Source: Rhodoglobus sp.
GTDB taxonomy: Bacteria > Actinomycetota > Actinomycetes > Actinomycetales > Microbacteriaceae
Direction of reading: 5' to 3'
Length of the DNA: 64,000 bases
Assembly (NCBI GenBank): GCA_025464445.1
Contig: JAODLY010000009.1
Location: forward strand, 1-64,000
Part shown: positions 1 to 64,000 of the stretch, one piece after another
Position numbering within the stretch: position 1 is the first letter of the stretch
Layout: every line of letters begins with the position of its first letter
Program-made: the position numbers and the translations under genes
Notes under the pieces: generated by a model
The model's database searches: none
What the model saw: only the letters and a program-made list of their open reading frames with translations
What the model was told of the DNA's origin: nothing

Positions 1-808
<808 letters not shown>

Positions 809-816
<8 letters not shown>

Positions 817-1252
817 TGGCGAATTGGGTGGTGACGCCCACGCTGTCGTTTTCGGCAGCGTCACGGACGGGCCGATCGATGAGGCCGCGATCGAGACGCT
901 CGTGATGACCGCCGGGGATGGCGCGCTCGTGACCTTTCGCGGAGTCGTGCGCAATCACGACCACGGACTCGCGGTGCACTCCCTCGAGTACTCGGCCCAT
1001 CCGGAGGCGGAACGATTCCTGCGCGAGTGCTGCGAAACAATAGCGCGGGACACCGGCCTCACGGTAGCGGCCGTGCACCGCACCGGCCCGCTCTCCATCG
1101 GCGACGTCGCCCTCTTCGCGGCCGTCGCCGCTCCGCACCGCGGCGAGGCGTTCGCCGCGTGCGAAGCGCTCGTCGACCTGATCAAGCTCAGAGTTCCGAT
1201 CTGGAAACGTCAGAATCTCGCCGACGGTGCGACCGAGTGGGTCGGCCTCTAA
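809..1252 (+). CDS. moaE: Molybdopterin synthase catalytic subunit MoaE
   Basis: This 147-residue protein has the normal MoaE length. Motifs include [16 protein letters not shown] near the N terminus, [10 protein letters not shown], and [21 protein letters not shown] followed by PIWKRQ, which carry the conserved lysines of the active site. MoaE with thiocarboxylated MoaD inserts the two dithiolene sulfurs into precursor Z. The ATG at 809 lies inside the 3' end of moaCB; a longer frame opening at 728 only reads through moaCB in another frame. The gene converges on moaD, with stops 7 bases apart. Confidence 0.95.
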
Positions 1253-1259
1253 CGTCCGT

Positions 1260-1502
1260 TCAACCGCCGGCGAAGGGCGGAAGCACGTCGACGCGCAGGC
1301 CGAGGGCGCGCGCGTCGTCCCGGCTGACCACCCCGTCGACGAGGAACGATCCGGAGGCGAGCACCCTCGCCATCGCGTCGCCGTAGCGATCCACGAGCAC
1401 CCTCCGCAGCTGCCCGACGGTCGGCACCGATTCGAGGGTCTCCTCTTCGCGCCCGGCCGCCTCGGCCGCGGAGGCGAAGTATCGGACGAAAACCTCAGCC
1501 AC
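1260..1502 (-). CDS. moaD: Molybdopterin synthase sulfur carrier subunit MoaD
   Basis: This is an 80-residue ubiquitin-fold protein ending in FAGG. The C-terminal Gly-Gly is the site that is adenylylated and thiocarboxylated before sulfur transfer in MoaE. The body, with [17 protein letters not shown] at the start and a conserved FLVDG strand region, matches MoaD. Its start overlaps the end of moaA by 8 bases, so moaA and moaD form one minus-strand unit that converges on moaCB-moaE. Confidence 0.93.
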
Positions 1503-2562
1503 CGATGGCTCCCATGCTGCGAGCCGGGCGAACGAAGTCGGCTCGTTCCATGCCGTGCCCGGCCTGCTTGCCCCACATCGCCGCTCGCCACCAGTCCGCG
1601 ATCGTGTAGTCGTCCGCCCCGCCGCGCAGAAGGGCCCTCAGGTCGGTTTCGTCGTCGCCGAACAGGCACGAGCGCACAGTCCCCTCGGCGGTGAGTCTCG
1701 TTCGGTCGCAGGCGGCGCAGAACGATCGGGTCACCGACGCGATGATTCCGACCGTCGCCGGCCCGCCGTCGACAAGCCACTCCTCCGCCGGCGCCGACGG
1801 ATCTTCACGGTGAGGTTGCGTGAGCGAGAACCGGGCGCCGAGCACACCGAGCAACTCGGCGGCATCCACCATTCTGTCGCGTGCCCAGGCCTCGTCCGCA
1901 TCGAGCGGCATTTGCTCGATAAACCGCAGGCGCACGCTGTTGACCACCGCCCACTCAAGCAGGTCGGCCGCCCCGCCGAGAGTGTCCCGCATGAGCACCG
2001 CGTTGATCTTCAGGGGAGTGAGCCCCGCGGCCTTTGCCGCTTCGATGCCAGCGAACACGGCGGGAAGGCGATCGCGGCGGGTGAGCCTGGCGAAGTGGTC
2101 GCGGTCGACGGTGTCGAGCGAGATGTTGATGCGGGTCAGGCCGGCATCGACGAGGTCGTGGATTCGGTGGTCGAGGCCGATGCCGTTGGTTGTCATCGAG
2201 ATGGACGCCCCGGCCGCGACCGCGGCGGACCGACGGATGATTTCGGCGAGGTCCGCCCGCATGAGCGGTTCGCCGCCGGTGAAGCGGATGTCGCGCACAC
2301 CGAGATCGCGAACGGCGATTCCGACGAGGCGCGCGATCTCGGTCGCGGTGAGCAGATTCTCCCGGGCGATCGCCGGCAGGCCCTGCTCGGGCATGCAGTA
2401 GGTGCAGCGCAACGAACATTTTTCCGTGATGGAGACTCGAAGGTCCCGCGCCGTTCGCCCGAACCGGTCGACAAGCCCCGGCACCTCCGGGCGGCCGGTC
2501 ACCGACGGCATCTGAGCCGGATCGCGGCGAATACTCGGGATTCCGAGGGCGAGGGCGGGCAT
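1495..2562 (-). CDS. moaA: GTP 3',8-cyclase MoaA (radical SAM)
   Basis: This protein carries out the first committed step of molybdenum cofactor synthesis, radical-SAM rearrangement of GTP. The SAM-binding cluster motif CSLRCTYC lies at residues 49-56 (C49, C53, C56). The second, substrate-binding [4Fe-4S] cluster is given by C282, C285 and C299 (CAACDRTRL, then VRSC). FTGGEPLMR is the usual SAM-contact strand. The protein ends in GAIGG; a C-terminal Gly-Gly tail is characteristic of MoaA and is inserted into the active site. The start at 2562 gives 355 residues; an internal ATG at residue 18 is an alternative start. Confidence 0.95.
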
Positions 2563-2635
2563 GAAATTAGCCTACGGTGTTCCGCCGCGCGGGGTACCTT
2601 TCGCTATTCTTGAACCTGACCCGAAGGAGCACCTT

Positions 2636-3229
2636 ATGGCAGTCATCTCTCGCGGTTTCACCGGCCGCGGACGCGATCACACACCGGACCTCCCGCCCGG
2701 GCAGTACCTCACCGCCGACTTTCCCGTGCTGTCCGCCGGACCGACGCCGGATATCGACACCGCGGACTGGCAGTTCAGCATCCGCACGGATGACGCGACC
2801 CTCCACACGTGGAACTGGGACGAGATCCACGCGCTGCCGATCGAGGACATCGACACCGACATCCACTGTGTGACCCGGTGGTCGAAGTTCGGCACCAGCT
2901 GGCGCGGAGTCTCGCTCGACACGCTCTTCGCCGACATCGAGACCACCGATGGATTTGTGATGGCGCACTCCTACGGCGGGTACACCACCAACATTCCGCT
3001 CGACGACCTGTTGGGCGGCAAGGCCTGGATCGCCTTCGAGTTCGACGGCGAACCGCTCGACCCGGAGCACGGCGGCCCGGCCCGGCTGCTCGTCCCGCAC
3101 CTGTATTTCTGGAAAAGCGCCAAGTGGATCCGGAGCCTCGAGATGATGCCCGCAGACCAGCCCGGGTTCTGGGAGCAGAACGGCTACAACATGTACGGCG
3201 ACCCGTGGCTCGAACAGCGCTACTGGTGA
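2636..3229 (+). CDS. Sulfite-oxidase-like molybdopterin oxidoreductase
   Basis: The ATG at 2636 is preceded by GAAGGAG at the proper distance, so the frame open from 2561 is trimmed to 197 residues. The fold is the Moco domain of the sulfite oxidase family (SUOX/YedY/MsrP type). The motif HCVTRWS places the probable molybdenum-ligating cysteine at residue 78, and FGTSWRGVSL and LVPHLYFWKSAKW follow as in the family. There is no signal peptide or Tat motif, so it is probably cytoplasmic, unlike MsrP. It sits next to the Moco genes and overlaps a flavin reductase by 4 bases, which suggests that reductase is its electron partner. The physiological substrate is unknown. Confidence 0.88.
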   Translation: MAVISRGFTGRGRDHTPDLPPGQYLTADFPVLSAGPTPDIDTADWQFSIRTDDATLHTWNWDEIHALPIEDIDTDIHCVTRWSKFGTSWRGVSLDTLFADIETTDGFVMAHSYGGYTTNIPLDDLLGGKAWIAFEFDGEPLDPEHGGPARLLVPHLYFWKSAKWIRSLEMMPADQPGFWEQNGYNMYGDPWLEQRYW

Positions 3230-3987
3230 GCACGCTAAGCGAACGCGAGACCCGCGACGCCGCCCCCCATCGCATCGGTCTATGGCACGCCGGTGTGGTC
3301 GTCTCCACGAAGACGGAGTCTCCGACCGGCCGCAGCATCGTGCTCGACGTGCCCGGCTGGGGCGGCAACATTGCCGGCCAGCACGCCGACCTGCGCCTCA
3401 CCGCCGCGGATGGTTACCAGGCCGTACGGTCATACTCGATCGCGTCCGTAAGCAACGGCGACCGGGTCGAGCTCGCCGTCGACCGCCTCCCCACCGGCGA
3501 GGTGTCGCCCTATCTCGTCGACGAGTTGCGGCCCGGGGACCAACTCGAACTCCGTGGTCCGCTCGGGGGCTGGTTCGTCTGGACCCCGTCGCTCCCCGGC
3601 GCCGTGCAGCTCATCGGCGGCGGCTCCGGCATCGTTCCGCTCATGGCGATGATCCGCTCGCACACCGCAAGCGGAAGCGACGCCCCCTTCCGGCTCCTCT
3701 ACTCCGTTCGCAGCCCGGATGACGCGTTCTTTCGTTCCGAGCTCGACACGCCCACTCCCGGACTCGACGTCACCTGGCTGTACACCCGCGTGGCCCCGGA
3801 GGGCTGGGGTCGCCCGCCCGGACGCATCACGGTCGACGACCTCGCAGGATCCGCATTCGCGGCGTCCCTGTCGCCGGCGGTCTTCGTCTGCGGGCCTACC
3901 GGCTTCGTTGAGTCGGTCGCCACGGCTCTCGTCGCTCTCGGCCACGATCCGCACAAGGTGAAGACCGAACGGTTCGGAGGGGCCTGA
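3226..3987 (+). CDS. FAD/NAD(P)H-binding ferredoxin-reductase-type oxidoreductase
   Basis: The GTG at 3226 overlaps the preceding stop (GTGA), giving 253 residues; the larger frame open upstream is a shadow. The protein has a ferredoxin-NADP reductase fold. RSYSIAS is the FAD-binding strand, GGGSGIVPLMAM the NAD(P)-binding loop, and VFVCGPTGFVESV the C-terminal nucleotide motif. No iron-sulfur cysteines are visible, so electrons would pass from NAD(P)H through FAD directly to a partner. Coupled translation with the molybdoenzyme makes that protein the likely partner, analogous in role to electron-supply subunits of other Moco oxidoreductases. The direction of electron flow is inferred. Confidence 0.88.
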   Translation: MSTLSERETRDAAPHRIGLWHAGVVVSTKTESPTGRSIVLDVPGWGGNIAGQHADLRLTAADGYQAVRSYSIASVSNGDRVELAVDRLPTGEVSPYLVDELRPGDQLELRGPLGGWFVWTPSLPGAVQLIGGGSGIVPLMAMIRSHTASGSDAPFRLLYSVRSPDDAFFRSELDTPTPGLDVTWLYTRVAPEGWGRPPGRITVDDLAGSAFAASLSPAVFVCGPTGFVESVATALVALGHDPHKVKTERFGGA

Positions 3988-4244
3988 TGGGTGAACACGT
4001 CGACGGCAACTCCCTCGCGGGACCGCTCTCCGAGCTGTTCGCCGTGGACCTCACCATGGCATCGGCCCGCTGCCTCGGCTGTGGCGACGTGTCGGAACTC
4101 GCCCGCGCCATGGTCTACCCCGACCCGACCGGCTACGTCGTGCGCTGCTCGCAGTGCGACGACGTGCTGATGGTCGTCGTGCAAGAGCCCGACAGCGTCT
4201 GCATCGAACTGCGCGGCATGGCCTGGTTGAAGGTGCCGCGCTAA
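3987..4244 (+). CDS. Small zinc-ribbon protein (DUF6510-like)
   Basis: This 85-residue protein starts at the ATG that overlaps the reductase stop by one base (TGATG). Two cysteine pairs, CLGC near residue 29 and CSQC near residue 54, look like a zinc ribbon. The C terminus, SVCIELRGMAWLKVPR, has the look of the DUF6510 family that often follows this oxidoreductase pair in actinobacteria. Its function is unknown. A role in assembly or electron transfer for the molybdoenzyme system is suggested only by the coupled gene order. It converges on and overlaps the next minus-strand gene by 4 bases. Confidence 0.75.
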   Translation: MGEHVDGNSLAGPLSELFAVDLTMASARCLGCGDVSELARAMVYPDPTGYVVRCSQCDDVLMVVVQEPDSVCIELRGMAWLKVPR

Positions 4245-4891
4245 CGCTGCGTGCGAAGGCCCGCCGCGACCGCGAACGCCCAGCCGAGGATGCCGGCGAG
4301 GCAGCTCCGTTCCGCGAGGCCGACCACCCTCGGCGCAAAGACTAGGCTCGCGGCGAGGAACAGCAGCCCGACGCACGCCAGAACGAGAAACGCGGTCGCG
4401 GTACGGTGCGACCGAAGTACCTCACCGAGCCACGGCGTCAGCAGCAGGAGCGCGGCGAGCACCGTGACGAATCCGGTGGTCGCGAACACGACGTGTACCG
4501 TGCCGACCGCGGTGCGGGGCTGCATGCCGAACTCGCCCACGCGATTCACATCGGTGGCGAAGACGACGAGGGCGGCCGAGCACAACCCGGCGATGCCGAG
4601 CAGAACCGCTCCGGCCGTGCGCCGGCGGGATGGCAGCCCGGTGAGCAGAACGGCGGCAACGACGCATCCGCTCATCACCGCGCGCGCCGCGAAATTGACC
4701 TGCATGGCCCAGCCGAACGGGCCGACCGCGAGGTCGCTCTCGGCGTCGCTCACCACGGAGTAGTGCGGTGGAAGCAGTTGGAGTACGACATCGACCGATA
4801 TGTACAACACGACGAGCGCCATGGCGATCGTGCAACACACCGCCCGAGTGGCAGCCCTGGCCCGTGCGGTCATCCGACCAGCCTGACACAT
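4241..4891 (-). CDS. DUF998-family integral membrane protein
   Basis: This is a 216-residue protein with about six hydrophobic segments. HYSVVSDAESDLAVGPFGW after the first segment and TDVNRVGEFGMQPRTAVG in a mid-protein loop are typical of DUF998 proteins, a family of six-TM membrane proteins of unknown function. The start could be the ATG at 4891 or the one at residue 7 (4873); neither has a strong ribosome site. The gene is transcribed towards the Zn-ribbon gene and divergently from the cyclase gene, with almost no intergenic space. Confidence 0.8.
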   Translation of the reverse strand: MCQAGRMTARARAATRAVCCTIAMALVVLYISVDVVLQLLPPHYSVVSDAESDLAVGPFGWAMQVNFAARAVMSGCVVAAVLLTGLPSRRRTAGAVLLGIAGLCSAALVVFATDVNRVGEFGMQPRTAVGTVHVVFATTGFVTVLAALLLLTPWLGEVLRSHRTATAFLVLACVGLLFLAASLVFAPRVVGLAERSCLAGILGWAFAVAAGLRTQR

Positions 4892-4922
4892 GCGTCGGGC
4901 CGCTTTGGTGCATCATGAGCCA

Positions 4923-5047
4923 GTGACGAAAAGTGAGAAACAATATCGGGCCGAGTTCGACGGAAGGTTACCTTCACCAACGGGGGCGGCCTGCTCGCCG
5001 AGAAATTTCGCGTTGACGTCCCCTCCCACGATGTCACCGAAGACCTA
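4923..5047 (+). other. Probable 5' part of the cyclase gene, separated by a frameshift
   Basis: A GTG at 4923 opens a short frame reading MTKSEKQYRAEFDG, which then runs into a stop at 5046. In the frame of the downstream cyclase, sequence from 4964 reads KVTFTNGGGLLAEKFRVDV and continues without a stop into the annotated protein, but that frame has no start codon upstream. One extra base near 4963 would join the halves as EFDGKVTFTNGGG. This is read as a one-base deletion, real or a sequencing error, in an N-terminal domain preceding the cyclase domain. The homology of this N-terminal stretch is recalled, not checked. Confidence 0.5.
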
Positions 5048-6037
5048 GTGGCCGCCCTGTTCGTCAAATCATTGGGACTGTTGATGACCGAAGAGGTGCG
5101 CCTCGACCGGATGCGGGTATTTCCGGAGCCGCACAAGGGCACCCGCGGCGGTCCGAGCGACTCCACCCCCGACCGGCGGACGTCGTCGGGCTCGCGATTG
5201 GTTGAGCTCAGCCACCCGATCGTCGCGGGGATGACGACGTATCCGGGTCTGCCCGCGCCCGAGATCTCGTCCCACCTGGCGCGGGAAGCCAGTCGCGCCG
5301 TCTACGCGGAGGGCACCCAGTTCACGATCGACCGCATCAGCATGGTCGGCAACACGGGCACCTACATCGACAGTCCGTGGCACCGTTACGCCGACGGGAC
5401 CGATCTGGCTGAGTTGCCGCTCTCCTCCTTTGCCCTGCTTGACGCTGTCGTCGTCCGCACCGTCGGCAGCAAAGATCGTGCCGTCGACGTCGGTTCACTC
5501 GCCGCCCTCGACGTCGCCGGCAAAGCGGTGCTGTTGCACACCGGCGGCGACGCGGCCTGGGGCACACCCGGCTACGCCGACGACGCCCCTTACCTCACCG
5601 AAGCGGCGGCGCGCTTCCTCGTCGAGAGGAAGGCACGCCTGGTGGGCATCGACTCGGTGAACATCGACAACACGGACCAGACCAGCGGGGGTCGGAGGCC
5701 CACGCACACGCTCCTGCTCGCCGCCGGCATCCCGATCGTTGAGCACCTCACCGGGCTCGAGCAGCTCCCGCCGAGAGGCGCGACCTTCACTGCGGCACCG
5801 CCGAGGATCTCCTCGTTCGGAACGTTTCCCGTGCGCGCTTTCGCGATGATCCAAGTTAGGTGCACCCCACGGTGCGAGACAGCCTCCGAGGGGACAACTT
5901 CGGCGGTTCCATGGCCCGGGGAAGATGCGATTTCGTCCCCTGAGGTCAGGCCGAAGGCGGACCCCAGGCGAAACGGTCCTCGAGGGGACAACTTCGGCGG
6001 TTCCCTGGCACCGGGAAGATTCGATTTCGTCCCCTGA
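5048..6037 (+). CDS. Cyclase-family (kynurenine-formamidase-like) metal-dependent hydrolase
   Basis: Residues from about 50 to 270 form a cyclase/kynurenine formamidase domain. It begins RLVELSHPIVAGMTTYPGLP and holds the metal-site motif NTGTYIDSPWHRY in place of the usual HxGTHxDxPxH, so the first His is Asn and the second Tyr. GIDSVNIDN and PVRAFAMI mark the core and the end of the fold. The first 40 residues seem to belong to an extra N-terminal region that is frameshifted upstream. The last 55-60 residues match nothing in the family; they are encoded by two copies of a 57-bp repeat, and the second copy supplies the stop codon. The start is uncertain (GTG 5048 or ATG 5084). The substrate is unknown. 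Confidence 0.75.
   Translation: MAALFVKSLGLLMTEEVRLDRMRVFPEPHKGTRGGPSDSTPDRRTSSGSRLVELSHPIVAGMTTYPGLPAPEISSHLAREASRAVYAEGTQFTIDRISMVGNTGTYIDSPWHRYADGTDLAELPLSSFALLDAVVVRTVGSKDRAVDVGSLAALDVAGKAVLLHTGGDAAWGTPGYADDAPYLTEAAARFLVERKARLVGIDSVNIDNTDQTSGGRRPTHTLLLAAGIPIVEHLTGLEQLPPRGATFTAAPPRISSFGTFPVRAFAMIQVRCTPRCETASEGTTSAVPWPGEDAISSPEVRPKADPRRNGPRGDNFGGSLAPGRFDFVP
5887..5943. repeat. 57-bp intergenic repeat, copy 1
   Basis: This unit runs from CGAGGGGACAACTTCGGCGG to TTTCGTCCCCTGA. It differs from the copy at 5981-6037 at four positions. Its ends are inverted (AGGGGAC and GTCCCCT), so a single strand could fold as a stem with a long loop. It lies inside the 3' extension of the cyclase reading frame. 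Confidence 0.85.
5981..6037. repeat. 57-bp intergenic repeat, copy 2
   Basis: This is the second copy of the same unit, in direct orientation, 37 bases after the first. The terminal AGGGGAC/GTCCCCT inverted arms are conserved. The TGA at its right end is the stop codon of the cyclase frame. The spacing of 94 bases between copies places them in different reading frames, which argues that neither is a genuine protein-coding repeat. Confidence 0.85.
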
Positions 6038-6058
6038 CGCTCCGCTTTGACGGCTGCG

Positions 6059-6805
6059 TCACTCCGGGGGCGCGAGCGACGGGAACATCGACAGGTGCAG
6101 CGCGCTCACGTGCTGGCGGGCGATCTCGGCCGCCGCGGCCGGATCTCGGCGGGTAATCGCCTCGACGAGGGCCCCATGGTCGTCATTTACGCCATGGAGG
6201 TAGGCGATCGGGTAGGGCAGGAAGTATCGGTAGAGATCCGTCAGGGCGGAGGCATAGGGCGCCTGCGCGAACTTGAGCGCGCTCGCGGCCGCTACGGCGA
6301 GATGGAACTGCTCGTCTGCGGCATGGTAGGCGGCCCAGTCGACGGCCGTGGACATCCGCTGGATCGCTGCGCGCATCGCGGCCAGGTCGGCGTCCGTCGC
6401 ATTCAGGGCCGCATAGTGACTCACCGCTATCTCGAGCAGCACGCGACGGTCGATGAGCGCGTGGACTTCGTCTCCGTCGGCGAGGTAGCTTTCGGTGAGG
6501 GGCAGTCGCATCGGCGGAGATTGCGCGACGAAGGTCCCTCCGCCTCGGCCGGGGCGGCGGGTGAGGATGCCCTCCTCTGTGAGGCTGACAAGCGCTCTCC
6601 TCGCGGTTATCTGGCTCACGGCAAGCGCGTGCGCCAACTCCCTCTCGCTCGGCAGGCGATCCCCCGCCGCCATCAATCCGAGAGAGATGGCCAGGGCGAT
6701 TCTGGCTCGGACCGTGTCGATCGCCGTCAGTCGGGTGATCCGCGCGACGGCCGGGTCGACGAGGGCGGGATGCCCGGGCCTGCGCTTCGTCGTAGCATCG
6801 CTCAC
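6059..6805 (-). CDS. GntR-family (FadR/FCD type) transcriptional regulator
   Basis: This protein is 248 residues long when started at the GTG at 6805. The N-terminal winged helix is evident from GDRLPSERELAHALAVSQI, TARRALVSLTEEG and the wing RPGRGGGTFVAQ. The remaining 150 residues are all-helical with HYAALNATDADL and AADEQFHLAVAAAS, typical of the FCD ligand-binding domain, which often uses metal-coordinating histidines. It is divergent from the nitrilase and permease genes, separated by 79 bases that must contain both promoters, so it most likely controls them. Upstream in-frame sequence to 7006 is overlap with the nitrilase gene and is excluded. Confidence 0.88.
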   Translation of the reverse strand: MSDATTKRRPGHPALVDPAVARITRLTAIDTVRARIALAISLGLMAAGDRLPSERELAHALAVSQITARRALVSLTEEGILTRRPGRGGGTFVAQSPPMRLPLTESYLADGDEVHALIDRRVLLEIAVSHYAALNATDADLAAMRAAIQRMSTAVDWAAYHAADEQFHLAVAAASALKFAQAPYASALTDLYRYFLPYPIAYLHGVNDDHGALVEAITRRDPAAAAEIARQHVSALHLSMFPSLAPPE

Positions 6806-6884
6806 TCCCCCAGCATAAATCGGCACTAGCCTGAACTGATCAGAATGAACTACTTTAGGCACACGCCCTGACGGAAGGTCACCG
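6806..6884. promoter_or_regulatory. Divergent promoter region between GntR regulator and nitrilase
   Basis: This is a 79-base AT-richer stretch between two divergent starts. It contains the palindrome CTGATCAG and a GGAAGG ribosome site just before the ATG at 6885. An operator for the neighbouring GntR protein is expected here, but no clear dyad stands out beyond CTGATCAG. Confidence 0.4.
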
Positions 6885-7772
6885 ATGAGCCGCATGCTGT
6901 CCGTTGTCGCGGTGCAGGCGCCGCCGCGAGAAATCGGGGAACCGCTCGACGCCTTCGAAGCCGAGGTGCGCGGGATCGCCTCCCTAGCGTCGACAATCCC
7001 ACGCATCGTGGTCTACCCGGAACTGCACCTCTTCGGCTCCGAACTCGGCTCGCCCGAGACTCGGAACGCCCACCTCCTCGCATCGGCGCGGCCGCTCGAC
7101 GGTGCCCTCGATGACCGACTTCGCGCGCTGGCTGCCGAACTCGACATCTGGCTGCTGCCCGGCAGTGTCTGCGAACTTGGCCCGAACGGCGAGCTTTTCA
7201 ACACCGCGGTGGTCTACTCCCCCGCCGGCGAACGGGTCGCAAGCTACCGCAAGATGTTTCCGTGGCGGCCCTACGAGCCGTACGAGCCCGGCAGTGACTT
7301 CGTGGTCTTCGACATCCCGGCCATCGGCCGGCTCGGGCTCTCGATCTGCTACGACGCCTGGTTCCCGGAGCTCACGCGGCATCTCGCCTGGATGGGCGCC
7401 GAGGTGGTGCTCAATATCGTCAAGACCACGACCCCCGATCGCGAACAGGAGCTCGTGCTCGCTCGCGCCAACTCCATCGTCAACCAGGTGGTCACGGTGA
7501 GCGTGAACTGCGCCGGCCCGGTGGGCATGGGGCGAAGCATCGTGGTCGATGCCGAGGGAACCGTGATCGAGCAGTGGGCGGATGACGCCCCCGCCACCCT
7601 CAGCCACGTGATCGATTTCGATGACGTCGCCCGGGTGCGCGCCCTCGGCACAGCCGGGCTCAACCGAGTATGGGAGCAGTTCCGGCCCACCGACCACCCC
7701 ATCGACCTTCCGTTGTACCGCGGGCGACTCGAACCCGATCGCTGGCATCCTCGCTCCGCCGACCCCGAGTAA
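6885..7772 (+). CDS. Carbon-nitrogen hydrolase (nitrilase superfamily)
   Basis: This 295-residue enzyme has the Glu-Lys-Cys triad of the nitrilase superfamily: E46 in YPELHLF, K123 in YRKMFPW and C155 in ICYDAWFPE. Such enzymes hydrolyse amides, carbamoyl amines or nitriles through a thioester. The motif GMGRSIVVDAEG and the loss of the extended C-terminal region are closer to amidases than to true nitrilases. It is followed 8 bases later by an APC permease, so the pair probably imports and deamidates a nitrogenous compound under the GntR regulator. The substrate cannot be told from sequence. Confidence 0.88.
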   Translation: MSRMLSVVAVQAPPREIGEPLDAFEAEVRGIASLASTIPRIVVYPELHLFGSELGSPETRNAHLLASARPLDGALDDRLRALAAELDIWLLPGSVCELGPNGELFNTAVVYSPAGERVASYRKMFPWRPYEPYEPGSDFVVFDIPAIGRLGLSICYDAWFPELTRHLAWMGAEVVLNIVKTTTPDREQELVLARANSIVNQVVTVSVNCAGPVGMGRSIVVDAEGTVIEQWADDAPATLSHVIDFDDVARVRALGTAGLNRVWEQFRPTDHPIDLPLYRGRLEPDRWHPRSADPE

Positions 7773-7780
7773 AGGCTCTC

Positions 7781-9130
7781 ATGACGACAACCGCTCCTCC
7801 CCTCGCCAACGCGCTCACTCGAACGCTCAAGCTTCCATCGCTCGTGCTGTTCGGGCTCGCATACATGACCCCGATCATCGTGCTCGGCATCTTCGGCATC
7901 ATCGCGTCGGCAACGGGAGGGGCGAGTTCGTCGGCCTACCTCCTCGCACTCGTGGCGATGCTGTTCACCGCCTCGAGCTACGGACGGATGGCCGCCGCCT
8001 ATCCCGTCGCCGGCTCCGCGTACTCTTACGTGCGCAAGGCGGTCGATTCCCGCGTCGGCTTCCTCGTGGGCTGGGCCGTGCTGCTCGACTACCTGTTCCT
8101 GCCCATGGTCATCTGGCTCATCGGCGCCTCCTACCTGCATGCGCAATTCCCGGCGGTTCCGAACTGGGTCTGGATCGTCGCCTTCATCGCAACGACGACC
8201 GTGCTGAACGTGCTCGGCATCAAGGTGGCCGAGAAGGCGAACTTCGCGCTGATGGCGTTCCAGATCCTCGTGATCGTGATCTTCGTCGCCCTCGCCATCG
8301 GCAATGTCGTCGCGACCAAGGGCGCCGGCGGGCTGCTCAGCGCCGGTCCGTTCGCCAACCCGTCGAGTTCGTTTGCCGGCATCTCCGCGGGAGCCGCGAT
8401 CGCCGCCTATTCGTTCCTCGGATTCGACGCCGTCACGACGCTCACCGAGGAGACCATCGACCCGCGCAAGACCGTGCCGCGCGCGATCATGCTCGTCGCG
8501 CTCATCGGCGGCGTGATCTTCGTGATCGTGGCCTACGTCACTCAGCTGGTGCATCCGGGCGGCCGCTTCACGGATGAGGCTTCCGCCGCCTTCGACATCG
8601 CACAGAAGATCGGTGGAACGCTCTTCAGCAGCTTCTTCCTCGCGGGCCTCGTGATTGCCCAGTTCGCCTCCGGGCTCGCCGCCCAGGCTGGCGCGTCACG
8701 CTTGCTCTTTGCGATGGGACGGGATGGCGTGCTCCCGAAGCGGGTCTTCGCCGCGGTCAGCGCCCGCTTTCACACCCCCGCCGTGAGCATCGGGATCACC
8801 GGAATCGTCGGGCTGATCGCCCTGTTCCTCGACGTCGCGACGTCCACCTCGTTCATCAACTTCGGGGCGTTCACGGCCTTCACAATGGTGAACGTCGCCG
8901 TCGTCGCCTACTTCGTGCGCCACCGCGGCGAGCAGAAGCTGAACGTCCTGCTCTACGTCGTGATCCCGGCGATCGGTGCAATCGTGTCGGTCTATCTGCT
9001 GACTCAGCTGGATGGCAACGCCCTGCGGCTCGGGCTCATCTGGCTGGGAATCGGGGTGGTCTACTTGCTCGTGATCACCCGGTTCTTCCGCAAGGCTCCG
9101 CCGGAGGTCGACCTGGCCGAGGTCGACTAG
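7781..9130 (+). CDS. APC-family amino acid/amine permease
   Basis: This protein is 449 residues long with about 12 hydrophobic segments. The ATG at 7781 follows a weak AAAGG site; the in-frame extension back to 7670 overlaps the nitrilase gene and is discarded. Conserved APC features are YMTPIIVLGIFG in TM1, YPVAGSAYSYVRKAV, and FLGFDAVTTLTEETIDP in the sixth segment, which resembles the PuuP/YveA branch of amino acid and polyamine permeases. A strong hairpin terminator follows. The transported compound is presumably the substrate, or the amide, handled by the upstream hydrolase. Confidence 0.9.
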   Translation: MTTTAPPLANALTRTLKLPSLVLFGLAYMTPIIVLGIFGIIASATGGASSSAYLLALVAMLFTASSYGRMAAAYPVAGSAYSYVRKAVDSRVGFLVGWAVLLDYLFLPMVIWLIGASYLHAQFPAVPNWVWIVAFIATTTVLNVLGIKVAEKANFALMAFQILVIVIFVALAIGNVVATKGAGGLLSAGPFANPSSSFAGISAGAAIAAYSFLGFDAVTTLTEETIDPRKTVPRAIMLVALIGGVIFVIVAYVTQLVHPGGRFTDEASAAFDIAQKIGGTLFSSFFLAGLVIAQFASGLAAQAGASRLLFAMGRDGVLPKRVFAAVSARFHTPAVSIGITGIVGLIALFLDVATSTSFINFGAFTAFTMVNVAVVAYFVRHRGEQKLNVLLYVVIPAIGAIVSVYLLTQLDGNALRLGLIWLGIGVVYLLVITRFFRKAPPEVDLAEVD

Positions 9131-9164
9131 GACCTCTCACCACGAAACAGTCTCGCGCGACGAA

Positions 9165-9194
9165 ACGGCCCCGGTTCTCTCGAACCGGGGCCGT
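9165..9194. terminator. Bidirectional hairpin terminator between permease and ilvC
   Basis: A perfect 12-bp stem (ACGGCCCCGGTT / AACCGGGGCCGT) closes a 6-base loop. It is followed by TTGTTG on the plus strand and preceded by CGAAA on the left. It sits between two convergent genes and can serve both. Confidence 0.85.
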
Positions 9195-9215
9195 TGTTGC
9201 TCCAACGAGCGGTGA

Positions 9216-10300
<1,085 letters not shown>

Positions 10301-10301
10301 G

Positions 10302-10808
10302 CTAGTTCTTGAAAACGCGTTCGGTGATGCTCTTCGATCCGCGGCCGATCGCGAGCAGTCCACTCTGCGCGATCTCCTTGATGCCGTAGGGCTCGAGCAC
10401 ACGCAGGAACGCCTGGATCTTGCCCGTGTCGCCGGTGGTCTCGATCACGAGGGCGTCGGTCGCGACATCCACGACTCTCGCCCTGAAGAGGTTCACGGCC
10501 TCGAGCACCTGGGAGCGCGTCGTGTTGTCGACCCGCACCTTGATGAGCAGGTGCTCACGCGTGACGGACTGGTCGGGGTCGAGCTCCACGATCTTGATGA
10601 CGTTGATGAGCTTGTTGAGCTGCTTCGTCACCTGCTCGAGCGGCAGCTCCTCCACGTCGACGACGACGGTGATGCGGGAGAGGCCTTCGATCTCGCTCTT
10701 GCCGACGGCGAGGCTCTCGATGTTGAAACCGCGCCGGGCGAACAGGCCGGCGACGCGGGTCAGCAGGCCGGGTTTGTCCTCGACGAGGAGGGATAGCACG
10801 TGGCTCAT
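10302..10808 (-). CDS. ilvN: Acetolactate synthase small (regulatory) subunit
   Basis: This is the 168-residue regulatory partner of IlvB that confers valine feedback sensitivity. An N-terminal ACT domain opens with HVLSLLVEDKPGLLTRVAGL and FARRGFNIESLAVG, the valine-binding region. The C-terminal domain includes REHLLIKVRVD, FRARVVDV and PYGIKEIAQSG, all typical of the family. Its ATG is 4 bases after the ilvB stop on the minus strand, so it is co-translated with the catalytic subunit. Confidence 0.96.
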   Translation of the reverse strand: MSHVLSLLVEDKPGLLTRVAGLFARRGFNIESLAVGKSEIEGLSRITVVVDVEELPLEQVTKQLNKLINVIKIVELDPDQSVTREHLLIKVRVDNTTRSQVLEAVNLFRARVVDVATDALVIETTGDTGKIQAFLRVLEPYGIKEIAQSGLLAIGRGSKSITERVFKN

Positions 10809-10812
10809 TTCT

Positions 10813-12630
10813 CTACTCCTCTTCCCATTCGGGGGCGTGGTCGCGCGCGTACTGCACGCTGGAATTGCTCAGGCCCTGCGGCACCATCGGCCAGACCATC
10901 GCATCCCGGCTGACGACGAAGTCGATGACGACCGGCCGATCGTTCGTCTCGAGCGCGAGCTTGATCGCAGGGTCGATCTCCTCGGGCTTCGTCACCCGGA
11001 TGGCGAGGCAGCCGTAGGCCTCGCCGAGCTTGACGAAGTCCGGGATCATGCGGGTGCCGTCCCCGGTCTCGAGATCGGTGAACGAGTGCCGACCCTCGTA
11101 GAAGAGTGTCTGCCACTGGCGCACCATCCCGAGCGACGAGTTGTTGATGATCGCGACCTTGATCGGGATGTCGTTGATCGTGCAGGTCGCCAGCTCCTGG
11201 TTGGTCATCTGGAAGCAGCCATCGCCGTCGATCGCCCAGACCACGCGATCCGGGTTGGCGACCTTCGCACCCATGGCTGCGGGAACCCCGTAGCCCATGG
11301 TGCCTGCGCCACCCGAGTTCAGCCATGAGTTCGGGCGCTCGTACTTGATGAACTGGGCTGCCCACATCTGGTGCTGTCCGACGCCGGCCGCATACACGGC
11401 CTCGGGCCCGGTGAGTTCGCCGATGCGCTGGATGATCTGCTGGGGCGAGAGCAGGCCGTCATCCGGCATCGTGAAGCCGAGCGGATACTGCTCACGCAGG
11501 CCGTTCAGCCGCGTCCACCATGCCGTGTAATCGGGCGAGCCATCTTTCTTGGCTGACGCAGACTTGGCAGCGTCGGCAAAGGCGGCCGTGAGGTCGACGA
11601 TGACGTCCTTTGCATCGCCGACGATCGGCACATCCGCCGCGCGGATCTTGCCGATCTCGGCCGGATCGATGTCGACGTGCACGATTTTGGCCAGCGGGGC
11701 GAACTCGCTCGGCTTGCCCGTGACGCGGTCGTCGAACCTGGCACCGAGCGAGATGATCAGGTCGGCTTCCTGCAGCGCGAGCACGGCAGGCACGGAGCCG
11801 TGCATCCCGGGCATCCCCAGGTTCAGCTCATTGGAGTCGGGGAACGCGCCGCGCGCCATGAGCGTGGTCACGATCGGGGCGCCGACTTTCGCCGCGAGTT
11901 CGAGCAGCTCCTTCGACGCGCCGGCACGCACGACACCGCCGCCGACGTAGAACACCGGTCTCTCGGCCTCGACGAGCAGCTGGGCAGCGGCCTGCACCTG
12001 CTTGCCGTGCGCCTTGATCACCGGGCGATAGCCGGGCAGGTCCACTTTGGGCGGCCAGATGAACGGCGCGCTGTTCTGCTGGCAGTCTTTCGTGACGTCC
12101 ACGAGCACGGGCCCGGGGCGGCCGGTCGTCGCGATGTGGTACGCCGCGGCGATGGTCGCGGGGATGTCTTCCGGCCGGGTCACGAGGAAAGAATGCTTCG
12201 TGATCGGCATCGTGATCCCCACGATGTCGACCTCCTGGAAGGCGTCTGTGCCCATCGATGTGGAGAACACCTGGCCGGTGATCACGAGGATCGGCACGGA
12301 GTCCATATGCGCATCGGCGATCGCCGTGACGAGGTTGGTGGCGCCCGGGCCGGAGGTCGCGATGGCTACGCCGATGCGGCCCGAGGATGACGCGTAGCCC
12401 TCCGCCGCGTGGCCGGCACCCTGCTCGTGGCGCACGAGGATGTGACGGATGGTCGTCGAAGCCATGAGTTCGTCGTAGAACGGCATGATCGCGCCACCGG
12501 GAAGGCCGAACACGTCGGTCACGCCGAGGTGTTCGAGCGAACGCAGGATCGCTCCGGAGCCCGTGAGGATCTCCGGCGCTTTCGAGGCGTGGGCCTTCGC
12601 TGTGGGCACGGGGGTCGAATCCGTGGACAT
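10813..12630 (-). CDS. ilvB: Acetolactate synthase large (catalytic) subunit
   Basis: This is a 605-residue TPP enzyme that condenses two pyruvates, or pyruvate and 2-oxobutyrate. [16 protein letters not shown] opens the PYR domain and the catalytic glutamate is in [13 protein letters not shown]. The FAD-binding middle domain follows, and the TPP/Mg2+ motif [14 protein letters not shown] is in the C-terminal third. The first 20 residues form a low-complexity Ser/Thr/Ala leader usual in actinobacterial IlvB. It lies 32 bases downstream of ilvD in the same operon. No leader peptide or T-box is visible upstream of the operon. Confidence 0.97.
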
Positions 12631-12662
12631 GTGTGAATCCTTCAGCTGGATGGTGGGGCGAA

Positions 12663-14357
12663 TCAGCCGGTGACCGCGCCCTCCGCGGCGGAGTGCACGA
12701 GCTTGGAATATTTCGCGAGGACGCCACGGGTGTAGCGCGGTGGGAGGGGAGCCCAGCCGTTGCGGCGAGCTTCCAGCTCTGCGGGGTCGACCAGTAGGTC
12801 GAGCGAGCGAGCTGCGATATCGACCCGTATCAGATCACCATCGCGCACGAAGGCGATTGGACCTGCGTCCACCGCTTCGGGAGCTATGTGGCCGATACAC
12901 AGTCCGGTTGTGCCGCCTGAGAATCGACCGTCGGTCAAGAGTAGTACATCTTTGCCGAGGCCAGCGCCCTTGATGGCGGCGGTGATCGCGAGCATCTCAC
13001 GCATGCCCGGCCCGCCCTTGGGACCTTCGTAGCGGATGACGACGACGGTGCCCGGCTCGATCGTGCCCTCGGTGAGGGCATCCAATGCCGCGCGCTCGCG
13101 CTCGAAGACCCGAGCCGGCCCTTCGAAGACCTTCGCGTCGAAGCCGGCCGTCTTGACCACGGCACCCTCCGGGGCGAATGACCCCTTGAGGATGGTGAGC
13201 CCTCCCGTGGCGTGCACCGGGTTGTCCAGGGTGCGCAGTACCTCCCCGTCGAGTGGCGCCGGGTTCAGCTCGGCCAGGTTCTCCGCCATCGTCTTGCCGG
13301 TGACCGTGAGCGCATCGCCGTGCAGCAGTCCGGCATCCAGCAGGGCTTTCATGAGCACCGGGATGCCGCCCTCGCGGTCGACATCGTTCATCACGTACTT
13401 GCCGAACGGCTTGAGGTCGCCCAGGTGCGGGATCGTGTCACCGATGCGGTTGAAGTCATCGAGGGTGAGCTCGACCTCGGCCTCGTGCGCGATCGCGAGC
13501 AGGTGGAGCACGACGTTCGTGGAGCCGCCGAGCGCCATGGCGACGGCGATCGCGTTCTCGAAGGCGTCTTTGGTGAGGATGTCGCGAACCGTCTGCCCGC
13601 GCTCGAGCATTCCGACGACCGCCTCGCCGGATCGATGTGCGTAGTAGTCCCGGCGACGGTCCGCGGCCGCGGGTGACGCCGAGCCCGGGAGCGACAACCC
13701 GAGCGCTTCGGCGACGCTCGCCATGGTGTTCGCGGTGTACATGCCACCGCAGGCGCCTTCGCCAGGGGCAAAAGCGCACTCGATGCGCTTGGCATCCTCC
13801 AGGCTCATCTTGCCGGCCTTGACCGCGCCGACAGCCTCGAAGGAGTCGATGATCGTGATGTCTTTTTCGGTGCCGTCGCTGAGCTTGACCCAGCCGGGCG
13901 CGATCGAACCCGCATAGAGGAACACGGATGCCAGGTCGAGTCGCGCCGCCGCCATGAGCATGCCGGGGATCGACTTGTCGCAGCCGGCAAGCAGCACGGA
14001 GCCGTCCAGGCGCTCGGCCTGCATGACGACCTCGACGGAGTCGGCGATCACTTCGCGAGACACGAGCGAGAAGTGCATGCCCTCGTGGCCCATCGAGATG
14101 CCGTCGGAGACGGAGATAGTGCCGAACTGCAGCGGGTATCCGCCGCCGCTGTGCACGCCTTCCTTCGCCGCCTGGGCGAGCCGGTCGAGGCTCAGGTTGC
14201 AGGGCGTGATCTCGTTCCACGAGCTCGCGATACCGATCTGGGGCTTGTCCCAGTCCGCATCGCCCATTCCGACGGCACGCAGCATCCCGCGCGAGGTTGT
14301 GGCTTCGATGCCGTCGGTGACGGTGCGCGAGCGGGGCTTTCTGTCTATTTCAGGCAC
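12663..14357 (-). CDS. ilvD: Dihydroxy-acid dehydratase
   Basis: This 564-residue iron-sulfur dehydratase makes 2-oxoisovalerate and 2-oxo-3-methylvalerate. Cluster cysteines are seen in [27 protein letters not shown] and [13 protein letters not shown]. The C-terminal half has [20 protein letters not shown], the family signature. It is the first gene of the ilvDBNC operon. The upstream gap of 84 bases holds a GGTCGAG/CTCGTCGAGACC dyad but no convincing attenuator, so transcription may start close to the gene or continue from the surface-protein gene upstream. Confidence 0.97.
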
Positions 14358-14378
14358 GAGCTAAAGTCTAGGACTTCC

Positions 14379-14400
14379 GGTGGTCGAGCTCGTCGAGACC
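14379..14400. repeat. Short GGTCGAG/CTCGTCGAGACC dyad element
   Basis: The sequence GGTGGTCGAGCTCG TCGAGACC forms an imperfect palindrome upstream of ilvD. A close relative (GGGTCGAGCCCGTCGAGACC) lies at 26797-26816 between the FadR and SDR genes. It may be a short form of the interspersed element family in this genome. Confidence 0.55.
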
Positions 14401-14441
14401 GGATCTCGCTCCTCTTGACTCCGCCGGTGGCCCCGGCTCGA

Positions 14442-15602
14442 TCACCGGGTTCTCCGGCGGCGCCTGGAGAGGAGCAAAGCCGCCACCCCCAGCAGGAAAA
14501 TCATCCCACCCGAGAGAGCCGGGCCGATTGGATCGGATCCCGTTGCAGCGAGCATCGGGATCCAGTGTGCGTAGAGGGTCCTGTCAGCCGCGATCGCCGT
14601 GCCGAAGTTCCAGGCAGTGCCTCCCGAGCTCGCGGTGTACCACCCACCGAACGAATACCCGGCACGACTCGGGTCGGCCGGAGCGGTCGCCGAGTCTCCC
14701 TCGTCGACGGTCAGGGCCGACACCCCGGAACCGGCGGCGGAGTCGAAGGCCACCACGAACGTCTGCACGTCGTACGCAATGGTCACGGACCCGTCGGCCG
14801 GGTCAGCTGGCGCCTTGAGCGCAGAAGAGATAAGGCCCGGCCCTCCGCTGACGGGGTAACTCGAACCGCCACCGCCACCACCGGCACTCCAATAGATACC
14901 GCCGCCACCACCGCCGTAGTATCCGGCGCCACCACCACCGGCGCCATTGGGGCCTGCACCTCCCTGGTAGAGCGCCCCCGTCGTGCCGGTGATGCCGCCA
15001 GCACCCGCGGTACCGCCCGCGCCCCCCGCCGAAGCCGTACCCGCACCTCCGCCGCCACCGAACCCGAATCGGAAGAAGAGGCCATCGGAACCGGGCTGCC
15101 CGGCGTCGCCACCGTTCGTCGTGAGAGAGAAGCTTGCGCCCCCGCCCGCGCCCGCCACCACGAGCGGGGTGAGGTCCGCCAGGCGCACCCCACTCCAGCC
15201 TCCGCCTCCGCCACCACTGGAAAGGGGATTGGCGGCGCCGCCACCCGGGGTTCCGGCGGACGGGGACTGCCCAGCAGATCCCACCGCAACCGTCAGCGCC
15301 GTTCCCGGCACCACGACGACATCCGCGGTCACGGCGTCGCCACGCCCGCCCGAGGAAGACGGGCCCCCGCCTCCGTTTCCTCCGACTGCCGTGACACGGA
15401 TCGACGTCACGCCGGCCGGCACTGTCCAGGTCGTGAAGCCGGAGGTCACGTCCGCCACCGCGAAGGAGACGGAGCGAGGCACTATTGCGGCCGTGGCCGC
15501 GAGCGGCAGCGAGGCCGCGAAGACAAGGCCAGCAAGCGCGGCAACCGCGAGGGAATTCCTGGCCAGGGTTCTCATGTCACCAATCGCGCGATTGCCGGCC
15601 AA
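14442..15602 (-). CDS. Glycine-rich cell-surface protein with InlB-type repeat and sortase-like tail
   Basis: This 386-residue secreted protein is very rich in Gly, Ala and Ser. An N-terminal signal peptide (MRTLARNSLAVAALAGLVF if started at the second Met) leads to a glycine-rich middle of about 200 residues. One Listeria-Bacteroides (Flg_new/InlB) repeat spans roughly residues 272-345 and ends GGWYTAS, then RTLYAHW. The C terminus is LAATG at 351-355, a hydrophobic stretch, then RRRRRTR, which is a cell-wall sorting layout with a variant motif. It is probably displayed on the wall; the ligand is unknown. It reads in the same direction as ilvD. Confidence 0.75.
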   Translation of the reverse strand: MAGNRAIGDMRTLARNSLAVAALAGLVFAASLPLAATAAIVPRSVSFAVADVTSGFTTWTVPAGVTSIRVTAVGGNGGGGPSSSGGRGDAVTADVVVVPGTALTVAVGSAGQSPSAGTPGGGAANPLSSGGGGGGWSGVRLADLTPLVVAGAGGGASFSLTTNGGDAGQPGSDGLFFRFGFGGGGGAGTASAGGAGGTAGAGGITGTTGALYQGGAGPNGAGGGGAGYYGGGGGGIYWSAGGGGGGSSYPVSGGPGLISSALKAPADPADGSVTIAYDVQTFVVAFDSAAGSGVSALTVDEGDSATAPADPSRAGYSFGGWYTASSGGTAWNFGTAIAADRTLYAHWIPMLAATGSDPIGPALSGGMIFLLGVAALLLSRRRRRTR

Positions 15603-15629
15603 CGACGCGACGACCAGGTAGTGCGAACT

Positions 15630-16445
15630 CTACTGCTCGTGCACATCGCCCTCGCGCAGGTCCGCGAGGAGGGCGATGGCGCGGGCGATCTGCGCCGGGC
15701 CGGGCACGCGGAAGTTCGCGAGCGTTGGGCCGTCGCCGCTTTTGAGGCCTACGTCGTCCGCGGTGAGAGCGGCGAAGGCATCCTCGTCGGTCACATCGTC
15801 TCCCGCATAGAACACCGCGTCGGCCTGGGTGTAGCGCCTGAGGTGCTCGAGCGCCTCACCTTTGGTCGTCGATCGCACGGAGAACTCGAGCACGTTCTTG
15901 CCTTCGCGGATGGTGAGCGCCGCGACCTCGGCAGTGGCCTCGCTGCGGGCGACAAGGTGCGCGACGCGGCTGTTGTGTTCAGTAGCCAGCCTGGTGTGCA
16001 GCGCAAAGCCCGCGGGCTTGGGTTCGAGCCAGACCTGGTCTACGGAGTCCGCGACCTCGCCGAGCACCGTGCTCAGCAGGTCGACCTGGCGCAGTTCGGC
16101 GGTATCGAGCGAGACCTGGGTAGCAGGGGAATCCAGTCGGATCTCGATGCCGTGTGACCCGACGAGCAGTGCGCTGTCCGGGAGATCGGCGACGTGGATG
16201 AGGCTCTTGAGCGCCCGCCCCGAGACGAGTGCCACCCTGGTGTTCGGCATTGACAGCAGGCGGAGCACAGCCTGGCGCGCCTCCGGCAGCGCTCGCGCCT
16301 TCTCCGGGTCATCGACCTCGGGTGCGAGGGTGCCATCGAAGTCGAGCGCGACGAGCAGGCGCTTTGTCCGCGCGAGTTCGCGGAGCGCGCCGATCAGCGG
16401 CTCGGGCAGCTTGGACCAGGGTGGAGCAGGATCAACGTCGACCAT
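15630..16445 (-). CDS. otsB: Trehalose-6-phosphate phosphatase
   Basis: This 271-residue HAD-type phosphatase removes phosphate from trehalose-6-phosphate to give trehalose. Motif I is LDFDGTLAPEVDD with the nucleophile D35 and acid/base D37. VALVSGRALKSL corresponds to motif II, KNVLEFSV and KGEALEHL to the cap and motif III region, and FYAGDDVTDEDAFAAL to motif IV. It starts 3 bases after the otsA stop, forming the otsA-otsB operon for the osmotic and stress protectant trehalose. Confidence 0.94.
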   Translation of the reverse strand: MVDVDPAPPWSKLPEPLIGALRELARTKRLLVALDFDGTLAPEVDDPEKARALPEARQAVLRLLSMPNTRVALVSGRALKSLIHVADLPDSALLVGSHGIEIRLDSPATQVSLDTAELRQVDLLSTVLGEVADSVDQVWLEPKPAGFALHTRLATEHNSRVAHLVARSEATAEVAALTIREGKNVLEFSVRSTTKGEALEHLRRYTQADAVFYAGDDVTDEDAFAALTADDVGLKSGDGPTLANFRVPGPAQIARAIALLADLREGDVHEQ

Positions 16446-16448
16446 GGG

Positions 16449-17954
16449 TCAGTTTGCCCACCTGCGGTCGATTGTCCACTCGAGCTCTTCCGGCAGCGTC
16501 ACGGGCGAGATCCTGTCGTAACGGCCGGCGCGTGCCTGCTCGAGGGTCTGCAGGAAATTGCCCGACCAGCGGACTACATCGTTCTCGAGCACCCGCCTGC
16601 GCAGTGACCGCATGCGCTGGGCGCGCTCTCGTCGCGGCATCGCGATCGCCTGCAGGATCGTCTCCTTGAGCCCGTCGATGTCGTGCGGATTGACAAGCAG
16701 TGCACGTTTGAGCTCATCGGAGGCTCCCGTGAACTCGCTCAGCACGAGCACCCCGTCTTCGTCGAAGCGGCTCGCGACGTATTCCTTGGCGACGAGGTTC
16801 ATGCCATCGCGCAAGGCCGTCACGAGCAGGATGTCCGCCGCGAGGTAGAGCGCGACCATCTCGTCGCGCGGGTAGCCCTGGTGGTGATAGCTGATCGCTG
16901 TGTGGCTCATGGTGCCGAAGTCGCCATTGATGCGACCGACAGTCAGCTCGATCTCGTCGCGCAGGTGCATGTACGCCTCGACCCGCTCACGGCTCGGGCT
17001 CGCGACCTGCACGAGGGTGACGTCTTCGACGTCGACGCTCCCCTCGGCGAGAAGTTCGCCAAACGCCTTGAGGCGGTGGCCGATGCCTTTCGTGTAGTCC
17101 AGCCGGTCGACGCCGAGCATGACCGTGCGCGGATTGCCGAGCCCCGCCCGGATCTCGCGGGCTCGCTCCTGGATGCGTGGCTCGCGGGCGAGTTCCTCGA
17201 AGCTTTTCGCGTCGATGGAGATCGGGAATGCCCGCGCCACAACCCTTCGCGTTGGCTGGCCCTGTACCGCCACCTCGATGGCGGGGTTACGGGTGGTGAA
17301 GCTCGTGAGCCGCCGCACAGCGGTGGAGAAGTTCGCCGCGTCCTGCACCCGCTGAAACCCGATCACGTCGGCGCCGAGCAAACCATTGACGATCTCCGCG
17401 CGCCACGGCAACTGGGAATAGATGCCGTAAGGAGGAAACGGGATGTGGTTGAAGAACCCGATTGTCAGGTCGGGCCTTACCTGCCGCAGCATTTTGGGCA
17501 CGAGCTGGAGCTGGTAGTCCTGCACCCAGACGACCGCGTCTTTCGCGCTGGCGGCCGCTGCGGCATCCGCGAATCGCTGGTTGACGGCGACGTAGCTCTC
17601 CCACCACACGCGATGGTATCCGGGAGGGGCGATCACGTCGTGGTAGAGCGGCCACAGGGTGTCGTTGCTGAAACCCTCGTAGAAGTTCTCGATGTCGTAG
17701 TCGTTGAGCGCGACGGGAACGATGTGGATGCCCTCGTTCTGGAACGGAGGCAGCTCGAGATTTGGCTGACCCGCCCAGCCGACCCAGGCACCGTCGGCTT
17801 CGCGCATCACCGGTTCGAGTGCGGTCACGAGCCCGCCGGGCGATCGAGTCCACGTCGCGCGGCCGTTCGAACCGACGACCCGGTCAACGGGCAGACGGTT
17901 CGATACGACGACGAAATCGTATTCCGTCTTCTCAGCATCCTGCGTCTGGGGCAT
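16449..17954 (-). CDS. otsA: Alpha,alpha-trehalose-phosphate synthase (UDP/GDP/ADP-glucose)
   Basis: This is a 501-residue GT20 enzyme joining a nucleotide-glucose to glucose-6-phosphate. It opens with VVSNRLPVDRV, then SPGGLVTALEPVM, VWVQDYQLQLVP and the donor-binding GVDRLDYTKGIGHRLKAF. DGMNLVAKEYVASR near residue 385 is the classic nucleotide-sugar loop, followed by LSEFTGASDEL. The length suits a stand-alone synthase. The promoter must lie in the 17955-18283 region shared with corA. Confidence 0.96.
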   Translation of the reverse strand: MPQTQDAEKTEYDFVVVSNRLPVDRVVGSNGRATWTRSPGGLVTALEPVMREADGAWVGWAGQPNLELPPFQNEGIHIVPVALNDYDIENFYEGFSNDTLWPLYHDVIAPPGYHRVWWESYVAVNQRFADAAAAASAKDAVVWVQDYQLQLVPKMLRQVRPDLTIGFFNHIPFPPYGIYSQLPWRAEIVNGLLGADVIGFQRVQDAANFSTAVRRLTSFTTRNPAIEVAVQGQPTRRVVARAFPISIDAKSFEELAREPRIQERAREIRAGLGNPRTVMLGVDRLDYTKGIGHRLKAFGELLAEGSVDVEDVTLVQVASPSRERVEAYMHLRDEIELTVGRINGDFGTMSHTAISYHHQGYPRDEMVALYLAADILLVTALRDGMNLVAKEYVASRFDEDGVLVLSEFTGASDELKRALLVNPHDIDGLKETILQAIAMPRRERAQRMRSLRRRVLENDVVRWSGNFLQTLEQARAGRYDRISPVTLPEELEWTIDRRWAN

Positions 17955-18283
17955 TGTGCTTCCACGGTACCAGCGGCTGGCGTTGCTCCCGGCTGCGAGC
18001 CAGACCTTAAGCCGACGTTAACCGGCCGGACCCTGCAACGCCGACGGGGCGTTATGGCGTCGAGATCATGATCACCAACGATCCGACGACGCGGGATGCC
18101 GCGGGCCTCAACGAGCTCGCGGGGCGGTTCGAGTTGCCCATCCTCTCTGTACACGCTCCCGTACTGCTGCTGACGCCGCACGGCCGACCCGCCCACGGCG
18201 CACCCGGAGCGAATCCGCCTGATCTGCTTGCTCGCGGACGTATTCTTGCTCAGCAAGCCGCACAGACAAGAAGGGGCTCGGAC
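17955..18283. other. Divergent intergenic region between otsA and corA
   Basis: About 330 bases lie between the otsA start and the preferred corA start. A small hairpin AACGCC-GACG-GGGCGTT occurs near 18033-18049. The corA frame is open back to an ATG at 18068, so an N-terminal extension of 72 residues is possible, but its composition does not resemble CorA proteins. I see no convincing sigma-70 boxes or a known Mg2+ riboswitch. Confidence 0.5.
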
Positions 18284-19300
18284 GTGCCCATCGTCGACAA
18301 CGCCATCTATCGCGGCGGCGTGCGCTCGGCGCACCCCGTCAGCCTCGAGCAAACGTTCGAGGAGTTGCGCGACAGGGGCGGATTCGCCTGGATCGGCATG
18401 TACCGGCCGACCGAAGAAGAACTGCGTGCAGTCGCCGATGAGTTCAGCCTGCATCCGCTCGCGGTCGAGGATGCCCTCACCGGCCACCAGCGCCCCAAGC
18501 TTGAACGGTATGGGGACGTGCTGTTCATGGTGCTGAGGTCGGCGCGCTACCTCGACGCCCCCGAAGAAGTCGAGTTCGGCGAGGTGCACATGTTCATCGG
18601 TCCCAACTTCGCGATAAGTGTGCGCCACGCGGAGTCCCCGGATCTCGGGCGGGTGCGCAAACGGCTCGAGCAGAATCCAGCGCTCCTCGGCCTCGGCCCG
18701 CAGGCCGTGCTCTACGCCGTGCTCGACGAGGTGGTCGACGAGTACCACCCGGTGATAGTCGGCCTCGAGAACGACATCGACGAGATCGAGGACCAGATAT
18801 TCAAGGGGGATCCAGCGGTATCCCGACGCATCTACAAGCTTGCGAGCGAGGCCATGGCCTTCCAGCGAGCCACTCACCCGCTCATCGAGATACTGGAGTC
18901 GCTGCAGGCCGGGTATGACAAGTACGGGGTGGATGTCGAACTCCAGCGCAACCTGCGCGATGTGCTCGACCACGCAATCGCCACCGTCGCGCGCGCTGAC
19001 TCCTTCCGGGCGTTGCTGCAGAACGCGCTGACGGTGCAATCGACGCTCGTTGCGCAGGCCCAGAACGAGGAGATGCGCAGCATGTCGAAGGTGAGCATCG
19101 AACAGGGCGAGCAGGTGAAGAAGATTTCGGGATGGGCGGCAATCCTGTTCGCGCCGACGCTCATCGCCGGCATCTACGGCATGAACTTCCACTTCATGCC
19201 CGAACTCTCCTGGACGTTCGGTTACCCGTTCGCTATCGGTCTGATGCTCGTTTCCGGTACCGTGCTCTACTTCGTGTTCAAGCGGCGCAATTGGCTCTGA
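18284..19300 (+). CDS. corA: CorA-family magnesium/divalent cation transporter
   Basis: This is a 338-residue protein when started at the GTG at 18284, which is preceded by AGAAGGGG; this matches the usual start of actinobacterial CorA better than the ATG at 18068. The N-terminal cytoplasmic domain includes FAWIGMYRPTEEEL and a long helix with NDIDEIEDQIF. The selectivity motif GMN is at residues 299-301, followed by FHFMPEL and a second TM segment, and the protein ends in a basic tail (KRRNWL). CorA forms a pentameric channel for Mg2+, Co2+ or Ni2+. Confidence 0.93.
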   Translation: MPIVDNAIYRGGVRSAHPVSLEQTFEELRDRGGFAWIGMYRPTEEELRAVADEFSLHPLAVEDALTGHQRPKLERYGDVLFMVLRSARYLDAPEEVEFGEVHMFIGPNFAISVRHAESPDLGRVRKRLEQNPALLGLGPQAVLYAVLDEVVDEYHPVIVGLENDIDEIEDQIFKGDPAVSRRIYKLASEAMAFQRATHPLIEILESLQAGYDKYGVDVELQRNLRDVLDHAIATVARADSFRALLQNALTVQSTLVAQAQNEEMRSMSKVSIEQGEQVKKISGWAAILFAPTLIAGIYGMNFHFMPELSWTFGYPFAIGLMLVSGTVLYFVFKRRNWL

Positions 19301-19419
19301 GCCCTCGCTGGCCCGGCGTGTCGCCGGGAACCGCTCGGCGAGGTCCCCCACACTGGGGACTGAAGTAGTGATTGAGCCTCCGCCGACGGCGGCTCCACGG
19401 CCAGCGAAAGGCGAACGAC

Positions 19420-19797
19420 GTGTCCGAGTCTCCAGACCAGCAACTCGTCTACGACCTCATGCGGGAGCGCCTCATGCAGCTCTTCGGGCCCGGCGGCAGC
19501 TTCAGGGTCACCCTCGGGCGAGCCACCGTCGGGGAGGCGCTTTTCGCCTCTACTGTCGCTGACACTGTCGCCTGGGATGTCGCTTCCGGCGTCGCGGCCA
19601 AACCCGCCGAGACCGCGCGCCACGAGGTGGCCGCAGACCCGCAGGCCGAGCACGAGGCGATTTGGGCGCACGTCGAGGCCGAACTGCTCATTCGTCGTAC
19701 CGGCCCCAACGCCTTCCTCGACGACGTGGACGTCGTCGCAACGCCCGAGGCGGCAGAGCTCGAGCACGCGCACTCCGGTAGCCGCCGCGCGGCGTAG
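19420..19797 (+). CDS. Hypothetical protein
   Basis: This frame gives a 125-residue, acidic, mostly hydrophilic product if started at the GTG at 19420 (GAAAGGCG upstream); an ATG at 19372 in the same frame would add 16 basic residues unlike the rest. I do not recognise the family. The sequence has one helical start (DQQLVYDLMRERLMQLFG), a beta-like segment FRVTLGRATVGEALF, and a C-terminal alanine-glutamate-rich helix. No signal peptide, TM segment or metal motif is visible. It stands alone between corA and the convergent YhgE gene. Confidence 0.6.
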   Translation: MSESPDQQLVYDLMRERLMQLFGPGGSFRVTLGRATVGEALFASTVADTVAWDVASGVAAKPAETARHEVAADPQAEHEAIWAHVEAELLIRRTGPNAFLDDVDVVATPEAAELEHAHSGSRRAA

Positions 19798-19803
19798 TCC
19801 CCG

Positions 19804-21513
19804 CTAGATCGTGCTCGGCACAAGTCCGAGCGCGCCCGCCCGCCTTGTGCGCCTGATCGCGAGCAGGGCGATGATCGTGCTGCCCGCGCCGAACGCCAGC
19901 AGGGTGAGCACGGCCGCGACGACGCCTCCGGGGTTTCCGCCGGAGAGGATGCCCTGCATCCCATCGACCGCATAGGTCAGCGGCAGCAACGGGCTCACCA
20001 CCTGGAACGGCGATGACAGCAACTCGATCGGGTAGATGCCTCCCGTAGATGTGACCTGCACCGCGAGCACGAACAGCGAGACCACGAGCCCGGCGCGGCC
20101 CAGCCCGATAGTGAGCAGGTAGTGGAACGCCGTGAACGCGACGGCCGTCAGCAGCGAGAATGCGAGGGTCGCCGGCAACAGGTTCCAGCCAACGCCAACC
20201 ACGAGGTGCAGCAGCGCCACGAGCAGCACCGCCTGGGCGGCGGTGACGAGGCTCGCGCGGAGAATCGCGGATGCCACGAGCCGTCCGTTGCGCGCCGTCG
20301 ACGCCAGGGCGCGCCTGGTCACCGGCCGGAGCACGAGGAATACGGCGAGCGCCCCGATCCACAGCCCGAGTGGAACGAAGAATGTGGCGACTACCTGCCC
20401 GACAGCGGAGACCGGGTTGTCCGTCGTGACGTGGAGGGTCACCGGGTCTGCCGCGATCTTCGCGGCGCTGGTTGCTGCCGCGACATCCGTTGTCGGGATC
20501 TGCGCAGCGCCGGCCTGCAAGCCGCTTGCGAGGGAGCTCGCGCCGGAGGCGAGCGAGTCGGCGCCCGACGTGAGCGCGGACGAACCCGCTGAGAGTTGCG
20601 CGGCACCGTCGGCGCTCTGCGAGATGCCCGACTGGATGCCCGCGATTGCCGACCCTGCCTGCGAGGACAGGGCCGAGCCGCCTGTTGCCGCCTGGGCGAG
20701 CCCACCGGCGACCGCCTGGAGCTGTGCGACGACAGCCGGGTCGCTCACACTGCTGAGGTCGATCGACGACATGAGGGTCGAGAGCTGCGCGACGCCGCCC
20801 GTGTATGTCGAGACACCCGAGCTGAGCTGGGAGAGCCCGGCGGCGCCATCGTTCAGCTGTGACAGTCCGGAGGCGAGCGAGTCGACCCCGCCCGTGTATT
20901 GGCCGAGCCCGCTCGACAGCGAGGATGCGCCGGTGGAGAGCTGGCCCGCGCCGCCGGCCGCCTGGCTGAGGGACGTGCCGAGCTGGCCGAGGCTCGCGTA
21001 GATGCCGCCGATGTACTGCGCGGTGATCGCATTACCGAAAGTGTCCGCCATTGTCTGGCCGACAACCTGGGCGACAGACCCGGTGAGGTAGCTGTGCGCG
21101 TCGTCCGTGCGAATGGAGAGGTCGGCCTTTTTCGGGTCCGCGCCAGAGAGCGAGAGGATGGAAGTGGAGAAGTCGCTCGGCACAGTCAGGATCGCGTAGA
21201 CGGTGCCACTCTTCAGCGCGGCCTGGGCATCCGCTTCATTGGTGATCGTCCAGTCGAAGCCTTTCGAACCGGTGAGCTCCGTGACGAGCTGCCGGCCGGC
21301 GAACACGTTCTGCACGGTGCCATCCGCCGCCGTGACCTGCTGCAGGGTGTCCTGGTTGACGATGGCGACAGGGATGTTGTCGAGCGCCTTGTTGCCCTGG
21401 CCGAGGGCCCCGACGAAGAGGCCGGCGAAGGCAAGGGGCACAAGCACGACGGCCGCGAGCCCGGCCCATCGCAACCACGTACGGCGGGTGGGGGGCGTTG
21501 TTGCGGAACTCAT
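19804..21513 (-). CDS. YhgE/Pip-domain ABC-2-type membrane protein
   Basis: This 569-residue protein has an N-terminal TM helix (AAVVLVPLAFAGLFVGAL), then the YhgE/Pip signature NIPVAIVNQD. A long extracytoplasmic stretch (about residues 150-350) is full of heptad-like QLSSG/LASGL repeats, probably coiled coil. Five to six C-terminal TM helices follow (ABC-2 permease-like). Relatives include the phage infection protein Pip and ESX/type VII-linked proteins; the molecular role is not settled. Its ATG overlaps the MMPL stop by 4 bases, so it forms one TetR-controlled operon with the MMPL exporter. Confidence 0.88.
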   Translation of the reverse strand: MSSATTPPTRRTWLRWAGLAAVVLVPLAFAGLFVGALGQGNKALDNIPVAIVNQDTLQQVTAADGTVQNVFAGRQLVTELTGSKGFDWTITNEADAQAALKSGTVYAILTVPSDFSTSILSLSGADPKKADLSIRTDDAHSYLTGSVAQVVGQTMADTFGNAITAQYIGGIYASLGQLGTSLSQAAGGAGQLSTGASSLSSGLGQYTGGVDSLASGLSQLNDGAAGLSQLSSGVSTYTGGVAQLSTLMSSIDLSSVSDPAVVAQLQAVAGGLAQAATGGSALSSQAGSAIAGIQSGISQSADGAAQLSAGSSALTSGADSLASGASSLASGLQAGAAQIPTTDVAAATSAAKIAADPVTLHVTTDNPVSAVGQVVATFFVPLGLWIGALAVFLVLRPVTRRALASTARNGRLVASAILRASLVTAAQAVLLVALLHLVVGVGWNLLPATLAFSLLTAVAFTAFHYLLTIGLGRAGLVVSLFVLAVQVTSTGGIYPIELLSSPFQVVSPLLPLTYAVDGMQGILSGGNPGGVVAAVLTLLAFGAGSTIIALLAIRRTRRAGALGLVPSTI

Positions 21514-24413
21514 CTGACGAGTCCTTCCTGGCTGAGCGAGTAGATGTCGATTTCGACGAGCTGCCGGTCACCGGTGTCGCCTGTGCTCGCGGCGCGGGCC
21601 GGGAGCGGGGTGCCGATCACGACGGTCGTCGTCGCCGGAGCAAGCCGGCGGACAGAGGCGACGAACGCCGCCTCGTCTTCGGGGCTCGCGAATGAGTCGA
21701 GCTGGTCGAGCATCACTATCGGCGTTCGCTCGGCGAGCGCGACGGATGCGAGGGCGACTGCGCGCTCGAGCTGCGGCAGCTCGACGAGCGTGCTCGACGG
21801 CAGCACCGCCACGGTCTCCCTGCCCGAGGCAGTCTCGAGCACGGCATTCACGCGATCGAGCCAGCGCCGGCCGCTGCGGCTCGTGGAGAACAGGCGGTAC
21901 CAGGGTTGGGTCATCTCCAGCCGCTCCCTGAGCAACTCACCGACGGTGACGCTGGTCTCGGCGCGATCCGCTCCCCCGACGTCGGCGAGGGCGACGAGCG
22001 AGCGCACCCGCGCGGACTCTGACGGCAGCGGATGCCCGGCGACCTGTGCCCTGCCGGAAACAGGGTCGAGTCGGCCGGAGAGCGTCGCGGCGACCAGCCG
22101 CCTGTCCATGGGATCGCCGCTGGCGATGACTATCGCGCCGCGCGGAATGCTCACGGTGAGAGGCCCAACCTCGTGCTCACGAGACCCCACAACGAGATAG
22201 TCGGTGCTCAGCGCTACCGCGCCCTGCGCCCCCGCCCAGTCCACAGCGACGCGGTGCTCGCGCAGGTCTTCGCCCTCGATGTCGACGTTGGGCAGCACGC
22301 GGCCGAGCCAGCGCGGCATCCACCATGCCGCCCTGCCGAACAGGGTCATGAGGGCAGGCACGAGCGTCATGCGCACGAGGAACGCGTCGAAGGCGATACC
22401 AACCGCGAGGCCGAGGGCGATGGGCTTGATGGTGCCGCCGCCCTCAGGGACGAACGCGAAGAATACGAAAAACATGATGAGGGCAGCGGCTGTGACCACG
22501 CGAGCACCGTTCGCGAACCCGTGACGCACCGCGTACTTCGCGTCGCCGGTCTTGACGAACTCCTCGCGCATTCCGGAAACGAGGAAGACCTCGTAGTCCA
22601 TGGCCAGGCCGAACAGCACCGCCATGAGGATTATCGGCATGAAGCTCAGGATTGGCCCCGGATTCTCCACGCCCACGATGTTGCCGAGCCATCCCCACTG
22701 GAAGACAGCGACTACGACGCCGAAGGATGCCACTACCGAGAGCAGGAACCCGAACGCGGCCTTGAGCGGCACGAGCACCGAGCGGAACACCATCATCAAC
22801 AGCACGATGGACAGCCCGACGACGATGAGCCCGAACGGCACGAGCGCGCTGGTCAGCCGGTTGGAGATGTCGATGCCGATGGCCGTCGAGCCGGTAACCG
22901 TGATCGGGGTGTTGTAGTTCGTCGCGATCGAAGGCGCCAGGTCACGGATCTGCTGCACGAGCTCTTTGGTCTGGATCGAGTCGGGTGCGCTCTTCGGGAT
23001 CACCTGGATGATTGCGGTGTCGAGCCCCGTGTCGGGAAAGCCCTGCGCCACGTAAGCGACGTCTGCGAGGGTGCCGAGCTGGGCCCGGATGCCGTCGAGG
23101 TCGCCCTGGATGTCGACTGTCTGCGTGATGTCCACCGCCACGATGAGCGGGCCGTTGTAGCCGGGCCCGAACCCCTGGGCGACCAGGTCGTACGCCTGGC
23201 GCTGGGTGGAGCCTTTCGGCTCCGACCCTCCGTCTGGCAGGTTGAGGTCGAGGCTCAGGGCGGGGATCGCGAGGGTGCCGAGGATCGCGATGACGCCAAG
23301 GGTGGCGAGGATCGGGCGCTTCATCACACCGGTGACCCAGCGCATGCCCATACTCTTCCTGGCGTCGGCCTCTGCCGTCGCGCGCCGGAACGAGCGTGAG
23401 CCCGGCTTCGGCGCCATGCGCCCCCTGGTAAGGCCGAGGAGGGCAGGCAGCAGCGTGGTGGCCACCCCGATGGCGATGAGCACCGCGACGGCAGCGCCCA
23501 CCCCCATGACGGACAGGAACGGGATGCCGACCACGAGCAGTCCGAGCAGCGCGATGATCACGGTGAGGCCCGCGAACACGACCGCAGACCCCGCGGTGCC
23601 GACGGCCATGGCCGTGGACTCCTCCGGGTCCTCACCCCTGGCAAGTTGCGTCCTGTGCCGGGAGAGGATGAAGAGCGCGTAGTCGATTCCGACAGCGAGG
23701 CCGATCATGAGTGCAAGCAGCGGAGCCGAACTCGACACCGTCGTGAACGCCGAGATCGTCGTGATGGCGCCCATGACGATGCCGACGCCAAGCAGGGCAC
23801 TGAGCAGCGGCATCCCGGCGGCGAGCAGCGAGCCGAACGTGATGAAGAGCACGACGCCGGCGAAGATCACGCCGAACGCTTCGGTGACGGTGATGCCGAA
23901 GCTGTTGTCCTGGAAGACCTGGCCGCCGTAGGCGACCGTGAGTCCCGCGGTCTCGCCGATGGTTGCGGTCGCCTTGAGGTCGGTGAGCGTCGCGGGCGTG
24001 ACCGCTGTCGATGGGCCGTCGAACTGCACCCGGATGATCGCCATCGTCTTGTCAGCCGAGATCGCGTTGCCCGCGTACTTGTCGAAGGGGCTCGTCGCAG
24101 AAGCTATGCCGGGCACGGCGTCGATCGCCGTGACCATGCTCTCGATAGTGGACTGCTCATCGGCGATGGATGCACCGCTCGGGGCGACCACGACGGCCGT
24201 GGCACTCGCGCCCGCGACCGACGGGAACACGGCCTCGAGGCGGTCGAGCGCCTGCTGCGACTCGGTGCCGGGGATCGCGAACGATTCCTGCGTCTGCCCG
24301 CCGAGGGCGACGCCCGCGCCGACAACTCCCGCCGCGAGGATGAGCCAGACGGCGATGACCCGCCACGCGTGGCGATAGGCGAAACGGCCGAGACGGTAGA
24401 GAAGAGTTGCCAC
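21510..24413 (-). CDS. MMPL/RND-family exporter fused to a degenerate ABC-ATPase domain
   Basis: The first ~710 of 967 residues form a standard MMPL transporter: two repeats of six TM helices, each preceded by a large external loop, with VGIDYALFILSRHR and FGLAMDYEVFLVSGMREE as the intramembrane charged motifs that carry protons in RND proteins. Residues ~718-967 resemble an ABC nucleotide-binding domain (GPLTVSIPRGAIVIASG, LSGRLDPVSGRAQVAG, IVMLDQLDS). However, the P-loop lysine is missing (SGDPMDRR at ~764-771), the signature motif is gone and the Walker B glutamate is Gln. The C-terminal part is probably a regulatory or scaffolding pseudo-ATPase for the YhgE partner. It is transcribed after the TetR gene, 22 bases downstream. 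Confidence 0.85.
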   Translation of the reverse strand: MATLLYRLGRFAYRHAWRVIAVWLILAAGVVGAGVALGGQTQESFAIPGTESQQALDRLEAVFPSVAGASATAVVVAPSGASIADEQSTIESMVTAIDAVPGIASATSPFDKYAGNAISADKTMAIIRVQFDGPSTAVTPATLTDLKATATIGETAGLTVAYGGQVFQDNSFGITVTEAFGVIFAGVVLFITFGSLLAAGMPLLSALLGVGIVMGAITTISAFTTVSSSAPLLALMIGLAVGIDYALFILSRHRTQLARGEDPEESTAMAVGTAGSAVVFAGLTVIIALLGLLVVGIPFLSVMGVGAAVAVLIAIGVATTLLPALLGLTRGRMAPKPGSRSFRRATAEADARKSMGMRWVTGVMKRPILATLGVIAILGTLAIPALSLDLNLPDGGSEPKGSTQRQAYDLVAQGFGPGYNGPLIVAVDITQTVDIQGDLDGIRAQLGTLADVAYVAQGFPDTGLDTAIIQVIPKSAPDSIQTKELVQQIRDLAPSIATNYNTPITVTGSTAIGIDISNRLTSALVPFGLIVVGLSIVLLMMVFRSVLVPLKAAFGFLLSVVASFGVVVAVFQWGWLGNIVGVENPGPILSFMPIILMAVLFGLAMDYEVFLVSGMREEFVKTGDAKYAVRHGFANGARVVTAAALIMFFVFFAFVPEGGGTIKPIALGLAVGIAFDAFLVRMTLVPALMTLFGRAAWWMPRWLGRVLPNVDIEGEDLREHRVAVDWAGAQGAVALSTDYLVVGSREHEVGPLTVSIPRGAIVIASGDPMDRRLVAATLSGRLDPVSGRAQVAGHPLPSESARVRSLVALADVGGADRAETSVTVGELLRERLEMTQPWYRLFSTSRSGRRWLDRVNAVLETASGRETVAVLPSSTLVELPQLERAVALASVALAERTPIVMLDQLDSFASPEDEAAFVASVRRLAPATTTVVIGTPLPARAASTGDTGDRQLVEIDIYSLSQEGLVR

Positions 24414-24435
24414 GATGTACCCCAGGGTGGTTTGT

Positions 24436-24987
24436 TCAGCGGGATGGAACGGGAGCCAACAGCTCGCTCATTATCGAGATGAGAGCAGCCCTGGTCTCAT
24501 CCGTCGGTCCGACCTCTATGTCGAGGGTCTGGACGGTGCACAGCATGTACGCGGCTCCGCCGAGGGCGATGCCGAAGCGCATCTTCTCCTCGATGGATGC
24601 CGAGTTCGCTGCAAAGAATTCCGCGAGCCGGTAGACGAGTGCGTTGGCCCTGTCGATCACCGGGACGTCGACGAGCGACGGCCCCTGGTTGATGAACATG
24701 TTGACTTCGAGCCGGTACTCGAGCAGGAAGTCGACGAACCCCTCGAGGAATGCCGCGCGATCATCCCCGAGCCCGACGCCCTCGAGCGGCGTGAGGATCG
24801 CCTCCATGCGATCGATGGCCGGGGCTATCGCGGCCTCGAGCAGGCGCTCCTTTGACGAGTAGTGGTAGAGCACGCTCGACTTGGAGAGCCCGGCGAGTTC
24901 TGCGATGCGCTGCAGGGAGGTCGCCGCGTAGCCGGACGCCGCGAATTCGGCGAGGGCGATTTTTCGGAGCTCTTCCTGGCTGGACAT
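24436..24987 (-). CDS. TetR-family transcriptional regulator
   Basis: This 183-residue repressor has an N-terminal helix-turn-helix, with FAASGYAATSLQRIAELAG and LSKSSVLYHYSSKERLLEAA as the DNA-binding helices 2-4. The C-terminal ligand domain is all-helical with no recognised pocket signature. It is the first gene of the TetR-MMPL-YhgE operon. Two copies of a CTGACCGATCGG dyad lie just upstream of its start, the expected autoregulatory operator. Its inducer is unknown; exporters in such operons often handle amphipathic compounds or lipids. Confidence 0.9.
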   Translation of the reverse strand: MSSQEELRKIALAEFAASGYAATSLQRIAELAGLSKSSVLYHYSSKERLLEAAIAPAIDRMEAILTPLEGVGLGDDRAAFLEGFVDFLLEYRLEVNMFINQGPSLVDVPVIDRANALVYRLAEFFAANSASIEEKMRFGIALGGAAYMLCTVQTLDIEVGPTDETRAALISIMSELLAPVPSR

Positions 24988-25000
24988 GCAGCAACGGTAA

Positions 25001-25035
25001 CTGACCGATCGGACAGGTTCTGACCGATCGGTCAG
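25001..25035. promoter_or_regulatory. Putative TetR operator pair
   Basis: CTGACCGATCGGTCAG at 25020-25035 is a perfect 16-bp palindrome. CTGACCGATCGGACAG at 25001-25016 is the same with one mismatch. The spacing of 19 bases and the location directly upstream of the TetR start fit a dimer-of-dimers operator that controls the TetR-MMPL-YhgE operon. Confidence 0.75.
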
Positions 25036-25137
25036 TTTGACAGGCTATTGCCAGCGCGCTGTCAGGTACGAACTGGGCGCTCTGGGTTTACCCACCGTGA
25101 CCGGGTACCGTGGAACAAAAGGGACAGGGAGGCACGT

Positions 25138-25326
25138 GTGCGCAGGTTCATCTTCAATACCAGCGTGCTCGGTTCTCTGTTCGGCATCTTCGGGGTCATC
25201 CAGTCGAGCCGGAAAGGACCGCGCGATTGGCGGCTCCTATTGGCCTGGATCAGCTGGGGACTAACGGTCGCGATCGCGGTCGGCACGGTCATCGAAGACA
25301 GCAAGAATGAAGAACTGGAGTATTGA
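25138..25326 (+). CDS. Small membrane protein
   Basis: The GTG at 25138 has GGGAGG upstream and gives 62 residues; earlier in-frame ATG codons lack a ribosome site. Two hydrophobic segments are seen (VLGSLFGIFGVIQ and LLLAWISWGLTVAIAVGTVI) around a basic loop SSRKGPRDWR, followed by an acidic tail. I do not recognise the family. It is spaced 1 base from the next small membrane gene, so the two probably form a unit that reads away from the TetR operon. Confidence 0.6.
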   Translation: MRRFIFNTSVLGSLFGIFGVIQSSRKGPRDWRLLLAWISWGLTVAIAVGTVIEDSKNEELEY

Positions 25327-25327
25327 C

Positions 25328-25630
25328 ATGGATTTTGAACCCGGAATGATGGGCTTCGGCTGGTTCGGACATCTCATCGGGGTGATCGTCGGGGCGCTCT
25401 TCTGCTTCTTCATGGTGCTCGTGGTCATCGGGCTGCTCTTCCTGTTCGTACGGTTCCTGCTCGTAGCCACGACCGCGGCGAAGATCTACGTCGCGAAGAA
25501 CTCGCCCGCGCGCCCCGTGACGCCGGCCGCGGCATCCACCGCTCCCGCCGCCACTAAGCCCACCACCACGCCCACCACCCTCGCCAAGCCCGCAACCAAA
25601 CCGCGGACGACGAAGCCACCGACGGCCTGA
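25328..25630 (+). CDS. Small single-span membrane protein with Pro/Ala/Lys/Thr-rich tail
   Basis: This 100-residue product starts at the ATG at 25328 (GGAG a few bases upstream). After a short Gly-rich N terminus it has one long hydrophobic stretch (FCFFMVLVVIGLLFLFVRFL). A tail of about 45 residues follows, made almost only of Ala, Pro, Lys and Thr, as in histone-H1-like or linker segments. No catalytic features are visible. The role is unknown. Confidence 0.6.
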   Translation: MDFEPGMMGFGWFGHLIGVIVGALFCFFMVLVVIGLLFLFVRFLLVATTAAKIYVAKNSPARPVTPAAASTAPAATKPTTTPTTLAKPATKPRTTKPPTA

Positions 25631-25634
25631 TCGT

Positions 25635-26069
25635 ATGGCGGTGACCTTCACGACGGTGCTCGAGCAGACCGGCGGCCCGATCGGCATCGTCGTGCCAGAG
25701 GATGCGATGGCTCAGCTCGGCCCCGGCAAGCGCTACCCGGTGGTCGTGACCCTGGGCGGCTACAGCTACCGCAACACCGTCAGCTGGTACAAGGGCGCCT
25801 TCCGCATCGCCTTCAGCTCGGAGAATCGCGCTGCATCCGGCATCGAGCCTGGGCACGAAGTGGATGTCACCCTCGAGCTCGATGACGCACCGCGCGTTCT
25901 CGAGCTGCCGGCCGAGTTCTCGGCGGGGCTGGCGACTGCCGGTGCACTCGAGAAGTTCGCCGCGCTGTCGTACTCGAAGCAGCGCGGCTTCATCGAGCCG
26001 TGGTCAGCAGCGAAGTCGCAGGAGACCAGGGACAAGAATCTCGCGAAGGCGATCACCGCGGCTGGCTAA
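25635..26069 (+). CDS. YdeI/DUF1905-family protein
   Basis: This is a 144-residue two-part protein. The first ~80 residues form a DUF1905-type beta barrel (FTTVLEQTGGPIGIVVPED, then YRNTVSWYKGAFRIAF). The C-terminal ~50 residues match the YdeI/OmpD-associated helical segment with ALEKFAALSYSKQRGFIEPW and KSQETRDKNLAKAI. Homologues are annotated as bacteriocin-protection or OmpD-associated proteins, but no enzymatic activity is established. It ends 4 bases inside the convergent FadR-type gene. Confidence 0.85.
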   Translation: MAVTFTTVLEQTGGPIGIVVPEDAMAQLGPGKRYPVVVTLGGYSYRNTVSWYKGAFRIAFSSENRAASGIEPGHEVDVTLELDDAPRVLELPAEFSAGLATAGALEKFAALSYSKQRGFIEPWSAAKSQETRDKNLAKAITAAG

Positions 26070-26794
26070 CTCAGGAACCCCCGCAACAGCGCGGCCGACC
26101 CCGCGAGGTGCTCGCCCATCGCCGCCGCCGCGCGGTCCGGGTTGCCTGTGAGGATCGCCACGACTATGGCCTCGTGCTGCTGGTTGGAGTGCTCGATATT
26201 GCGGGCGAGCAACGGGATGCCGTCCAGCAGCTGGTTCACCCGCGTGCGGTTGTCCGCGAGCAGCGAGACCAGCGACGGCACGCCGACAAGCTCGCCGACT
26301 GTGAGATGCAGCCTCGAATCCAGGCGACGGTAGTCGGTGACGGATGCCGCGGCGGTCTCCCCGAGGCGCGTCCAGAGCAGATCGCGCTCGGCGGCGCCCA
26401 GCTCGCGTCCGGCCGCTGCGCGGGCCGCCCCCACCTCGAGGATGTCGCGCAGGCCGAGCACGTCGTCGATCTCCGCGGCACTGGCCGACGCCGTGGGATC
26501 CGAGCCCGACGCGGGCAGCACCTCGCTCACGAAGGTGCCGCCGTACCTGCCCCTGCGCGACACCAGGTAGCCGGCATCCGACAGCGACTTGATGGCATCG
26601 CGCACGGTGTCGCGGCTCACCGAGAAGCGGGTGGCGAGATCGCGTTCGGCAGGCAGCGCCTCGCCGGGCGGCACGATGCCGAGGCGCACCGTCTGCAGCA
26701 GGCGCGCCACGGTGTCCTCGAAGGCGTTGCCGTTGCGCACCGGGCGGAACAGCACCTCGTCGGCGAGACCGGTTGACTCCCCCGCGTCGGTCAT
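26066..26794 (-). CDS. FadR-family (GntR/FCD) regulator of the amine operon
   Basis: This 242-residue regulator has a winged helix: GEALPAERDLATRFSVSRDT, VRDAIKSLSDAGYL, and wing RRGRYGGTFVSEV. The FCD domain, with LRDILEVGAARAAAGRELG and a histidine in SNQQHEAIVVAIL, completes it. It is the last gene of the minus-strand run GS-hydrolase-ALDH-SDR-FadR, 22 bases after the SDR stop, with a short dyad element in the gap. It probably controls this operon and the divergent permease. The inverted repeat CATTACATC/GATGTAATG in their shared promoter is a candidate site. Confidence 0.87.
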   Translation of the reverse strand: MTDAGESTGLADEVLFRPVRNGNAFEDTVARLLQTVRLGIVPPGEALPAERDLATRFSVSRDTVRDAIKSLSDAGYLVSRRGRYGGTFVSEVLPASGSDPTASASAAEIDDVLGLRDILEVGAARAAAGRELGAAERDLLWTRLGETAAASVTDYRRLDSRLHLTVGELVGVPSLVSLLADNRTRVNQLLDGIPLLARNIEHSNQQHEAIVVAILTGNPDRAAAAMGEHLAGSAALLRGFLS

Positions 26795-26796
26795 GC

Positions 26797-26816
26797 GGGT
26801 CGAGCCCGTCGAGACC
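26797..26816. repeat. Short GGGTCGAGCCCGTCGAGACC element
   Basis: This is a second copy of the dyad seen upstream of ilvD. It lies in the 22-base gap between the SDR stop and the FadR start and extends across the SDR stop-codon side. Confidence 0.5.
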
Positions 26817-27605
26817 TCACAGCGGGGTCACGTAGGCGGAGCTGATGCCGCCGTCGACGAGGAATGTCGATGCGGTGATGAAGCTCGCGTCGTCGCTCGC
26901 GAGGAAGGCGACGGCGGCCGCGAGTTCCTCCGGCTCGGCGAAGCGACCCTTCGGGATGTGCACGAGCCGGCGTTGGGCCCGCTCCGGATCCTTCGCGAAC
27001 AGCTCCTGCAGCAGCGGCGTGTTCACCGGGCCGGGGCACAGCGCGTTTACCCGGATGCCCTGCCGCGCGAACTGCACGCCCAGCTCCTTGGTCATCGCGA
27101 GCACCCCACCCTTGGATGCGGTGTAGGAGATCTGGCTCGTCGCGCTGCCCATGACGGCCACGAACGAGGCGGTGTTGATTATCGACCCGGACTGCTGCTT
27201 CACCATGTGCCGCAGCGCCGCGCGCGAGCAGAGGTAGACCGACTTGAGGTTCACGTCCTGCACCCGGTCCCAGGCGGGAAGCTCCGTCGTCTCGATCGAG
27301 TCGTCGTCGGGTGGCGAGATGCCTGCATTGTTGAACGCGATGTCGAGCGAGCCATACTTCTCGACGGCGGTGTCGAACAGGTTGTTGACCTCGGCCTCGT
27401 TGGTCACGTCGACCTTGACGAAGAGCCCGCCAACCTCCGCTGCAGCCTTCTCGCCGGCCTCGGCGTTGAAATCGCCGATCACGACCGTCGCGCCTTCGGC
27501 GGCGAACCGCCGCGCTGTCGCAAGCCCGATTCCGCTCGCGCCGCCGGTGATGACGGCGACCCTGCCCTTCAGGCGCTGGGTGAGGTCGATCTTGTCGATT
27601 GCCAT
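26817..27605 (-). CDS. Short-chain dehydrogenase/reductase (SDR)
   Basis: This classical SDR of 262 residues has GGASGIGLATARRFAAEGA for NAD(P) binding, NNAGISPP, and a catalytic Ser followed by YTASKGG (Tyr and Lys four apart). An Asp at the end of the second strand (VVIGDFN) favours NAD over NADP. It sits inside the amine-degradation operon after the aldehyde dehydrogenase. A role in oxidising an alcohol or hydroxy-acid intermediate is inferred; annotation as a 3-oxoacyl-ACP reductase would be generic. Confidence 0.88.
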   Translation of the reverse strand: MAIDKIDLTQRLKGRVAVITGGASGIGLATARRFAAEGATVVIGDFNAEAGEKAAAEVGGLFVKVDVTNEAEVNNLFDTAVEKYGSLDIAFNNAGISPPDDDSIETTELPAWDRVQDVNLKSVYLCSRAALRHMVKQQSGSIINTASFVAVMGSATSQISYTASKGGVLAMTKELGVQFARQGIRVNALCPGPVNTPLLQELFAKDPERAQRRLVHIPKGRFAEPEELAAAVAFLASDDASFITASTFLVDGGISSAYVTPL

Positions 27606-27621
27606 GCTTTCCCCTTTCGAT

Positions 27622-27695
27622 GATCGAGTAGGCCGCCCGCGGCCGTATCGAGATTTGGTTTCGATACGGCCCTGGCGGGCCTACTCGACCAACGG
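27622..27695. repeat. Inverted pair of TCGATACG elements
   Basis: One element reads TCGAGTAGGCCGCCCGCGG then CCGTATCGA (27622-27654). The second reads TCGATACGGCCCTGGCGGG then CCTACTCGA (27657-27695). They are near-perfect inverted copies with a loop of roughly ten bases, so the transcript between the aldehyde dehydrogenase and SDR genes can fold into a ~28-bp hairpin. Confidence 0.8.
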
Positions 27696-27696
27696 T

Positions 27697-29058
27697 TTAG
27701 TCGCTGCTGATGAAGACGTTCTTGGTTTCGGTGAAGGCTGTCGCGGCATCCGGGCCGAGCTCGCGGCCGAGGCCGCTCTGTTTGAACCCGCCGAATGGCG
27801 TCGAGTACCGCACCGAGGAATGCGAGTTGACCGAGAGGTTGCCGCTCTCCACGCCGCGCGCGACCCGGATGGCGCGGCCGACATCCCTGGTCCAGATCGA
27901 CCCGCTCAGCCCGTACACGCTCGCGTTGGCGAGGGCGATCGCGTCAGCCTCGTCCTCGAACGGGAGCACGGTCACGACGGGCCCGAAGATCTCGTCGGTG
28001 ACCCTGCGGTCGTCGCGGGACTTAGGCAGCACGACAGTCGGGGCGAACCAGTAGCCGGGGCCGGTCGGTGCGGTTCCGCGGAACGCGACGTCCGTGTCAT
28101 CCGGCTGGTAGGCCGTCACCGAGTCGAAGTGGGTCTTCGATACCAGGGGACCCATCTCGGTGGCTTCGTCGTTCGGGTCGCCAACGGCGACGCCCTTCAC
28201 CGCGGGCTCGAGAAAATGCAGGAATTTCTCGTACACACTGCGCTCCACGAGGATGCGACTGCGCGCGCAGCAATCCTGTCCTGCGTTTTCGAAGACCGCG
28301 TAGGGGGCCGTCGCGGCGGCCTTCTCGAGATCGGAGTCCGCGAACACGATGTTGGCCGACTTGCCGCCGAGTTCGAGCGTCACCGCTTTGACCTGGTCCG
28401 CACAGCCGGCCATCACCCGCTTGCCCACCTCTGTGGAGCCGGTGAACACGATCTTGCGCACGTCCTCGTGGGTCACGAACCGTTCGCCGACGACGCTGCC
28501 CTTACCCGGCAGCACCTGGAAGAGTCCCTCGGGCAGGCCCGCCTCTATGGCGAGTTCGCCGAGGCGCATCGCGGTGAGCGGCGTCCATTCCGCGGGCTTG
28601 AGCACCACGGCGTTGCCCGCCGCGAGCGCGGGCGCGAAACCCCAGCTCGCGATCGTCATGGGGAAGTTCCACGGAACGATGACCCCCACCACCCCGAGGG
28701 GCTCGAGGAATGTCACGTCGAGCCCGCCCGCCACCGGGATCTGCTTGCCGATCATGCGCTCGGGCGCAGCCGCGTAGTAGTTCAGCACATCGCGGACGTG
28801 GCCGGCCTCCCAGCGCGCCTGCGTCACGGGATGCCCGGAGTTGGCGACCTCGAGGGCGGCGAGCTCCTCGATCGCGCCTCCGACCGCCGCCGCGAAATCC
28901 CGCAGCGCGGAGGCCCGCGCCGCCGGAGCGAGCGCCGCCCAGGCCTTCTGCGCGGAGACTGCACGAGCGACGGCGTCATCCACTCCCGCAAGCGTGGTGT
29001 GCTCGACGACCTGCAGTTCGGTCTCGTCGGCGGGGTTGATGAGGGTGGTCGAGGTCAT
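27697..29058 (-). CDS. NAD(P)-dependent aldehyde dehydrogenase (gamma-glutamyl aldehyde type)
   Basis: This 453-residue ALDH has catalytic C263 in AGQDCCARSR and general base E229 in TLELGGKSANIV. VPWNFPM, FTGSTEVGK and the C-terminal PFGGFKQSGLGRELG complete the family pattern. The ATG at 29058 overlaps the amidotransferase stop by 4 bases; the frame open to 29157 is within that gene and is dropped. In this operon it most likely oxidises the gamma-glutamylated aldehyde produced from the amine. How the glutamylated amine is first oxidised is not obvious from the operon. Confidence 0.9.
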   Translation of the reverse strand: MTSTTLINPADETELQVVEHTTLAGVDDAVARAVSAQKAWAALAPAARASALRDFAAAVGGAIEELAALEVANSGHPVTQARWEAGHVRDVLNYYAAAPERMIGKQIPVAGGLDVTFLEPLGVVGVIVPWNFPMTIASWGFAPALAAGNAVVLKPAEWTPLTAMRLGELAIEAGLPEGLFQVLPGKGSVVGERFVTHEDVRKIVFTGSTEVGKRVMAGCADQVKAVTLELGGKSANIVFADSDLEKAAATAPYAVFENAGQDCCARSRILVERSVYEKFLHFLEPAVKGVAVGDPNDEATEMGPLVSKTHFDSVTAYQPDDTDVAFRGTAPTGPGYWFAPTVVLPKSRDDRRVTDEIFGPVVTVLPFEDEADAIALANASVYGLSGSIWTRDVGRAIRVARGVESGNLSVNSHSSVRYSTPFGGFKQSGLGRELGPDAATAFTETKNVFISSD

Positions 29059-29852
29059 CGGTTCACGCTCCGAGCTGCGTTCATTCGATACGTACGCGCG
29101 GCGTCGACAAGTCCTTCGAAGAGCCTGATGTCGTCCTCGTCCTGTTCGGGATGCCACTGCACGGCCACCCCGAACGGCACGCCCGGCAGTTCGACCGCCT
29201 GGATCGTGCCGTCATCCGAGCGCGCGGTCACGACGAGGCCGTCGCCGACCCTGTCGATCGCCTGGTGGTGGTACGACTTGCCGACAAGCGAACCCCCGAC
29301 CAGTCCCGCGAGTTTCGTCGCGCCGTCGACGGCTACCTCGTTGTCGGCGAAATTGCCGTCACCCAGGTTGTACCGGGTCGAGCCGACGATGTCGGGCAGG
29401 TGCTGCACGAGCGTGCCGCCGAGGGCGACGTTGAGCACCTGGGCGCCGCGGCAGATGCCGAGGAACGGAAGCTGCAGGTCTATGGCCGCGGTGAGCAGCG
29501 CGTCTTCCCATGCATCGCGGTCGCGGCGGGGCTCATCCGTCTCCGGGTGGGCGGCCTGACCGTAGCGTGCTGGATCGACATCCTTGCCACCCGTGACGAT
29601 GAGGCCGTCGAGACCGGCGAGCACCTGGCGCGCGATGTCGTCGTCGACCGGTTGTGGCGGTAGCAGGATGGCGATGCCGCCGGCCTTGTTCACCGCGTCG
29701 AAGTACACCTTCGGCAGAAAGGACGCCGGCACGTCCCACACCCCGGTCTGCGCCTGCTCGAGGTAGGTGGTGAGGCCGATGAGAGGTCGCTGGTCTCGAT
29801 ACGGCGCTGGCGCGCCTAGTCGACCGACGTCGTCAGAAGCGCTCAAAGCCAC
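29055..29852 (-). CDS. Class I glutamine-amidotransferase-like gamma-glutamyl hydrolase (PuuD type)
   Basis: This 265-residue hydrolase is related to gamma-glutamyl-GABA hydrolase PuuD and peptidase C26. The nucleophile elbow LGICRGAQVLNVALGG contains C134, and WHPE near residue 234 gives the His-Glu pair. It would release free glutamate from the gamma-glutamyl acid. The start is taken at the GTG at 29852, inside the 3' end of the glutamine-synthetase-like gene. A TCGATACG element lies within the first ~20 codons, so residues ~9-21 (VGRLGAPAPYRDQ) are repeat-encoded. The conserved fold begins only at PLIGLTTY. Confidence 0.88.
   Translation of the reverse strand: MALSASDDVGRLGAPAPYRDQRPLIGLTTYLEQAQTGVWDVPASFLPKVYFDAVNKAGGIAILLPPQPVDDDIARQVLAGLDGLIVTGGKDVDPARYGQAAHPETDEPRRDRDAWEDALLTAAIDLQLPFLGICRGAQVLNVALGGTLVQHLPDIVGSTRYNLGDGNFADNEVAVDGATKLAGLVGGSLVGKSYHHQAIDRVGDGLVVTARSDDGTIQAVELPGVPFGVAVQWHPEQDEDDIRLFEGLVDAARTYRMNAARSVNR
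29792..29829. repeat. TCGATACG element inside the amidotransferase gene
   Basis: The sequence TCTCGATACGGCGCTGGCG followed by CGCCTAGTCGACC matches the interspersed family. It lies within the 5' coding region of the hydrolase gene and ends a few bases before the upstream gene's stop codon. It is in frame and stop-free in this orientation. Confidence 0.8.
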
Positions 29853-31215
29853 GCACCCGCTCCCAGTCGGTGATCGCAGCGTCATACGCTGACTGCTCCA
29901 CGCGGGCGTTGTTGAGGTAGTGCTCGACCACCTCGGCTCCGAACGCATCGCGGGCGATCTCGGAGGCGGCGAAGAGCGCTGTGGCCTCACGAAGCGATGA
30001 AGGCACCCGGGGGGCATCCGACACGTAGGCGTTGCCCTCGAAGATCGGCTCCAGTTCGAGTTCGTGCTCGATGCCGTAGAGCCCGCCCGCGATGAGTGCT
30101 GAGACGGCGAGGTACTGGTTCACGTCGCCGCCGGGAACGCGGTTCTCGACCCGCAGCGAACGGCCGTGGCCGACCACGCGGAGTGCGCAGGTGCGATTGT
30201 CGAGGCCCCAGGCGACGGCCGTCGGGGCGAAGCTGCCCTCGACGTAGCGCTTGTACGAGTTGATGTTGGGGGCGAAGAACAGGCTCAACTCGCGCAGGGT
30301 CTTCAGCTGTCCGGCGATCCAGTGCTCCATGAGCTTCGAGAAGCCGTACTTGCCGTTCTTGTCCGACATCACGGGGTCGCCGTCCTTGCCGACCACCGAG
30401 AGGTGGATGTGGCAGGAGTTGCCCTCACGCTCGTTGTACTTGGCCATGAAGGTGAGCGACTTGCCGTGCTGGTCGGCGATCTCTTTCGCGCCGTTCTTGT
30501 AGATCGAGTGGTTGTCGCAGGTGGCGAGCGCGTCCGTGTACCGGAACGCGATCTCCTGCTGGCCGAGGTTGCACTCGCCCTTCACGCCCTCGCAGTACAT
30601 GCCGGCGCCGTCCATGCCGTTGCGGATCTCGCGCAGCAGGGGTTCCATGCGGCTGGATGCCAGCAACGCGTAGTCGATGTTGTAGTCGCTGGCCGGGTAG
30701 AGATCGGTGTACTTCTTCTTCCAGGCATCCCGGTACGAGTCCTCGAAGACGATGAACTCGAGCTCGGTGCCGACGAAGGCGGTCAGGCCCCGCTCGGCGA
30801 GCCGGGCGAGTTGCTTCTTGAGCACCTGGCGCGGGTCGGGGTTGACGGGCTTCTCGTCCAGCCAGGTCAGGTCGGCCGTGACCATCGCGGTGCCGGGCAG
30901 CCACGGGATGACGCGCAGCGTGTCCAGGTCGGGCATCATGGCCATGTCGCCGTAGCCCTTCTCCCAGGAGCTGATCGCGTAGCCGTCGACGGTGTTCATC
31001 TCGACGTCAACGGCGAGCAGGTAGTTGCAACACTCGGCGCCGTGCTCGGCGAGCTCCTCGAGGAAGAGCCTCGCCGACGCCCGCTTGCCGACCAGCCTGC
31101 CCTGCATGTCGGTGAAGGCGATGATGACGGTGTCGATCTCTTTGGCCGCGACGAGCTTGCCCAGTTCGTCGATCGTGAGGTTTCCCGACTTCGCCGTCGT
31201 GCTCGCTGCTGCCAT
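29833..31215 (-). CDS. Glutamine-synthetase-family gamma-glutamyl-amine ligase (GlnA3/GlnA4/PuuA-like)
   Basis: This 460-residue member of the GS family has GTELEFIVFEDSYRDA, MYCEGVKGECNLGQQEIAFRY (metal and substrate glutamates) and NSCHIHLSV for ATP and metal binding. RYVEGSFAPTAVAWG and ALRVVGHGRSLRVENRVPG follow. It differs from housekeeping GlnA in the N-terminal beta-grasp (FTDMQGRLVGKRASARLFL) and the lack of the adenylylation-loop motif. Such proteins ligate glutamate to polyamines or ethanolamine. Divergence from an ethanolamine-type permease favours ethanolamine; the downstream PuuD-like hydrolase also fits polyamines. Confidence 0.88.
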   Translation of the reverse strand: MAAASTTAKSGNLTIDELGKLVAAKEIDTVIIAFTDMQGRLVGKRASARLFLEELAEHGAECCNYLLAVDVEMNTVDGYAISSWEKGYGDMAMMPDLDTLRVIPWLPGTAMVTADLTWLDEKPVNPDPRQVLKKQLARLAERGLTAFVGTELEFIVFEDSYRDAWKKKYTDLYPASDYNIDYALLASSRMEPLLREIRNGMDGAGMYCEGVKGECNLGQQEIAFRYTDALATCDNHSIYKNGAKEIADQHGKSLTFMAKYNEREGNSCHIHLSVVGKDGDPVMSDKNGKYGFSKLMEHWIAGQLKTLRELSLFFAPNINSYKRYVEGSFAPTAVAWGLDNRTCALRVVGHGRSLRVENRVPGGDVNQYLAVSALIAGGLYGIEHELELEPIFEGNAYVSDAPRVPSSLREATALFAASEIARDAFGAEVVEHYLNNARVEQSAYDAAITDWERVRGFERF

Positions 31216-31259
31216 CGTTAGCTCCTCATTGAATTGTCGAACCGAGTGCCCAATCCGAC

Positions 31260-31302
31260 CATTACATCACAGCGCCACCCGTGGACTGCTGCCGATGTAA
31301 TG
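31260..31302. promoter_or_regulatory. Inverted repeat in the divergent GS/permease promoter
   Basis: CATTACATC (31260-31268) and GATGTAATG (31294-31302) are exact inverted copies 25 bases apart, in the 198-base gap between the ligase and permease genes. They are good candidates for a regulator site, perhaps for the FadR protein at the end of the operon. Confidence 0.5.
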
Positions 31303-31413
31303 CGGATTTAACATCCAAAGGTAGACACCGGGTACCAATAGCGGCCAAGCTCGTGGACAACCCGCGCTCGGGTCCCTTCCGAGCCCTGCCACCGATTCTT
31401 TGGAGGATTCTTC

Positions 31414-32997
31414 ATGACGGATACGAAGACAACGGCCTCAGGGGCCACGTACAAGAAGGCCGAAGCCGGGTACTTCGAGAAACGCAGCCTCAAGCGCACG
31501 GCCGGCTTCTGGGGTCTCTGGGGAATCGGCATCGCCGCCGTCATCTCGGGTGACTTCTCCGGCTGGAACTCGGGCATCGGAACCAGCGGATGGGGTGCGC
31601 TTGCCATCGCGACCGTACTGATCGCCGTCATGTACTTCGCGCTGATCTTCTCGATCGGCGAGATGAGTTCGGCGCAGCCGCACACGGGCGGCGCGTACTC
31701 CTTCGCCCGCTCCGCGCTCGGCCCCTGGGGCGGTTTCGTCACCGGTCTGGCCGAGACCGTCGAATACGTGGTGACGACCGCAGTCGTCGTGTGGTTCTCG
31801 GCGATCTACGCGGACTCGGCGATCGCGGGCCTGCTCGGCGTGACTACCGTGCTTCCGCAGTGGCTGTGGTGGATAATCCTCTACGTCGTCTTCATCGGGC
31901 TCAACTCGCTGGGCGCCTCGATCGGCTTCCGCTTCGCGCTGATCGTCGCGATCATCTCGATCGCGGTCATCCTGTTCTTCGTCATTGCGGCAATCGCCAC
32001 TGGCTCCGTCGATTTCGGCAAGCTCCTGGACATCGCCGGTCCGGATGGCTCGACCGGGCAGTTCCTGCCGTTCGGTGGCATCGGCATCCTGTTCGCACTG
32101 CCGTTCGCGATCTGGTTCTTCCTCGGCATCGAGGAGCTGCCGCTGGCCGCCGAGGAAGCGCACAACCCGCAGAGGGACATCCCGCGCGCCGGCGTCTGGG
32201 GCATTGTCACGCTTGTCGTGCTCGGCCTTCTGGTGCTCGTGCTCAACCCAGCAGTCACCGGATCCGCCGACCTGGCGGTGCTTCCGGATGCCGGCGAGCC
32301 GCTGCTCGGTGGTTTCCGCGCGATCCTCGGAACCCAACTCGCCTCGCTGCTCGCGATCTTCGCCCTCATCGGGCTTCTCGCATCGCTGCAGGGCATCATG
32401 TTCGCCTACGGGCGCAACATGTACTCGCTCTCGCGGGCCGGCTACTACCCGAAGTTCCTCTCTCTCACCAGCGCACGCTTCAAGACCCCGATCATCGCGC
32501 TCGTCGTCGGTGGTGTGATCGGGTTCATCATCCTGTTGCTCGTGCTGATCGTGCTTCCGGTGGTCAACGCGGATGCTGCAGCGGCGGCATCCGGCATCAT
32601 CCTGTTGATCGCCGTCTTCGGCGCGGTCATCAGCTACATCATGCAGATGGTGTCGTTCGTCGTGCTTCGCAGGAAGTTCCCGAATGCGTCGCGTCCGTAC
32701 AAGAGTCCCGTGGGTGTTCCCGGCGCTGTCGTCGCGGGCATCCTGGCTTTCGGAGCCTTCCTCGGAATCGTGCTGAACTCCACGTTCCTCACTGCGGTTG
32801 TGACCTTCGTGGTCATCTTCGCCGTCGGTATCCTGCTGTTCGCGCTCGTCGGTCGCCACAGCCTGGTGTTGTCCCCGGAGGAGGAGTACGCCCTCAGCGG
32901 CGGGCTGCACGGCGACCCTCAGGCCGAGGGCTATGACGCCATGGAAGCCGAGATCTTCGACACCCCGGCGGCTGCGGCGAAGAAGACGGCAAAGTAG
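31414..32997 (+). CDS. Ethanolamine-type APC permease
   Basis: This 527-residue permease has about 12 TM helices. The N terminus AGYFEKRSLKRTAGFWGLWG followed by VISGDFSGWNSGIGTSGWG matches the ethanolamine permease subfamily of APC transporters. SSAQPHTGGAYSFARSALGP and FFLGIEELPLAAEEAHNP are further family hallmarks. An extended hydrophilic C-terminal tail (~60 residues) is present. GGAGG lies just upstream of the ATG. It is divergent from the gamma-glutamyl-amine ligase, so it probably brings in the amine that the operon degrades. Substrate by family resemblance only. Confidence 0.87.
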   Translation: MTDTKTTASGATYKKAEAGYFEKRSLKRTAGFWGLWGIGIAAVISGDFSGWNSGIGTSGWGALAIATVLIAVMYFALIFSIGEMSSAQPHTGGAYSFARSALGPWGGFVTGLAETVEYVVTTAVVVWFSAIYADSAIAGLLGVTTVLPQWLWWIILYVVFIGLNSLGASIGFRFALIVAIISIAVILFFVIAAIATGSVDFGKLLDIAGPDGSTGQFLPFGGIGILFALPFAIWFFLGIEELPLAAEEAHNPQRDIPRAGVWGIVTLVVLGLLVLVLNPAVTGSADLAVLPDAGEPLLGGFRAILGTQLASLLAIFALIGLLASLQGIMFAYGRNMYSLSRAGYYPKFLSLTSARFKTPIIALVVGGVIGFIILLLVLIVLPVVNADAAAAASGIILLIAVFGAVISYIMQMVSFVVLRRKFPNASRPYKSPVGVPGAVVAGILAFGAFLGIVLNSTFLTAVVTFVVIFAVGILLFALVGRHSLVLSPEEEYALSGGLHGDPQAEGYDAMEAEIFDTPAAAAKKTAK

Positions 32998-33013
32998 CAG
33001 TCCTGGTTAGGCC

Positions 33014-33061
33014 GAATGGCCTTCGTTCGCTAGGTTCATCACCGACGGACGGAGGCCATTC
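33014..33061 (+). promoter_or_regulatory. Inverted repeat that can mask a ribosome-binding site
   Basis: GAATGGCCT (33014-33022) is the exact inverse of AGGCCATTC (33053-33061), which overlaps the GGAGG ribosome site and abuts the GTG at 33062. Folding of the leader would sequester translation initiation of the small L7/L12-like gene. Confidence 0.45.
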
Positions 33062-33337
33062 GTGGCTACAGACAGCGACAATCCGGAGATCGCCGAGCTG
33101 CAGCGCCAGGTGCGCAGGCAGGGCGAACTCATCGATGCCCTGTACCGCAAGGTGGGCATCGGCCAGCTGGATGCCGATGGCATCCCCATCGACGGCGCCG
33201 CCCCCGCTGACGTCATCGACGCCATCACGAGCGGCAGCACCATCGAGGCGATCAAGCGCTGGCGCGCCCACACCGGCGTGGGGCTCAAAGAGGCGAAGGA
33301 TGCTGTCGAGGCCCTGGCCCGCACGCTCCGCAAGTAA
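33062..33337 (+). CDS. Small protein with ribosomal L7/L12 C-terminal-domain fold
   Basis: This 91-residue protein starts at GTG 33062 with GGAGG upstream. Residues 1-35 form a coiled-coil-like helix (EIAELQRQVRRQGELIDALY). The C-terminal half contains IEAIKRWRAHTGVGLKEAKD followed by AVEALA, which closely resembles the helical part of the ribosomal protein L7/L12 C-terminal domain. The full L7/L12 N-terminal dimerisation domain is absent, so it is not a ribosomal stalk protein. Small L7/L12-CTD proteins of this kind are known in actinobacteria; their role is unknown. Confidence 0.75.
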   Translation: MATDSDNPEIAELQRQVRRQGELIDALYRKVGIGQLDADGIPIDGAAPADVIDAITSGSTIEAIKRWRAHTGVGLKEAKDAVEALARTLRK

Positions 33338-33363
33338 TTTTGGCCGTCGGGCGACCTTCCAGA

Positions 33364-33428
33364 CCCTCTCGCGCGTCAGCACATTTGTACGGGCACCTTC
33401 CTTATGTGCTGACCGACAGGAGGGCGCG
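33364..33428. repeat. Compound inverted repeat between convergent genes
   Basis: GTCAGCACAT (33375-33384) pairs exactly with ATGTGCTGAC (33404-33413) across a 19-base loop. Outer arms CCCTC/GAGGG and CGCGC/GCGCG extend the pairing after a bulge. There is no U-tract, so it is either a weak bidirectional terminator or another structured element. The rest of the 166-base gap holds no convincing gene. Confidence 0.55.
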
Positions 33429-33503
33429 AAACAGGTCGCCGGGGCTCGAACGGCGACGGCACCGAGGCCCGCGAGCGGGACCGCGCGGAACTGGCCGGGC
33501 AGC

Positions 33504-33941
33504 TCACGAAAAGGCGCAGAACAGCACCATCACTGCCAGGCCCACCCCGGTGAACGCACCGGAGGCCATGGCGACCCGCCACGCGGCATCCGGGCGCCCG
33601 AGCGTCAGCCAGGCGCGGGCGAAGCCCCATGCGACTACCACGATGGCGAAGGCACCGGCCGCCGGCACCGCGAGGGCATGATGGCCGAGGGTCGACCCAT
33701 GCGGCAGGAAGACCAGGAAGGTGAGAGCCATCGCCCACAGGTCGATGACATGCTCGCGCAGGAACGGCATCCCCCGCGACAGCCTCGCGCAGACCACGGA
33801 TGCGATGACAAGCAGCCCAGCAGACGCGATCGACACGAGAGGCGAGTGCAGCGCGATGGCGGCGGCCATGACCGCCACCATCAGCGCATGCGTGGGTGCT
33901 TCGCGCAGCAGGTGCGCTGCCCCGGGTGCTACGCGGTCCAC
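33504..33941 (-). CDS. Small multi-span membrane protein
   Basis: This 145-residue protein is read from a GTG at 33941 that lies within the last codons of the aldehyde dehydrogenase gene (13-base overlap). It has four or five hydrophobic helices: HALMVAVMAAAIALHSPLV, IASAGLLVIASVVCARL, LWAMALTFLVFLPHG, LAVPAAGAFAIVVVAWGF and a C-terminal GAFTGVGLAVMVLFCAF. I do not recognise the family. It is the last gene of the SIS-kinase-ALDH unit, so a transport or membrane-associated role in that pathway is possible. Confidence 0.65.
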   Translation of the reverse strand: MDRVAPGAAHLLREAPTHALMVAVMAAAIALHSPLVSIASAGLLVIASVVCARLSRGMPFLREHVIDLWAMALTFLVFLPHGSTLGHHALAVPAAGAFAIVVVAWGFARAWLTLGRPDAAWRVAMASGAFTGVGLAVMVLFCAFS

Positions 33942-35305
33942 ACCGTCTTCGCGTTGACGAACTCGCGGATGCCGAATTGGCCCAGCTCGCGCCCGTAGCC
34001 GGAATCCTTCACCCCGCCGAAGGGGAGGCCGAAGAACGACGCGGTATTGCCGTTGGCGAAGACGGCGCCGAACTCGAGTTGGTCCTGCAGTTTGGCGAGC
34101 TCCCCCGGCTCCGAGCTCCAGACGGAGGCCGCGAGGCCGAAATCCGAGTCGTTCGAGAGCGCGATGGCTTCTTCGATGGACGCGACCTTGTATACCGATG
34201 CGACAGGCCCGAAGCACTCCTCGCGGAAGATGCGCATTTCCGGGCCTACTCCGGTGAGCACTGTCGCCGGGTAGAAGAAGCCGGGGCCGTCAGGCAGCAC
34301 CCCGCCGGTATGAACAGTCACACCCTTGGCGATCGCATCCTCGACGAGCTCGTGGGCCTCGGCGCGCACCGACGCGGTCGCCATGGGACCGAACGAGGTG
34401 TCAGCGGCGAACGGGTCACCCGGCTTCATGCCCTGCATGCGGGTGAGGAACGCAGCGAACCAGTCGTCGTAGATGTCCTCATGGATGTAGAAGCGCTTCG
34501 CGCAGATGCAGCTCTGGCCGCTGTTCTGGGTGCGGGAGTTCGCACCGAACTCCGCGCTGCGGGCGATGTCGGCCGACGGCATCACCACGAACACGTCGGT
34601 GCCGCCGAGCTCGAGCACGCTCTTCTTGATGTTGCGACCGGCCGCCTCCGCGACGGCTGAACCCGCCCCGACCGAGCCGGTGAGCGTGACCGCCCTGATG
34701 CGACGGTCGTCGATGAGCTTCGACGCCGCGGCACCCTCGATGAGCAGGGTCTGGAATGCCCCGGCAGGAAAGCCGGCGCGCTCGAACAGCTCGCCCAGGT
34801 AGAGCGCAACCTGCGGCACGGATGACGCGTGCTTGAGCAGCCCGGTATTGCCTGCCATGAGGGCGGGCGCCGCGAAGCGGATGACCTGCCAGAACGGGTA
34901 GTTCCATGGCATCACGGCGAGCACCGTGCCGATCGGCTGGAACACGATCCGTGCCTCCGAGGCACCCACGGCCTTCGCGTCCACGGGTGACTCGGAGGCA
35001 AGGTATTGCTCGGCGTGGTCCGCATAGTGGCGCATGCCATTCGCCGACTTGGTGGCCTCGTACTTCGCCGTGCCGATTGTCTTGCCCATCTCGGTCGACG
35101 CGAGAGCCGCGATCGTCTCGAGTTCGGCATCCATCATGTCGGCCGCCTTGTGCATCCATGCCGAGCGTTGAGCGAACGTCGTCGCCCGCATCAGCGCGTT
35201 TGCCTTATCGGCCCGGTCGAGGATCGCCTCGACCTCTGCGGCCGTGTGCGGCGCGAAACTCTTCTCGACCTCGCCGGTCGTGGGGTTGAGCGTTGCGATT
35301 GCCAT
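33929..35305 (-). CDS. Aldehyde dehydrogenase (succinate-semialdehyde dehydrogenase-like)
   Basis: This 458-residue ALDH begins at the ATG at 35305 (AAGGAG upstream); the far longer frame to 35953 overlaps the kinase and is excluded. Catalytic C266 is in SGQSCICAKRF and E232 in VLELGGTDVFVV. VMPWNYPFWQVIRFAAPALM, LTGSVGAGSAV and the end PFGGVKDSGYGRELGQFG are typical of actinobacterial GabD1-type semialdehyde dehydrogenases. It follows the sugar kinase by 14 bases. Next to a copper amine oxidase operon it is a natural enzyme for the aldehyde that oxidase would release. Confidence 0.88.
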   Translation of the reverse strand: MAIATLNPTTGEVEKSFAPHTAAEVEAILDRADKANALMRATTFAQRSAWMHKAADMMDAELETIAALASTEMGKTIGTAKYEATKSANGMRHYADHAEQYLASESPVDAKAVGASEARIVFQPIGTVLAVMPWNYPFWQVIRFAAPALMAGNTGLLKHASSVPQVALYLGELFERAGFPAGAFQTLLIEGAAASKLIDDRRIRAVTLTGSVGAGSAVAEAAGRNIKKSVLELGGTDVFVVMPSADIARSAEFGANSRTQNSGQSCICAKRFYIHEDIYDDWFAAFLTRMQGMKPGDPFAADTSFGPMATASVRAEAHELVEDAIAKGVTVHTGGVLPDGPGFFYPATVLTGVGPEMRIFREECFGPVASVYKVASIEEAIALSNDSDFGLAASVWSSEPGELAKLQDQLEFGAVFANGNTASFFGLPFGGVKDSGYGRELGQFGIREFVNAKTVWTA

Positions 35306-35319
35306 GAATAACTCCTTTG

Positions 35320-36210
35320 TCAGCTGGCGATTGATTGGTGAAGGCGCCGCGCCAGTGCGAGCGCCCCGAGCACCGGCGGGTCGGTGAGCAGCACGAGCTC
35401 GAGTTCGGGATGCCGCACGGCGAGGCCCCGACCGAGCGCCGCGAACAGCCGCGGCTGGTTCACGATCACGCTGCCGGCCGCGACGACGGTGTCGCCAACC
35501 GCACCGCGAGCGCGCAACTGGGACACGAGCGTGACGAGGTTGTCGGCGGCCGCGGCGATAACGGATGCCGCGAGCGCGGAGCCCGCGTCGGCGGCGGCGA
35601 ACACGGCTGGGGCACGCGGTGCCCAGTTGTCCATTGTCGGCTCGTCGTTCACGGCTCGCGCCAGCCGCTCGGCGGACGGCACCCCGAACGCGCCAAGCAG
35701 GGCGACGAGCAGCCCGTCGTCGGGCGCGAGGGAGTCGTGGACAGCGAGGGCTGCGCGTACCGCCTCGCGCACGATCCCGGCCGCCCCGGCCTCGTCGCCG
35801 ATCACCCAGCCCCAGCCGCCGGTGATCACGTAGCTGCCGGCGGCATCCCGGCCGACCCCGATCGAGCCCGTGCCTGAGATGATGCCGAGGCCTTCGCCGA
35901 GCCCGGCCGCTGCGGGCAGCAGCGCCGCATCGTTGACCGCGACGGTCGGCCACGGAAGGCCTCGCGCGAAAGCCGCCGCGATCTCGTTGCTGTCGAGGCC
36001 TTGCGCGCCGATGCCGACGGCGACGATGTCGTGCTCGGGGATGAGGTGCGCGACGGTGTCGATCACCCAGCGGATGCCGTGCTCGAGCGGTTCCGCATCC
36101 CAGTCCTGTGAGGGGATGGAGGTGTCGAGCAGCAGCTCGCCGTCGACGGACTCGACGAGCACGGCGGTCTTCGTTCCACCGACGTCAAGCCCGACGAGCA
36201 CCCTGGTCAC
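35320..36210 (-). CDS. BadF/BadG-family sugar kinase (N-acetylglucosamine-kinase-like)
   Basis: This 296-residue ASKHA kinase has phosphate-1 motif GLDVGGTKTAVLV, GIGAQGL, phosphate-2 motif ISGTGSIGVGRDA followed by GGWGWVIGDEAGAAGI, and an adenosine loop TVVAAGSVIV. GGWGWVIGDEGS-type sequence is characteristic of the N-acetylglucosamine kinase/BadF group rather than ROK kinases. Its ATG overlaps the SIS gene stop by 4 bases. It probably phosphorylates the sugar on which the SIS-domain protein acts. Confidence 0.86.
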   Translation of the reverse strand: MTRVLVGLDVGGTKTAVLVESVDGELLLDTSIPSQDWDAEPLEHGIRWVIDTVAHLIPEHDIVAVGIGAQGLDSNEIAAAFARGLPWPTVAVNDAALLPAAAGLGEGLGIISGTGSIGVGRDAAGSYVITGGWGWVIGDEAGAAGIVREAVRAALAVHDSLAPDDGLLVALLGAFGVPSAERLARAVNDEPTMDNWAPRAPAVFAAADAGSALAASVIAAAADNLVTLVSQLRARGAVGDTVVAAGSVIVNQPRLFAALGRGLAVRHPELELVLLTDPPVLGALALARRLHQSIAS

Positions 36211-37238
36211 TGCACGTCGCCTTTCGCGGCGTCGACCTTGGTGTCCGCATTGTGGAACACGAACTCTTCGATCTCCACACTGTGCCGCTTGGCGACTTCG
36301 CCCACGAGAATCTGCATGACGAGCGCTTCGAGAATCGCGCGCTGCGAGGGGGCGACCCGCGGAAGTCTCACAGTCTGCAGGTTCGTCGCCTCATCCACGG
36401 TCTCCCCCGAGATCAGGATGACTCGGTGCCCGGCCTCGCTGAGGGTCCTGGCCACTTCGAGTTCCCTGCCGTCGCCGAACAGCACGTGCACGCCGTCACC
36501 CGCGGACTCCATCGAGCCGTGCAGGTATTGGCGCGTGCTCATGCCTGCCGCGTGGATGCGGGACACCTCGCGGAACAGCAGCGCTCCGGCCTCCGCGGAT
36601 CCGACCGATGGGCCGGCGCCCACGAAGTCGGCCGTCGTGACACCGTCGAAGGTGGCGGCGAGTTCCGTCGCCCGCGCGCCGACGGTCTCTTCGGTCCACC
36701 GGAACAGGCCGGGCAGCTCTTGCCACCCGTCGTCGATCTCGCCGCCCGCCCAGGAGTCGGCGATCATGCCGAGGCCGGTGATCGTCGCGGTGTAGCCGAT
36801 GGTCGACGCATAGCTGTCCGGGATGTTGCCGAGTGACAGCACGTGCTCGCTCAGCTCGCTCATCGGCGAGGGGTCGCTGTTGACGACGACGTAGCGCAGC
36901 GCCGGCTCGATCGAAGAGAGCACGGCGATCGTCTCCGTGCTCTTGCCGCTCTGCGAGACCCCGATTATCGGGTGCACGCTCGACGGGAAGGGCAGCGGAT
37001 GGTCGCCGGAGCCGAGCCGCCAGGAGTGGATGCCGCGGCTGCGCAGGCTCCACACGGGGGCAGAGGCAGCGGCGAGGCTCGCGCCGATCCCCACGATGAC
37101 CGGCCCTGGCCCGGCAAAGGCACCCCCGGCCTGCTGCGAGCGGACGGCTTCGGCGATCCGGTCGATCGCGGCCTCGAGCGCGTCTGCCTGCGTGGCCCTT
37201 GCGGTCGCGAAGGTGATGTACCCACGCACCATGTTCAC
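36207..37238 (-). CDS. SIS-domain sugar isomerase/deglycase (AgaS/GlmS/FrlB-like)
   Basis: This 343-residue protein has two SIS domains. The first contains VIVGIGASLAAASAPVWSL and the phosphosugar-binding IIGVSQSGKSTETIAVL; the second includes DFVGAGPSVGSAEAGALLF, HGSMESAGDGVHVLFGDG and a C-terminal helix. There is no glutaminase domain, so it is not GlmS. The group holds aldose-ketose isomerase/deaminases and the fructoselysine-6-phosphate deglycase FrlB. It is the first gene of the SIS-kinase-ALDH-membrane unit. Starts at 37238 (GTG) or 37232 (ATG) are both possible. Confidence 0.84.
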   Translation of the reverse strand: MNMVRGYITFATARATQADALEAAIDRIAEAVRSQQAGGAFAGPGPVIVGIGASLAAASAPVWSLRSRGIHSWRLGSGDHPLPFPSSVHPIIGVSQSGKSTETIAVLSSIEPALRYVVVNSDPSPMSELSEHVLSLGNIPDSYASTIGYTATITGLGMIADSWAGGEIDDGWQELPGLFRWTEETVGARATELAATFDGVTTADFVGAGPSVGSAEAGALLFREVSRIHAAGMSTRQYLHGSMESAGDGVHVLFGDGRELEVARTLSEAGHRVILISGETVDEATNLQTVRLPRVAPSQRAILEALVMQILVGEVAKRHSVEIEEFVFHNADTKVDAAKGDVQ

Positions 37239-37320
37239 CGTTTTCTCGTTTCGGGTCGCCGTGCGCGGTTGTCCACACGGTGACGAAGCATGACCACAGC
37301 CTAGCTTTGGTCTATAGATG

Positions 37321-37333
37321 TATCAAGAGGTAC
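37321..37333 (-). promoter_or_regulatory. TACCTCTTG box upstream of the SIS-kinase operon
   Basis: The sequence CAAGAGGTA at 37324-37332 reads TACCTCTTG on the minus strand, ahead of the SIS gene. The same 9-mer occurs twice upstream of the sugar importer at 41268-41286. It is a candidate operator for one or both GntR/UTRA regulators. Confidence 0.5.
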
Positions 37334-37341
37334 TTGCATTG

Positions 37342-39309
37342 TCATGCGTGATCGTGGTGCTCGTGTGCATGCTCGTTGCCGCCGTGGTCGTGTCCGCCGG
37401 GCGCGCAGTGGTCGCTCGTTGATTCGGGGATGTCCATCGCCGGGTTCCTGCCGAAGAATCCGTGCGGCTTCAGCACGAAACCACAGGTGTCCACCGGCAT
37501 CACCGGCCAGTCCTCGATCCGTGGAAAGTGCGTGAGGCCGAAGGTGTGCCACAGCACGATGTCGGCATCGTCGATGTTGCGGTCCGCAGCGGTCCAGGCC
37601 GGCAGGCCGGCTCCGCCAGGATGCAGGTTCACGAAGTCGCCAGCGGGATACAGCTCTGTCGGCTCATACTCCGTGACCCACAGGTGCCTGGTCGAGAACG
37701 TCGCGCGCTTGTGGATGTCGCTGTCGGCGTCCGCCATGAGCACCGGCTTGCCCTCCGGGTAGAGCACCCAGCCCACGTCCCCGCCCAGCCGGTTCTTGAC
37801 CGAGGGGTTCGAGACCAGCCACACCCGGCCCCTGGTGTTGTCGGCGAGGCGCTTGGCATCCGATTCGGTGCGCAATCGCGTGACGGTCTGGGTGAATCCG
37901 GTGCCCGTCGGGTTCTGCGGCCCGCGCGGCACGAGCGCGGCCTCGAGTTCGTCGACAGAGTTGCCCAGCCCGTCGACCATCATGTCCAGCCGCGCGCTGA
38001 AGAGATGCTGGTGGTACGGCGCGCCCAGCCCGGGGGCAAGCTCCGAAGCGAACGGATAGGGGGACCCGTCGGCCTGCCTGCCCGGATACGCCGAGGTGAA
38101 CACCACCCCGGTCGCCTTGACTTCGAACTCGATAGAGCCGTCGAGGGAGAAGTACCAGTAGAAGCCGTAGTCGTAGTTGCCTACGGTCACGAAGAACGAG
38201 ACCACGAGCCGCCGGTTGCGGCGAGATGCACTCGCGCCGTTCCAGTTGTCGAAGTGCTTCCAGAGAATGCCCGCGTCTTCCTCGTGGATGCAGATCGCCT
38301 GCGGAATGACGTGCGGGTTGCCGTCGTTGCCCGCGACAATCGCATCGAGGTAGGTGATGTCACCGACGCAGTCGCAGCCGAGCTCGAGCGAGTTCGCGTA
38401 GCCGCCGAGCAGGTATTCGCCGCAGTCGAAGAAGTTCTGGAACCAGCGTTGCGGGCTCGGGTCGCCGTATGGCACCATCATCTCCGCGATCGATGCCCGG
38501 TAGATCACCGGCCGGGCCGTGCCCGCGTCATCGATCGTGATGTTGTGGAAGACGAGGCCCTCGCGCTGGTCGAATCCGAGTTGCAGGTTCCAGCCCAGCC
38601 ACGACAGGGTGCCGTCTTGCCCGAGCGTGAAGCTCGGGCCCTGCGGCTGGGTGATCTCGATCGGCTTGAGCCCCTCGCGATCGGGGCCGCGCCACGAGGC
38701 GAGGTGGAAGTTGCCGTCCTCTGCCGGCACGGGCAGGTCGACGTAGTCGATCACCTCGAGCACCTCGCGGGTGACGACGTCGATCATCACCGTCACGCCA
38801 TCGACGGGGTGCGCCCAGCCCAGGTCGTCCGGGGTCTTCTGCACGAACGTGAAGCAGCGCTGGATGCGACGCCCCGTCTCCGCGTCGCTCAGCACGCCCC
38901 CAGAGAGCGGGTTGACCCGCAGTGTCGACAGGTCGGTGAGCCCGCGCCTGGCCATTGCCGCGAGCCACTCCGGGTTCTCGTGGATGACCTCCTCGACGAG
39001 GTGGAACTCCTCGACGACAACGGGCACCTGGCCATCCACGGCGTGGTCGAGCTTGTGGCTCGAGACGACGCGGTCTTCGGCCGGGGAGACCACGACATCC
39101 CACGATTCGTTTGTCGCCATGTTCACGAGCATGCTGCGCAACCTGCGATCGGATGACCCGCTCTTCAGCAGCTCGCGCTTGTCCGGCTCCTGCAGGCCGA
39201 CGTAGGAGAAGTGCACGTCGGGGCCGGCGAGGCCCTCGCGCTCGAGGATCGCGCGGCTCGCGGCGAGCTCGGCGGCGGTCACAGTCGACAGGGATGCGGC
39301 GACGGTCAT
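37342..39309 (-). CDS. Copper-containing primary-amine oxidase
   Basis: This 655-residue enzyme oxidises primary amines to aldehydes with release of NH3 and H2O2. The topaquinone precursor is Y379 in VGNYDYGFYW. The catalytic base is D295 in NFFDCGEYLLGG, and the copper ligands H433 and H435 lie in PYHQHLFSARLDM with H594 in GLTHFPR; all match the Arthrobacter enzyme pattern. The C-terminal tail is His-rich (HDHGGNEHAHEHHDHA), perhaps for metal delivery. There is no signal peptide. It starts 9 bases after the GntR stop, in an operon with a sugar dehydrogenase gene. Confidence 0.95.
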   Translation of the reverse strand: MTVAASLSTVTAAELAASRAILEREGLAGPDVHFSYVGLQEPDKRELLKSGSSDRRLRSMLVNMATNESWDVVVSPAEDRVVSSHKLDHAVDGQVPVVVEEFHLVEEVIHENPEWLAAMARRGLTDLSTLRVNPLSGGVLSDAETGRRIQRCFTFVQKTPDDLGWAHPVDGVTVMIDVVTREVLEVIDYVDLPVPAEDGNFHLASWRGPDREGLKPIEITQPQGPSFTLGQDGTLSWLGWNLQLGFDQREGLVFHNITIDDAGTARPVIYRASIAEMMVPYGDPSPQRWFQNFFDCGEYLLGGYANSLELGCDCVGDITYLDAIVAGNDGNPHVIPQAICIHEEDAGILWKHFDNWNGASASRRNRRLVVSFFVTVGNYDYGFYWYFSLDGSIEFEVKATGVVFTSAYPGRQADGSPYPFASELAPGLGAPYHQHLFSARLDMMVDGLGNSVDELEAALVPRGPQNPTGTGFTQTVTRLRTESDAKRLADNTRGRVWLVSNPSVKNRLGGDVGWVLYPEGKPVLMADADSDIHKRATFSTRHLWVTEYEPTELYPAGDFVNLHPGGAGLPAWTAADRNIDDADIVLWHTFGLTHFPRIEDWPVMPVDTCGFVLKPHGFFGRNPAMDIPESTSDHCAPGGHDHGGNEHAHEHHDHA

Positions 39310-39318
39310 CGGGTTTCC

Positions 39319-40125
39319 TTAATGTGCGGGATTCGGCGTGATTGCTGTGTGCTGCCCGGAGCGGGAGAACGAGGTGCGCAGCCGGTAGCGGTCCCCCGCG
39401 TACCGGATGAGCGAGGCGAACATCGGCCGGTCGAGGCGGTCGACAACCACCTGCCGCATGACGAGCACGGGTGTGCCCGCCTCGATCGAGAGGTTCGCTG
39501 AGAGGTAGGCGTCGGCCTCGCGCGCTTCGATCGTGGAGTCTGCGCGCACGAGATCGAGGCCGGCACGGGTGAGCTGTTCGTAAAGGGATGCCCGGGCGAA
39601 GTCGATGCCGCCGAACCCCGGCACGAGCGACGCTGCCACGCGCGAGTCGTCGATGGCGATGGGGACATCCCCCAGCATGCGCACCCGCTCGAGGTGGAAC
39701 AGCGGGGTGCCTGGCGCGATCGCGAGCTCCTCCGCCTCGTCGATGGTGGCCGGGGTCGTCTCGAGCCGCAGGATCCGGGATGACGCGACGAGGCCCATCC
39801 GCACGGCCGTCTCGCTGAACGACTCGAGGCTGTTCGGCCAGTCTTTGCGCGCCGGGGCGCCAGACACGAACCAGCCGCGCCCGTGGGATGAGGTGAGCAC
39901 CCCGTCGTCGACGAGCTTGCCCAGCGCCCTGCGCAGCGTGACGCGGCTGATGTTCAACTCTGCGCACAGCTCGCGCTCTGGGGGCAGCCGCATGCCTGTC
40001 GTGAGCCGGCCGTCGGAGATCTGCCTGAGGATATGGTCGACGGCCTGGATCCACAGCGGATCCGGGTAGTCGGGCCGCATTGCCGGCGCGGGGTCCGCCG
40101 GGGTTGTCAGTTGGGCGTCGGACAT
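39319..40125 (-). CDS. GntR/HutC-family regulator with UTRA domain (copy A)
   Basis: This 268-residue protein starts at an ATG that overlaps the upstream oxidoreductase stop (ATGA). The winged helix includes GMRLPPERELCAELNISRVT and LRRALGKLVDDGVL. The UTRA domain follows with ATIDEAEELAIAPGTPLFHL and STIEAREADAYLSANL, then MRQVVVDRLDRPMFASLIRY. It is closely similar along its length to the regulator at 44551-45327, an evident paralogue. Its position between a sugar dehydrogenase and an amine oxidase and near TACCTCTTG boxes suggests local control. Confidence 0.9.
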   Translation of the reverse strand: MSDAQLTTPADPAPAMRPDYPDPLWIQAVDHILRQISDGRLTTGMRLPPERELCAELNISRVTLRRALGKLVDDGVLTSSHGRGWFVSGAPARKDWPNSLESFSETAVRMGLVASSRILRLETTPATIDEAEELAIAPGTPLFHLERVRMLGDVPIAIDDSRVAASLVPGFGGIDFARASLYEQLTRAGLDLVRADSTIEAREADAYLSANLSIEAGTPVLVMRQVVVDRLDRPMFASLIRYAGDRYRLRTSFSRSGQHTAITPNPAH

Positions 40126-41177
40126 CAGGCGGTCTTCACCGTCTCCCACACGCCCGAATTCATGGAGGCGTAGCAGGCGTCGAGGATGCAGTTGACGATC
40201 CAGCCGTCCTCGAAGGTCTCGTCGGGCGTCTCGCCCTTCTCGAAAGCGTCGACGAAATGCCTGAACTGCTGCGAGAAGCCGTAGGCGCGCGCCTCTTCCG
40301 GTACCGGGTAGACCCAGCCGGTCTGCGCATCCGCCTTCTCGACGAGATAGCCAACCGGATTCTGGATGAAACCCCACACCGGTGTCGCCGAGCTGTCGGT
40401 GACGAGACGGCCGGCGCTGCCCACGAATTCGTGCCGCAGTTGCATTCCGCCCTTCTCGATCCACGACGACTCGATGGTCGCCATCTGGCCGCCGGCGAAC
40501 TTGAGCATGGCCACAGCGGTGTCCTCGCCTGTCGTCTTGTCGCCGTGCACGAGGGTCGCGCCCCAGGCCCAGGCCTCGGTGATCGGGTTGTCTTTGCCGA
40601 AGAAGTGGCGCGCCGACTCGACAGTGTGGCAGCCCATGTCGAGAAGGGCGCCGCCGCCCGCCGTCTCCGCGTTCCAGAAGTGGGCGGCATGCGGCCCGGA
40701 GTGCCCCTCACGGGCGCGCATTGTCAGGAGCTCGCCGATGCCGCCCGCCCGCACCATCTCGAAGGCTTTGACGATGTTCGGCGAGAAGACGGAACATTCC
40801 GCGTATCCGGCCCAGACCCCGGCCTCATTCACGATGTCGAGGATCTGCTTTGCTTCGGCGCCGGTGCGTGCGAGCGGCTTGGTGCAGATGACGCCTTTGC
40901 CATGCTTTGCGGCGAGCCGCACAGCATCGACATGCACCTCGTTGGGCAGCGCGACGATCACGAGTTCGACGGCCGGGTCTGCGCACAACGCCTCGATGTC
41001 GTCGTATTGGGCGGCGATAGGCTCGCCGAACGCTTGCCCCCACTTCGCCGCAAATGCCGTCGCGCGCGGCAGTGAACGCGAGTAGTTGGCGACCAGCCGG
41101 GCGTTGCGCACATCCTGCAGGCCATCGACGTACTGGTCGCTGATGAAGCCGGAGCCCAGTATCCCAATGCCAACCAC
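40125..41177 (-). CDS. Gfo/Idh/MocA-family dehydrogenase
   Basis: The GTG at 41177 has a strong AGGAGGAA ribosome site and gives 350 residues. The N-terminal Rossmann fold opens with VVGIGILGSGFISDQYVDGL. VICTKPLARTGAEAKQILD includes the conserved Lys-Pro pair, followed by the C-terminal alpha/beta domain with GGALLDMGCHTVESARHFFG (Asp/Cys/His catalytic region). This family oxidises or reduces sugars and polyols with NAD(P). It is the first gene of the Gfo-GntR-CuAO unit and is divergent from the sugar ABC importer. Confidence 0.88.
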   Translation of the reverse strand: MVGIGILGSGFISDQYVDGLQDVRNARLVANYSRSLPRATAFAAKWGQAFGEPIAAQYDDIEALCADPAVELVIVALPNEVHVDAVRLAAKHGKGVICTKPLARTGAEAKQILDIVNEAGVWAGYAECSVFSPNIVKAFEMVRAGGIGELLTMRAREGHSGPHAAHFWNAETAGGGALLDMGCHTVESARHFFGKDNPITEAWAWGATLVHGDKTTGEDTAVAMLKFAGGQMATIESSWIEKGGMQLRHEFVGSAGRLVTDSSATPVWGFIQNPVGYLVEKADAQTGWVYPVPEEARAYGFSQQFRHFVDAFEKGETPDETFEDGWIVNCILDACYASMNSGVWETVKTA

Positions 41178-41267
41178 GGTTCCTCCTTGCGGGTCAACGG
41201 CTGAGCCGCGCAAACCACATGATAGCTAGTGGCTCACTGTGAGGTCTACCAATAGAGAAATAATAGA

Positions 41268-41286
41268 TACCTCTTGCTACCTCTTG
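41268..41286 (+). promoter_or_regulatory. Tandem TACCTCTTG boxes in the importer promoter
   Basis: TACCTCTTG occurs at 41268-41276 and again at 41278-41286, one helical turn apart, in the ~208-base gap between the divergent Gfo/Idh and binding-protein genes. A related site lies upstream of the SIS-kinase operon. They are likely operators for a GntR/UTRA regulator. Confidence 0.55.
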
Positions 41287-41385
41287 TATCCGACTATATG
41301 CTGACCCAAACAACGCGTCGCCCATACCAACGGCACCCCCGTGTTGACGCTTCACCCGAAGCACACAGTGTTGAGAGGAGACACC

Positions 41386-42666
41386 ATGCGTTCCAAACTT
41401 GCACCAATAGCGGCTATCGCCGTAGCAACGATCGGCCTGACACTCGCGGGATGTTCGGCGGGCGGTACCACTGGCAGCAGTGGCAGCGTGACCACCATCA
41501 CCTTCGGCAACTGGCGAGTCGAAGACCAGGCGCTCTGGGAGGAGAACGTGATTCCCGCGTTCGAGAAGGCCCACCCGGAGATCAAGGTCACGTACCAGCC
41601 GACCGGCACCAACGACTACAACGCGGCAATCCAGTCGCAGGTCGACAGCGGCACCGGCCCCGATGTCATCATGTGCCGTCCCTTCGACGTCAACCGTGCC
41701 TGGATCGACAAGGGCTACTTCGATGACCTGAAGTCGCTTCCCGGCATCGACGGCTTCACCCCGACCGCGCTCGGCGCATGGACGGGTGCGAACAACGACC
41801 CGTACTGCGTGCCGATCGCCTCCGTGCTCGCCGGGTTCTACTACAACAAGACGATCTTCACCGAGCTCGGCCTGAAGATCCCCACCACCATGGCGGAGTT
41901 CACCGCCGTGCTCCAGGCGATCAAGGACAACGGCAAGTACACGCCGCTCGCCCTCGGCTCGGCTGACGGCTGGCAGCTGTCGTACAACGTGCTCGACAGC
42001 ATCGGGCCGAACTACTGGAAGGGTGAGGACGGCCGGCTCGGCCTCATCGACGGCACCAAGAAGCTCACCGACCCCGACTTCGTAGCGGCCTTCCAGGCGG
42101 TGTCCGACCTCAAGTCGTACATGCCCGATGGCTACCAGTCGCTGAAGTACGAGGACCAGATGCAGCTCTTCACCCTCGGCAAGGCGGCAATCATGGCCGA
42201 CGGCTCGTGGGATGTCACGGCGGCAACGGCAACCGGGCTCGACATCGGCGTCTTCGCGCCGCCAGTCGTGAAGGCCGGCGACCAGCGCTACCTGCAGGAG
42301 ATGCCCGACCAGGGTGTCGGCCTCAACGCCGGCAGCAAGAACAAGGATGCCGCGAACACGTTCCTGTCCTGGCTCGCCTCGAGCGACTTCCAGAGCATCT
42401 ACGTCGACAAGGTTCCCGGGTTCTTCTCGATGGGCAGCGCCCCGGTCACTTACACGAACGCGCTCGCGCAGGAGTTCGCGGACCTGAAGACGGATGCGCT
42501 GCTCACGCCGCGCCTCCAGCTCGACCGCCTGAGCGCGGGAACCCCGCCGCTTGACGACGACACCTGGGCAGTGCTCCAGACGGTCTTCAACGACGGTGTG
42601 TCCGCGGCAGACGCGACAGCGAAGCTGCAGGCCGATCTCGATTCCTGGTACAAGCCGGCGAACTGA
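41386..42666 (+). CDS. Sugar ABC transporter substrate-binding lipoprotein (CUT1 type)
   Basis: This 426-residue protein has a lipoprotein signal: basic MRSK, a hydrophobic core and lipobox LAGC, so the mature protein is anchored by Cys at residue 23. The family-1 binding-protein fold follows, with ITFGNWRVEDQALWEENVIP and VIMCRPFDVNRAWIDKGYF. Aromatic residues in GFYYNKTIF and DPYCVPIA suggest a sugar site. The ATG at 41386 is preceded by GAGAGGAGA. It is followed by a hairpin and two permease genes. No ATPase gene accompanies it. Confidence 0.93.
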   Translation: MRSKLAPIAAIAVATIGLTLAGCSAGGTTGSSGSVTTITFGNWRVEDQALWEENVIPAFEKAHPEIKVTYQPTGTNDYNAAIQSQVDSGTGPDVIMCRPFDVNRAWIDKGYFDDLKSLPGIDGFTPTALGAWTGANNDPYCVPIASVLAGFYYNKTIFTELGLKIPTTMAEFTAVLQAIKDNGKYTPLALGSADGWQLSYNVLDSIGPNYWKGEDGRLGLIDGTKKLTDPDFVAAFQAVSDLKSYMPDGYQSLKYEDQMQLFTLGKAAIMADGSWDVTAATATGLDIGVFAPPVVKAGDQRYLQEMPDQGVGLNAGSKNKDAANTFLSWLASSDFQSIYVDKVPGFFSMGSAPVTYTNALAQEFADLKTDALLTPRLQLDRLSAGTPPLDDDTWAVLQTVFNDGVSAADATAKLQADLDSWYKPAN

Positions 42667-42673
42667 TCGACAG

Positions 42674-42707
42674 AAGGGGTCGTGCCGGGCAACCGGCGCG
42701 GCCCCTT
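42674..42707 (+). terminator. Intra-operon hairpin after the binding-protein gene
   Basis: AAGGGGTCGTGCCGG and CCGGCGCGGCCCCTT pair over 15 positions with two G-U pairs and a 4-base loop, followed by TCTT. It should act as a partial terminator or 3' stabiliser, so the binding protein is made in excess over the permeases. Confidence 0.7.
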
Positions 42708-42758
42708 TCTTCCATCACACTGGACACACGCACCACCACGACGAGAACCTGAGACACC

Positions 42759-43646
42759 ATGATCCGCACCGGCACCCGTTACCGACTGCTTGCCCTGTTC
42801 GTGCTGCCGGCACTCGCTGTCTACGTCGCGTTCTCGGTCTATCCGCTCATCAGCTCCGTCGTCCTGAGCTTCTTCGACTCCGGCACGCAGGGGTCGAGCA
42901 CATTCGTCGGCTTCGGCAATTACGTGCACCTCTTCACCGACAAGTACTCGAGCGAACGATTCTTCAATGCGCTGGGCAACAACGTCGAGTTCTTCCTCAT
43001 CCACCTCTTCGTCGAGGTGCCGATCGGCCTGCTCATGGCTGCCCTGCTCACCTCGCACTCGATCCGGCGCTCGCGCGGGGTCTACCGCACCCTGCTCTTC
43101 ATCCCGGCGACGCTGTCAGTGGTCATCGTCGGCTTCCTGTGGCGGCTCATCATCAACCCGCTGTGGGGCCTCGTAAGCTTCCCGCTGCTCGGCGACTCGC
43201 ACACGGCGCTCCCCACGATCTCGCTCATGTCCGTCTGGGAGTACGTGGGCATCCCGATGATCTTCCTGTACACGGCGCTCATCGCGATCCCCGACGACAT
43301 CCTCGAGGCATCCCGCATCGACGGAGCAAAGGCATGGGCGACGTTCTGGCGCATCAAGTTCCCGCTCATCGCCCCGCAATTCGGCCTCATCGCGATCCTC
43401 ACCTACATCTGGACGTTCAACGGCTTCGACATCGTCTACGCCCTCAACGGTTCGGCCCCGGGCCCGAACTATTCGACGGACATCCTCGGCACGCTGTTCT
43501 ACCGCACGTTCTTCGGCTCGAGCGGCCAGGTCGCCGACCTCGACCTCGGGGCCACCATCGCCTCGGTGATCTTCTTCATCATCCTCGTGACGACAGCCGC
43601 ATATTTCGTGGTGCTGCAGCGCCGCATCAAGACCTACGAGCTCTAG
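42759..43646 (+). CDS. Sugar ABC transporter permease (first)
   Basis: This 295-residue inner-membrane permease of the MalF/UgpA type has six TM helices. The conserved cytoplasmic EAA loop reads EASRIDGAKAWATFWRIKFP, which contacts the ATPase. An N-terminal YRLLALFVLPALAVYVAFS helix leads into YPLISSVVLSFFD. It forms the channel with the permease encoded next. The ATPase must come from elsewhere in the genome, as with the shared MsiK-type ATPases of actinobacteria. Confidence 0.92.
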   Translation: MIRTGTRYRLLALFVLPALAVYVAFSVYPLISSVVLSFFDSGTQGSSTFVGFGNYVHLFTDKYSSERFFNALGNNVEFFLIHLFVEVPIGLLMAALLTSHSIRRSRGVYRTLLFIPATLSVVIVGFLWRLIINPLWGLVSFPLLGDSHTALPTISLMSVWEYVGIPMIFLYTALIAIPDDILEASRIDGAKAWATFWRIKFPLIAPQFGLIAILTYIWTFNGFDIVYALNGSAPGPNYSTDILGTLFYRTFFGSSGQVADLDLGATIASVIFFIILVTTAAYFVVLQRRIKTYEL

Positions 43647-43656
43647 GACACCTCCA

Positions 43657-44535
43657 TTGACTACCGCACCGATCAGGGCACCGTTCCAGCAGCGCAAGCG
43701 CCGCATCCAGCGCGGGGATGCCGCATCCGCCGCCCTCGTGCACGTGCTGCTCATCGTGGCCGCCGTCGCCGCGATAGCCCCGATCCTCGTCGTCGTCATG
43801 AACTCGTTCAAGACGACTATGGGCATTTTCGGAGCACCCTTCGCGCTGCCCGCGGGTGACACGTTCAACCTGCAGGGCTATGTGAACGTGTTCACCAAGG
43901 GCAACTTCCTGCTCAATTACACGAACAGCATCGTCGTGACCGTCGCCACGATCGCGGCGACCGTCGTGCTCGGAACGATGGCGGCCTGGGCCCTCGTCGA
44001 ATACCAGGTGCGCATCAGCCCGCTGCTGACCGGGTTCTTCATCGTGGGCATCATGCTGCCGATCCGGTTGGGCACCGTGCCGCTGATCAAGATGATGGTC
44101 GCCACCCACCTCATCGACACGCTCGTAGCGCTCGTGCTCGTCTACACGGCGATGCAACTGCCGCTCGCGGTCGCGCTCATGATGACCTATTTCCGATCGG
44201 TGCCCGGGGAACTCAAGGAGGCCGCGCGCATGGACGGGGCCGGGGAGTTGCGTGTGCTCGGCATCGCGCTGCCCCTCGTGCGGCCGGGCATCGCGGCCGT
44301 GGCATCCATCACGATGCTGCCGGTCTGGAACGACCTGTGGTTCCCGCTGATCCTCGCGCCCTCGAAGGCGAACCAGACGGTAACTCTCGGTGTGCAACAG
44401 TTCGTCGGGCAGTTCCAAAGCGACTACCCGGCGCTGCTCGCGGCCCTCACGCTCGGCGCATTGCCGCTGATCGTGCTGTTCACCGTCTTCTCGCGCCAGT
44501 TCATCCAGGGGTTGTCTGCCGGGTACGGCAAGTAG
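43657..44535 (+). CDS. Sugar ABC transporter permease (second)
   Basis: This 292-residue permease of the MalG/UgpE type has six TM helices. VHVLLIVAAVAAIAPILVVV is the first helix, MNSFKTTMG the usual post-helix motif, and EAARMDGAGELRVLGIALP the EAA loop. It starts 10 bases after the first permease at a TTG (43657) or a nearby start, and ends convergently 15 bases from the GntR paralogue. Confidence 0.92.
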   Translation: MTTAPIRAPFQQRKRRIQRGDAASAALVHVLLIVAAVAAIAPILVVVMNSFKTTMGIFGAPFALPAGDTFNLQGYVNVFTKGNFLLNYTNSIVVTVATIAATVVLGTMAAWALVEYQVRISPLLTGFFIVGIMLPIRLGTVPLIKMMVATHLIDTLVALVLVYTAMQLPLAVALMMTYFRSVPGELKEAARMDGAGELRVLGIALPLVRPGIAAVASITMLPVWNDLWFPLILAPSKANQTVTLGVQQFVGQFQSDYPALLAALTLGALPLIVLFTVFSRQFIQGLSAGYGK

Positions 44536-44550
44536 CTGCGGGCTGCGCCC

Positions 44551-45327
44551 TCAGCGAGGCGCGCGACCGAAGGCGTTGCGCGAGAAATGCGTGCGCAGGC
44601 GATACCTGTCGCCGCTGTACTGGATCTTGGAAGCGAAGAGTGGCTTCTCCGCGGCATCCACCACCAACTGGTGCATCACGAGCAGGGGTTTGCCCACCTC
44701 GATGTCGAGGTGCTTCGCCGCATAGGCGTCTGCCTCTCGCGCCTCGATCGTGGAGTCGGCCCGCACCGGGGCGAGGCCGGCGTGCCCGAGCTCGTCGTAG
44801 AGGGATGCTGTCGCGAAGTCGACGTCGGCGAAGCCCGGGACCAGATCCGCGGGGATGCGCGTGAAGTCGATGGCTATCGGCACGTCGTTGAGCAGCCGCA
44901 CGCGATCGAGGGAGAACAGCCGCGTGCCTGGAGCTATCGAGAACTCCTCGGCCTCGTCGATCGTTGCAGCCGCCGTCGCCGCCTTGAGCACGCGCGAACT
45001 CGCCTTGAGGCCCATGCGGGCCGCCGTTTCGGAGAAGGACTCGAGGCTGTTCGGCCATTCCTTGCTCGCGCCCGCCGCGGCCACGTACCACCCGCGACCG
45101 TGCGAGGCGTTGAGCAGGCCATCCTCGACGAGCTTGTTGAGGGCCTTGCGCAGCGTCACGCGGCTGATGTTGAGCTGCAAGCAGAGTTCACGCTCGGGCG
45201 GCAAACGCATGCCGGGCTTGAGCACGCCGCTCGTGATCTCGCCCGTGATGAGGTTGACGGCCTGGATCCACAGCGGTTCAGGATAGTCAGGCCGGATCGT
45301 CCCGGTCGTCTCTAGGGCAGTCGACAC
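44551..45327 (-). CDS. GntR/HutC-family regulator with UTRA domain (copy B)
   Basis: This 258-residue paralogue of the regulator at 39319-40125 shares a near-identical DNA-binding helix (GMRLPPERELCLQLNISRVT) and UTRA motifs (ATIDEAEEFSIAPGTRLFSL, ADSTIEAREADAY). Because the recognition helices are nearly the same (both INISRVTLR), the two could bind the same operator but answer to different ligands. It is convergent with the importer operon. Its own upstream gap of 60 bases contains CCTGTCCTGTATACC, distantly like the TACCTCTTG box. Confidence 0.9.
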   Translation of the reverse strand: MSTALETTGTIRPDYPEPLWIQAVNLITGEITSGVLKPGMRLPPERELCLQLNISRVTLRKALNKLVEDGLLNASHGRGWYVAAAGASKEWPNSLESFSETAARMGLKASSRVLKAATAAATIDEAEEFSIAPGTRLFSLDRVRLLNDVPIAIDFTRIPADLVPGFADVDFATASLYDELGHAGLAPVRADSTIEAREADAYAAKHLDIEVGKPLLVMHQLVVDAAEKPLFASKIQYSGDRYRLRTHFSRNAFGRAPR

Positions 45328-45387
45328 CTGTCCTGTATACCACCCAGACCACCGCCACTGCGGCGCGGCGCGACCGGCAGCCCCCCA

Positions 45388-46551
45388 TCAGAACCAGGTG
45401 CGCACCAGATCGACCACGAAAGGGTCGGCCGAGTCGACATCGTCGACCACCGGGATGACCCGCCACTTGTCGAACGCAGTGCACGGGTGCGACAACCCGA
45501 GCCGCACCACCTCCCCCACGACGGGCTGCCCGGACGAGGCGTAACGCAGGTAGGCGTGCTGGTCGTTGAGCTTCTCCACCCTGCCGTACCTGGTCACGGG
45601 CATCCCCTCGTCATAGGGGAAGTCGCGCTTGCCGCCGTCGAGGATCGCGAGCCCCGGCTCCGGACGCGACAGCACCCGTGCCCAGCCGTGCATCGCCGAG
45701 CGGAAGCCCGACAGCGGCGTGATGCCCTTGTAGAAGCCGTCATCGTGCACCTGGTAGGCGCCGGAGCGAAGGATCACCGTCGCCGCGCCCACGAGTGGGG
45801 CGAGCTTGTCCGCCACGATGTCGAAGTAGGCGCTGCCCCCCGCCGTGACGATGGGCTTGCCCTCCCAGGCCAACCGGTCGTGGACTGTCACGACGTCATC
45901 GAGGTACCGCTCGATCGCGGCGACATCGGCAGCGCTGCGGGAGTGTGCAAGCGAACCCTCGTAGCCGCCGACCCCGGCGAGGCGCAGCTCGGGCGCGGCC
46001 TCGACGGCGGATGCCACGGCGAGCGCCTCCTCGACAGTGCGGGCCCCGGTGCGCGCGCCGCCCAGCTCGACGATCACGTCGACCGGGCGGGCAGCCCCGG
46101 CCAGGCCGGAGCGCATGAGTTCCACTGCCGCGACGCTGTCGACCCAGCACGCGAACTGGAACGACGGGTCGGCGAGCTCAACGCCGAGCCAGTGCAGCGC
46201 GGCGGGGTCGATGAGCTCGTTCGCGAGCAGGATGCGCCCGATGCCGAACGATCGCGCGAGCTGCACCTGCCAGCCGGTCGCGAGGGTGATGCCCCACGCG
46301 CCGGCGTCGAGCAGCTGTCGCCACAACTGCGGCGCCATCGTCGTCTTGCCGTGCGGGGCGATCTCCAGCCCGCGCCGGGCGAGCCAGTCCGCCATGAGTG
46401 CGACGTTGTGCGTCGTGGCGCTCCTGTCGATGGTCAGGAGTGGCGTGGCGAAAGCCGAGAGGCGGGGATCGGTGGCGAGGTACTCGCGCTGCGTCATCCC
46501 CCAGCTCGATGCCGGGAACGATTTGGCCCACGGGCCTAGCGGGGTATCCAC
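45388..46551 (-). CDS. D-serine dehydratase-like PLP enzyme (alanine-racemase N-terminal fold)
   Basis: This 387-residue fold-type III PLP enzyme belongs to the DSD1/D-threonine aldolase group. The PLP lysine is K69 in APHGKTTMAP. A metal site typical of DSD1-type D-serine dehydratases is seen in HPCTAFDKW (H355, C357) near the C terminus, and TAGGSAYFDIV and VILRSGAY are other conserved stretches. The likely reaction is elimination of water from a D-hydroxy amino acid, giving pyruvate or a keto acid and ammonia through an enamine. It is divergent from ridA by 22 bases. The start could also be M19 (46497). Confidence 0.85.
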   Translation of the reverse strand: MDTPLGPWAKSFPASSWGMTQREYLATDPRLSAFATPLLTIDRSATTHNVALMADWLARRGLEIAPHGKTTMAPQLWRQLLDAGAWGITLATGWQVQLARSFGIGRILLANELIDPAALHWLGVELADPSFQFACWVDSVAAVELMRSGLAGAARPVDVIVELGGARTGARTVEEALAVASAVEAAPELRLAGVGGYEGSLAHSRSAADVAAIERYLDDVVTVHDRLAWEGKPIVTAGGSAYFDIVADKLAPLVGAATVILRSGAYQVHDDGFYKGITPLSGFRSAMHGWARVLSRPEPGLAILDGGKRDFPYDEGMPVTRYGRVEKLNDQHAYLRYASSGQPVVGEVVRLGLSHPCTAFDKWRVIPVVDDVDSADPFVVDLVRTWF

Positions 46552-46573
46552 CCGATCAGGCTAGCGTTGGAGC

Positions 46574-46963
46574 ATGAAAATGCGGATCGTCACCGACAAC
46601 GCACCGGCGGCGCTGCCCGTCTTCTCGCAGGGTGTGCGCAAGGGCCAGCTGTTCAGCGTGAGCGGCCAGGGCGGCGCTGACGCCGCGGGTGAGTTCGCCG
46701 CGGATGCCGCCGCGCAAACCACCCGCGCCCTCGAGAACGTGCGCGCCATCCTGGTTGCCGGCGGCGCGACCTTCGACGACGTGGTCATGCTGCGGGTTTA
46801 CCTGACCACCCGGGACGACTACGCGGCGATGAACGAGGCGTACGCGGCATTCATGGCCGAGAACGTGCCCGGCGGCATCCTGCCGGCGCGCACGACGGTG
46901 TTCACCGGGCTGCCGTTACCCCAGATGCTCGTCGAGATCGACGCGCTCGCCGCGCCCGAGTAG
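46574..46963 (+). CDS. RidA-family reactive intermediate deaminase
   Basis: This 129-residue member of the YjgF/YER057c/UK114 family has GQGGADAAGEFAADAAAQT, RALENVRAILVAGGATFDDVV near the middle, and GGILPARTTVFTGLPLPQM. RidA hydrolyses 2-aminoacrylate and other enamines from PLP dehydratases to harmless keto acids. Its placement directly divergent from a D-serine dehydratase-like gene gives a clear functional reason for the pairing. The conserved arginine is present in PARTTV. Confidence 0.93.
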   Translation: MKMRIVTDNAPAALPVFSQGVRKGQLFSVSGQGGADAAGEFAADAAAQTTRALENVRAILVAGGATFDDVVMLRVYLTTRDDYAAMNEAYAAFMAENVPGGILPARTTVFTGLPLPQMLVEIDALAAPE

Positions 46964-46965
46964 GT

Positions 46966-47385
46966 CTAATCCGGCTGTCGAACGCCGATCGTGAGAAGCA
47001 GGTTCGAGTACACCCGCACATCGCCGGTGGCCACGACGATAGCCACGTCGGGATGCCGCGCCGCGTCGTAGAACGCGAACCGCTCGTGCCCGGTGAAGGG
47101 CACGCCGCGCAGGGCGTCACGGTACGCGGTGATCGCGGGCACGTCGACCCCGTCCGGTGGACTCATGATCTCGGCCGCCTCGATCGGCACCGACCCCACG
47201 AGCAGGGCCAGCACCTGGTCGACTGTCAGCAGTCCCGGGGAGACATTGAGGTAGATGCGGGTGGCTCCCGCCGCGGCTCCGGTGCCGTGCGGGTAATTGC
47301 CGTCGGAGAGCAGGATCTTCGAGCCGTGGCCGGCAGCGGCGAGCGCGCCGAGCAACTGCGGGTGGATGAGCTGGCCGCTGATCAT
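46966..47385 (-). CDS. RbsD/FucU-family sugar mutarotase
   Basis: This 139-residue protein has the RbsD/FucU hallmarks: an N-terminal HPQLLGALAAAGHGSKILLSDGNYP, with the catalytic His in GHG and Asp in SDGN, and a C-terminal VYSNLLLTIGV. Members interconvert sugar anomers or ring forms. It is the last gene of the binding-protein and permease run at 47433-50549, 47 bases after the second permease. Since that operon sits beside fructan-cleaving enzymes, a fructose or fructofuranose mutarotase role is plausible. Confidence 0.9.
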   Translation of the reverse strand: MISGQLIHPQLLGALAAAGHGSKILLSDGNYPHGTGAAAGATRIYLNVSPGLLTVDQVLALLVGSVPIEAAEIMSPPDGVDVPAITAYRDALRGVPFTGHERFAFYDAARHPDVAIVVATGDVRVYSNLLLTIGVRQPD

Positions 47386-47432
47386 TGTGCACTCCCGAGG
47401 ACTTTAGATCGATCGTAGTGGCGCGACTGCCG

Positions 47433-48275
47433 TCAGCCCTTCACGGCTCCGACGGTAAGACCGGCGATCACCTGGCGCTGGAAGATCGCGTAGATGATCA
47501 ACTGCGGCAGAAGAACGAGGGTCGCGGAGGCCATCATGCCGCCGTAGTCGACGGTGAACTGGCCCTGGAAGCGGGACACCGCGAGCGAGACGGTCACCAT
47601 CTGCGGGTTGTTGATGAGAATCGAGGCGAACGGAAACTCGTTGAACACGTAGACGACGTTGAAAATCAGGATCGTCGCGATCACTGGGCGCATGAGAGGC
47701 AGCACGACCGACCAACAGAGGCGCCAGAGCCCGGCACCGTCGATGATCGCGGCCTCCTCGAGTTCTGCCGGAAACTCGCGCAGGAAGCCGGTGAGAAGGA
47801 GGGTGTTGAACGGGATCGACACCGCGATGTACGGCAGGATCAGGGCGGCGTAGGTGCCGAAGACGCCGAGGGCCAGGTCGAGGCGATACACCGGGAACAG
47901 CAGGATGTACACGGGAACGGCGAGACCGGCGAGCACATAGAGGCGCATGCTCGACTGCACCCGCTTGCGCCGGAACACCATGCGCGTGAAGGCGAACGCC
48001 GCCATGAACGACACCGCAGCACCCACAGTCACCGAGACGAGGGCGATGAGGATCGTGTTGCCGTACATCTGGAGCAACGGCAGCGAGGTGATCGCGTTCA
48101 CGTAGTTCTGCAGGGTCAGCGAGTCGAATGAGAACGGGTTGCTGAGAATGTTGCCACTGGGCTGCAGCGAGAGGAGGACTATCCACAAGAGCGGCAGGAG
48201 GATGAGAAACGTCACGAGGTATGCGGCAGCCGCCGCCACCAGGCGGGTGCCGCTGAAACTGCGGGTGCCGGTCAC
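47433..48275 (-). CDS. Sugar ABC transporter permease (MalG type)
   Basis: This 280-residue permease has six TM helices. Its EAA loop is EEAAIIDGAGLWRLCWSVVLP and the first helix YLVTFLILLPLLWIVLLSL. It overlaps the upstream permease by 4 bases and precedes the mutarotase gene. It belongs to the CUT1 importer of the fructan locus. Confidence 0.92.
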   Translation of the reverse strand: MTGTRSFSGTRLVAAAAAYLVTFLILLPLLWIVLLSLQPSGNILSNPFSFDSLTLQNYVNAITSLPLLQMYGNTILIALVSVTVGAAVSFMAAFAFTRMVFRRKRVQSSMRLYVLAGLAVPVYILLFPVYRLDLALGVFGTYAALILPYIAVSIPFNTLLLTGFLREFPAELEEAAIIDGAGLWRLCWSVVLPLMRPVIATILIFNVVYVFNEFPFASILINNPQMVTVSLAVSRFQGQFTVDYGGMMASATLVLLPQLIIYAIFQRQVIAGLTVGAVKG

Positions 48276-49141
48276 GCGATCTTCCTCTCGCGGGACAGCA
48301 CGAGGTAGCCGATGGAGACGATCGCGCTGAGAACTGTGACGATGACCGCGATGGCCATGCCCGACCCGTACTGCTGGTTGGTGAAGGTGACGAAGTACAT
48401 GTAGCTCACCAGGGTGTCTGACCGATGCACCGGGCCGCCTCCGGTGAGCATGTAGACGAGTTCGAATATCTTGAACACGTTTGTGATGAGCAGGATCGCG
48501 ACGATCGCGAACGTCTCACGCATCATGGGCACTGTCACGTAACGAAGTTGCTGCCACCCTGTCGCGCCGTCCAGGGAGCTGGCCTCCATGACGTCTTCGG
48601 GCAGCACCTGCAGCCCCGCATAGAAGATCGTCATCGCGAAACCGATGCTGCTCCAGATGAAGACCGCCGATACCGCATACGGGGTCAGGATGTCGCCGCC
48701 GATCCACTGGACCGGCGGGATCCCTATCCCGGCAAGAAGGCGATTGATGAGGCCGATCTTGGGGTCGAGGATGAACACCCAGATGAGGCCGATGAGGATC
48801 GGCGCGATGATCGCCGGCCCGAACACGAGAGCGCGCATGCCCGCCCCGCCGGGGATCTTCCTGCGGAGCAGCAGCGCGAGGCCGAACGAGAGCGGCACGA
48901 GCAGCACGATGCTCACGACGAGGATGATTATCGTGTTCTGCAGGGACTGCCAGAAGAACGGGTCATCCGCCAGGGCCAAATAGTTCTTGAACCCGATGAA
49001 CTCGGGAGTGCCGAAGCCCTGGAACTTCGTGAGGCTGAAGCCCATCGAGTACACGACCGGGTAGACCACGAATACCGAGAACAGGATGAGTGCCGGACCG
49101 ACCATCACGACTATCTTCCAGCGTGAGCTGATCCAAACCAC
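48272..49141 (-). CDS. Sugar ABC transporter permease (MalF type)
   Basis: This 289-residue permease has the EAA loop MEASSLDGATGWQQLRYVTVP and YPVVYSMGFSLTKFQG after its first helix. It follows the binding-protein gene by 98 bases that hold a very stable hairpin. With the second permease it makes the channel. No ATPase is encoded nearby. Confidence 0.92.
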   Translation of the reverse strand: MVWISSRWKIVVMVGPALILFSVFVVYPVVYSMGFSLTKFQGFGTPEFIGFKNYLALADDPFFWQSLQNTIIILVVSIVLLVPLSFGLALLLRRKIPGGAGMRALVFGPAIIAPILIGLIWVFILDPKIGLINRLLAGIGIPPVQWIGGDILTPYAVSAVFIWSSIGFAMTIFYAGLQVLPEDVMEASSLDGATGWQQLRYVTVPMMRETFAIVAILLITNVFKIFELVYMLTGGGPVHRSDTLVSYMYFVTFTNQQYGSGMAIAVIVTVLSAIVSIGYLVLSRERKIA

Positions 49142-49200
49142 CAGTGCTCCTCGGTGCTATTCGATGTTTCAAGGATGCCCGTTTTGGTGAGGGCATGGGG

Positions 49201-49232
49201 ACGGGCCCGGCACCGGAGGGTGCCGGGCCCGT
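49201..49232. terminator. Perfect 14-bp hairpin after the binding-protein gene
   Basis: ACGGGCCCGGCACC and GGTGCCGGGCCCGT form an uninterrupted 14-bp stem around a GGAG loop. It lacks a U-tract in the direction of transcription, so it may act mainly to protect or process the upstream message, with weak termination. Confidence 0.7.
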
Positions 49233-49238
49233 GGGGTA

Positions 49239-50549
49239 CTACTGGGCGTCGAATGCTTTCTGCACGAGTTCAAGCGCAGCCTGTGGAGTGAGCTGGGCCT
49301 GGATCACGCCGTAGATGCTGTCGTACATGGCGCTCGCGACCGCCGTCGAGACGATGAGGTCCGGCTGCGTCTCCGGGCTCGTCACACCGGGGGCTGTCGC
49401 CGTGTCCAGTGCGGCCTTGAGAGCACCCTGCTTCGTGGCGTCGACCTGCGGCGCGTAGGTCGTAACCGGCGGCTGCCCGTTGTCCACGAGCAGCTGCTGG
49501 GCCTCGTCGCTGTAGTAGAAGGCGATGAACTTCTTCACCGCCGCGAGCTTCGCGGCGTTGTCGCCGACCTTCGCCGCCACCGCGAACGGTGCGGACGCAA
49601 CGTTCATGACGATCTTCTGGTCGCCGACCCCGTCGGAGAACTGCGGGCCCGCCCAGAAGCCGGCGTCGATACCCGCGTCCTGGATCGCACTGGAAGCCCA
49701 CACTCCGGCGTCGAGCATCGCTGCATTGCCGCCGGTGAACTGGTCAACAGCTTGCTGGTAGGTCTGCGTAGACACGTTCGAAGCAAAAGCTCCGGCATCG
49801 CGCAGTTCCGCGATGTGCTGGTAGAGGCGCAGGAAGTCTGCGTTGTTGTACTTCTCGGTGCCGGCGAGAATGCCCTGGATCTTGTCCTGGTAGCCAAAGC
49901 GGTCGAGGTCGACGAGGAAGCTCCACACACTGAACGACGACTGGTTGGCCCCGTTCGAGATTGTCGTGATGCCCTTGGCGCTGAGCGTCTTCGCGACGTT
50001 GATGAGGTCGTCGAAGGTGACGGGAACGTCAAGGCCGTTGTCGGCGAGGACCTTCTTGTTGTACCAGAGGCCGGTCAGCAGGCCCTGGTACGGGACGCCG
50101 AAAATTACCTTGTCGGTCGAGAAGTTCGACACGGTGCTCGCCGGGAACTTATCGGTGAGACCCAGTTCGTCGAGAACCGGGGCGAGGTCGAGCAGCTTGC
50201 CGGCCTTCTGCATGTCGACGGCTGTCGACTTGTAGACCCAGAAGATGTCCGGCAGCGTGTCGCTCTGTGCCGCGATCGACAGCTTCTGCAGGTGCTCGGC
50301 GACGGCTTCGCCACTCACCGTGACCGTGATATCGGGGTTTGCCTTCTCGAATGCCTGGACGATCGCCCAGGTCGCCGGGTCGGCGGTCTTGACGTCGGGG
50401 TTCTGCATCGAGAGCGTGATCTCGGTGGGACCGCTCGCCGTGCCGGAACCGGCAGTCGCGCATCCCGCGAGAGCGACGATTGTCGAGGCTGTCACCAATC
50501 CGACCGCGATTCGGCGGGCGAGACTGGATTTAGAGCTGGAGTGCTGCAC
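49239..50549 (-). CDS. Sugar ABC transporter substrate-binding lipoprotein (fructan locus)
   Basis: This 436-residue protein begins at the GTG at 50549, spaced 6 bases from AAAGGAG; an ATG two codons earlier abuts the ribosome site and is less likely. The lipoprotein signal runs ARRIAVGLVTASTIVALAGC. The mature part is a family-1 binding protein (ITLSMQNPDVKTADPATW, IFGVPYQGLLTGLWYNKK, AAMLDAGVWASSAIQ). Two LacI-type operators precede it, and the LacI gene and GH operon lie just upstream, so the ligand is most likely a fructose-containing oligosaccharide. Confidence 0.92.
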   Translation of the reverse strand: MQHSSSKSSLARRIAVGLVTASTIVALAGCATAGSGTASGPTEITLSMQNPDVKTADPATWAIVQAFEKANPDITVTVSGEAVAEHLQKLSIAAQSDTLPDIFWVYKSTAVDMQKAGKLLDLAPVLDELGLTDKFPASTVSNFSTDKVIFGVPYQGLLTGLWYNKKVLADNGLDVPVTFDDLINVAKTLSAKGITTISNGANQSSFSVWSFLVDLDRFGYQDKIQGILAGTEKYNNADFLRLYQHIAELRDAGAFASNVSTQTYQQAVDQFTGGNAAMLDAGVWASSAIQDAGIDAGFWAGPQFSDGVGDQKIVMNVASAPFAVAAKVGDNAAKLAAVKKFIAFYYSDEAQQLLVDNGQPPVTTYAPQVDATKQGALKAALDTATAPGVTSPETQPDLIVSTAVASAMYDSIYGVIQAQLTPQAALELVQKAFDAQ

Positions 50550-50583
50550 TGTCATCTCCTTTGATGAGAAATTGGGGCTGTGT

Positions 50584-50607
50584 CGAAACGTTTGTATAAA
50601 AACGTTT
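50584..50607. promoter_or_regulatory. Paired AAACGTTT operators for the LacI regulator
   Basis: CGAAACGTTTG (50584-50594) and AAACGTTT (50600-50607) lie between the binding-protein and LacI genes, 14 bases apart. The first is the reverse complement of CAAACGTTTCG at 51799-51809, ahead of the GH172 gene. Such central CG palindromes are typical of LacI-family sites. Confidence 0.75.
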
Positions 50608-50648
50608 GTCTGACGGTAAGCCGTAGGCGGGACCATGTCAAGTCGCCG

Positions 50649-51668
50649 CTATTCGCGCGCTTCGCGAGGCCGGAATCCCTCTGTCGAGTCCCGCAGTTCG
50701 AGTTGCTGCTGCAGGCGGACGATGCGCGGCCTGGAGTCGGGAGAGGCCAGGCGCTCGACAAGCAGGCGGACAGCGGCGACACCCATGTCGAATGCCGGCT
50801 GCCGCACTGTCGTGAGTCGGGGCTCGAAGAGGTCAGAGTGGTTGAAGCCATCGAACGTCGCGAAAGCGATGTCGGCGGGGATGCCCCGGCCGGAGGCCCT
50901 GAGCTCCTCCAGGGCGAGTGCTGCCAGAGGGGTGCTCGCTGCCACCACCGCCGTCGCGCTGCCCCGCAGCCCGCGCAGCGCCGCCCGGATTGCGCTTTCG
51001 TCTGTGCCCGTCAATACCAGCTGGTCGGAAGGCGCGAGACCGGCGGACGCTATGGCATCGGTAAAGCCCTCGAGGCGCTCACGGAGCGTTGGCACCCGCA
51101 CGTCCCCGGCGACAAGCACGAAATTGCGGTGTCCCGCCGCCAGAAGGTGCGATATCAGGCGCCGCATCGAGTCGCGGTTATCGGCGCCCACCTGGTCGAA
51201 CGGCAGGTCGGAGAACACGCGGTCCAGGAGCACGATCGGCGTCTTCTCCTCCCGCAACGACACCATCAGTGCCGGATCGGACTCGGCAGCACAGGCGAGG
51301 ATGAGTCCGTCGACGCGGCGATCCAGCAGGGTGTGCACCGCACGTCGCTCCCGGTCGGGGTTCTCCGCGGAGTTCGCCAGCACCAGGGTCAGGCCACGCT
51401 CGACGGCGGCGTCCTCCACCCCGTGGACCATGTCGGCGAACGCTGGTTCGCCGGCGTCAGACACGACGAGGCCGATGCTCTCCGTTCGCGATCGTCGCAT
51501 GGCTCTGGCCAGCGCGTCCTGGCGGTAGCCGGTCTTCTCGATCGCGTCCACCACCCGGCTGCGCGTTTCGGGTTCGACATTGCGGGTGCCGTTGAGCACA
51601 TGGGACACGGTCGAGATGGACACCTGGGCCAGTCGAGCAACTTCTACCATCGTGGCCATGCTGAACAC
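50649..51668 (-). CDS. LacI-family transcriptional regulator
   Basis: This 339-residue repressor has the N-terminal helix-turn-helix and hinge VEVARLAQVSISTVSHVLNG, NVEPETRSRVVDAIEKTGY and ALARAMR. The periplasmic-binding-protein-like domain includes IGLVVSDAGEPAFADMVHG, VDGLILACAA and the C-terminal ATFDGFNHSDLFEPRLTTVR. A start at M4 or M7 is also possible. It lies between the importer operon and the divergent GH operon, whose promoters share its presumed AAACGTTT site. Confidence 0.92.
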   Translation of the reverse strand: MFSMATMVEVARLAQVSISTVSHVLNGTRNVEPETRSRVVDAIEKTGYRQDALARAMRRSRTESIGLVVSDAGEPAFADMVHGVEDAAVERGLTLVLANSAENPDRERRAVHTLLDRRVDGLILACAAESDPALMVSLREEKTPIVLLDRVFSDLPFDQVGADNRDSMRRLISHLLAAGHRNFVLVAGDVRVPTLRERLEGFTDAIASAGLAPSDQLVLTGTDESAIRAALRGLRGSATAVVAASTPLAALALEELRASGRGIPADIAFATFDGFNHSDLFEPRLTTVRQPAFDMGVAAVRLLVERLASPDSRPRIVRLQQQLELRDSTEGFRPREARE

Positions 51669-51798
51669 CTCCGCACATATCGGCCATTTGGACTAGGGCT
51701 TTGCGCAAAGATAGCGCATCCAGCAGATGTCAGCTCTCGCCTGCCGCAGCGGCGCTATTTGCGTCCACCGGGCCTTCCCGAATAACATCGCTCGTGCG

Positions 51799-51809
51799 CA
51801 AACGTTTCG
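51799..51809. promoter_or_regulatory. CAAACGTTTCG operator ahead of the GH172 operon
   Basis: This exact inverse of the site upstream of the importer gene lies 54 bases before the GH172 start. It links the catabolic operon to the same LacI regulator. A second small palindrome CTTTGCGCAAAG lies near 51703. Confidence 0.7.
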
Positions 51810-51862
51810 ATGCGCTCAGGACCCTCGCCCAGCTCCAGCCGGGCCGGGGCTAGGTAAGGACA

Positions 51863-53227
51863 ATGGTGACCGAATCAAATCCCGCCGGCATGCTCGGCGA
51901 TCTCACACGCGCTCGGACCGCCCGCACAGCCCGGGCTTCCAGCTTCGACCAGACGGGGCGCAACCGCGACAACTGGCTCATCATGCCGGGTGAGCAACGG
52001 GTTCTCGCCGATATCCAGGGCCCCGGCTCGATCACCCATATCTGGATGACCCAGTCGTGCCGCATCAACCCGGGACCGGGCCAGATCGACCCCGCGGTGG
52101 TCGGGGTGCCGATGCTGGAGATCCACAACGCCCTTGGCGTGAGTTGGGAGGTTGTCGACCCCGACTACTACCGCAAGGTGCTGCTCAAGATCTATTGGGA
52201 CGACCAGGAGACCCCGAGCGTGATCGCACCGCTGGGCGACTTCTTCGGCCTCATGAACTCGCTCTCGGGGTCGTACGATTCGCTCCCACTTTCGGTCTCG
52301 GCGAAAGAATCCGAGCTGCACACGTTCGGCGGCAGCGCCGCGTTCAACAGCTACTTCCGCATGCCGTTCGGAACTCGTGCGCGCGTAGTGGTCGAGAACC
52401 AGAACGACATCCCCTACCTGCAGTACTTCTACATCGACTACGAACTCTCCCCGGAGCCGTTGCCGGATGACACCGTCTATTTCCACGCGCACTGGAAGCG
52501 GGCACTGCCCAATGTGGGGTGGGCGCCCGACCTGCAGGCGAACAGCATCGAGACCACCATCCCGAACCTGACGGGCGATGACAATTACGTGGCGCTCGAG
52601 ACCGAGGGCAGAGGCCACTATGTCGGCTGCACGCTCGCCGTGCGACACTTCCAGGGTTCCTGGTGGGGTGAGGGCGACGACATGATCTTCATCGACGATG
52701 ACACCTGGCCACCGAGCCTTCACGGCACGGGCATGGAGGACTACTTCGGGCATGCCTGGGGCATGCAGCACAACGCCTACCAGTTCAACGGCACGATGGT
52801 CCATGAGGAAGACGTCCCCGGCTTCCACCACAGCTACCGCTTCCACATGGCAGACCCGATCCGTTTTGAGAAGCGCATCAAGGTGACCTTCGAGCACGGC
52901 CACGGCAACCATCTCTCGGACGACTGGTCGTCGACCGCCTACTGGTACCAGACCCTGCCGTCCCCCGTCCTCACCGTTCCGGGTGTCGAGGAACGGCTTC
53001 CGCTGCGACCTGTCGACCGGGTAATCCAGGCTCCGCTGCCCGACCTCACCGACGAGCAGCGTGCGGCGCGCGCGGCCGCGGCGGCGAGGATGGTCGGTTT
53101 CGTGGCTGCCCGCGATGCCCTTCGCGCGGACCGCCGCGTGGAGGTCGACACCTGGGAGGCCGCCAACGCTGCCCAGGCCCGCGACATCCGCTCCCGTTTC
53201 GATGCCAAAACCACAAGGGAGGCGTGA
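51863..53227 (+). CDS. Glycoside hydrolase family 172 (DUF2961), fructofuranose-acting
   Basis: This 454-residue protein has the GH172 fold (formerly DUF2961). Two jelly-roll domains are suggested by GPGSITHIWMTQ and the long beta-rich body. The two carboxylates correspond to E270 in WWGEGDDMIFIDD and E292 in GTGMEDYFGHAWG, in positions matching the characterised difructose dianhydride I synthase/hydrolase of Bifidobacterium. Such enzymes form or cleave alpha-linked difructofuranose anhydrides. ATG 51863 or GTG 51866 may be the start. It begins the GH172-GH32-PfkB operon. Confidence 0.88.
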   Translation: MVTESNPAGMLGDLTRARTARTARASSFDQTGRNRDNWLIMPGEQRVLADIQGPGSITHIWMTQSCRINPGPGQIDPAVVGVPMLEIHNALGVSWEVVDPDYYRKVLLKIYWDDQETPSVIAPLGDFFGLMNSLSGSYDSLPLSVSAKESELHTFGGSAAFNSYFRMPFGTRARVVVENQNDIPYLQYFYIDYELSPEPLPDDTVYFHAHWKRALPNVGWAPDLQANSIETTIPNLTGDDNYVALETEGRGHYVGCTLAVRHFQGSWWGEGDDMIFIDDDTWPPSLHGTGMEDYFGHAWGMQHNAYQFNGTMVHEEDVPGFHHSYRFHMADPIRFEKRIKVTFEHGHGNHLSDDWSSTAYWYQTLPSPVLTVPGVEERLPLRPVDRVIQAPLPDLTDEQRAARAAAAARMVGFVAARDALRADRRVEVDTWEAANAAQARDIRSRFDAKTTREA

Positions 53228-53229
53228 CA

Positions 53230-54465
53230 ATGCGCCCCGAGTTCCATTTCACCGCCGAGAGCGGCTGGATCAACGACCCACACGGCATCACCTGGCGTGA
53301 GGGTCGGTACCACCTCTTCTACCAGTACGTCCCGGGCAGCCAGGTGTGGGCCCCGAACTGTCACTGGGGGCACGCCACCTCAACCGACATGTTCGCCTTC
53401 GAGCAACTGCCGGTCGCGCTGGCCCCCGGCGACGGTGACGATGGCATCTGGACCGGCTCGCTCGTGACCGACGAGGCCGGTGCGAGCACGATCTTCTACA
53501 CCTCCGTCGTTCAGCCGGGAATCGGCATCGGTCGGGTGCGCACCGCGACGCCTGTCGACGACGGCTGGGTCGAGTGGCGCAAAGGCCCGGTTGTCGCCGG
53601 CGCCCCGGCTGGCCTCGACATCGTCGCCTATCGCGATCCCTTCGTCTTCCGCGACGGGGAAGCCTGGCGGATGTTCCTGGGTGCCGGTCTCGCCGACGGC
53701 ACCGCGACGGCGCTCTCCTATTCCTCCGACGACCTCGCGGAGTGGGAGTACGAGGGCATCGCCGCGCAACGCTCGACGCTCGAGACTGAACCCGTGTGGA
53801 CCGGTGCCCTGTGGGAGTGCCCCCAGTTGTTCGAGCTCGACGGGCGCCACGTCATCGTCAGCTCGGTGTGGGACGACGACGTGCTGCACTACGTCGCCTA
53901 CGGCATCGGCAGCTACCGTGACGGCAAGTTCAGCGCCGAGACCTGGGGGCGGCTGAGCTACGGGAACAGCTACTACGCGCCGTCATTCTTCCGTGACGCC
54001 GAGGGACGCCCGAGCCTGACTTTCTGGCTGCGCCATGTCGAGGACGCCGAGGCCGGCTGGGCGAGCGCGCACAGCGTGCCGCACACCCTCACCCTCGAGG
54101 GGGACACCCTCGTCGCGACCCCCCACGACGGGCTGCTCTCCTACCGGGGCACCCCTTCGAACACGGGCGAGGTCGAAGGGCTTGCCGCCGATGCCGTCTG
54201 GTCCCGCGGGTCGCGGCTCGAGATCCGATCCGGGGATGCCGCGGTCGCCACCCTCACGCTGGGCGAGGCCACCCTTACCCTCGCCGTCGGGACCGAGTCC
54301 TGGGAGATGCCCCACGACGGCTCCACCGTGCGGGTCATCCTGGATGGGCCGGCTTTGGAAGTCTCGACCCGTGCGGGAGTCATGGCGGCGCCGATCGCTC
54401 CCGCGGGTCGGTCGCTCGCCCTGTCGGGTGACGGCGAACTGCTGGTCTACAGCCTCACGAGGTGA
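53230..54465 (+). CDS. Glycoside hydrolase family 32 (fructan hydrolase/levanase-like)
   Basis: The ATG at 53230 has GGGAGG 7 bases upstream and gives 411 residues; the GTG at 53224 is too close to it. GH32 active-site motifs are W13-INDPHG (nucleophile D16), RDP at 135-137 (transition-state Asp) and EC at 196-197 (acid/base E196). The canonical NDPNG reads NDPHG here. The five-bladed propeller is followed by a C-terminal beta-sandwich (about 300-411). There is no signal peptide, so it acts inside the cell on imported fructosides such as inulo- or levan-oligosaccharides or sucrose-type substrates. Confidence 0.93.
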   Translation: MRPEFHFTAESGWINDPHGITWREGRYHLFYQYVPGSQVWAPNCHWGHATSTDMFAFEQLPVALAPGDGDDGIWTGSLVTDEAGASTIFYTSVVQPGIGIGRVRTATPVDDGWVEWRKGPVVAGAPAGLDIVAYRDPFVFRDGEAWRMFLGAGLADGTATALSYSSDDLAEWEYEGIAAQRSTLETEPVWTGALWECPQLFELDGRHVIVSSVWDDDVLHYVAYGIGSYRDGKFSAETWGRLSYGNSYYAPSFFRDAEGRPSLTFWLRHVEDAEAGWASAHSVPHTLTLEGDTLVATPHDGLLSYRGTPSNTGEVEGLAADAVWSRGSRLEIRSGDAAVATLTLGEATLTLAVGTESWEMPHDGSTVRVILDGPALEVSTRAGVMAAPIAPAGRSLALSGDGELLVYSLTR

Positions 54466-55385
54466 CCGGGCACGTGCTTGTCGTCGGCGAAGCGCTCGTC
54501 GACGTCGTGCGCCGCGGTGGGGTATCCGAGGCCCACCCCGGTGGAAGCCCGTTGAACGTGGCCGTCGGCGTGCAGCGGCTCGGCCTCGATGCGACCCTGC
54601 ACTCGCGGTTCGGCCGGGATCGTCACGGGTTGGCGGTTGCCGCGCACCTGGCCGCGAGCGGCGTGGCCGTGACGCCCGGCACGATCACGCGAGAAGCGAC
54701 CTCGGTCGCGGTCGCCACCATCGGATCGGACGGTGCAGCGCAATACGACTTCGCCATCAGCTGGGACCCTGCGCCCCTGGATGTCGCGGCATTCCCTTCG
54801 CGCGCCCTGCATGTTGGCTCGATCGGATCGTGGCTCGAGCCGGGTGCCTCCCTTGTCGAGGATCTCGTGCGAGCGACCCGGCCCCACGCGACGATCACGT
54901 TCGACCCGAACGTGCGCCCTGCGCTCATGCCCACGCACGCTGAAGCGGTCTCTCGGGTGGAGCGCTTCGTCCGGCTCGCCGACGTGGTCAAGGCGAGCGA
55001 CGAGGACCTCGAATGGCTGTATCCGGGAACGGATCCGGCTGTCGTGCTCGATCGGTGGCTCGGTTTCGGCCCGGCGCTGGTGATCGCGACCGGGGGTGCA
55101 GCGGGTGCGGACTCCGTGACCAGGAACGGACATCTCCACACCCCGGCCCCGAAGATCACGGTCGCGGACACCATCGGCGCCGGCGACTCATTCATGGCCG
55201 GACTCATTGCGGGCCTCGACGACGAGGGGCTGCTCGGCAAGCAGCGACGCGACGAGCTGCGTGACATCCCTGCCTCATCGCAGAGGTACGTCGTCGAGTT
55301 GGCCGCCCGCTGCGCCGCCGTCACAACCACCCGCATCGGCGCCAACCCGCCCACGCGGTCGGACATCCTGGCCTTCTGGAGGTAG
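54462..55385 (+). CDS. PfkB-family carbohydrate kinase, probable fructokinase
   Basis: This 307-residue ribokinase-family protein has GGSPLNVAVGVQRLGLDATL as the sugar-binding region and the anion hole/catalytic motif DTIGAGDSFMAGLIAG. The GTG at 54462 overlaps the GH32 stop (GTGA). As the last gene of the GH172-GH32 operon it most likely phosphorylates fructose released in the cytoplasm. The specificity is inferred; related adenosine- or 2-keto-sugar kinases have the same motifs. Confidence 0.9.
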   Translation: MTGHVLVVGEALVDVVRRGGVSEAHPGGSPLNVAVGVQRLGLDATLHSRFGRDRHGLAVAAHLAASGVAVTPGTITREATSVAVATIGSDGAAQYDFAISWDPAPLDVAAFPSRALHVGSIGSWLEPGASLVEDLVRATRPHATITFDPNVRPALMPTHAEAVSRVERFVRLADVVKASDEDLEWLYPGTDPAVVLDRWLGFGPALVIATGGAAGADSVTRNGHLHTPAPKITVADTIGAGDSFMAGLIAGLDDEGLLGKQRRDELRDIPASSQRYVVELAARCAAVTTTRIGANPPTRSDILAFWR

Positions 55386-55638
55386 CGCTGGCGTGCCGAC
55401 AGAAGGCGGTCCCATCGAACGCCTCGGCTACGTCACCACACACCAACTCGCTGTCGCTGTTGCCCGCAAATTCCGCGATATGGTGAGGAACGTGGGCGTC
55501 GATATCACCCACATCGAGAAATCCCAGATGAACCACGTCTACCCCGTGGACCGGAGTCCCGAAGGGAAAGGCCCGGCAGCAGATCGCCGCAGAGATTGGC
55601 GGCGACCACTGATTTCGGTCCGAACGAAGGAGTTCGCG

Positions 55639-56340
55639 GTGTCTAAGCTCTGGAACGATCCACATGAGGCGCTTGTCGGGCTTCTCGCCGACGGGATGAC
55701 ACTCGCCGTGGGCGGTTTCGGCCTCAGTGGGATCCCCGCAGACCTGATCGACGCAGTGCGCGACAGCAACGTCAAGGACCTCACCGTCGTTTCGAACAAC
55801 ATGGGTGTCGATGGCAAGGGCCTCGGGGTTCTGCTCGAAAACGGGCAGGTACGTAAGGTGATCTCCTCGTACGTGGGCGAGAACAAGGGGTTCGCCGCTG
55901 CCTACCTCGCGGGCACTCTCCAGGTCGAGTTCACCCCCCAGGGCACACTGGCAGAGCGCCTGCGCGCCGGCGGCGCGGGCATCCCCGGTTTCTACACCAA
56001 GACGGGCGTCGGCACCCCGGTCGCGGAAGGCAAGCCCACGATGGTGTTCGACGGGGTGGAGTACCTGCTCGAGCGGGGCATCGTCGTCGATGTGGCACTC
56101 GTTCACGCCTACCGCGGCGACCTGGAAGGCAACCTCCTCTACCGGCACACGGCGCGCAACTTCAATCCGCTCGTCGCGACTGCCGGCCGCATCACGGTCG
56201 CCGAGGTCGAGCAGCTGGTGGACGGCTACCTCGACCCCGACAATGTTGTGACACCAGGCATTTTCGTGCAGCGGATCGTCACCACGACGCGCGCGAAAGA
56301 CATAGAGCAGCGGACCACGCGTCCACGGACGGGGAACTAG
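55639..56340 (+). CDS. scoA: 3-oxoacid CoA-transferase subunit A
   Basis: This 233-residue protein starts at the GTG at 55639, with AAGGAG at the right distance; the frame is open upstream to 55207 but that part overlaps the kinase and intergenic DNA. The coenzyme-A motif [13 protein letters not shown] lies in the first 40 residues, and [15 protein letters not shown] and [22 protein letters not shown] complete the fold. With ScoB it moves CoA from succinyl-CoA to an oxo acid. The 253 bases before it hold no recognisable gene. Confidence 0.93.
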
Positions 56341-56342
56341 TT

Positions 56343-56972
56343 ATGCCTTGGACCAGGGAAGAGATGGCGGCCATTGCCGCGCGAGGCCTGAAGGATGGCG
56401 CTTATGTGAACCTCGGTATCGGCATCCCTACGCTCGTGGCCAACTACATCCCAGACGGTACGAGGGTGACTCTCCAGAGCGAGAATGGCATGCTCGGCAT
56501 CGGACCGTTCCCATTCGAAGGGGAAGAGGACGCCGACCTCATCAACGCCGGCAAGCAGACAGTCACGGCCATTCCCGGTGCCAGCTATTTTGATTCGGCC
56601 ACGTCGTTCGGGATGATCCGGGGCGGGCACATCGATGCGGCCGTGCTGGGTGCCCTGCAGGTGTCCGCTCGCGGTGACCTCGCCAACTGGATGGTGCCGG
56701 GAGCCATGGTCAAGGGAATGGGTGGAGCCATGGACCTGGTCGCCGGCGCTTCGTTGGTGATCGTGATCACCGACCACGTGGCGAAAGACGGCAGCCCCAA
56801 GATCGTCGAGGAATGCACCCTGCCTCTGACCGGCAGGCGCTGCGTCGACGAGATCATCACCGACCTTGCGGTGTTCGACGTGACAGACGCCGGGCTGGCC
56901 CTGCGTGAGCTCGCGCCAGCGGTGACCGTCGAAGAACTTCGCCAGAAGACAGGTGCCCGCTTCACCTATTGA
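56343..56972 (+). CDS. scoB: 3-oxoacid CoA-transferase subunit B
   Basis: This 209-residue partner starts 2 bases after scoA. Motifs are [14 protein letters not shown] and the catalytic glutamate E47 in [30 protein letters not shown] and [14 protein letters not shown] follow. The glutamate forms the glutamyl-CoA intermediate. The pair is convergent with the thiolase of the acyl-CoA operon and may feed or drain the same pathway at the 3-ketoacyl level. Confidence 0.94.
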
Positions 56973-57028
56973 TGATGTCGAATACGTATGTGGACGTTGG
57001 TGCCGACATCTCCACGAGACCGTCTCGG

Positions 57029-58255
57029 CTAGTCGCGATCCGCGTTCTCGAAGATCGCCGCGAGCCCCTGGCCGCCGCCGATGCACATCGTCTCGAGCAG
57101 GTAGCGGCCGCCGATGCGGCTCAGGTGGCGCGACGCTGTCGCGAGAATGCGGGCACCTGTCGCCCCCACGGGATGCCCGAGCGAGATGCCCGAGCCGTTC
57201 ACGTTCAGGCGCGACCAGTCGTCGTCGCCCAGGTTCCACTGGCGGGTGACCGCGAGCACTTGCGCGGCGAAGGCCTCGTTGAGCTCGATGAGGTCCATGT
57301 CCGCGAGGCTGAGCCCCGTGCGCTCGAGGACTCTCGCCGTCGCGGGAACCGGGCCAATCCCCATGCGTGCCGGCTCGACGCCGGCGCGCGCCCAGCCTAC
57401 GAGTCTCACAACTGCATTGAGACCGAGTTCTTCGGCGCGCTCCCTCGTCGTCACGATGCAGGCCGCGGCCCCGTCATTCTGGCCGCTGGCATTGCCAGCC
57501 GTGACGGTTGCGGCGGCATCCTTCGCGATGAGAATGGGCGTGAGGCGGGCGAGCGCCTGGGCAGTCGTGTCGGGGCGCAGCGTCTCATCGGCGTCCACGA
57601 CGGTCAGCGAACGGCCGTTTGCCACTTCGACCGGCACGATCTCGTTCGTGAAGTGGCCGGCAACGACCGCCGCGGCGGCACGCTGCTGTGATCGCACGGC
57701 CAGGGCATCCTGGTCCTCCCTGCTGATCGAGAACTCGCGGCGCAGGTTCTCCGCGGTCTCCAGCATGCCGTCGGGCACCGGGTAGTTCCTGCCGCCGGCC
57801 GTCTCGCGGCCGCGCCCCAGCGCGTCGTGCAGGTGGAGTCCGGTGGCGCCACCGATGCCCCATCGAGCGGCGACCGTGTAGAAGGGCGCCTGGCTCATCG
57901 AGTCGACTCCCCCGGCGATCACGAGGTCGCTTACCCCGGTCTGCACCTGCATCGCCGCGTCGAGTATCGCCTGCAGTCCCGACCCGCAGCGCCGATCAAG
58001 CTGCATGCCGCCGACGGTGATCGGCAGGCCAGCGTTGAGCGCAGCAACCCTTGCGATCGGCGCAGCTTCCGCGGTCGGGTAGGCCTGCCCGAGAACCACC
58101 TCGTCGACGAGAGAGCCGTCGAGGCCAGTGCGCGCTATCAGCGCGGCGATCACCGTGGCCGCGAGTTCGGCCGGCGATACGCTCTTCAGCGCGCCGCCGA
58201 AGCGCCCAATCGGGGTGCGCAGTGGTTCGCAGATGACGATTTCGGGGAGGGACAT
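57029..58255 (-). CDS. Acetyl-CoA acyltransferase (thiolase)
   Basis: This 408-residue thiolase has the acylated C90 in RRCGSGLQAILDA, H361 in NGSGISLGHPVGATG and C391 in MCIGGGQG, with LIELNEAFAAQVLAV before them. It cleaves 3-ketoacyl-CoA or condenses acetyl-CoA. It is the last gene of the minus-strand ligase-BioY-hydratase-ACD-SDR-thiolase operon, 9 bases after the SDR stop. Chain-length preference cannot be told from motifs. Confidence 0.95.
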   Translation of the reverse strand: MSLPEIVICEPLRTPIGRFGGALKSVSPAELAATVIAALIARTGLDGSLVDEVVLGQAYPTAEAAPIARVAALNAGLPITVGGMQLDRRCGSGLQAILDAAMQVQTGVSDLVIAGGVDSMSQAPFYTVAARWGIGGATGLHLHDALGRGRETAGGRNYPVPDGMLETAENLRREFSISREDQDALAVRSQQRAAAAVVAGHFTNEIVPVEVANGRSLTVVDADETLRPDTTAQALARLTPILIAKDAAATVTAGNASGQNDGAAACIVTTRERAEELGLNAVVRLVGWARAGVEPARMGIGPVPATARVLERTGLSLADMDLIELNEAFAAQVLAVTRQWNLGDDDWSRLNVNGSGISLGHPVGATGARILATASRHLSRIGGRYLLETMCIGGGQGLAAIFENADRD

Positions 58256-58264
58256 TGCAGCCTT

Positions 58265-59053
58265 TCAGCTCGGGATGAGTCCGGCGAAGCCCGCGGTGAG
58301 CCCGCCGTCGACGAAGATCGTCTGGCCGGTGACGTAGCCAGCCGCATCCGAAAGGAGGAACAGCACGACGCCGGCAACATCCTGCGGTCGTCCCGTGCGG
58401 CCGAGCGGCAGGACGCGTTTGCGCTCTTCCTGGACGCGCTCGGAGTCGATGGAGGCGCCGGGCGGGCGGATGCCCGTCTCACTGATCAGGCCAGGGGCGA
58501 CGGCATTTACCCGGATACCCGACCCTCCCCACTCGGCGGCGAGCTGCTGCGTCAGCGCCACAGCGCCCGCCTTGGAGACGCTGTACGACCCCAGGCCGGG
58601 AAACGGGAACCGGGCGGCCATCGACGCCACATTGACTATCGCGCCGCCGGATGCCGCAAGATGCGGATACGCTGCGCGCGAGCAGTAGAGCATCGCCATG
58701 AGGTTGACGCGCATCGCGAGATCCCAGTCGGCCAGCGCAACATCGAGCAGCGCCCCCGGCCGGTAGAGGCCGGCGTTGTTGACCAGGCCGTCAAGCGGAC
58801 CCAGGGCATCAACGGCTGTGGAGATGATGCCGGCGACGGAGGCCTCATCCGAGACATCCCCGGCCGCGGCGACCGCGCTACCGCCGGCCTGGCGAATGCT
58901 GTCGACGGTTGCCGCCGCGCGTTGCGGGTCGAGGTCGTTCACCGCGACCGCGGCCCCAGCGGCCGCGACGGTCTGCGCGATCGCCGCGCCGATGCCCGAT
59001 CCGGCTCCGGTCACCAGAATCCGCCGCCCGTCGAGCGAAAACTGGCCGCTCAT
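58265..59053 (-). CDS. SDR-family dehydrogenase, probable 3-hydroxyacyl-CoA dehydrogenase role
   Basis: This 262-residue SDR has [21 protein letters not shown] with D-L-D in NDLDPQ (NAD preference), NNAGLYRP, and catalytic Ser/Tyr/Lys in [20 protein letters not shown]. Its ATG overlaps the ACD stop by 4 bases; the long frame to 60181 is a shadow of that gene. Between an enoyl-CoA hydratase and a thiolase it would supply the hydroxyacyl-CoA dehydrogenation step. Confidence 0.9.
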
Positions 59054-61017
59054 CGCGTCACCTCCAGTTTCGAGTCGAGCGCGTAGAGCAGGCCGTCCCT
59101 GCCCATCGCGATGGGGTTGAGGTCGAGGCTGCCCAGCTCGGGATGAGTCGTGGCGAGAGCCGCGACATCCTGCACGAGTTCGACCACGACGCGCAGGTCG
59201 CCCGCCGCCACGAACGGGCTGACCAGTGCGACGATCTCGTCGTACCCGAGGGGCGCGCTGGCGAACACCACGCTGTCCCCGACATCGCTGCCGCCCATTC
59301 CGAAGGAGAGGAGCACGCCGTGCTCGGCCGAACGTACGAATCCGAGAATGAATTCCGCGTCGTGCTCGACCTCCCGGTGCAGGCTGATCGGGGCATCCCC
59401 GAATCGCGCACGCAGGAACGCGACCGCGGCGCTCAGCACAGTGAGATCGGGCACGGATCGGATGAGGCCACCGGCCTTCAGGCGATGCGCGAGCTGCTCG
59501 ACCTTGACCACCATCGGGAAGCCCACCCGGTCCGCTGCCGATTCCAGGCCCGCCGGCAGGTCGTCGATCTCCGCGGACTCTGGCCAGGCCACTCGCAGGC
59601 CAGCCAGGAGCTCCCTGGACGAAGTACCCGTCACGAGTTCGACCCGGCCCTGTGTCACCGGCGAGCGATCGACCTGCGACACCGTAGAACCGGAAGGGTC
59701 GAGCAGGGCCGCGAGCGCGCCGGCCTTCACTATGCCCTCCCTGGCCGAAGTGGCGTAGACGACACCGTCCCAGCGCGTCTCGGGCGGGAGCGGGGCGCCG
59801 ACAATGGCGCAGAGCACCACCGCAGCACCCGCTGACTGGGCAGCATCGACGACGAGACGCGCAACGGCGGTGTGCGCGGGCAGCCGCGGGCCGGGGAGTC
59901 CCACTCCTGCCACGTGGACGAGCACGGGATGCCGCGCTGCGTAGTCGCGGACGATCGCGGCGAATTCCTCGGGCCGGTTCATCACGCCGGCACCCACATC
60001 CACCGGATTGTCGGGGCCCTCGAGCACAACCCCGGCACGCTCGGCGGCATCGGCCATCGCGACCGCGCCCCCGCCCGAACTGCTCAGGACGGCGATCCCG
60101 CCCGCGCGCGGTGCCGACCCGCGCAGGCCGGGAGTGGCGAGCGCTTCGAGCACCCACACCGCCTCCTCCAGGTCGCGGCACACGATAATGCCCGCCTGCC
60201 GCGCGACACCGGCGACGATCCGCGCGGAGGTCGCCAGCATCCCGGTGTGCGATTGCGCGGCGCGCGAACCCGCCTCCGACTGCCCGCCCTGGACGAGCAC
60301 AAGCTGCTTGCCGAGCGCCCTGGCTCTGGCACCCGCGTCGCGAAGGTCGCGGACATCCCGCATCGATTCCGCGTACAGCAGCACCGTGTCGACCCCGCTC
60401 TCCTCGAGCTGCAGCACGGCCAGTTCGAAGAAGTCGAGGGACGCTGCATTGCCGTAGGAGAACGCGCTGGCCACCCCGAGACCGCGGCCGGCAAGTGCGC
60501 CGAGCACACCCGAGAGCATCCCGCCGGACTGCATAACCAGGCCGATCGGGCCGTCCGCGATGGGAGGCAGTGGACCGGCGTAGCCGAAGAAACCATCCTG
60601 TGGAGCGAGGACTCCCATGCAGTTCGGGCCGAGCAGCGGAACGTCGCTGCTCGCAGCCCAGTCCGCGAGCTCCACTTCCTGCTCAGGGGTGAATCCGCTC
60701 GTGATGACGACGACTCCGTCGATCCTGCCCGTCGCCGACCGCAGGATGCCCAGGCAGTCGCCAGCCGGAACCAGCAGGTACACCACCCCCGGCTCGGCCA
60801 CGAGGTCGAGCGACGGCACACAGGATATCCCGGCCACCGAGGCACGGGTGCGGCTGACGAGGTTGATCGTCCCGCCGAACGGGTGCGATGCATCGAGCAG
60901 GTTGTCGAGCAGCGAGCTGGCGAAGAACGAGCCAGGCGAGGCGCCCACGATCGTGACCGCCGCGGGATCGAGCAAGGCGGCCGCAGTTGCCCGCCCGGGT
61001 GCGCTTGCCTCTCTCAT
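59050..61017 (-). CDS. ADP-forming acyl-CoA synthetase-like fusion protein (ACD/CoA-binding plus ATP-grasp)
   Basis: This 655-residue protein has an N-terminal CoA-binding Rossmann domain ([14 protein letters not shown]). A succinyl-CoA-ligase-like domain follows with the phosphohistidine H257 in SHTGML, and a reduced C-terminal ATP-grasp domain (~470-655) with [18 protein letters not shown]. In typical ADP-forming synthetases the latter reads HKSD/HKTD-GG, so the HRLKAGG variant and the short length suggest altered catalysis. It overlaps the hydratase by 4 bases. It may make acyl-CoA or regenerate ATP from acyl-CoA. Confidence 0.85.
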
Positions 61018-61814
61018 TGGCGACGGAAGTCGAACAGCTGGTAGCCGACCGCCGGGTCGAGGGTTGCGTTCATGTCGGCTACAACCCTGCGGTTGAGGAT
61101 GCGCTTGGTGAACGCGAGGACGTCCGCCGAGCGCGCGAGCAGCTTCTCGACAAGGTCGTCGACTGCCGCATCGAGTTCGGCGAGCGGCACCGCTGCGTTG
61201 ATCATGCCTGCCGCTGCGAGCTGGGCCCCGGTGTACTCCTCCGAGAGGAAGAAGTACTCCTTCGCCTTCGGCGGCGACATGAACTGCGGCACGAACGATA
61301 GGGCGCCATCGCCGGGCACGAGGCTGTACGGCGGGCCAACGGGCTCGCCGCCCGAACTTGGGATGGTCGTGCCGAGCGCCAGGTGCATGTCGCAGATCTT
61401 GGCGTCCTCACGGGCGATGACGAGGTCGGAGTTGAACATGAGGCTCTGGCCGAAGCCCATAGCGTCGCCGTTCACCTTCGAGATGAGCGGCTTCTCCATC
61501 TCCGCTGCCGCCTGGTGAGCACGGATGATCCCGGTGAACCTTCCCCATTCGCCCCGGGGATCCCCGAGCCGCTTCGACTGGTCTCCGTTGGCGTACTGGC
61601 TCGTCGGCGGGGGCACCAGGAACTCGCCGTCCTCTTCGCCGGTGAGGATGACGATGCGCACCGAGTCGTCGATCCTCAGTTCAGAGAGGGCGAGTCCCAT
61701 CTCCTCGTGGATCTCGGCGTAGGGCTTCAGGTTCATCGACTCCCGCAGCGGGCGCATCTTCACCGTTGCCACCTGGCCGGATCGCTCGACGACCAGCGCG
61801 CGGAATTCAGTCAT
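61014..61814 (-). CDS. Enoyl-CoA hydratase/isomerase family protein
   Basis: This is a 266-residue crotonase-fold protein. The oxyanion-hole region is seen in KVNGDAMGFGQSLMFNSDLV, with LALGTTIPSSGGEP downstream. An unusual proline-rich insert (LVPPPTSQYANGDQSK) sits where crotonases have a short loop, and the usual first catalytic Glu position is not obvious, so an isomerase or an atypical hydratase is possible. It overlaps bioY and the ACD gene by 4 bases each, indicating coupled translation. Confidence 0.86.
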   Translation of the reverse strand: MTEFRALVVERSGQVATVKMRPLRESMNLKPYAEIHEEMGLALSELRIDDSVRIVILTGEEDGEFLVPPPTSQYANGDQSKRLGDPRGEWGRFTGIIRAHQAAAEMEKPLISKVNGDAMGFGQSLMFNSDLVIAREDAKICDMHLALGTTIPSSGGEPVGPPYSLVPGDGALSFVPQFMSPPKAKEYFFLSEEYTGAQLAAAGMINAAVPLAELDAAVDDLVEKLLARSADVLAFTKRILNRRVVADMNATLDPAVGYQLFDFRRQ

Positions 61815-62410
61815 TTGCGACCCCGCGATGCGATTGCGTCAGCCACCCGCCACGCCGAACGGATGACGGCGGCGGCGACGACGGCTTTGATGATCCCGCC
61901 GACGATGAAGGGGTAGAGACCGGCGGCGACCGTTTGCCGGAGATCGAGCCCCAGGCTCACGGCGAGCCAGGGCAGGCCGACCGCGAACACGATGAGGGAT
62001 CCCGCGATGAACGACACGATGGCGCCGACGATCCGCCGGTCCCACTGCCGCTGGGCCAGCCAGCCGGTGAGCCCCGCGGCGAAGATGAAGCCGACGATGT
62101 ATCCGCCGGTCGGCCCAGCAAGCACGCCCATGCCGGAGGATGCGTCGCTGAACCACGGCACACCCACCACGCCGAGGGCGGCGTAGAGCACCATGGACAG
62201 GACGCCACGGGTCGCCCCGAGGGTCGTACCGACGAGAAGCACGGCGAGGGTCTGCCCGGTGATGGGAACGGGCCACAGTGGCACCGCCACCTGGGCGAGG
62301 AGTCCGGTGAAGAGCGCACCCCCCGCCACGAGGGCGATGTCGGTCGGAACCGAGCGGGGGATCACGCGGTCCGCGAAGGTCTGGCGTGCGGTGGCTGGGA
62401 CGGTTGTCAT
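61811..62410 (-). CDS. bioY: BioY-family biotin transporter (ECF S component)
   Basis: This 199-residue membrane protein has about six TM helices. It carries the BioY motifs VPLWPVPITGQTLAVLLVG, GVPWFSDASSGMGVLAGPTGGY and FIVGGIIKAVVAAAVIRSA. BioY binds and imports biotin, alone or with the ECF energising module BioM/BioN, which is not present in the window. Its start and stop overlap the acyl-CoA ligase and enoyl-CoA hydratase by 4 bases each, so it is a true member of the catabolic operon. No biotin-dependent carboxylase gene lies here. Confidence 0.93.
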   Translation of the reverse strand: MTTVPATARQTFADRVIPRSVPTDIALVAGGALFTGLLAQVAVPLWPVPITGQTLAVLLVGTTLGATRGVLSMVLYAALGVVGVPWFSDASSGMGVLAGPTGGYIVGFIFAAGLTGWLAQRQWDRRIVGAIVSFIAGSLIVFAVGLPWLAVSLGLDLRQTVAAGLYPFIVGGIIKAVVAAAVIRSAWRVADAIASRGRK

Positions 62411-63981
62411 GCTTGCTCCTTTGTCGTGTCGATGCTCCGCCTGCGGAGTTCCTGCTTGTCGATCTTGCCGTTGGAGGTTTTCGGCAGCGGTTCCGCGGTG
62501 ACGTAGATGATGGCCGGCACCTTATGGTGGGCGAGGCGTTCGCGGCAGTAGGCGATGAGGGCATCCCGGCGATCGTCGACCCAGTCCGTGGTGAGGAACG
62601 CCGTGACGACCTCGCCCCAGTGGTCGTCGGGGGTGCCGACGACGCCCGCTTCGAGTACGCCCTCGAACTCGAACAGCACGGACTCGATCTCGATGGGGTA
62701 GATGTTCTCGCCGCCGCGGATCATCATGTCTTTCTTGCGACCGGCCAGGTAGATGAAGCCCTCGGCGTCCCTGCGCCCCATGTCGCCACTGCGGTACCAG
62801 CCGTCCACGACGGTGGCCGACGTCTCCTCTGGCATGTCGAGATATCCGGTCATGAGCACGTCGCCCCTGGTCACGATCTCCCCGACGTCACCGTCGGCAA
62901 CCTCGTCCAGGTTCTCGTCACAGATCTTGACCACGGTGTTGTAGCTCGCCTTGCCGATGGACCCGAGCAGGTGCTCCTCACCTGCCACGCCGCGACGGTG
63001 TGCCGCATAATCCAGAACCGTCTGGCTGCCGACCTCCGTTGCCCCGAACAGCTGGAGGAAGTCGCATCCGAAGGTGTCCATGGCGCGCCGCAGCAGGGCC
63101 GGCGGCATGGGTGCGGCGCCGTAGCCGATCGCCACGACGCGGCTGAAGTCCCGCTTCTCGAGCCCGGGGAGCTGCAGGAGCGTCGAGATCATCGTGGGCA
63201 CCAGGAAGCAGTGAGTGAGGCCACCGTCGCTCAGCCATTCCACCAGCTCTTCCGCGACGAACGAGCGCAGGGCGAGAATGCGGTACCCCATCGACAGGCT
63301 GGTGAGCAGGTGCGAGAAACCCGACACGTGATACAGCGGCGACCCGTTGTAGTGGAAGGTCTCACCGTTGAATTGCCGGTCGATGATGGTCTCCAGCGCG
63401 TTGCTCTTGAGCATCCGGTGGCTCTGGAGCACGCCCTTCGGGCGCCCCGTGGTGCCGCTCGTGAAGGAGAGGCGCAGGACGTCGTCATCCGCGACCTCAG
63501 GTGCGACGAAGTCGAGTGAGCCGGACGCGATGAGTTGTTCCATCGTGAAGTCGGCGGGCCCGGAGCCGGGCTCGAGGGCGATCACGGCTTCGAGGGAGGC
63601 GATCGCGTCCTTGAGACCGGGGTGGCGCTCGAGGCTGCGCGCGTCCGCGAAGAAGAAGCGGGCATCGGCTGCGGACAGGAACATCTCGACTTCGCGCGCC
63701 ACCAGCCGCGGGTTGAGGGGCACGATAGTCGCGCCGATGGTCATCGTCGCGATGAGCATCTCGATGAAGTAGGCGCTGTCGATGGACATCACCCCGAGCC
63801 GGTCTCCTTGGCCCACGCCGATAGAGAGCAGGCCAGAGCACAACCGGCGCACCCTGTCGTTCACCTCGGCGAACGTCGACCTGGTGTTCGTGCCCCCGTC
63901 CACGATGAAGACGCTGTTCGGGCGCTCCCGCGCATGGATGGGCAGCCAATCCCCGATCCTGATGCCCTGTGGCGAGCTCAT
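62407..63981 (-). CDS. AMP-forming acyl-CoA synthetase/ligase
   Basis: This 524-residue ANL ligase begins at the ATG at 63981 (AAGGAG 8 bases upstream). Signatures are RLSFTSGTTGRPKGVL (P-loop), FGATEVGSQTVLDY, WYRSGDMGRRDAEGFIYLAG and GGENIYPIEIESVL. The C-terminal lysine is in LPKTSNGKIDKQEL. It activates a carboxylic acid to the CoA ester. As the first visible gene of the operon with BioY it would activate the acid that BioY imports. The gene is complete; DNA beyond 63981 is only 19 bases. Confidence 0.93.
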   Translation of the reverse strand: MSSPQGIRIGDWLPIHARERPNSVFIVDGGTNTRSTFAEVNDRVRRLCSGLLSIGVGQGDRLGVMSIDSAYFIEMLIATMTIGATIVPLNPRLVAREVEMFLSAADARFFFADARSLERHPGLKDAIASLEAVIALEPGSGPADFTMEQLIASGSLDFVAPEVADDDVLRLSFTSGTTGRPKGVLQSHRMLKSNALETIIDRQFNGETFHYNGSPLYHVSGFSHLLTSLSMGYRILALRSFVAEELVEWLSDGGLTHCFLVPTMISTLLQLPGLEKRDFSRVVAIGYGAAPMPPALLRRAMDTFGCDFLQLFGATEVGSQTVLDYAAHRRGVAGEEHLLGSIGKASYNTVVKICDENLDEVADGDVGEIVTRGDVLMTGYLDMPEETSATVVDGWYRSGDMGRRDAEGFIYLAGRKKDMMIRGGENIYPIEIESVLFEFEGVLEAGVVGTPDDHWGEVVTAFLTTDWVDDRRDALIAYCRERLAHHKVPAIIYVTAEPLPKTSNGKIDKQELRRRSIDTTKEQA

Positions 63982-64000
63982 GAGCGACACTCCTTCGTGG

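Follow-up and report, generated by a model that had tools for sequence, protein, structure and literature searches.

The closest described system to the one studied here is HpeCBA, the phosphophenylethanone carboxylase of Rhodococcus rhodochrous GD02, which has a homolog in XccBCA and for which the carboxylation of a methyl ketone has been demonstrated, according to the available text of that paper (PMC9618137). Like the carboxylase of the present locus, HpeCBA and XccBCA are biotin-dependent enzymes of three subunits encoded in aerobic catabolic clusters, and the reaction of HpeCBA, from a methyl ketone to a β-keto acid, is the one that we propose for our enzyme. In a quick carboxyltransferase tree, loci with Hpe-like gene sets are the sister group of the clade that contains our carboxyltransferase (SH-aLRT 91), this Hpe-type group being named from its neighbouring genes, with HpeB itself outside the tree. 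The Hpe-type loci carry a PEP-dependent kinase (HpeHI) and a HAD phosphatase (HpeD), whereas at E 1e-3 our whole contig contains no relatives of the HpeH-, HpeI- and HAD-like proteins of L094/L093 or of the PEP-utilising proteins of L018. HpeCBA is reported to have resisted production in E. coli (PMC9618137). Two further differences are the lysine kept in the Hpe-type carboxyltransferase rows, which ours lacks, and BioY, which is an addition of the present locus. Solitary BioY proteins, with no bioMN in their neighbourhood, are reported to act alone as high-capacity biotin transporters (PMC3398298, in the available part of the paper, which cites earlier work). Ours resembles them in lacking bioMN alongside, but differs in lying inside a catabolic operon. 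Among the papers listed by one open-access library, we saw none that draws a link between BioY and a catabolic carboxylase, and nothing on bacterial genes for biotin breakdown.

The window, i.e. the whole stretch of 64,000 nucleotides of Rhodoglobus sp. DNA that was analysed, corresponds to positions 1-64000 of a contig of 95,872 bases (G000:C35), and its numbering is used here past 64000 as well. Four consecutive 4-base overlaps link the genes from the acyl-CoA ligase to the SDR, with ATGA at both BioY junctions, and a gap of 9 bases separates the SDR from the thiolase, with which the CoA transferase pair is convergent (Table 1). These coordinates, strands and families agree with a sequence-only reading of the window, which had described BioY as overlapping with a ligase and an enoyl-CoA hydratase (the crotonase), in an operon continuing with the three other genes towards the transferase pair. 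Its view of a β-oxidation-type catabolic operon with BioY inside is likewise upheld. Among solved relatives of the ligase, FadD5 is the best and a fatty-acyl/feruloyl-CoA synthetase the second, while BioY matches the solved BioY 4dve at E 1.9e-11. The crotonase is a weak member of its family, its top NCBIfam score of 83.9 bits falling short of the cut-off of 354, and its closest solved chain is naphthoate synthase (E 3.5e-12). A shared operator or BioQ-like box was considered and dropped, as the divergent gap is free of inverted repeats and BioQ-like boxes do not exceed chance level; a sigma-70-like promoter was not found either.

Table 1 Features of the BioY operon and of the island that extends past the window (window numbering)
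Feature	Position	Strand	Families and remarks
3-oxoacid CoA-transferase subunits A and B (ScoAB)	about 55639-56972	+	TIGR02429 and TIGR02428, both above cut-off; subunit A start taken from the frame
Thiolase	57029-58255	-	NF004853, 635.7 bits (cut-off 551)
SDR oxidoreductase	58265-59053	-	NF005559, 233.6 bits (cut-off 215); start is an ATG chosen within a longer open frame
ADP-forming acyl-CoA-synthetase-like protein	59050-61017	-	PF13607, PF13549, PF13380
Divergent crotonase-family protein	61014-61814	-	PF00378, 71.6 bits
BioY, solitary biotin-transporter-family protein, 199 aa	61811-62410	-	PF02632, 144.2 bits (cut-off 25)
AMP-forming acyl-CoA ligase	62407-63981	-	PF00501/PF13193; opens the BioY operon; start uncertain, frame open further upstream
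Acyl-CoA dehydrogenase	69468-70619		Same contig
Acyl-CoA dehydrogenase	70616-71713		Same contig
Biotin-dependent carboxylase, three subunits (carrier, biotin carboxylase, carboxyltransferase)	71710-75023		Same contig; carrier at 71710-72201

Past 64 kb, the contig contains two acyl-CoA dehydrogenase genes, as the sequence-only reading had anticipated, and a complete biotin-dependent carboxylase, in which a carrier with a biotinylation motif (EVMKM), a biotin carboxylase and a carboxyltransferase are encoded together. The earlier remarks that an acyl-CoA dehydrogenase was missing and that no biotin-requiring carboxylase was present were both effects of the window edge. The carrier gene is about 9.3 kb from BioY within the same gene island, but BioY and the carboxylase form separate transcription units, 9-11 kb apart and with other operons between them. 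A carboxylase in the operon of BioY, which the same reading had named as evidence against biotin breakdown, is thus present in the island but in another unit. The carboxylase is adjoined by a β-keto-acid cleavage enzyme (BKACE; PF05853, 306 bits; E 6e-60 to the Kce structure 2y7d over residues 6-273), and the island also includes Liv-type transporter and MmgE/PrpD genes. No bioMN lies beside BioY, as had been noted, and the two CbiQ/EcfT-family genes of the genome are both on other contigs.

Because no bioB was found over the cut-off in the genome, which is 99.6% complete, the source organism is probably a biotin auxotroph, bioB being the sole biotin-synthesis gene examined. The genome encodes three biotin carboxylases besides that of the island. 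On another contig (C5), a 1141-aa open frame includes a carboxyltransferase with KDMAG in its usual form, so the genome probably has a pyruvate carboxylase besides the island enzyme, which would then be an extra one. We consider it likely, from gene content and comparison, that BioY imports biotin as a cofactor for the carboxylase of its own island. This had been the alternative to biotin breakdown in the sequence-only reading, and it is now favoured by the recurrence of BioY near the same type of carboxylase in other bacteria. With biotin synthesis probably lacking in this organism, a pathway that is induced and depends on a biotinylated enzyme would carry its own importer, and the two units may be co-regulated. 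Most likely, the carboxylase would convert a ketone intermediate to a β-keto acid. The adjacent BKACE could cleave this acid with acetyl-CoA, giving acetoacetate and an acyl-CoA. Acetoacetate would be turned into acetyl-CoA by the CoA transferase pair and the thiolase, and β-oxidation of the remainder would fall to the ligases, dehydrogenases, hydratase and hydroxyacyl-CoA dehydrogenase.

The loci in which the recurrence of BioY was assessed are drawn in part from a sample of 69 carboxyltransferase loci among the matches listed. All 19 plasmid records with carboxyltransferase matches were examined (one at two places), as were 11 of the 34 distinct plasmid records with BioY matches (eight for BioY and three for the carboxylase). 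Short partial matches (L074-L090) were unused, a long-branch row (L043) was excluded from the pyruvate-carboxylase/oxaloacetate-decarboxylase (PC/OAD) count, and two genomes (G034 and G080), in which the carboxyltransferase is PC/OAD-like by its KDMAA motif and the one BioY lies elsewhere, were excluded from the locus counts. BioY is found at up to 14 kb from the carboxyltransferase in 6/45 catabolic loci (5/44 excluding the window), counts that include near-copies (G964/G933, two Caballeronia plasmids, three bisphenol plasmids) and hence events that are not independent. In the approximately 971 kb examined, a background of one BioY per 4.3 Mb, taken from 12 carboxyltransferase-bearing genomes, would give about 0.2. 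Only one of 42 PC/OAD loci has a BioY, a contrast with the 44 catabolic loci that alone does not reach significance (Fisher p 0.20). The five other loci include a Cnuibacter one with the order CT-BCCP-BC-BioY-ScoA-ScoB-thiolase and an Arthrobacter plasmid with EcfA-EcfT-BioY near a carboxyltransferase of this type, the remainder being from Arthrobacter sp. B6, G828 and Rhodococcus pyridinivorans. Four of these five BioYs are 29-38% identical to ours, and all five occupy different parts of the BioY tree, which fits a repeated recruitment of BioY to such carboxylase loci. Within the available sequence, which for many loci ends at contig ends, no BioY is seen in 22/24 loci of our clade, 5/5 Hpe-type loci, 4/8 of the Cnuibacter group and 8/8 later-added plasmid loci. 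One of the 22 is that of R. opacus, although its gene set matches that of R. pyridinivorans (64-96% identity). BioY also accompanies other biotin carboxylases, in Thermomicrobium, in G285 (twice) and in Azospirillum thermophilum. The last (carboxylase β-α-BioY-methylmalonyl-CoA mutase) resembles our island in placing BioY with the carboxylase of a catabolic route, although that carboxylase is an AccD-type acyl-CoA carboxylase and ours is of the HMGL type.

Given the three other biotin carboxylases and the position of BioY outside the transcription unit of the island enzyme, BioY might instead be a general importer that brings in more biotin while the cells grow on the substrate, to the benefit of pyruvate or acyl-CoA carboxylases encoded elsewhere. 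The closest BioY in the tree, that of G380 (support 97/87), points the same way: it stands first in an hpa-like gene run, ahead of the other genes and in the same orientation, and no carboxylase gene turned up in some 30 kb to each side. We regard a general role as unlikely, as BioYs of different lineages recur near the carboxylase type of the island, and BioY recurs in other carboxylase operons too. The G380 run, where no other transporter was recognised among the frames read, together with the locking of our BioY in an operon with an acyl-CoA ligase, could also be explained if this BioY relative carried a different small acid, the substrate of the pathway. Such a cargo is less probable still, since our BioY and the second one of the genome (C51) share 60% identity, the island has Liv-type transporter genes of its own, and the Lys near the C-terminus of BioY is retained. 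The Asp close to this Lys is replaced by Gly, a change that we rejected as the mark of a new cargo, as it is common to the second BioY and to 27 of the 28 most window-like BioYs of the order (L154-L181).

The sequence-only reading had placed foremost the catabolism of biotin itself, which would be imported by BioY, activated to biotinyl-CoA and shortened via β-oxidation. With the contig past 64 kb included, all the β-oxidation activities are indeed present, but they are generic, and such a route would leave the carboxylase, BKACE, MmgE/PrpD and Liv-type genes without an evident role. Among the frames read by eye, no gene for opening the bicyclic ring was recognised, and the organism is apparently unable to make biotin. 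In addition, a search of the 396 phylum-sample genomes at E 1e-40 with the crotonase that adjoins BioY matched the window's own genome alone (1/396). Biotin breakdown lost its place as the favoured reading when the sequence past 64 kb showed the complete carboxylase, and with this enzyme and Liv-type uptake genes in the island we find it highly improbable; for the pathway as a whole, cyclic-acid catabolism is possible. The crotonase also gave no plasmid match at 1e-25, and the crotonase-BioY neighbourhood, whose recurrence in other genomes had been proposed as a check, was rejected as a recurring unit. Its restriction to the window's genome might be taken to mean that BioY is a chance insertion with no functional tie to the operon, an explanation that we find the hardest of all to credit in view of the 4-base overlaps on either side of BioY and of its recurrence near related clusters.

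The nature of the carboxylase was addressed through its carboxyltransferase, in which an Ala replaces the conserved Lys of KDMAG, a residue kept in every PC/OAD row examined. A group of 28 lysine-less rows, including ours, was defined by motif first and then checked on the tree, where it makes up one side of a branch with SH-aLRT 100; our carboxyltransferase falls outside the PC/OAD part of this quick tree, which has SH-aLRT support only and was built from 85 rows minus the genome's own C5 copy (<430 aa). Two carboxyltransferases of the lysine-less clade, from plasmids of R. pyridinivorans P23 and R. opacus G13, are about 50% identical to ours, and both plasmid clusters carry P450cin (scores of 872 and 858 bits against the solved enzyme). 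These clusters share with our island ScoAB, a thiolase, a pair of acyl-CoA dehydrogenases and a ligase, and that of P23 also has BioY; they differ in P450cin, a flavodoxin and an LLM-type flavin enzyme, relatives of which are lacking on our contig at E 1e-3. In Rhodococcus sp. C1, cineole is degraded to a lactone with a 3'-oxobutyl (methyl ketone) side chain, according to the available part of PMC4097962. As two members of the clade lie next to P450cin, and the P450cin pathway leads to a methyl ketone, our data suggest that the carboxylase of this clade is a ketone carboxylase.

Tentatively, and with more doubt than confidence in the whole combination, we propose an uncharacterised clade, plasmid-borne and chromosomal, of biotin-dependent ketone carboxylases without the conserved lysine. 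Together with BKACE, the enzyme would here serve to carboxylate and then cleave methyl or cyclic ketones, and a biotin importer of its own would allow it to work in biotin auxotrophs. In 1,8-cineole breakdown, a carboxylase of this clade would catalyse the reaction that comes after the methyl-ketone lactone. If so, catabolic islands can bring their own cofactor supply, with a biotin importer kept beside a biotin-dependent carboxylase, and the pathway becomes usable by hosts unable to make biotin. The clade would offer testable enzymes that carboxylate ketones, among them candidates for the reaction downstream of the known methyl-ketone intermediate in cineole breakdown, and would point to a carboxylase-BKACE route. 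For annotation, an out-of-place BioY would be a hint to seek a biotin enzyme nearby.

In a first count of 190 loci, BKACE was next to the carboxylase in the window's genome only. This apparent uniqueness was rejected, as BKACE beside a carboxylase of the same superfamily recurs on the plasmids of three bisphenol-type strains (Sphingobium yanoikuyae YC-JY1 and A3, and Sphingomonas bisphenolicum AO1), where BKACE and a thioesterase lie upstream of a carrier-BC-CT carboxylase. These plasmids also carry Tm-1-like and HAD proteins, and no BioY was found there. Although their BKACE is only 30% identical to ours and their carboxyltransferase, unlike ours, keeps the lysine (KDPGG), they share the carboxylate-then-cleave layout with our island.

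The six-gene minus-strand BioY operon described in the sequence-only reading was borne out in gene order and junctions. Four successive 4-base overlaps join the ligase, BioY, crotonase, ADP-forming-synthetase-like and SDR genes, with ATGA at both BioY junctions, while the thiolase gene follows 9 bases after the SDR gene and is convergent with the 3-oxoacid CoA-transferase pair (ScoAB). BioY is a clear PF02632 member. It does overlap the crotonase gene, as had been noted, but the enoyl-CoA hydratase name given to the latter is not safe, because this weak family member stays under the cut-off for every NCBIfam model shown; among solved structures it matches a naphthoate synthase best. Upstream of the catabolic island, the window holds a sugar set at 49239-55385 (solute-binding protein, LacI regulator, DUF2961 protein, GH32 glycosidase and PfkB kinase).

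The window makes up bases 1-64000 of a 95,872-base contig (genome 2.84 Mb, 99.6% complete), and reading this contig on in the same numbering revealed the acyl-CoA dehydrogenase that had been suggested to lie past 64 kb, as well as a biotin-requiring carboxylase, which had not been seen in the sequence-only reading. The carrier gene starts ~9.3 kb from the BioY start and belongs to a separate transcription unit. A MaoC protein, another acyl-CoA dehydrogenase and an ETF pair are all encoded past the Liv-type binding protein, and a second ScoAB pair, recognized by reading and similarity, also lies further along the contig. The first MmgE/PrpD protein has weak matches to solved cis-aconitate decarboxylases and IDS-epimerase.

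Features of the island beyond 64 kb and of the bisphenol-strain plasmid regions (BKACE, beta-keto-acid cleavage enzyme)
Feature	Coordinates	Strand	Remark
MmgE/PrpD protein, first	about 64229-65575	+	
Hydratase-type crotonase	65572-66333	+	
3-Hydroxyacyl-CoA dehydrogenase	66330-67166	+	
SDR	67167-67967	-	
MmgE/PrpD protein, second	67964-69304	-	
Acyl-CoA dehydrogenase	69468-70619	+	
Acyl-CoA dehydrogenase	70616-71713	+	
Biotin carrier	71710-72201	+	EVMKM present
Biotin carboxylase	72206-73576	+	
Carboxyltransferase	73566-75023	+	
BKACE	75035-75859	+	
Crotonase	75863-76636	+	
Liv-type binding protein	about 76859-78037	+	
Two ABC ATPases and two Liv-type permeases	84779-88158	+	
Plasmid region L206	3552-10321		thioesterase, BKACE, Tm-1-like, carrier, biotin carboxylase, carboxyltransferase, HAD
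Plasmid region L207	9552-16336		as L206
Plasmid region L208	9567-16336		as L206

No bioB match exceeded the 225-bit cut-off in this genome, the only two hits scoring 37 and 19.5 bits. Two BioYs are present, 60% identical to each other, and four biotin carboxylase genes, one within a 1141-aa frame on contig C5 whose carboxyltransferase keeps KDMAG. It follows that the island carboxylase probably adds a further biotin enzyme to the set of an auxotrophic organism, with biosynthesis judged from bioB alone. Biotin catabolism by the BioY operon, as proposed earlier, is not supported; the leading reading, which we consider probable when set against all its rivals together, is that BioY supplies cofactor to the catabolic carboxylase.

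The island carboxyltransferase is rare. Among genomes, a single-sequence search (E up to 1e-60) found it in 2 of 396 from the order and a profile search (1e-100) in 13 of 394 from the class, the window's own counted in both; among plasmids, 19 of 72,556 records have it. BioY was looked for up to 14 kb around the carboxyltransferase, as far as sequence extended. The loci with a BioY number 2 of 24 in the window's clade (the window's own and that of R. pyridinivorans), 4 of 8 in the Cnuibacter/Arthrobacter/G828 group, none of five Hpe-type loci and 1 of 41 pyruvate carboxylase/oxaloacetate decarboxylase (PC/OAD) loci; nine further plasmid records gave none (0/8 catabolic, 0/1 PC/OAD-type). The totals are 6/45 catabolic loci, or 5/44 without the window, versus 1/42 PC/OAD loci (5/44 vs 1/42, Fisher p 0.20). 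Twelve carboxyltransferase-bearing genomes carry one BioY (nine genomes) or none (three), which gives one per 4.3 Mb, and about 0.2 BioYs are expected by background in the 971 kb examined, where five were observed (Poisson tail 3e-6), a comparison that is an estimate, because not every locus is independent and plasmids differ from chromosomes. The association is stronger against background than against PC/OAD loci, and the BioYs concerned are scattered over different parts of the BioY tree. On a Caballeronia NK8 plasmid (L092 15968-23944), two other genes, instead of a BioY, follow the carboxylase genes within about 5 kb: one for carbonic anhydrase and one whose annotation is biotin-synthesis transaminase, as though the carboxylase came bundled with its bicarbonate and cofactor supply. 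The G828 run (L138 3672-13834; three genes named by Pfam, the others by similarity) comprises an apparent fused ScoAB, acetaldehyde dehydrogenase, DmpG-like aldolase, BCCP, biotin carboxylase, carboxyltransferase, thiolase-like and OB-fold proteins, asparaginase and BioY.

Seen from the BioY side, the majority of BioYs have no carboxylase nearby, since biotin-carboxylase genes lie near 3 of eight plasmid BioYs opened for BioY alone (Pacificitalea, Thermomicrobium and Azospirillum; flanks 6-12 kb), and carboxylase subunits near 2 of 13 from the order (L182-L193 and L195, of which six come from two-BioY genomes), both in genome G285. One of the eight plasmid regions, from Paracoccus, has bioB. 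The second BioY of G285 (L184 7173-10027) shares 4 bases with a MaoC dehydratase gene, and next to the pair are genes for an acyl-CoA dehydrogenase and a carboxyltransferase of AccD type. The closest tree relative of the window BioY (genome G380, L182 2427-9915) precedes, in the same orientation, an hpa-like run of HpcH/HpaI, FAA-hydrolase, aldehyde dehydrogenase and dioxygenase-type genes; no carboxylase gene was found in about 30 kb on each side, which counts against a simple BioY-with-carboxylase rule.

Transport by BioY, biotin carboxylases in catabolism and beta-oxidation islands are each known, and here they are combined; the more novel part is the lysine-less carboxyltransferase clade with its BKACE partner. 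In pyruvate carboxylase the lysine of KDMAG is carboxylated and serves as a metal ligand; 28 of 85 carboxyltransferases, including that of the island, have Ala, Glu, Gly or Tyr in its place. An 84-row tree puts all 28 on one side of a branch (SH-aLRT 100), adjoining the Hpe-type rows (SH-aLRT 91) and away from the PC/OAD rows. Such lysine-less HMGL-type enzymes were found in catabolic clusters; Tyr-type members also carry Asn in place of the second His in HxH. P450cin adjoins carboxylase relatives on plasmids of R. pyridinivorans P23 and R. opacus G13, the two relatives with a readable pathway. These Rhodococcus clusters (L017 4570-17446 and L091 7723-21443), with P450cin, flavodoxin-, reductase- and LLM-type genes and a three-subunit biotin carboxylase, are apparent 1,8-cineole gene sets. 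Rhodococcus sp. C1 breaks cineole down to a 3'-oxobutyl lactone, a methyl ketone (PMC4097962), and the carboxylase is a candidate for the step after it. Phosphorylated aromatic methyl ketones are carboxylated by HpeCBA of Rhodococcus rhodochrous GD02 (PMC9618137). Because of this activity and the P450cin neighbours with their methyl-ketone lactone, ketone carboxylation is our best guess for the island enzyme. The window's contig has no relatives, at E 1e-3, of P450cin, its flavodoxin and LLM enzyme, or of the Hpe-type kinase and phosphatase.

In the island, the BKACE start lies 12 bases past the carboxyltransferase gene. BKACE, as Kce, converts a beta-keto acid and acetyl-CoA to acetoacetate and an acyl-CoA, and the acetoacetate would be taken up by ScoAB and thiolase. 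No BKACE appeared in other genomes' loci in the first locus count; plasmids of Sphingobium and Sphingomonas bisphenolicum, in three regions that are nearly identical, pair one with a carboxylase, in a row that fits carboxylation, cleavage and thioester hydrolysis. Bisphenol A is degraded via 4-hydroxyacetophenone to 4-hydroxybenzoate, and pobA lies within the stretch shown in two of the three regions. Because the BKACEs of the island and these plasmids are only 30% identical, the pairing may have arisen separately in the two.
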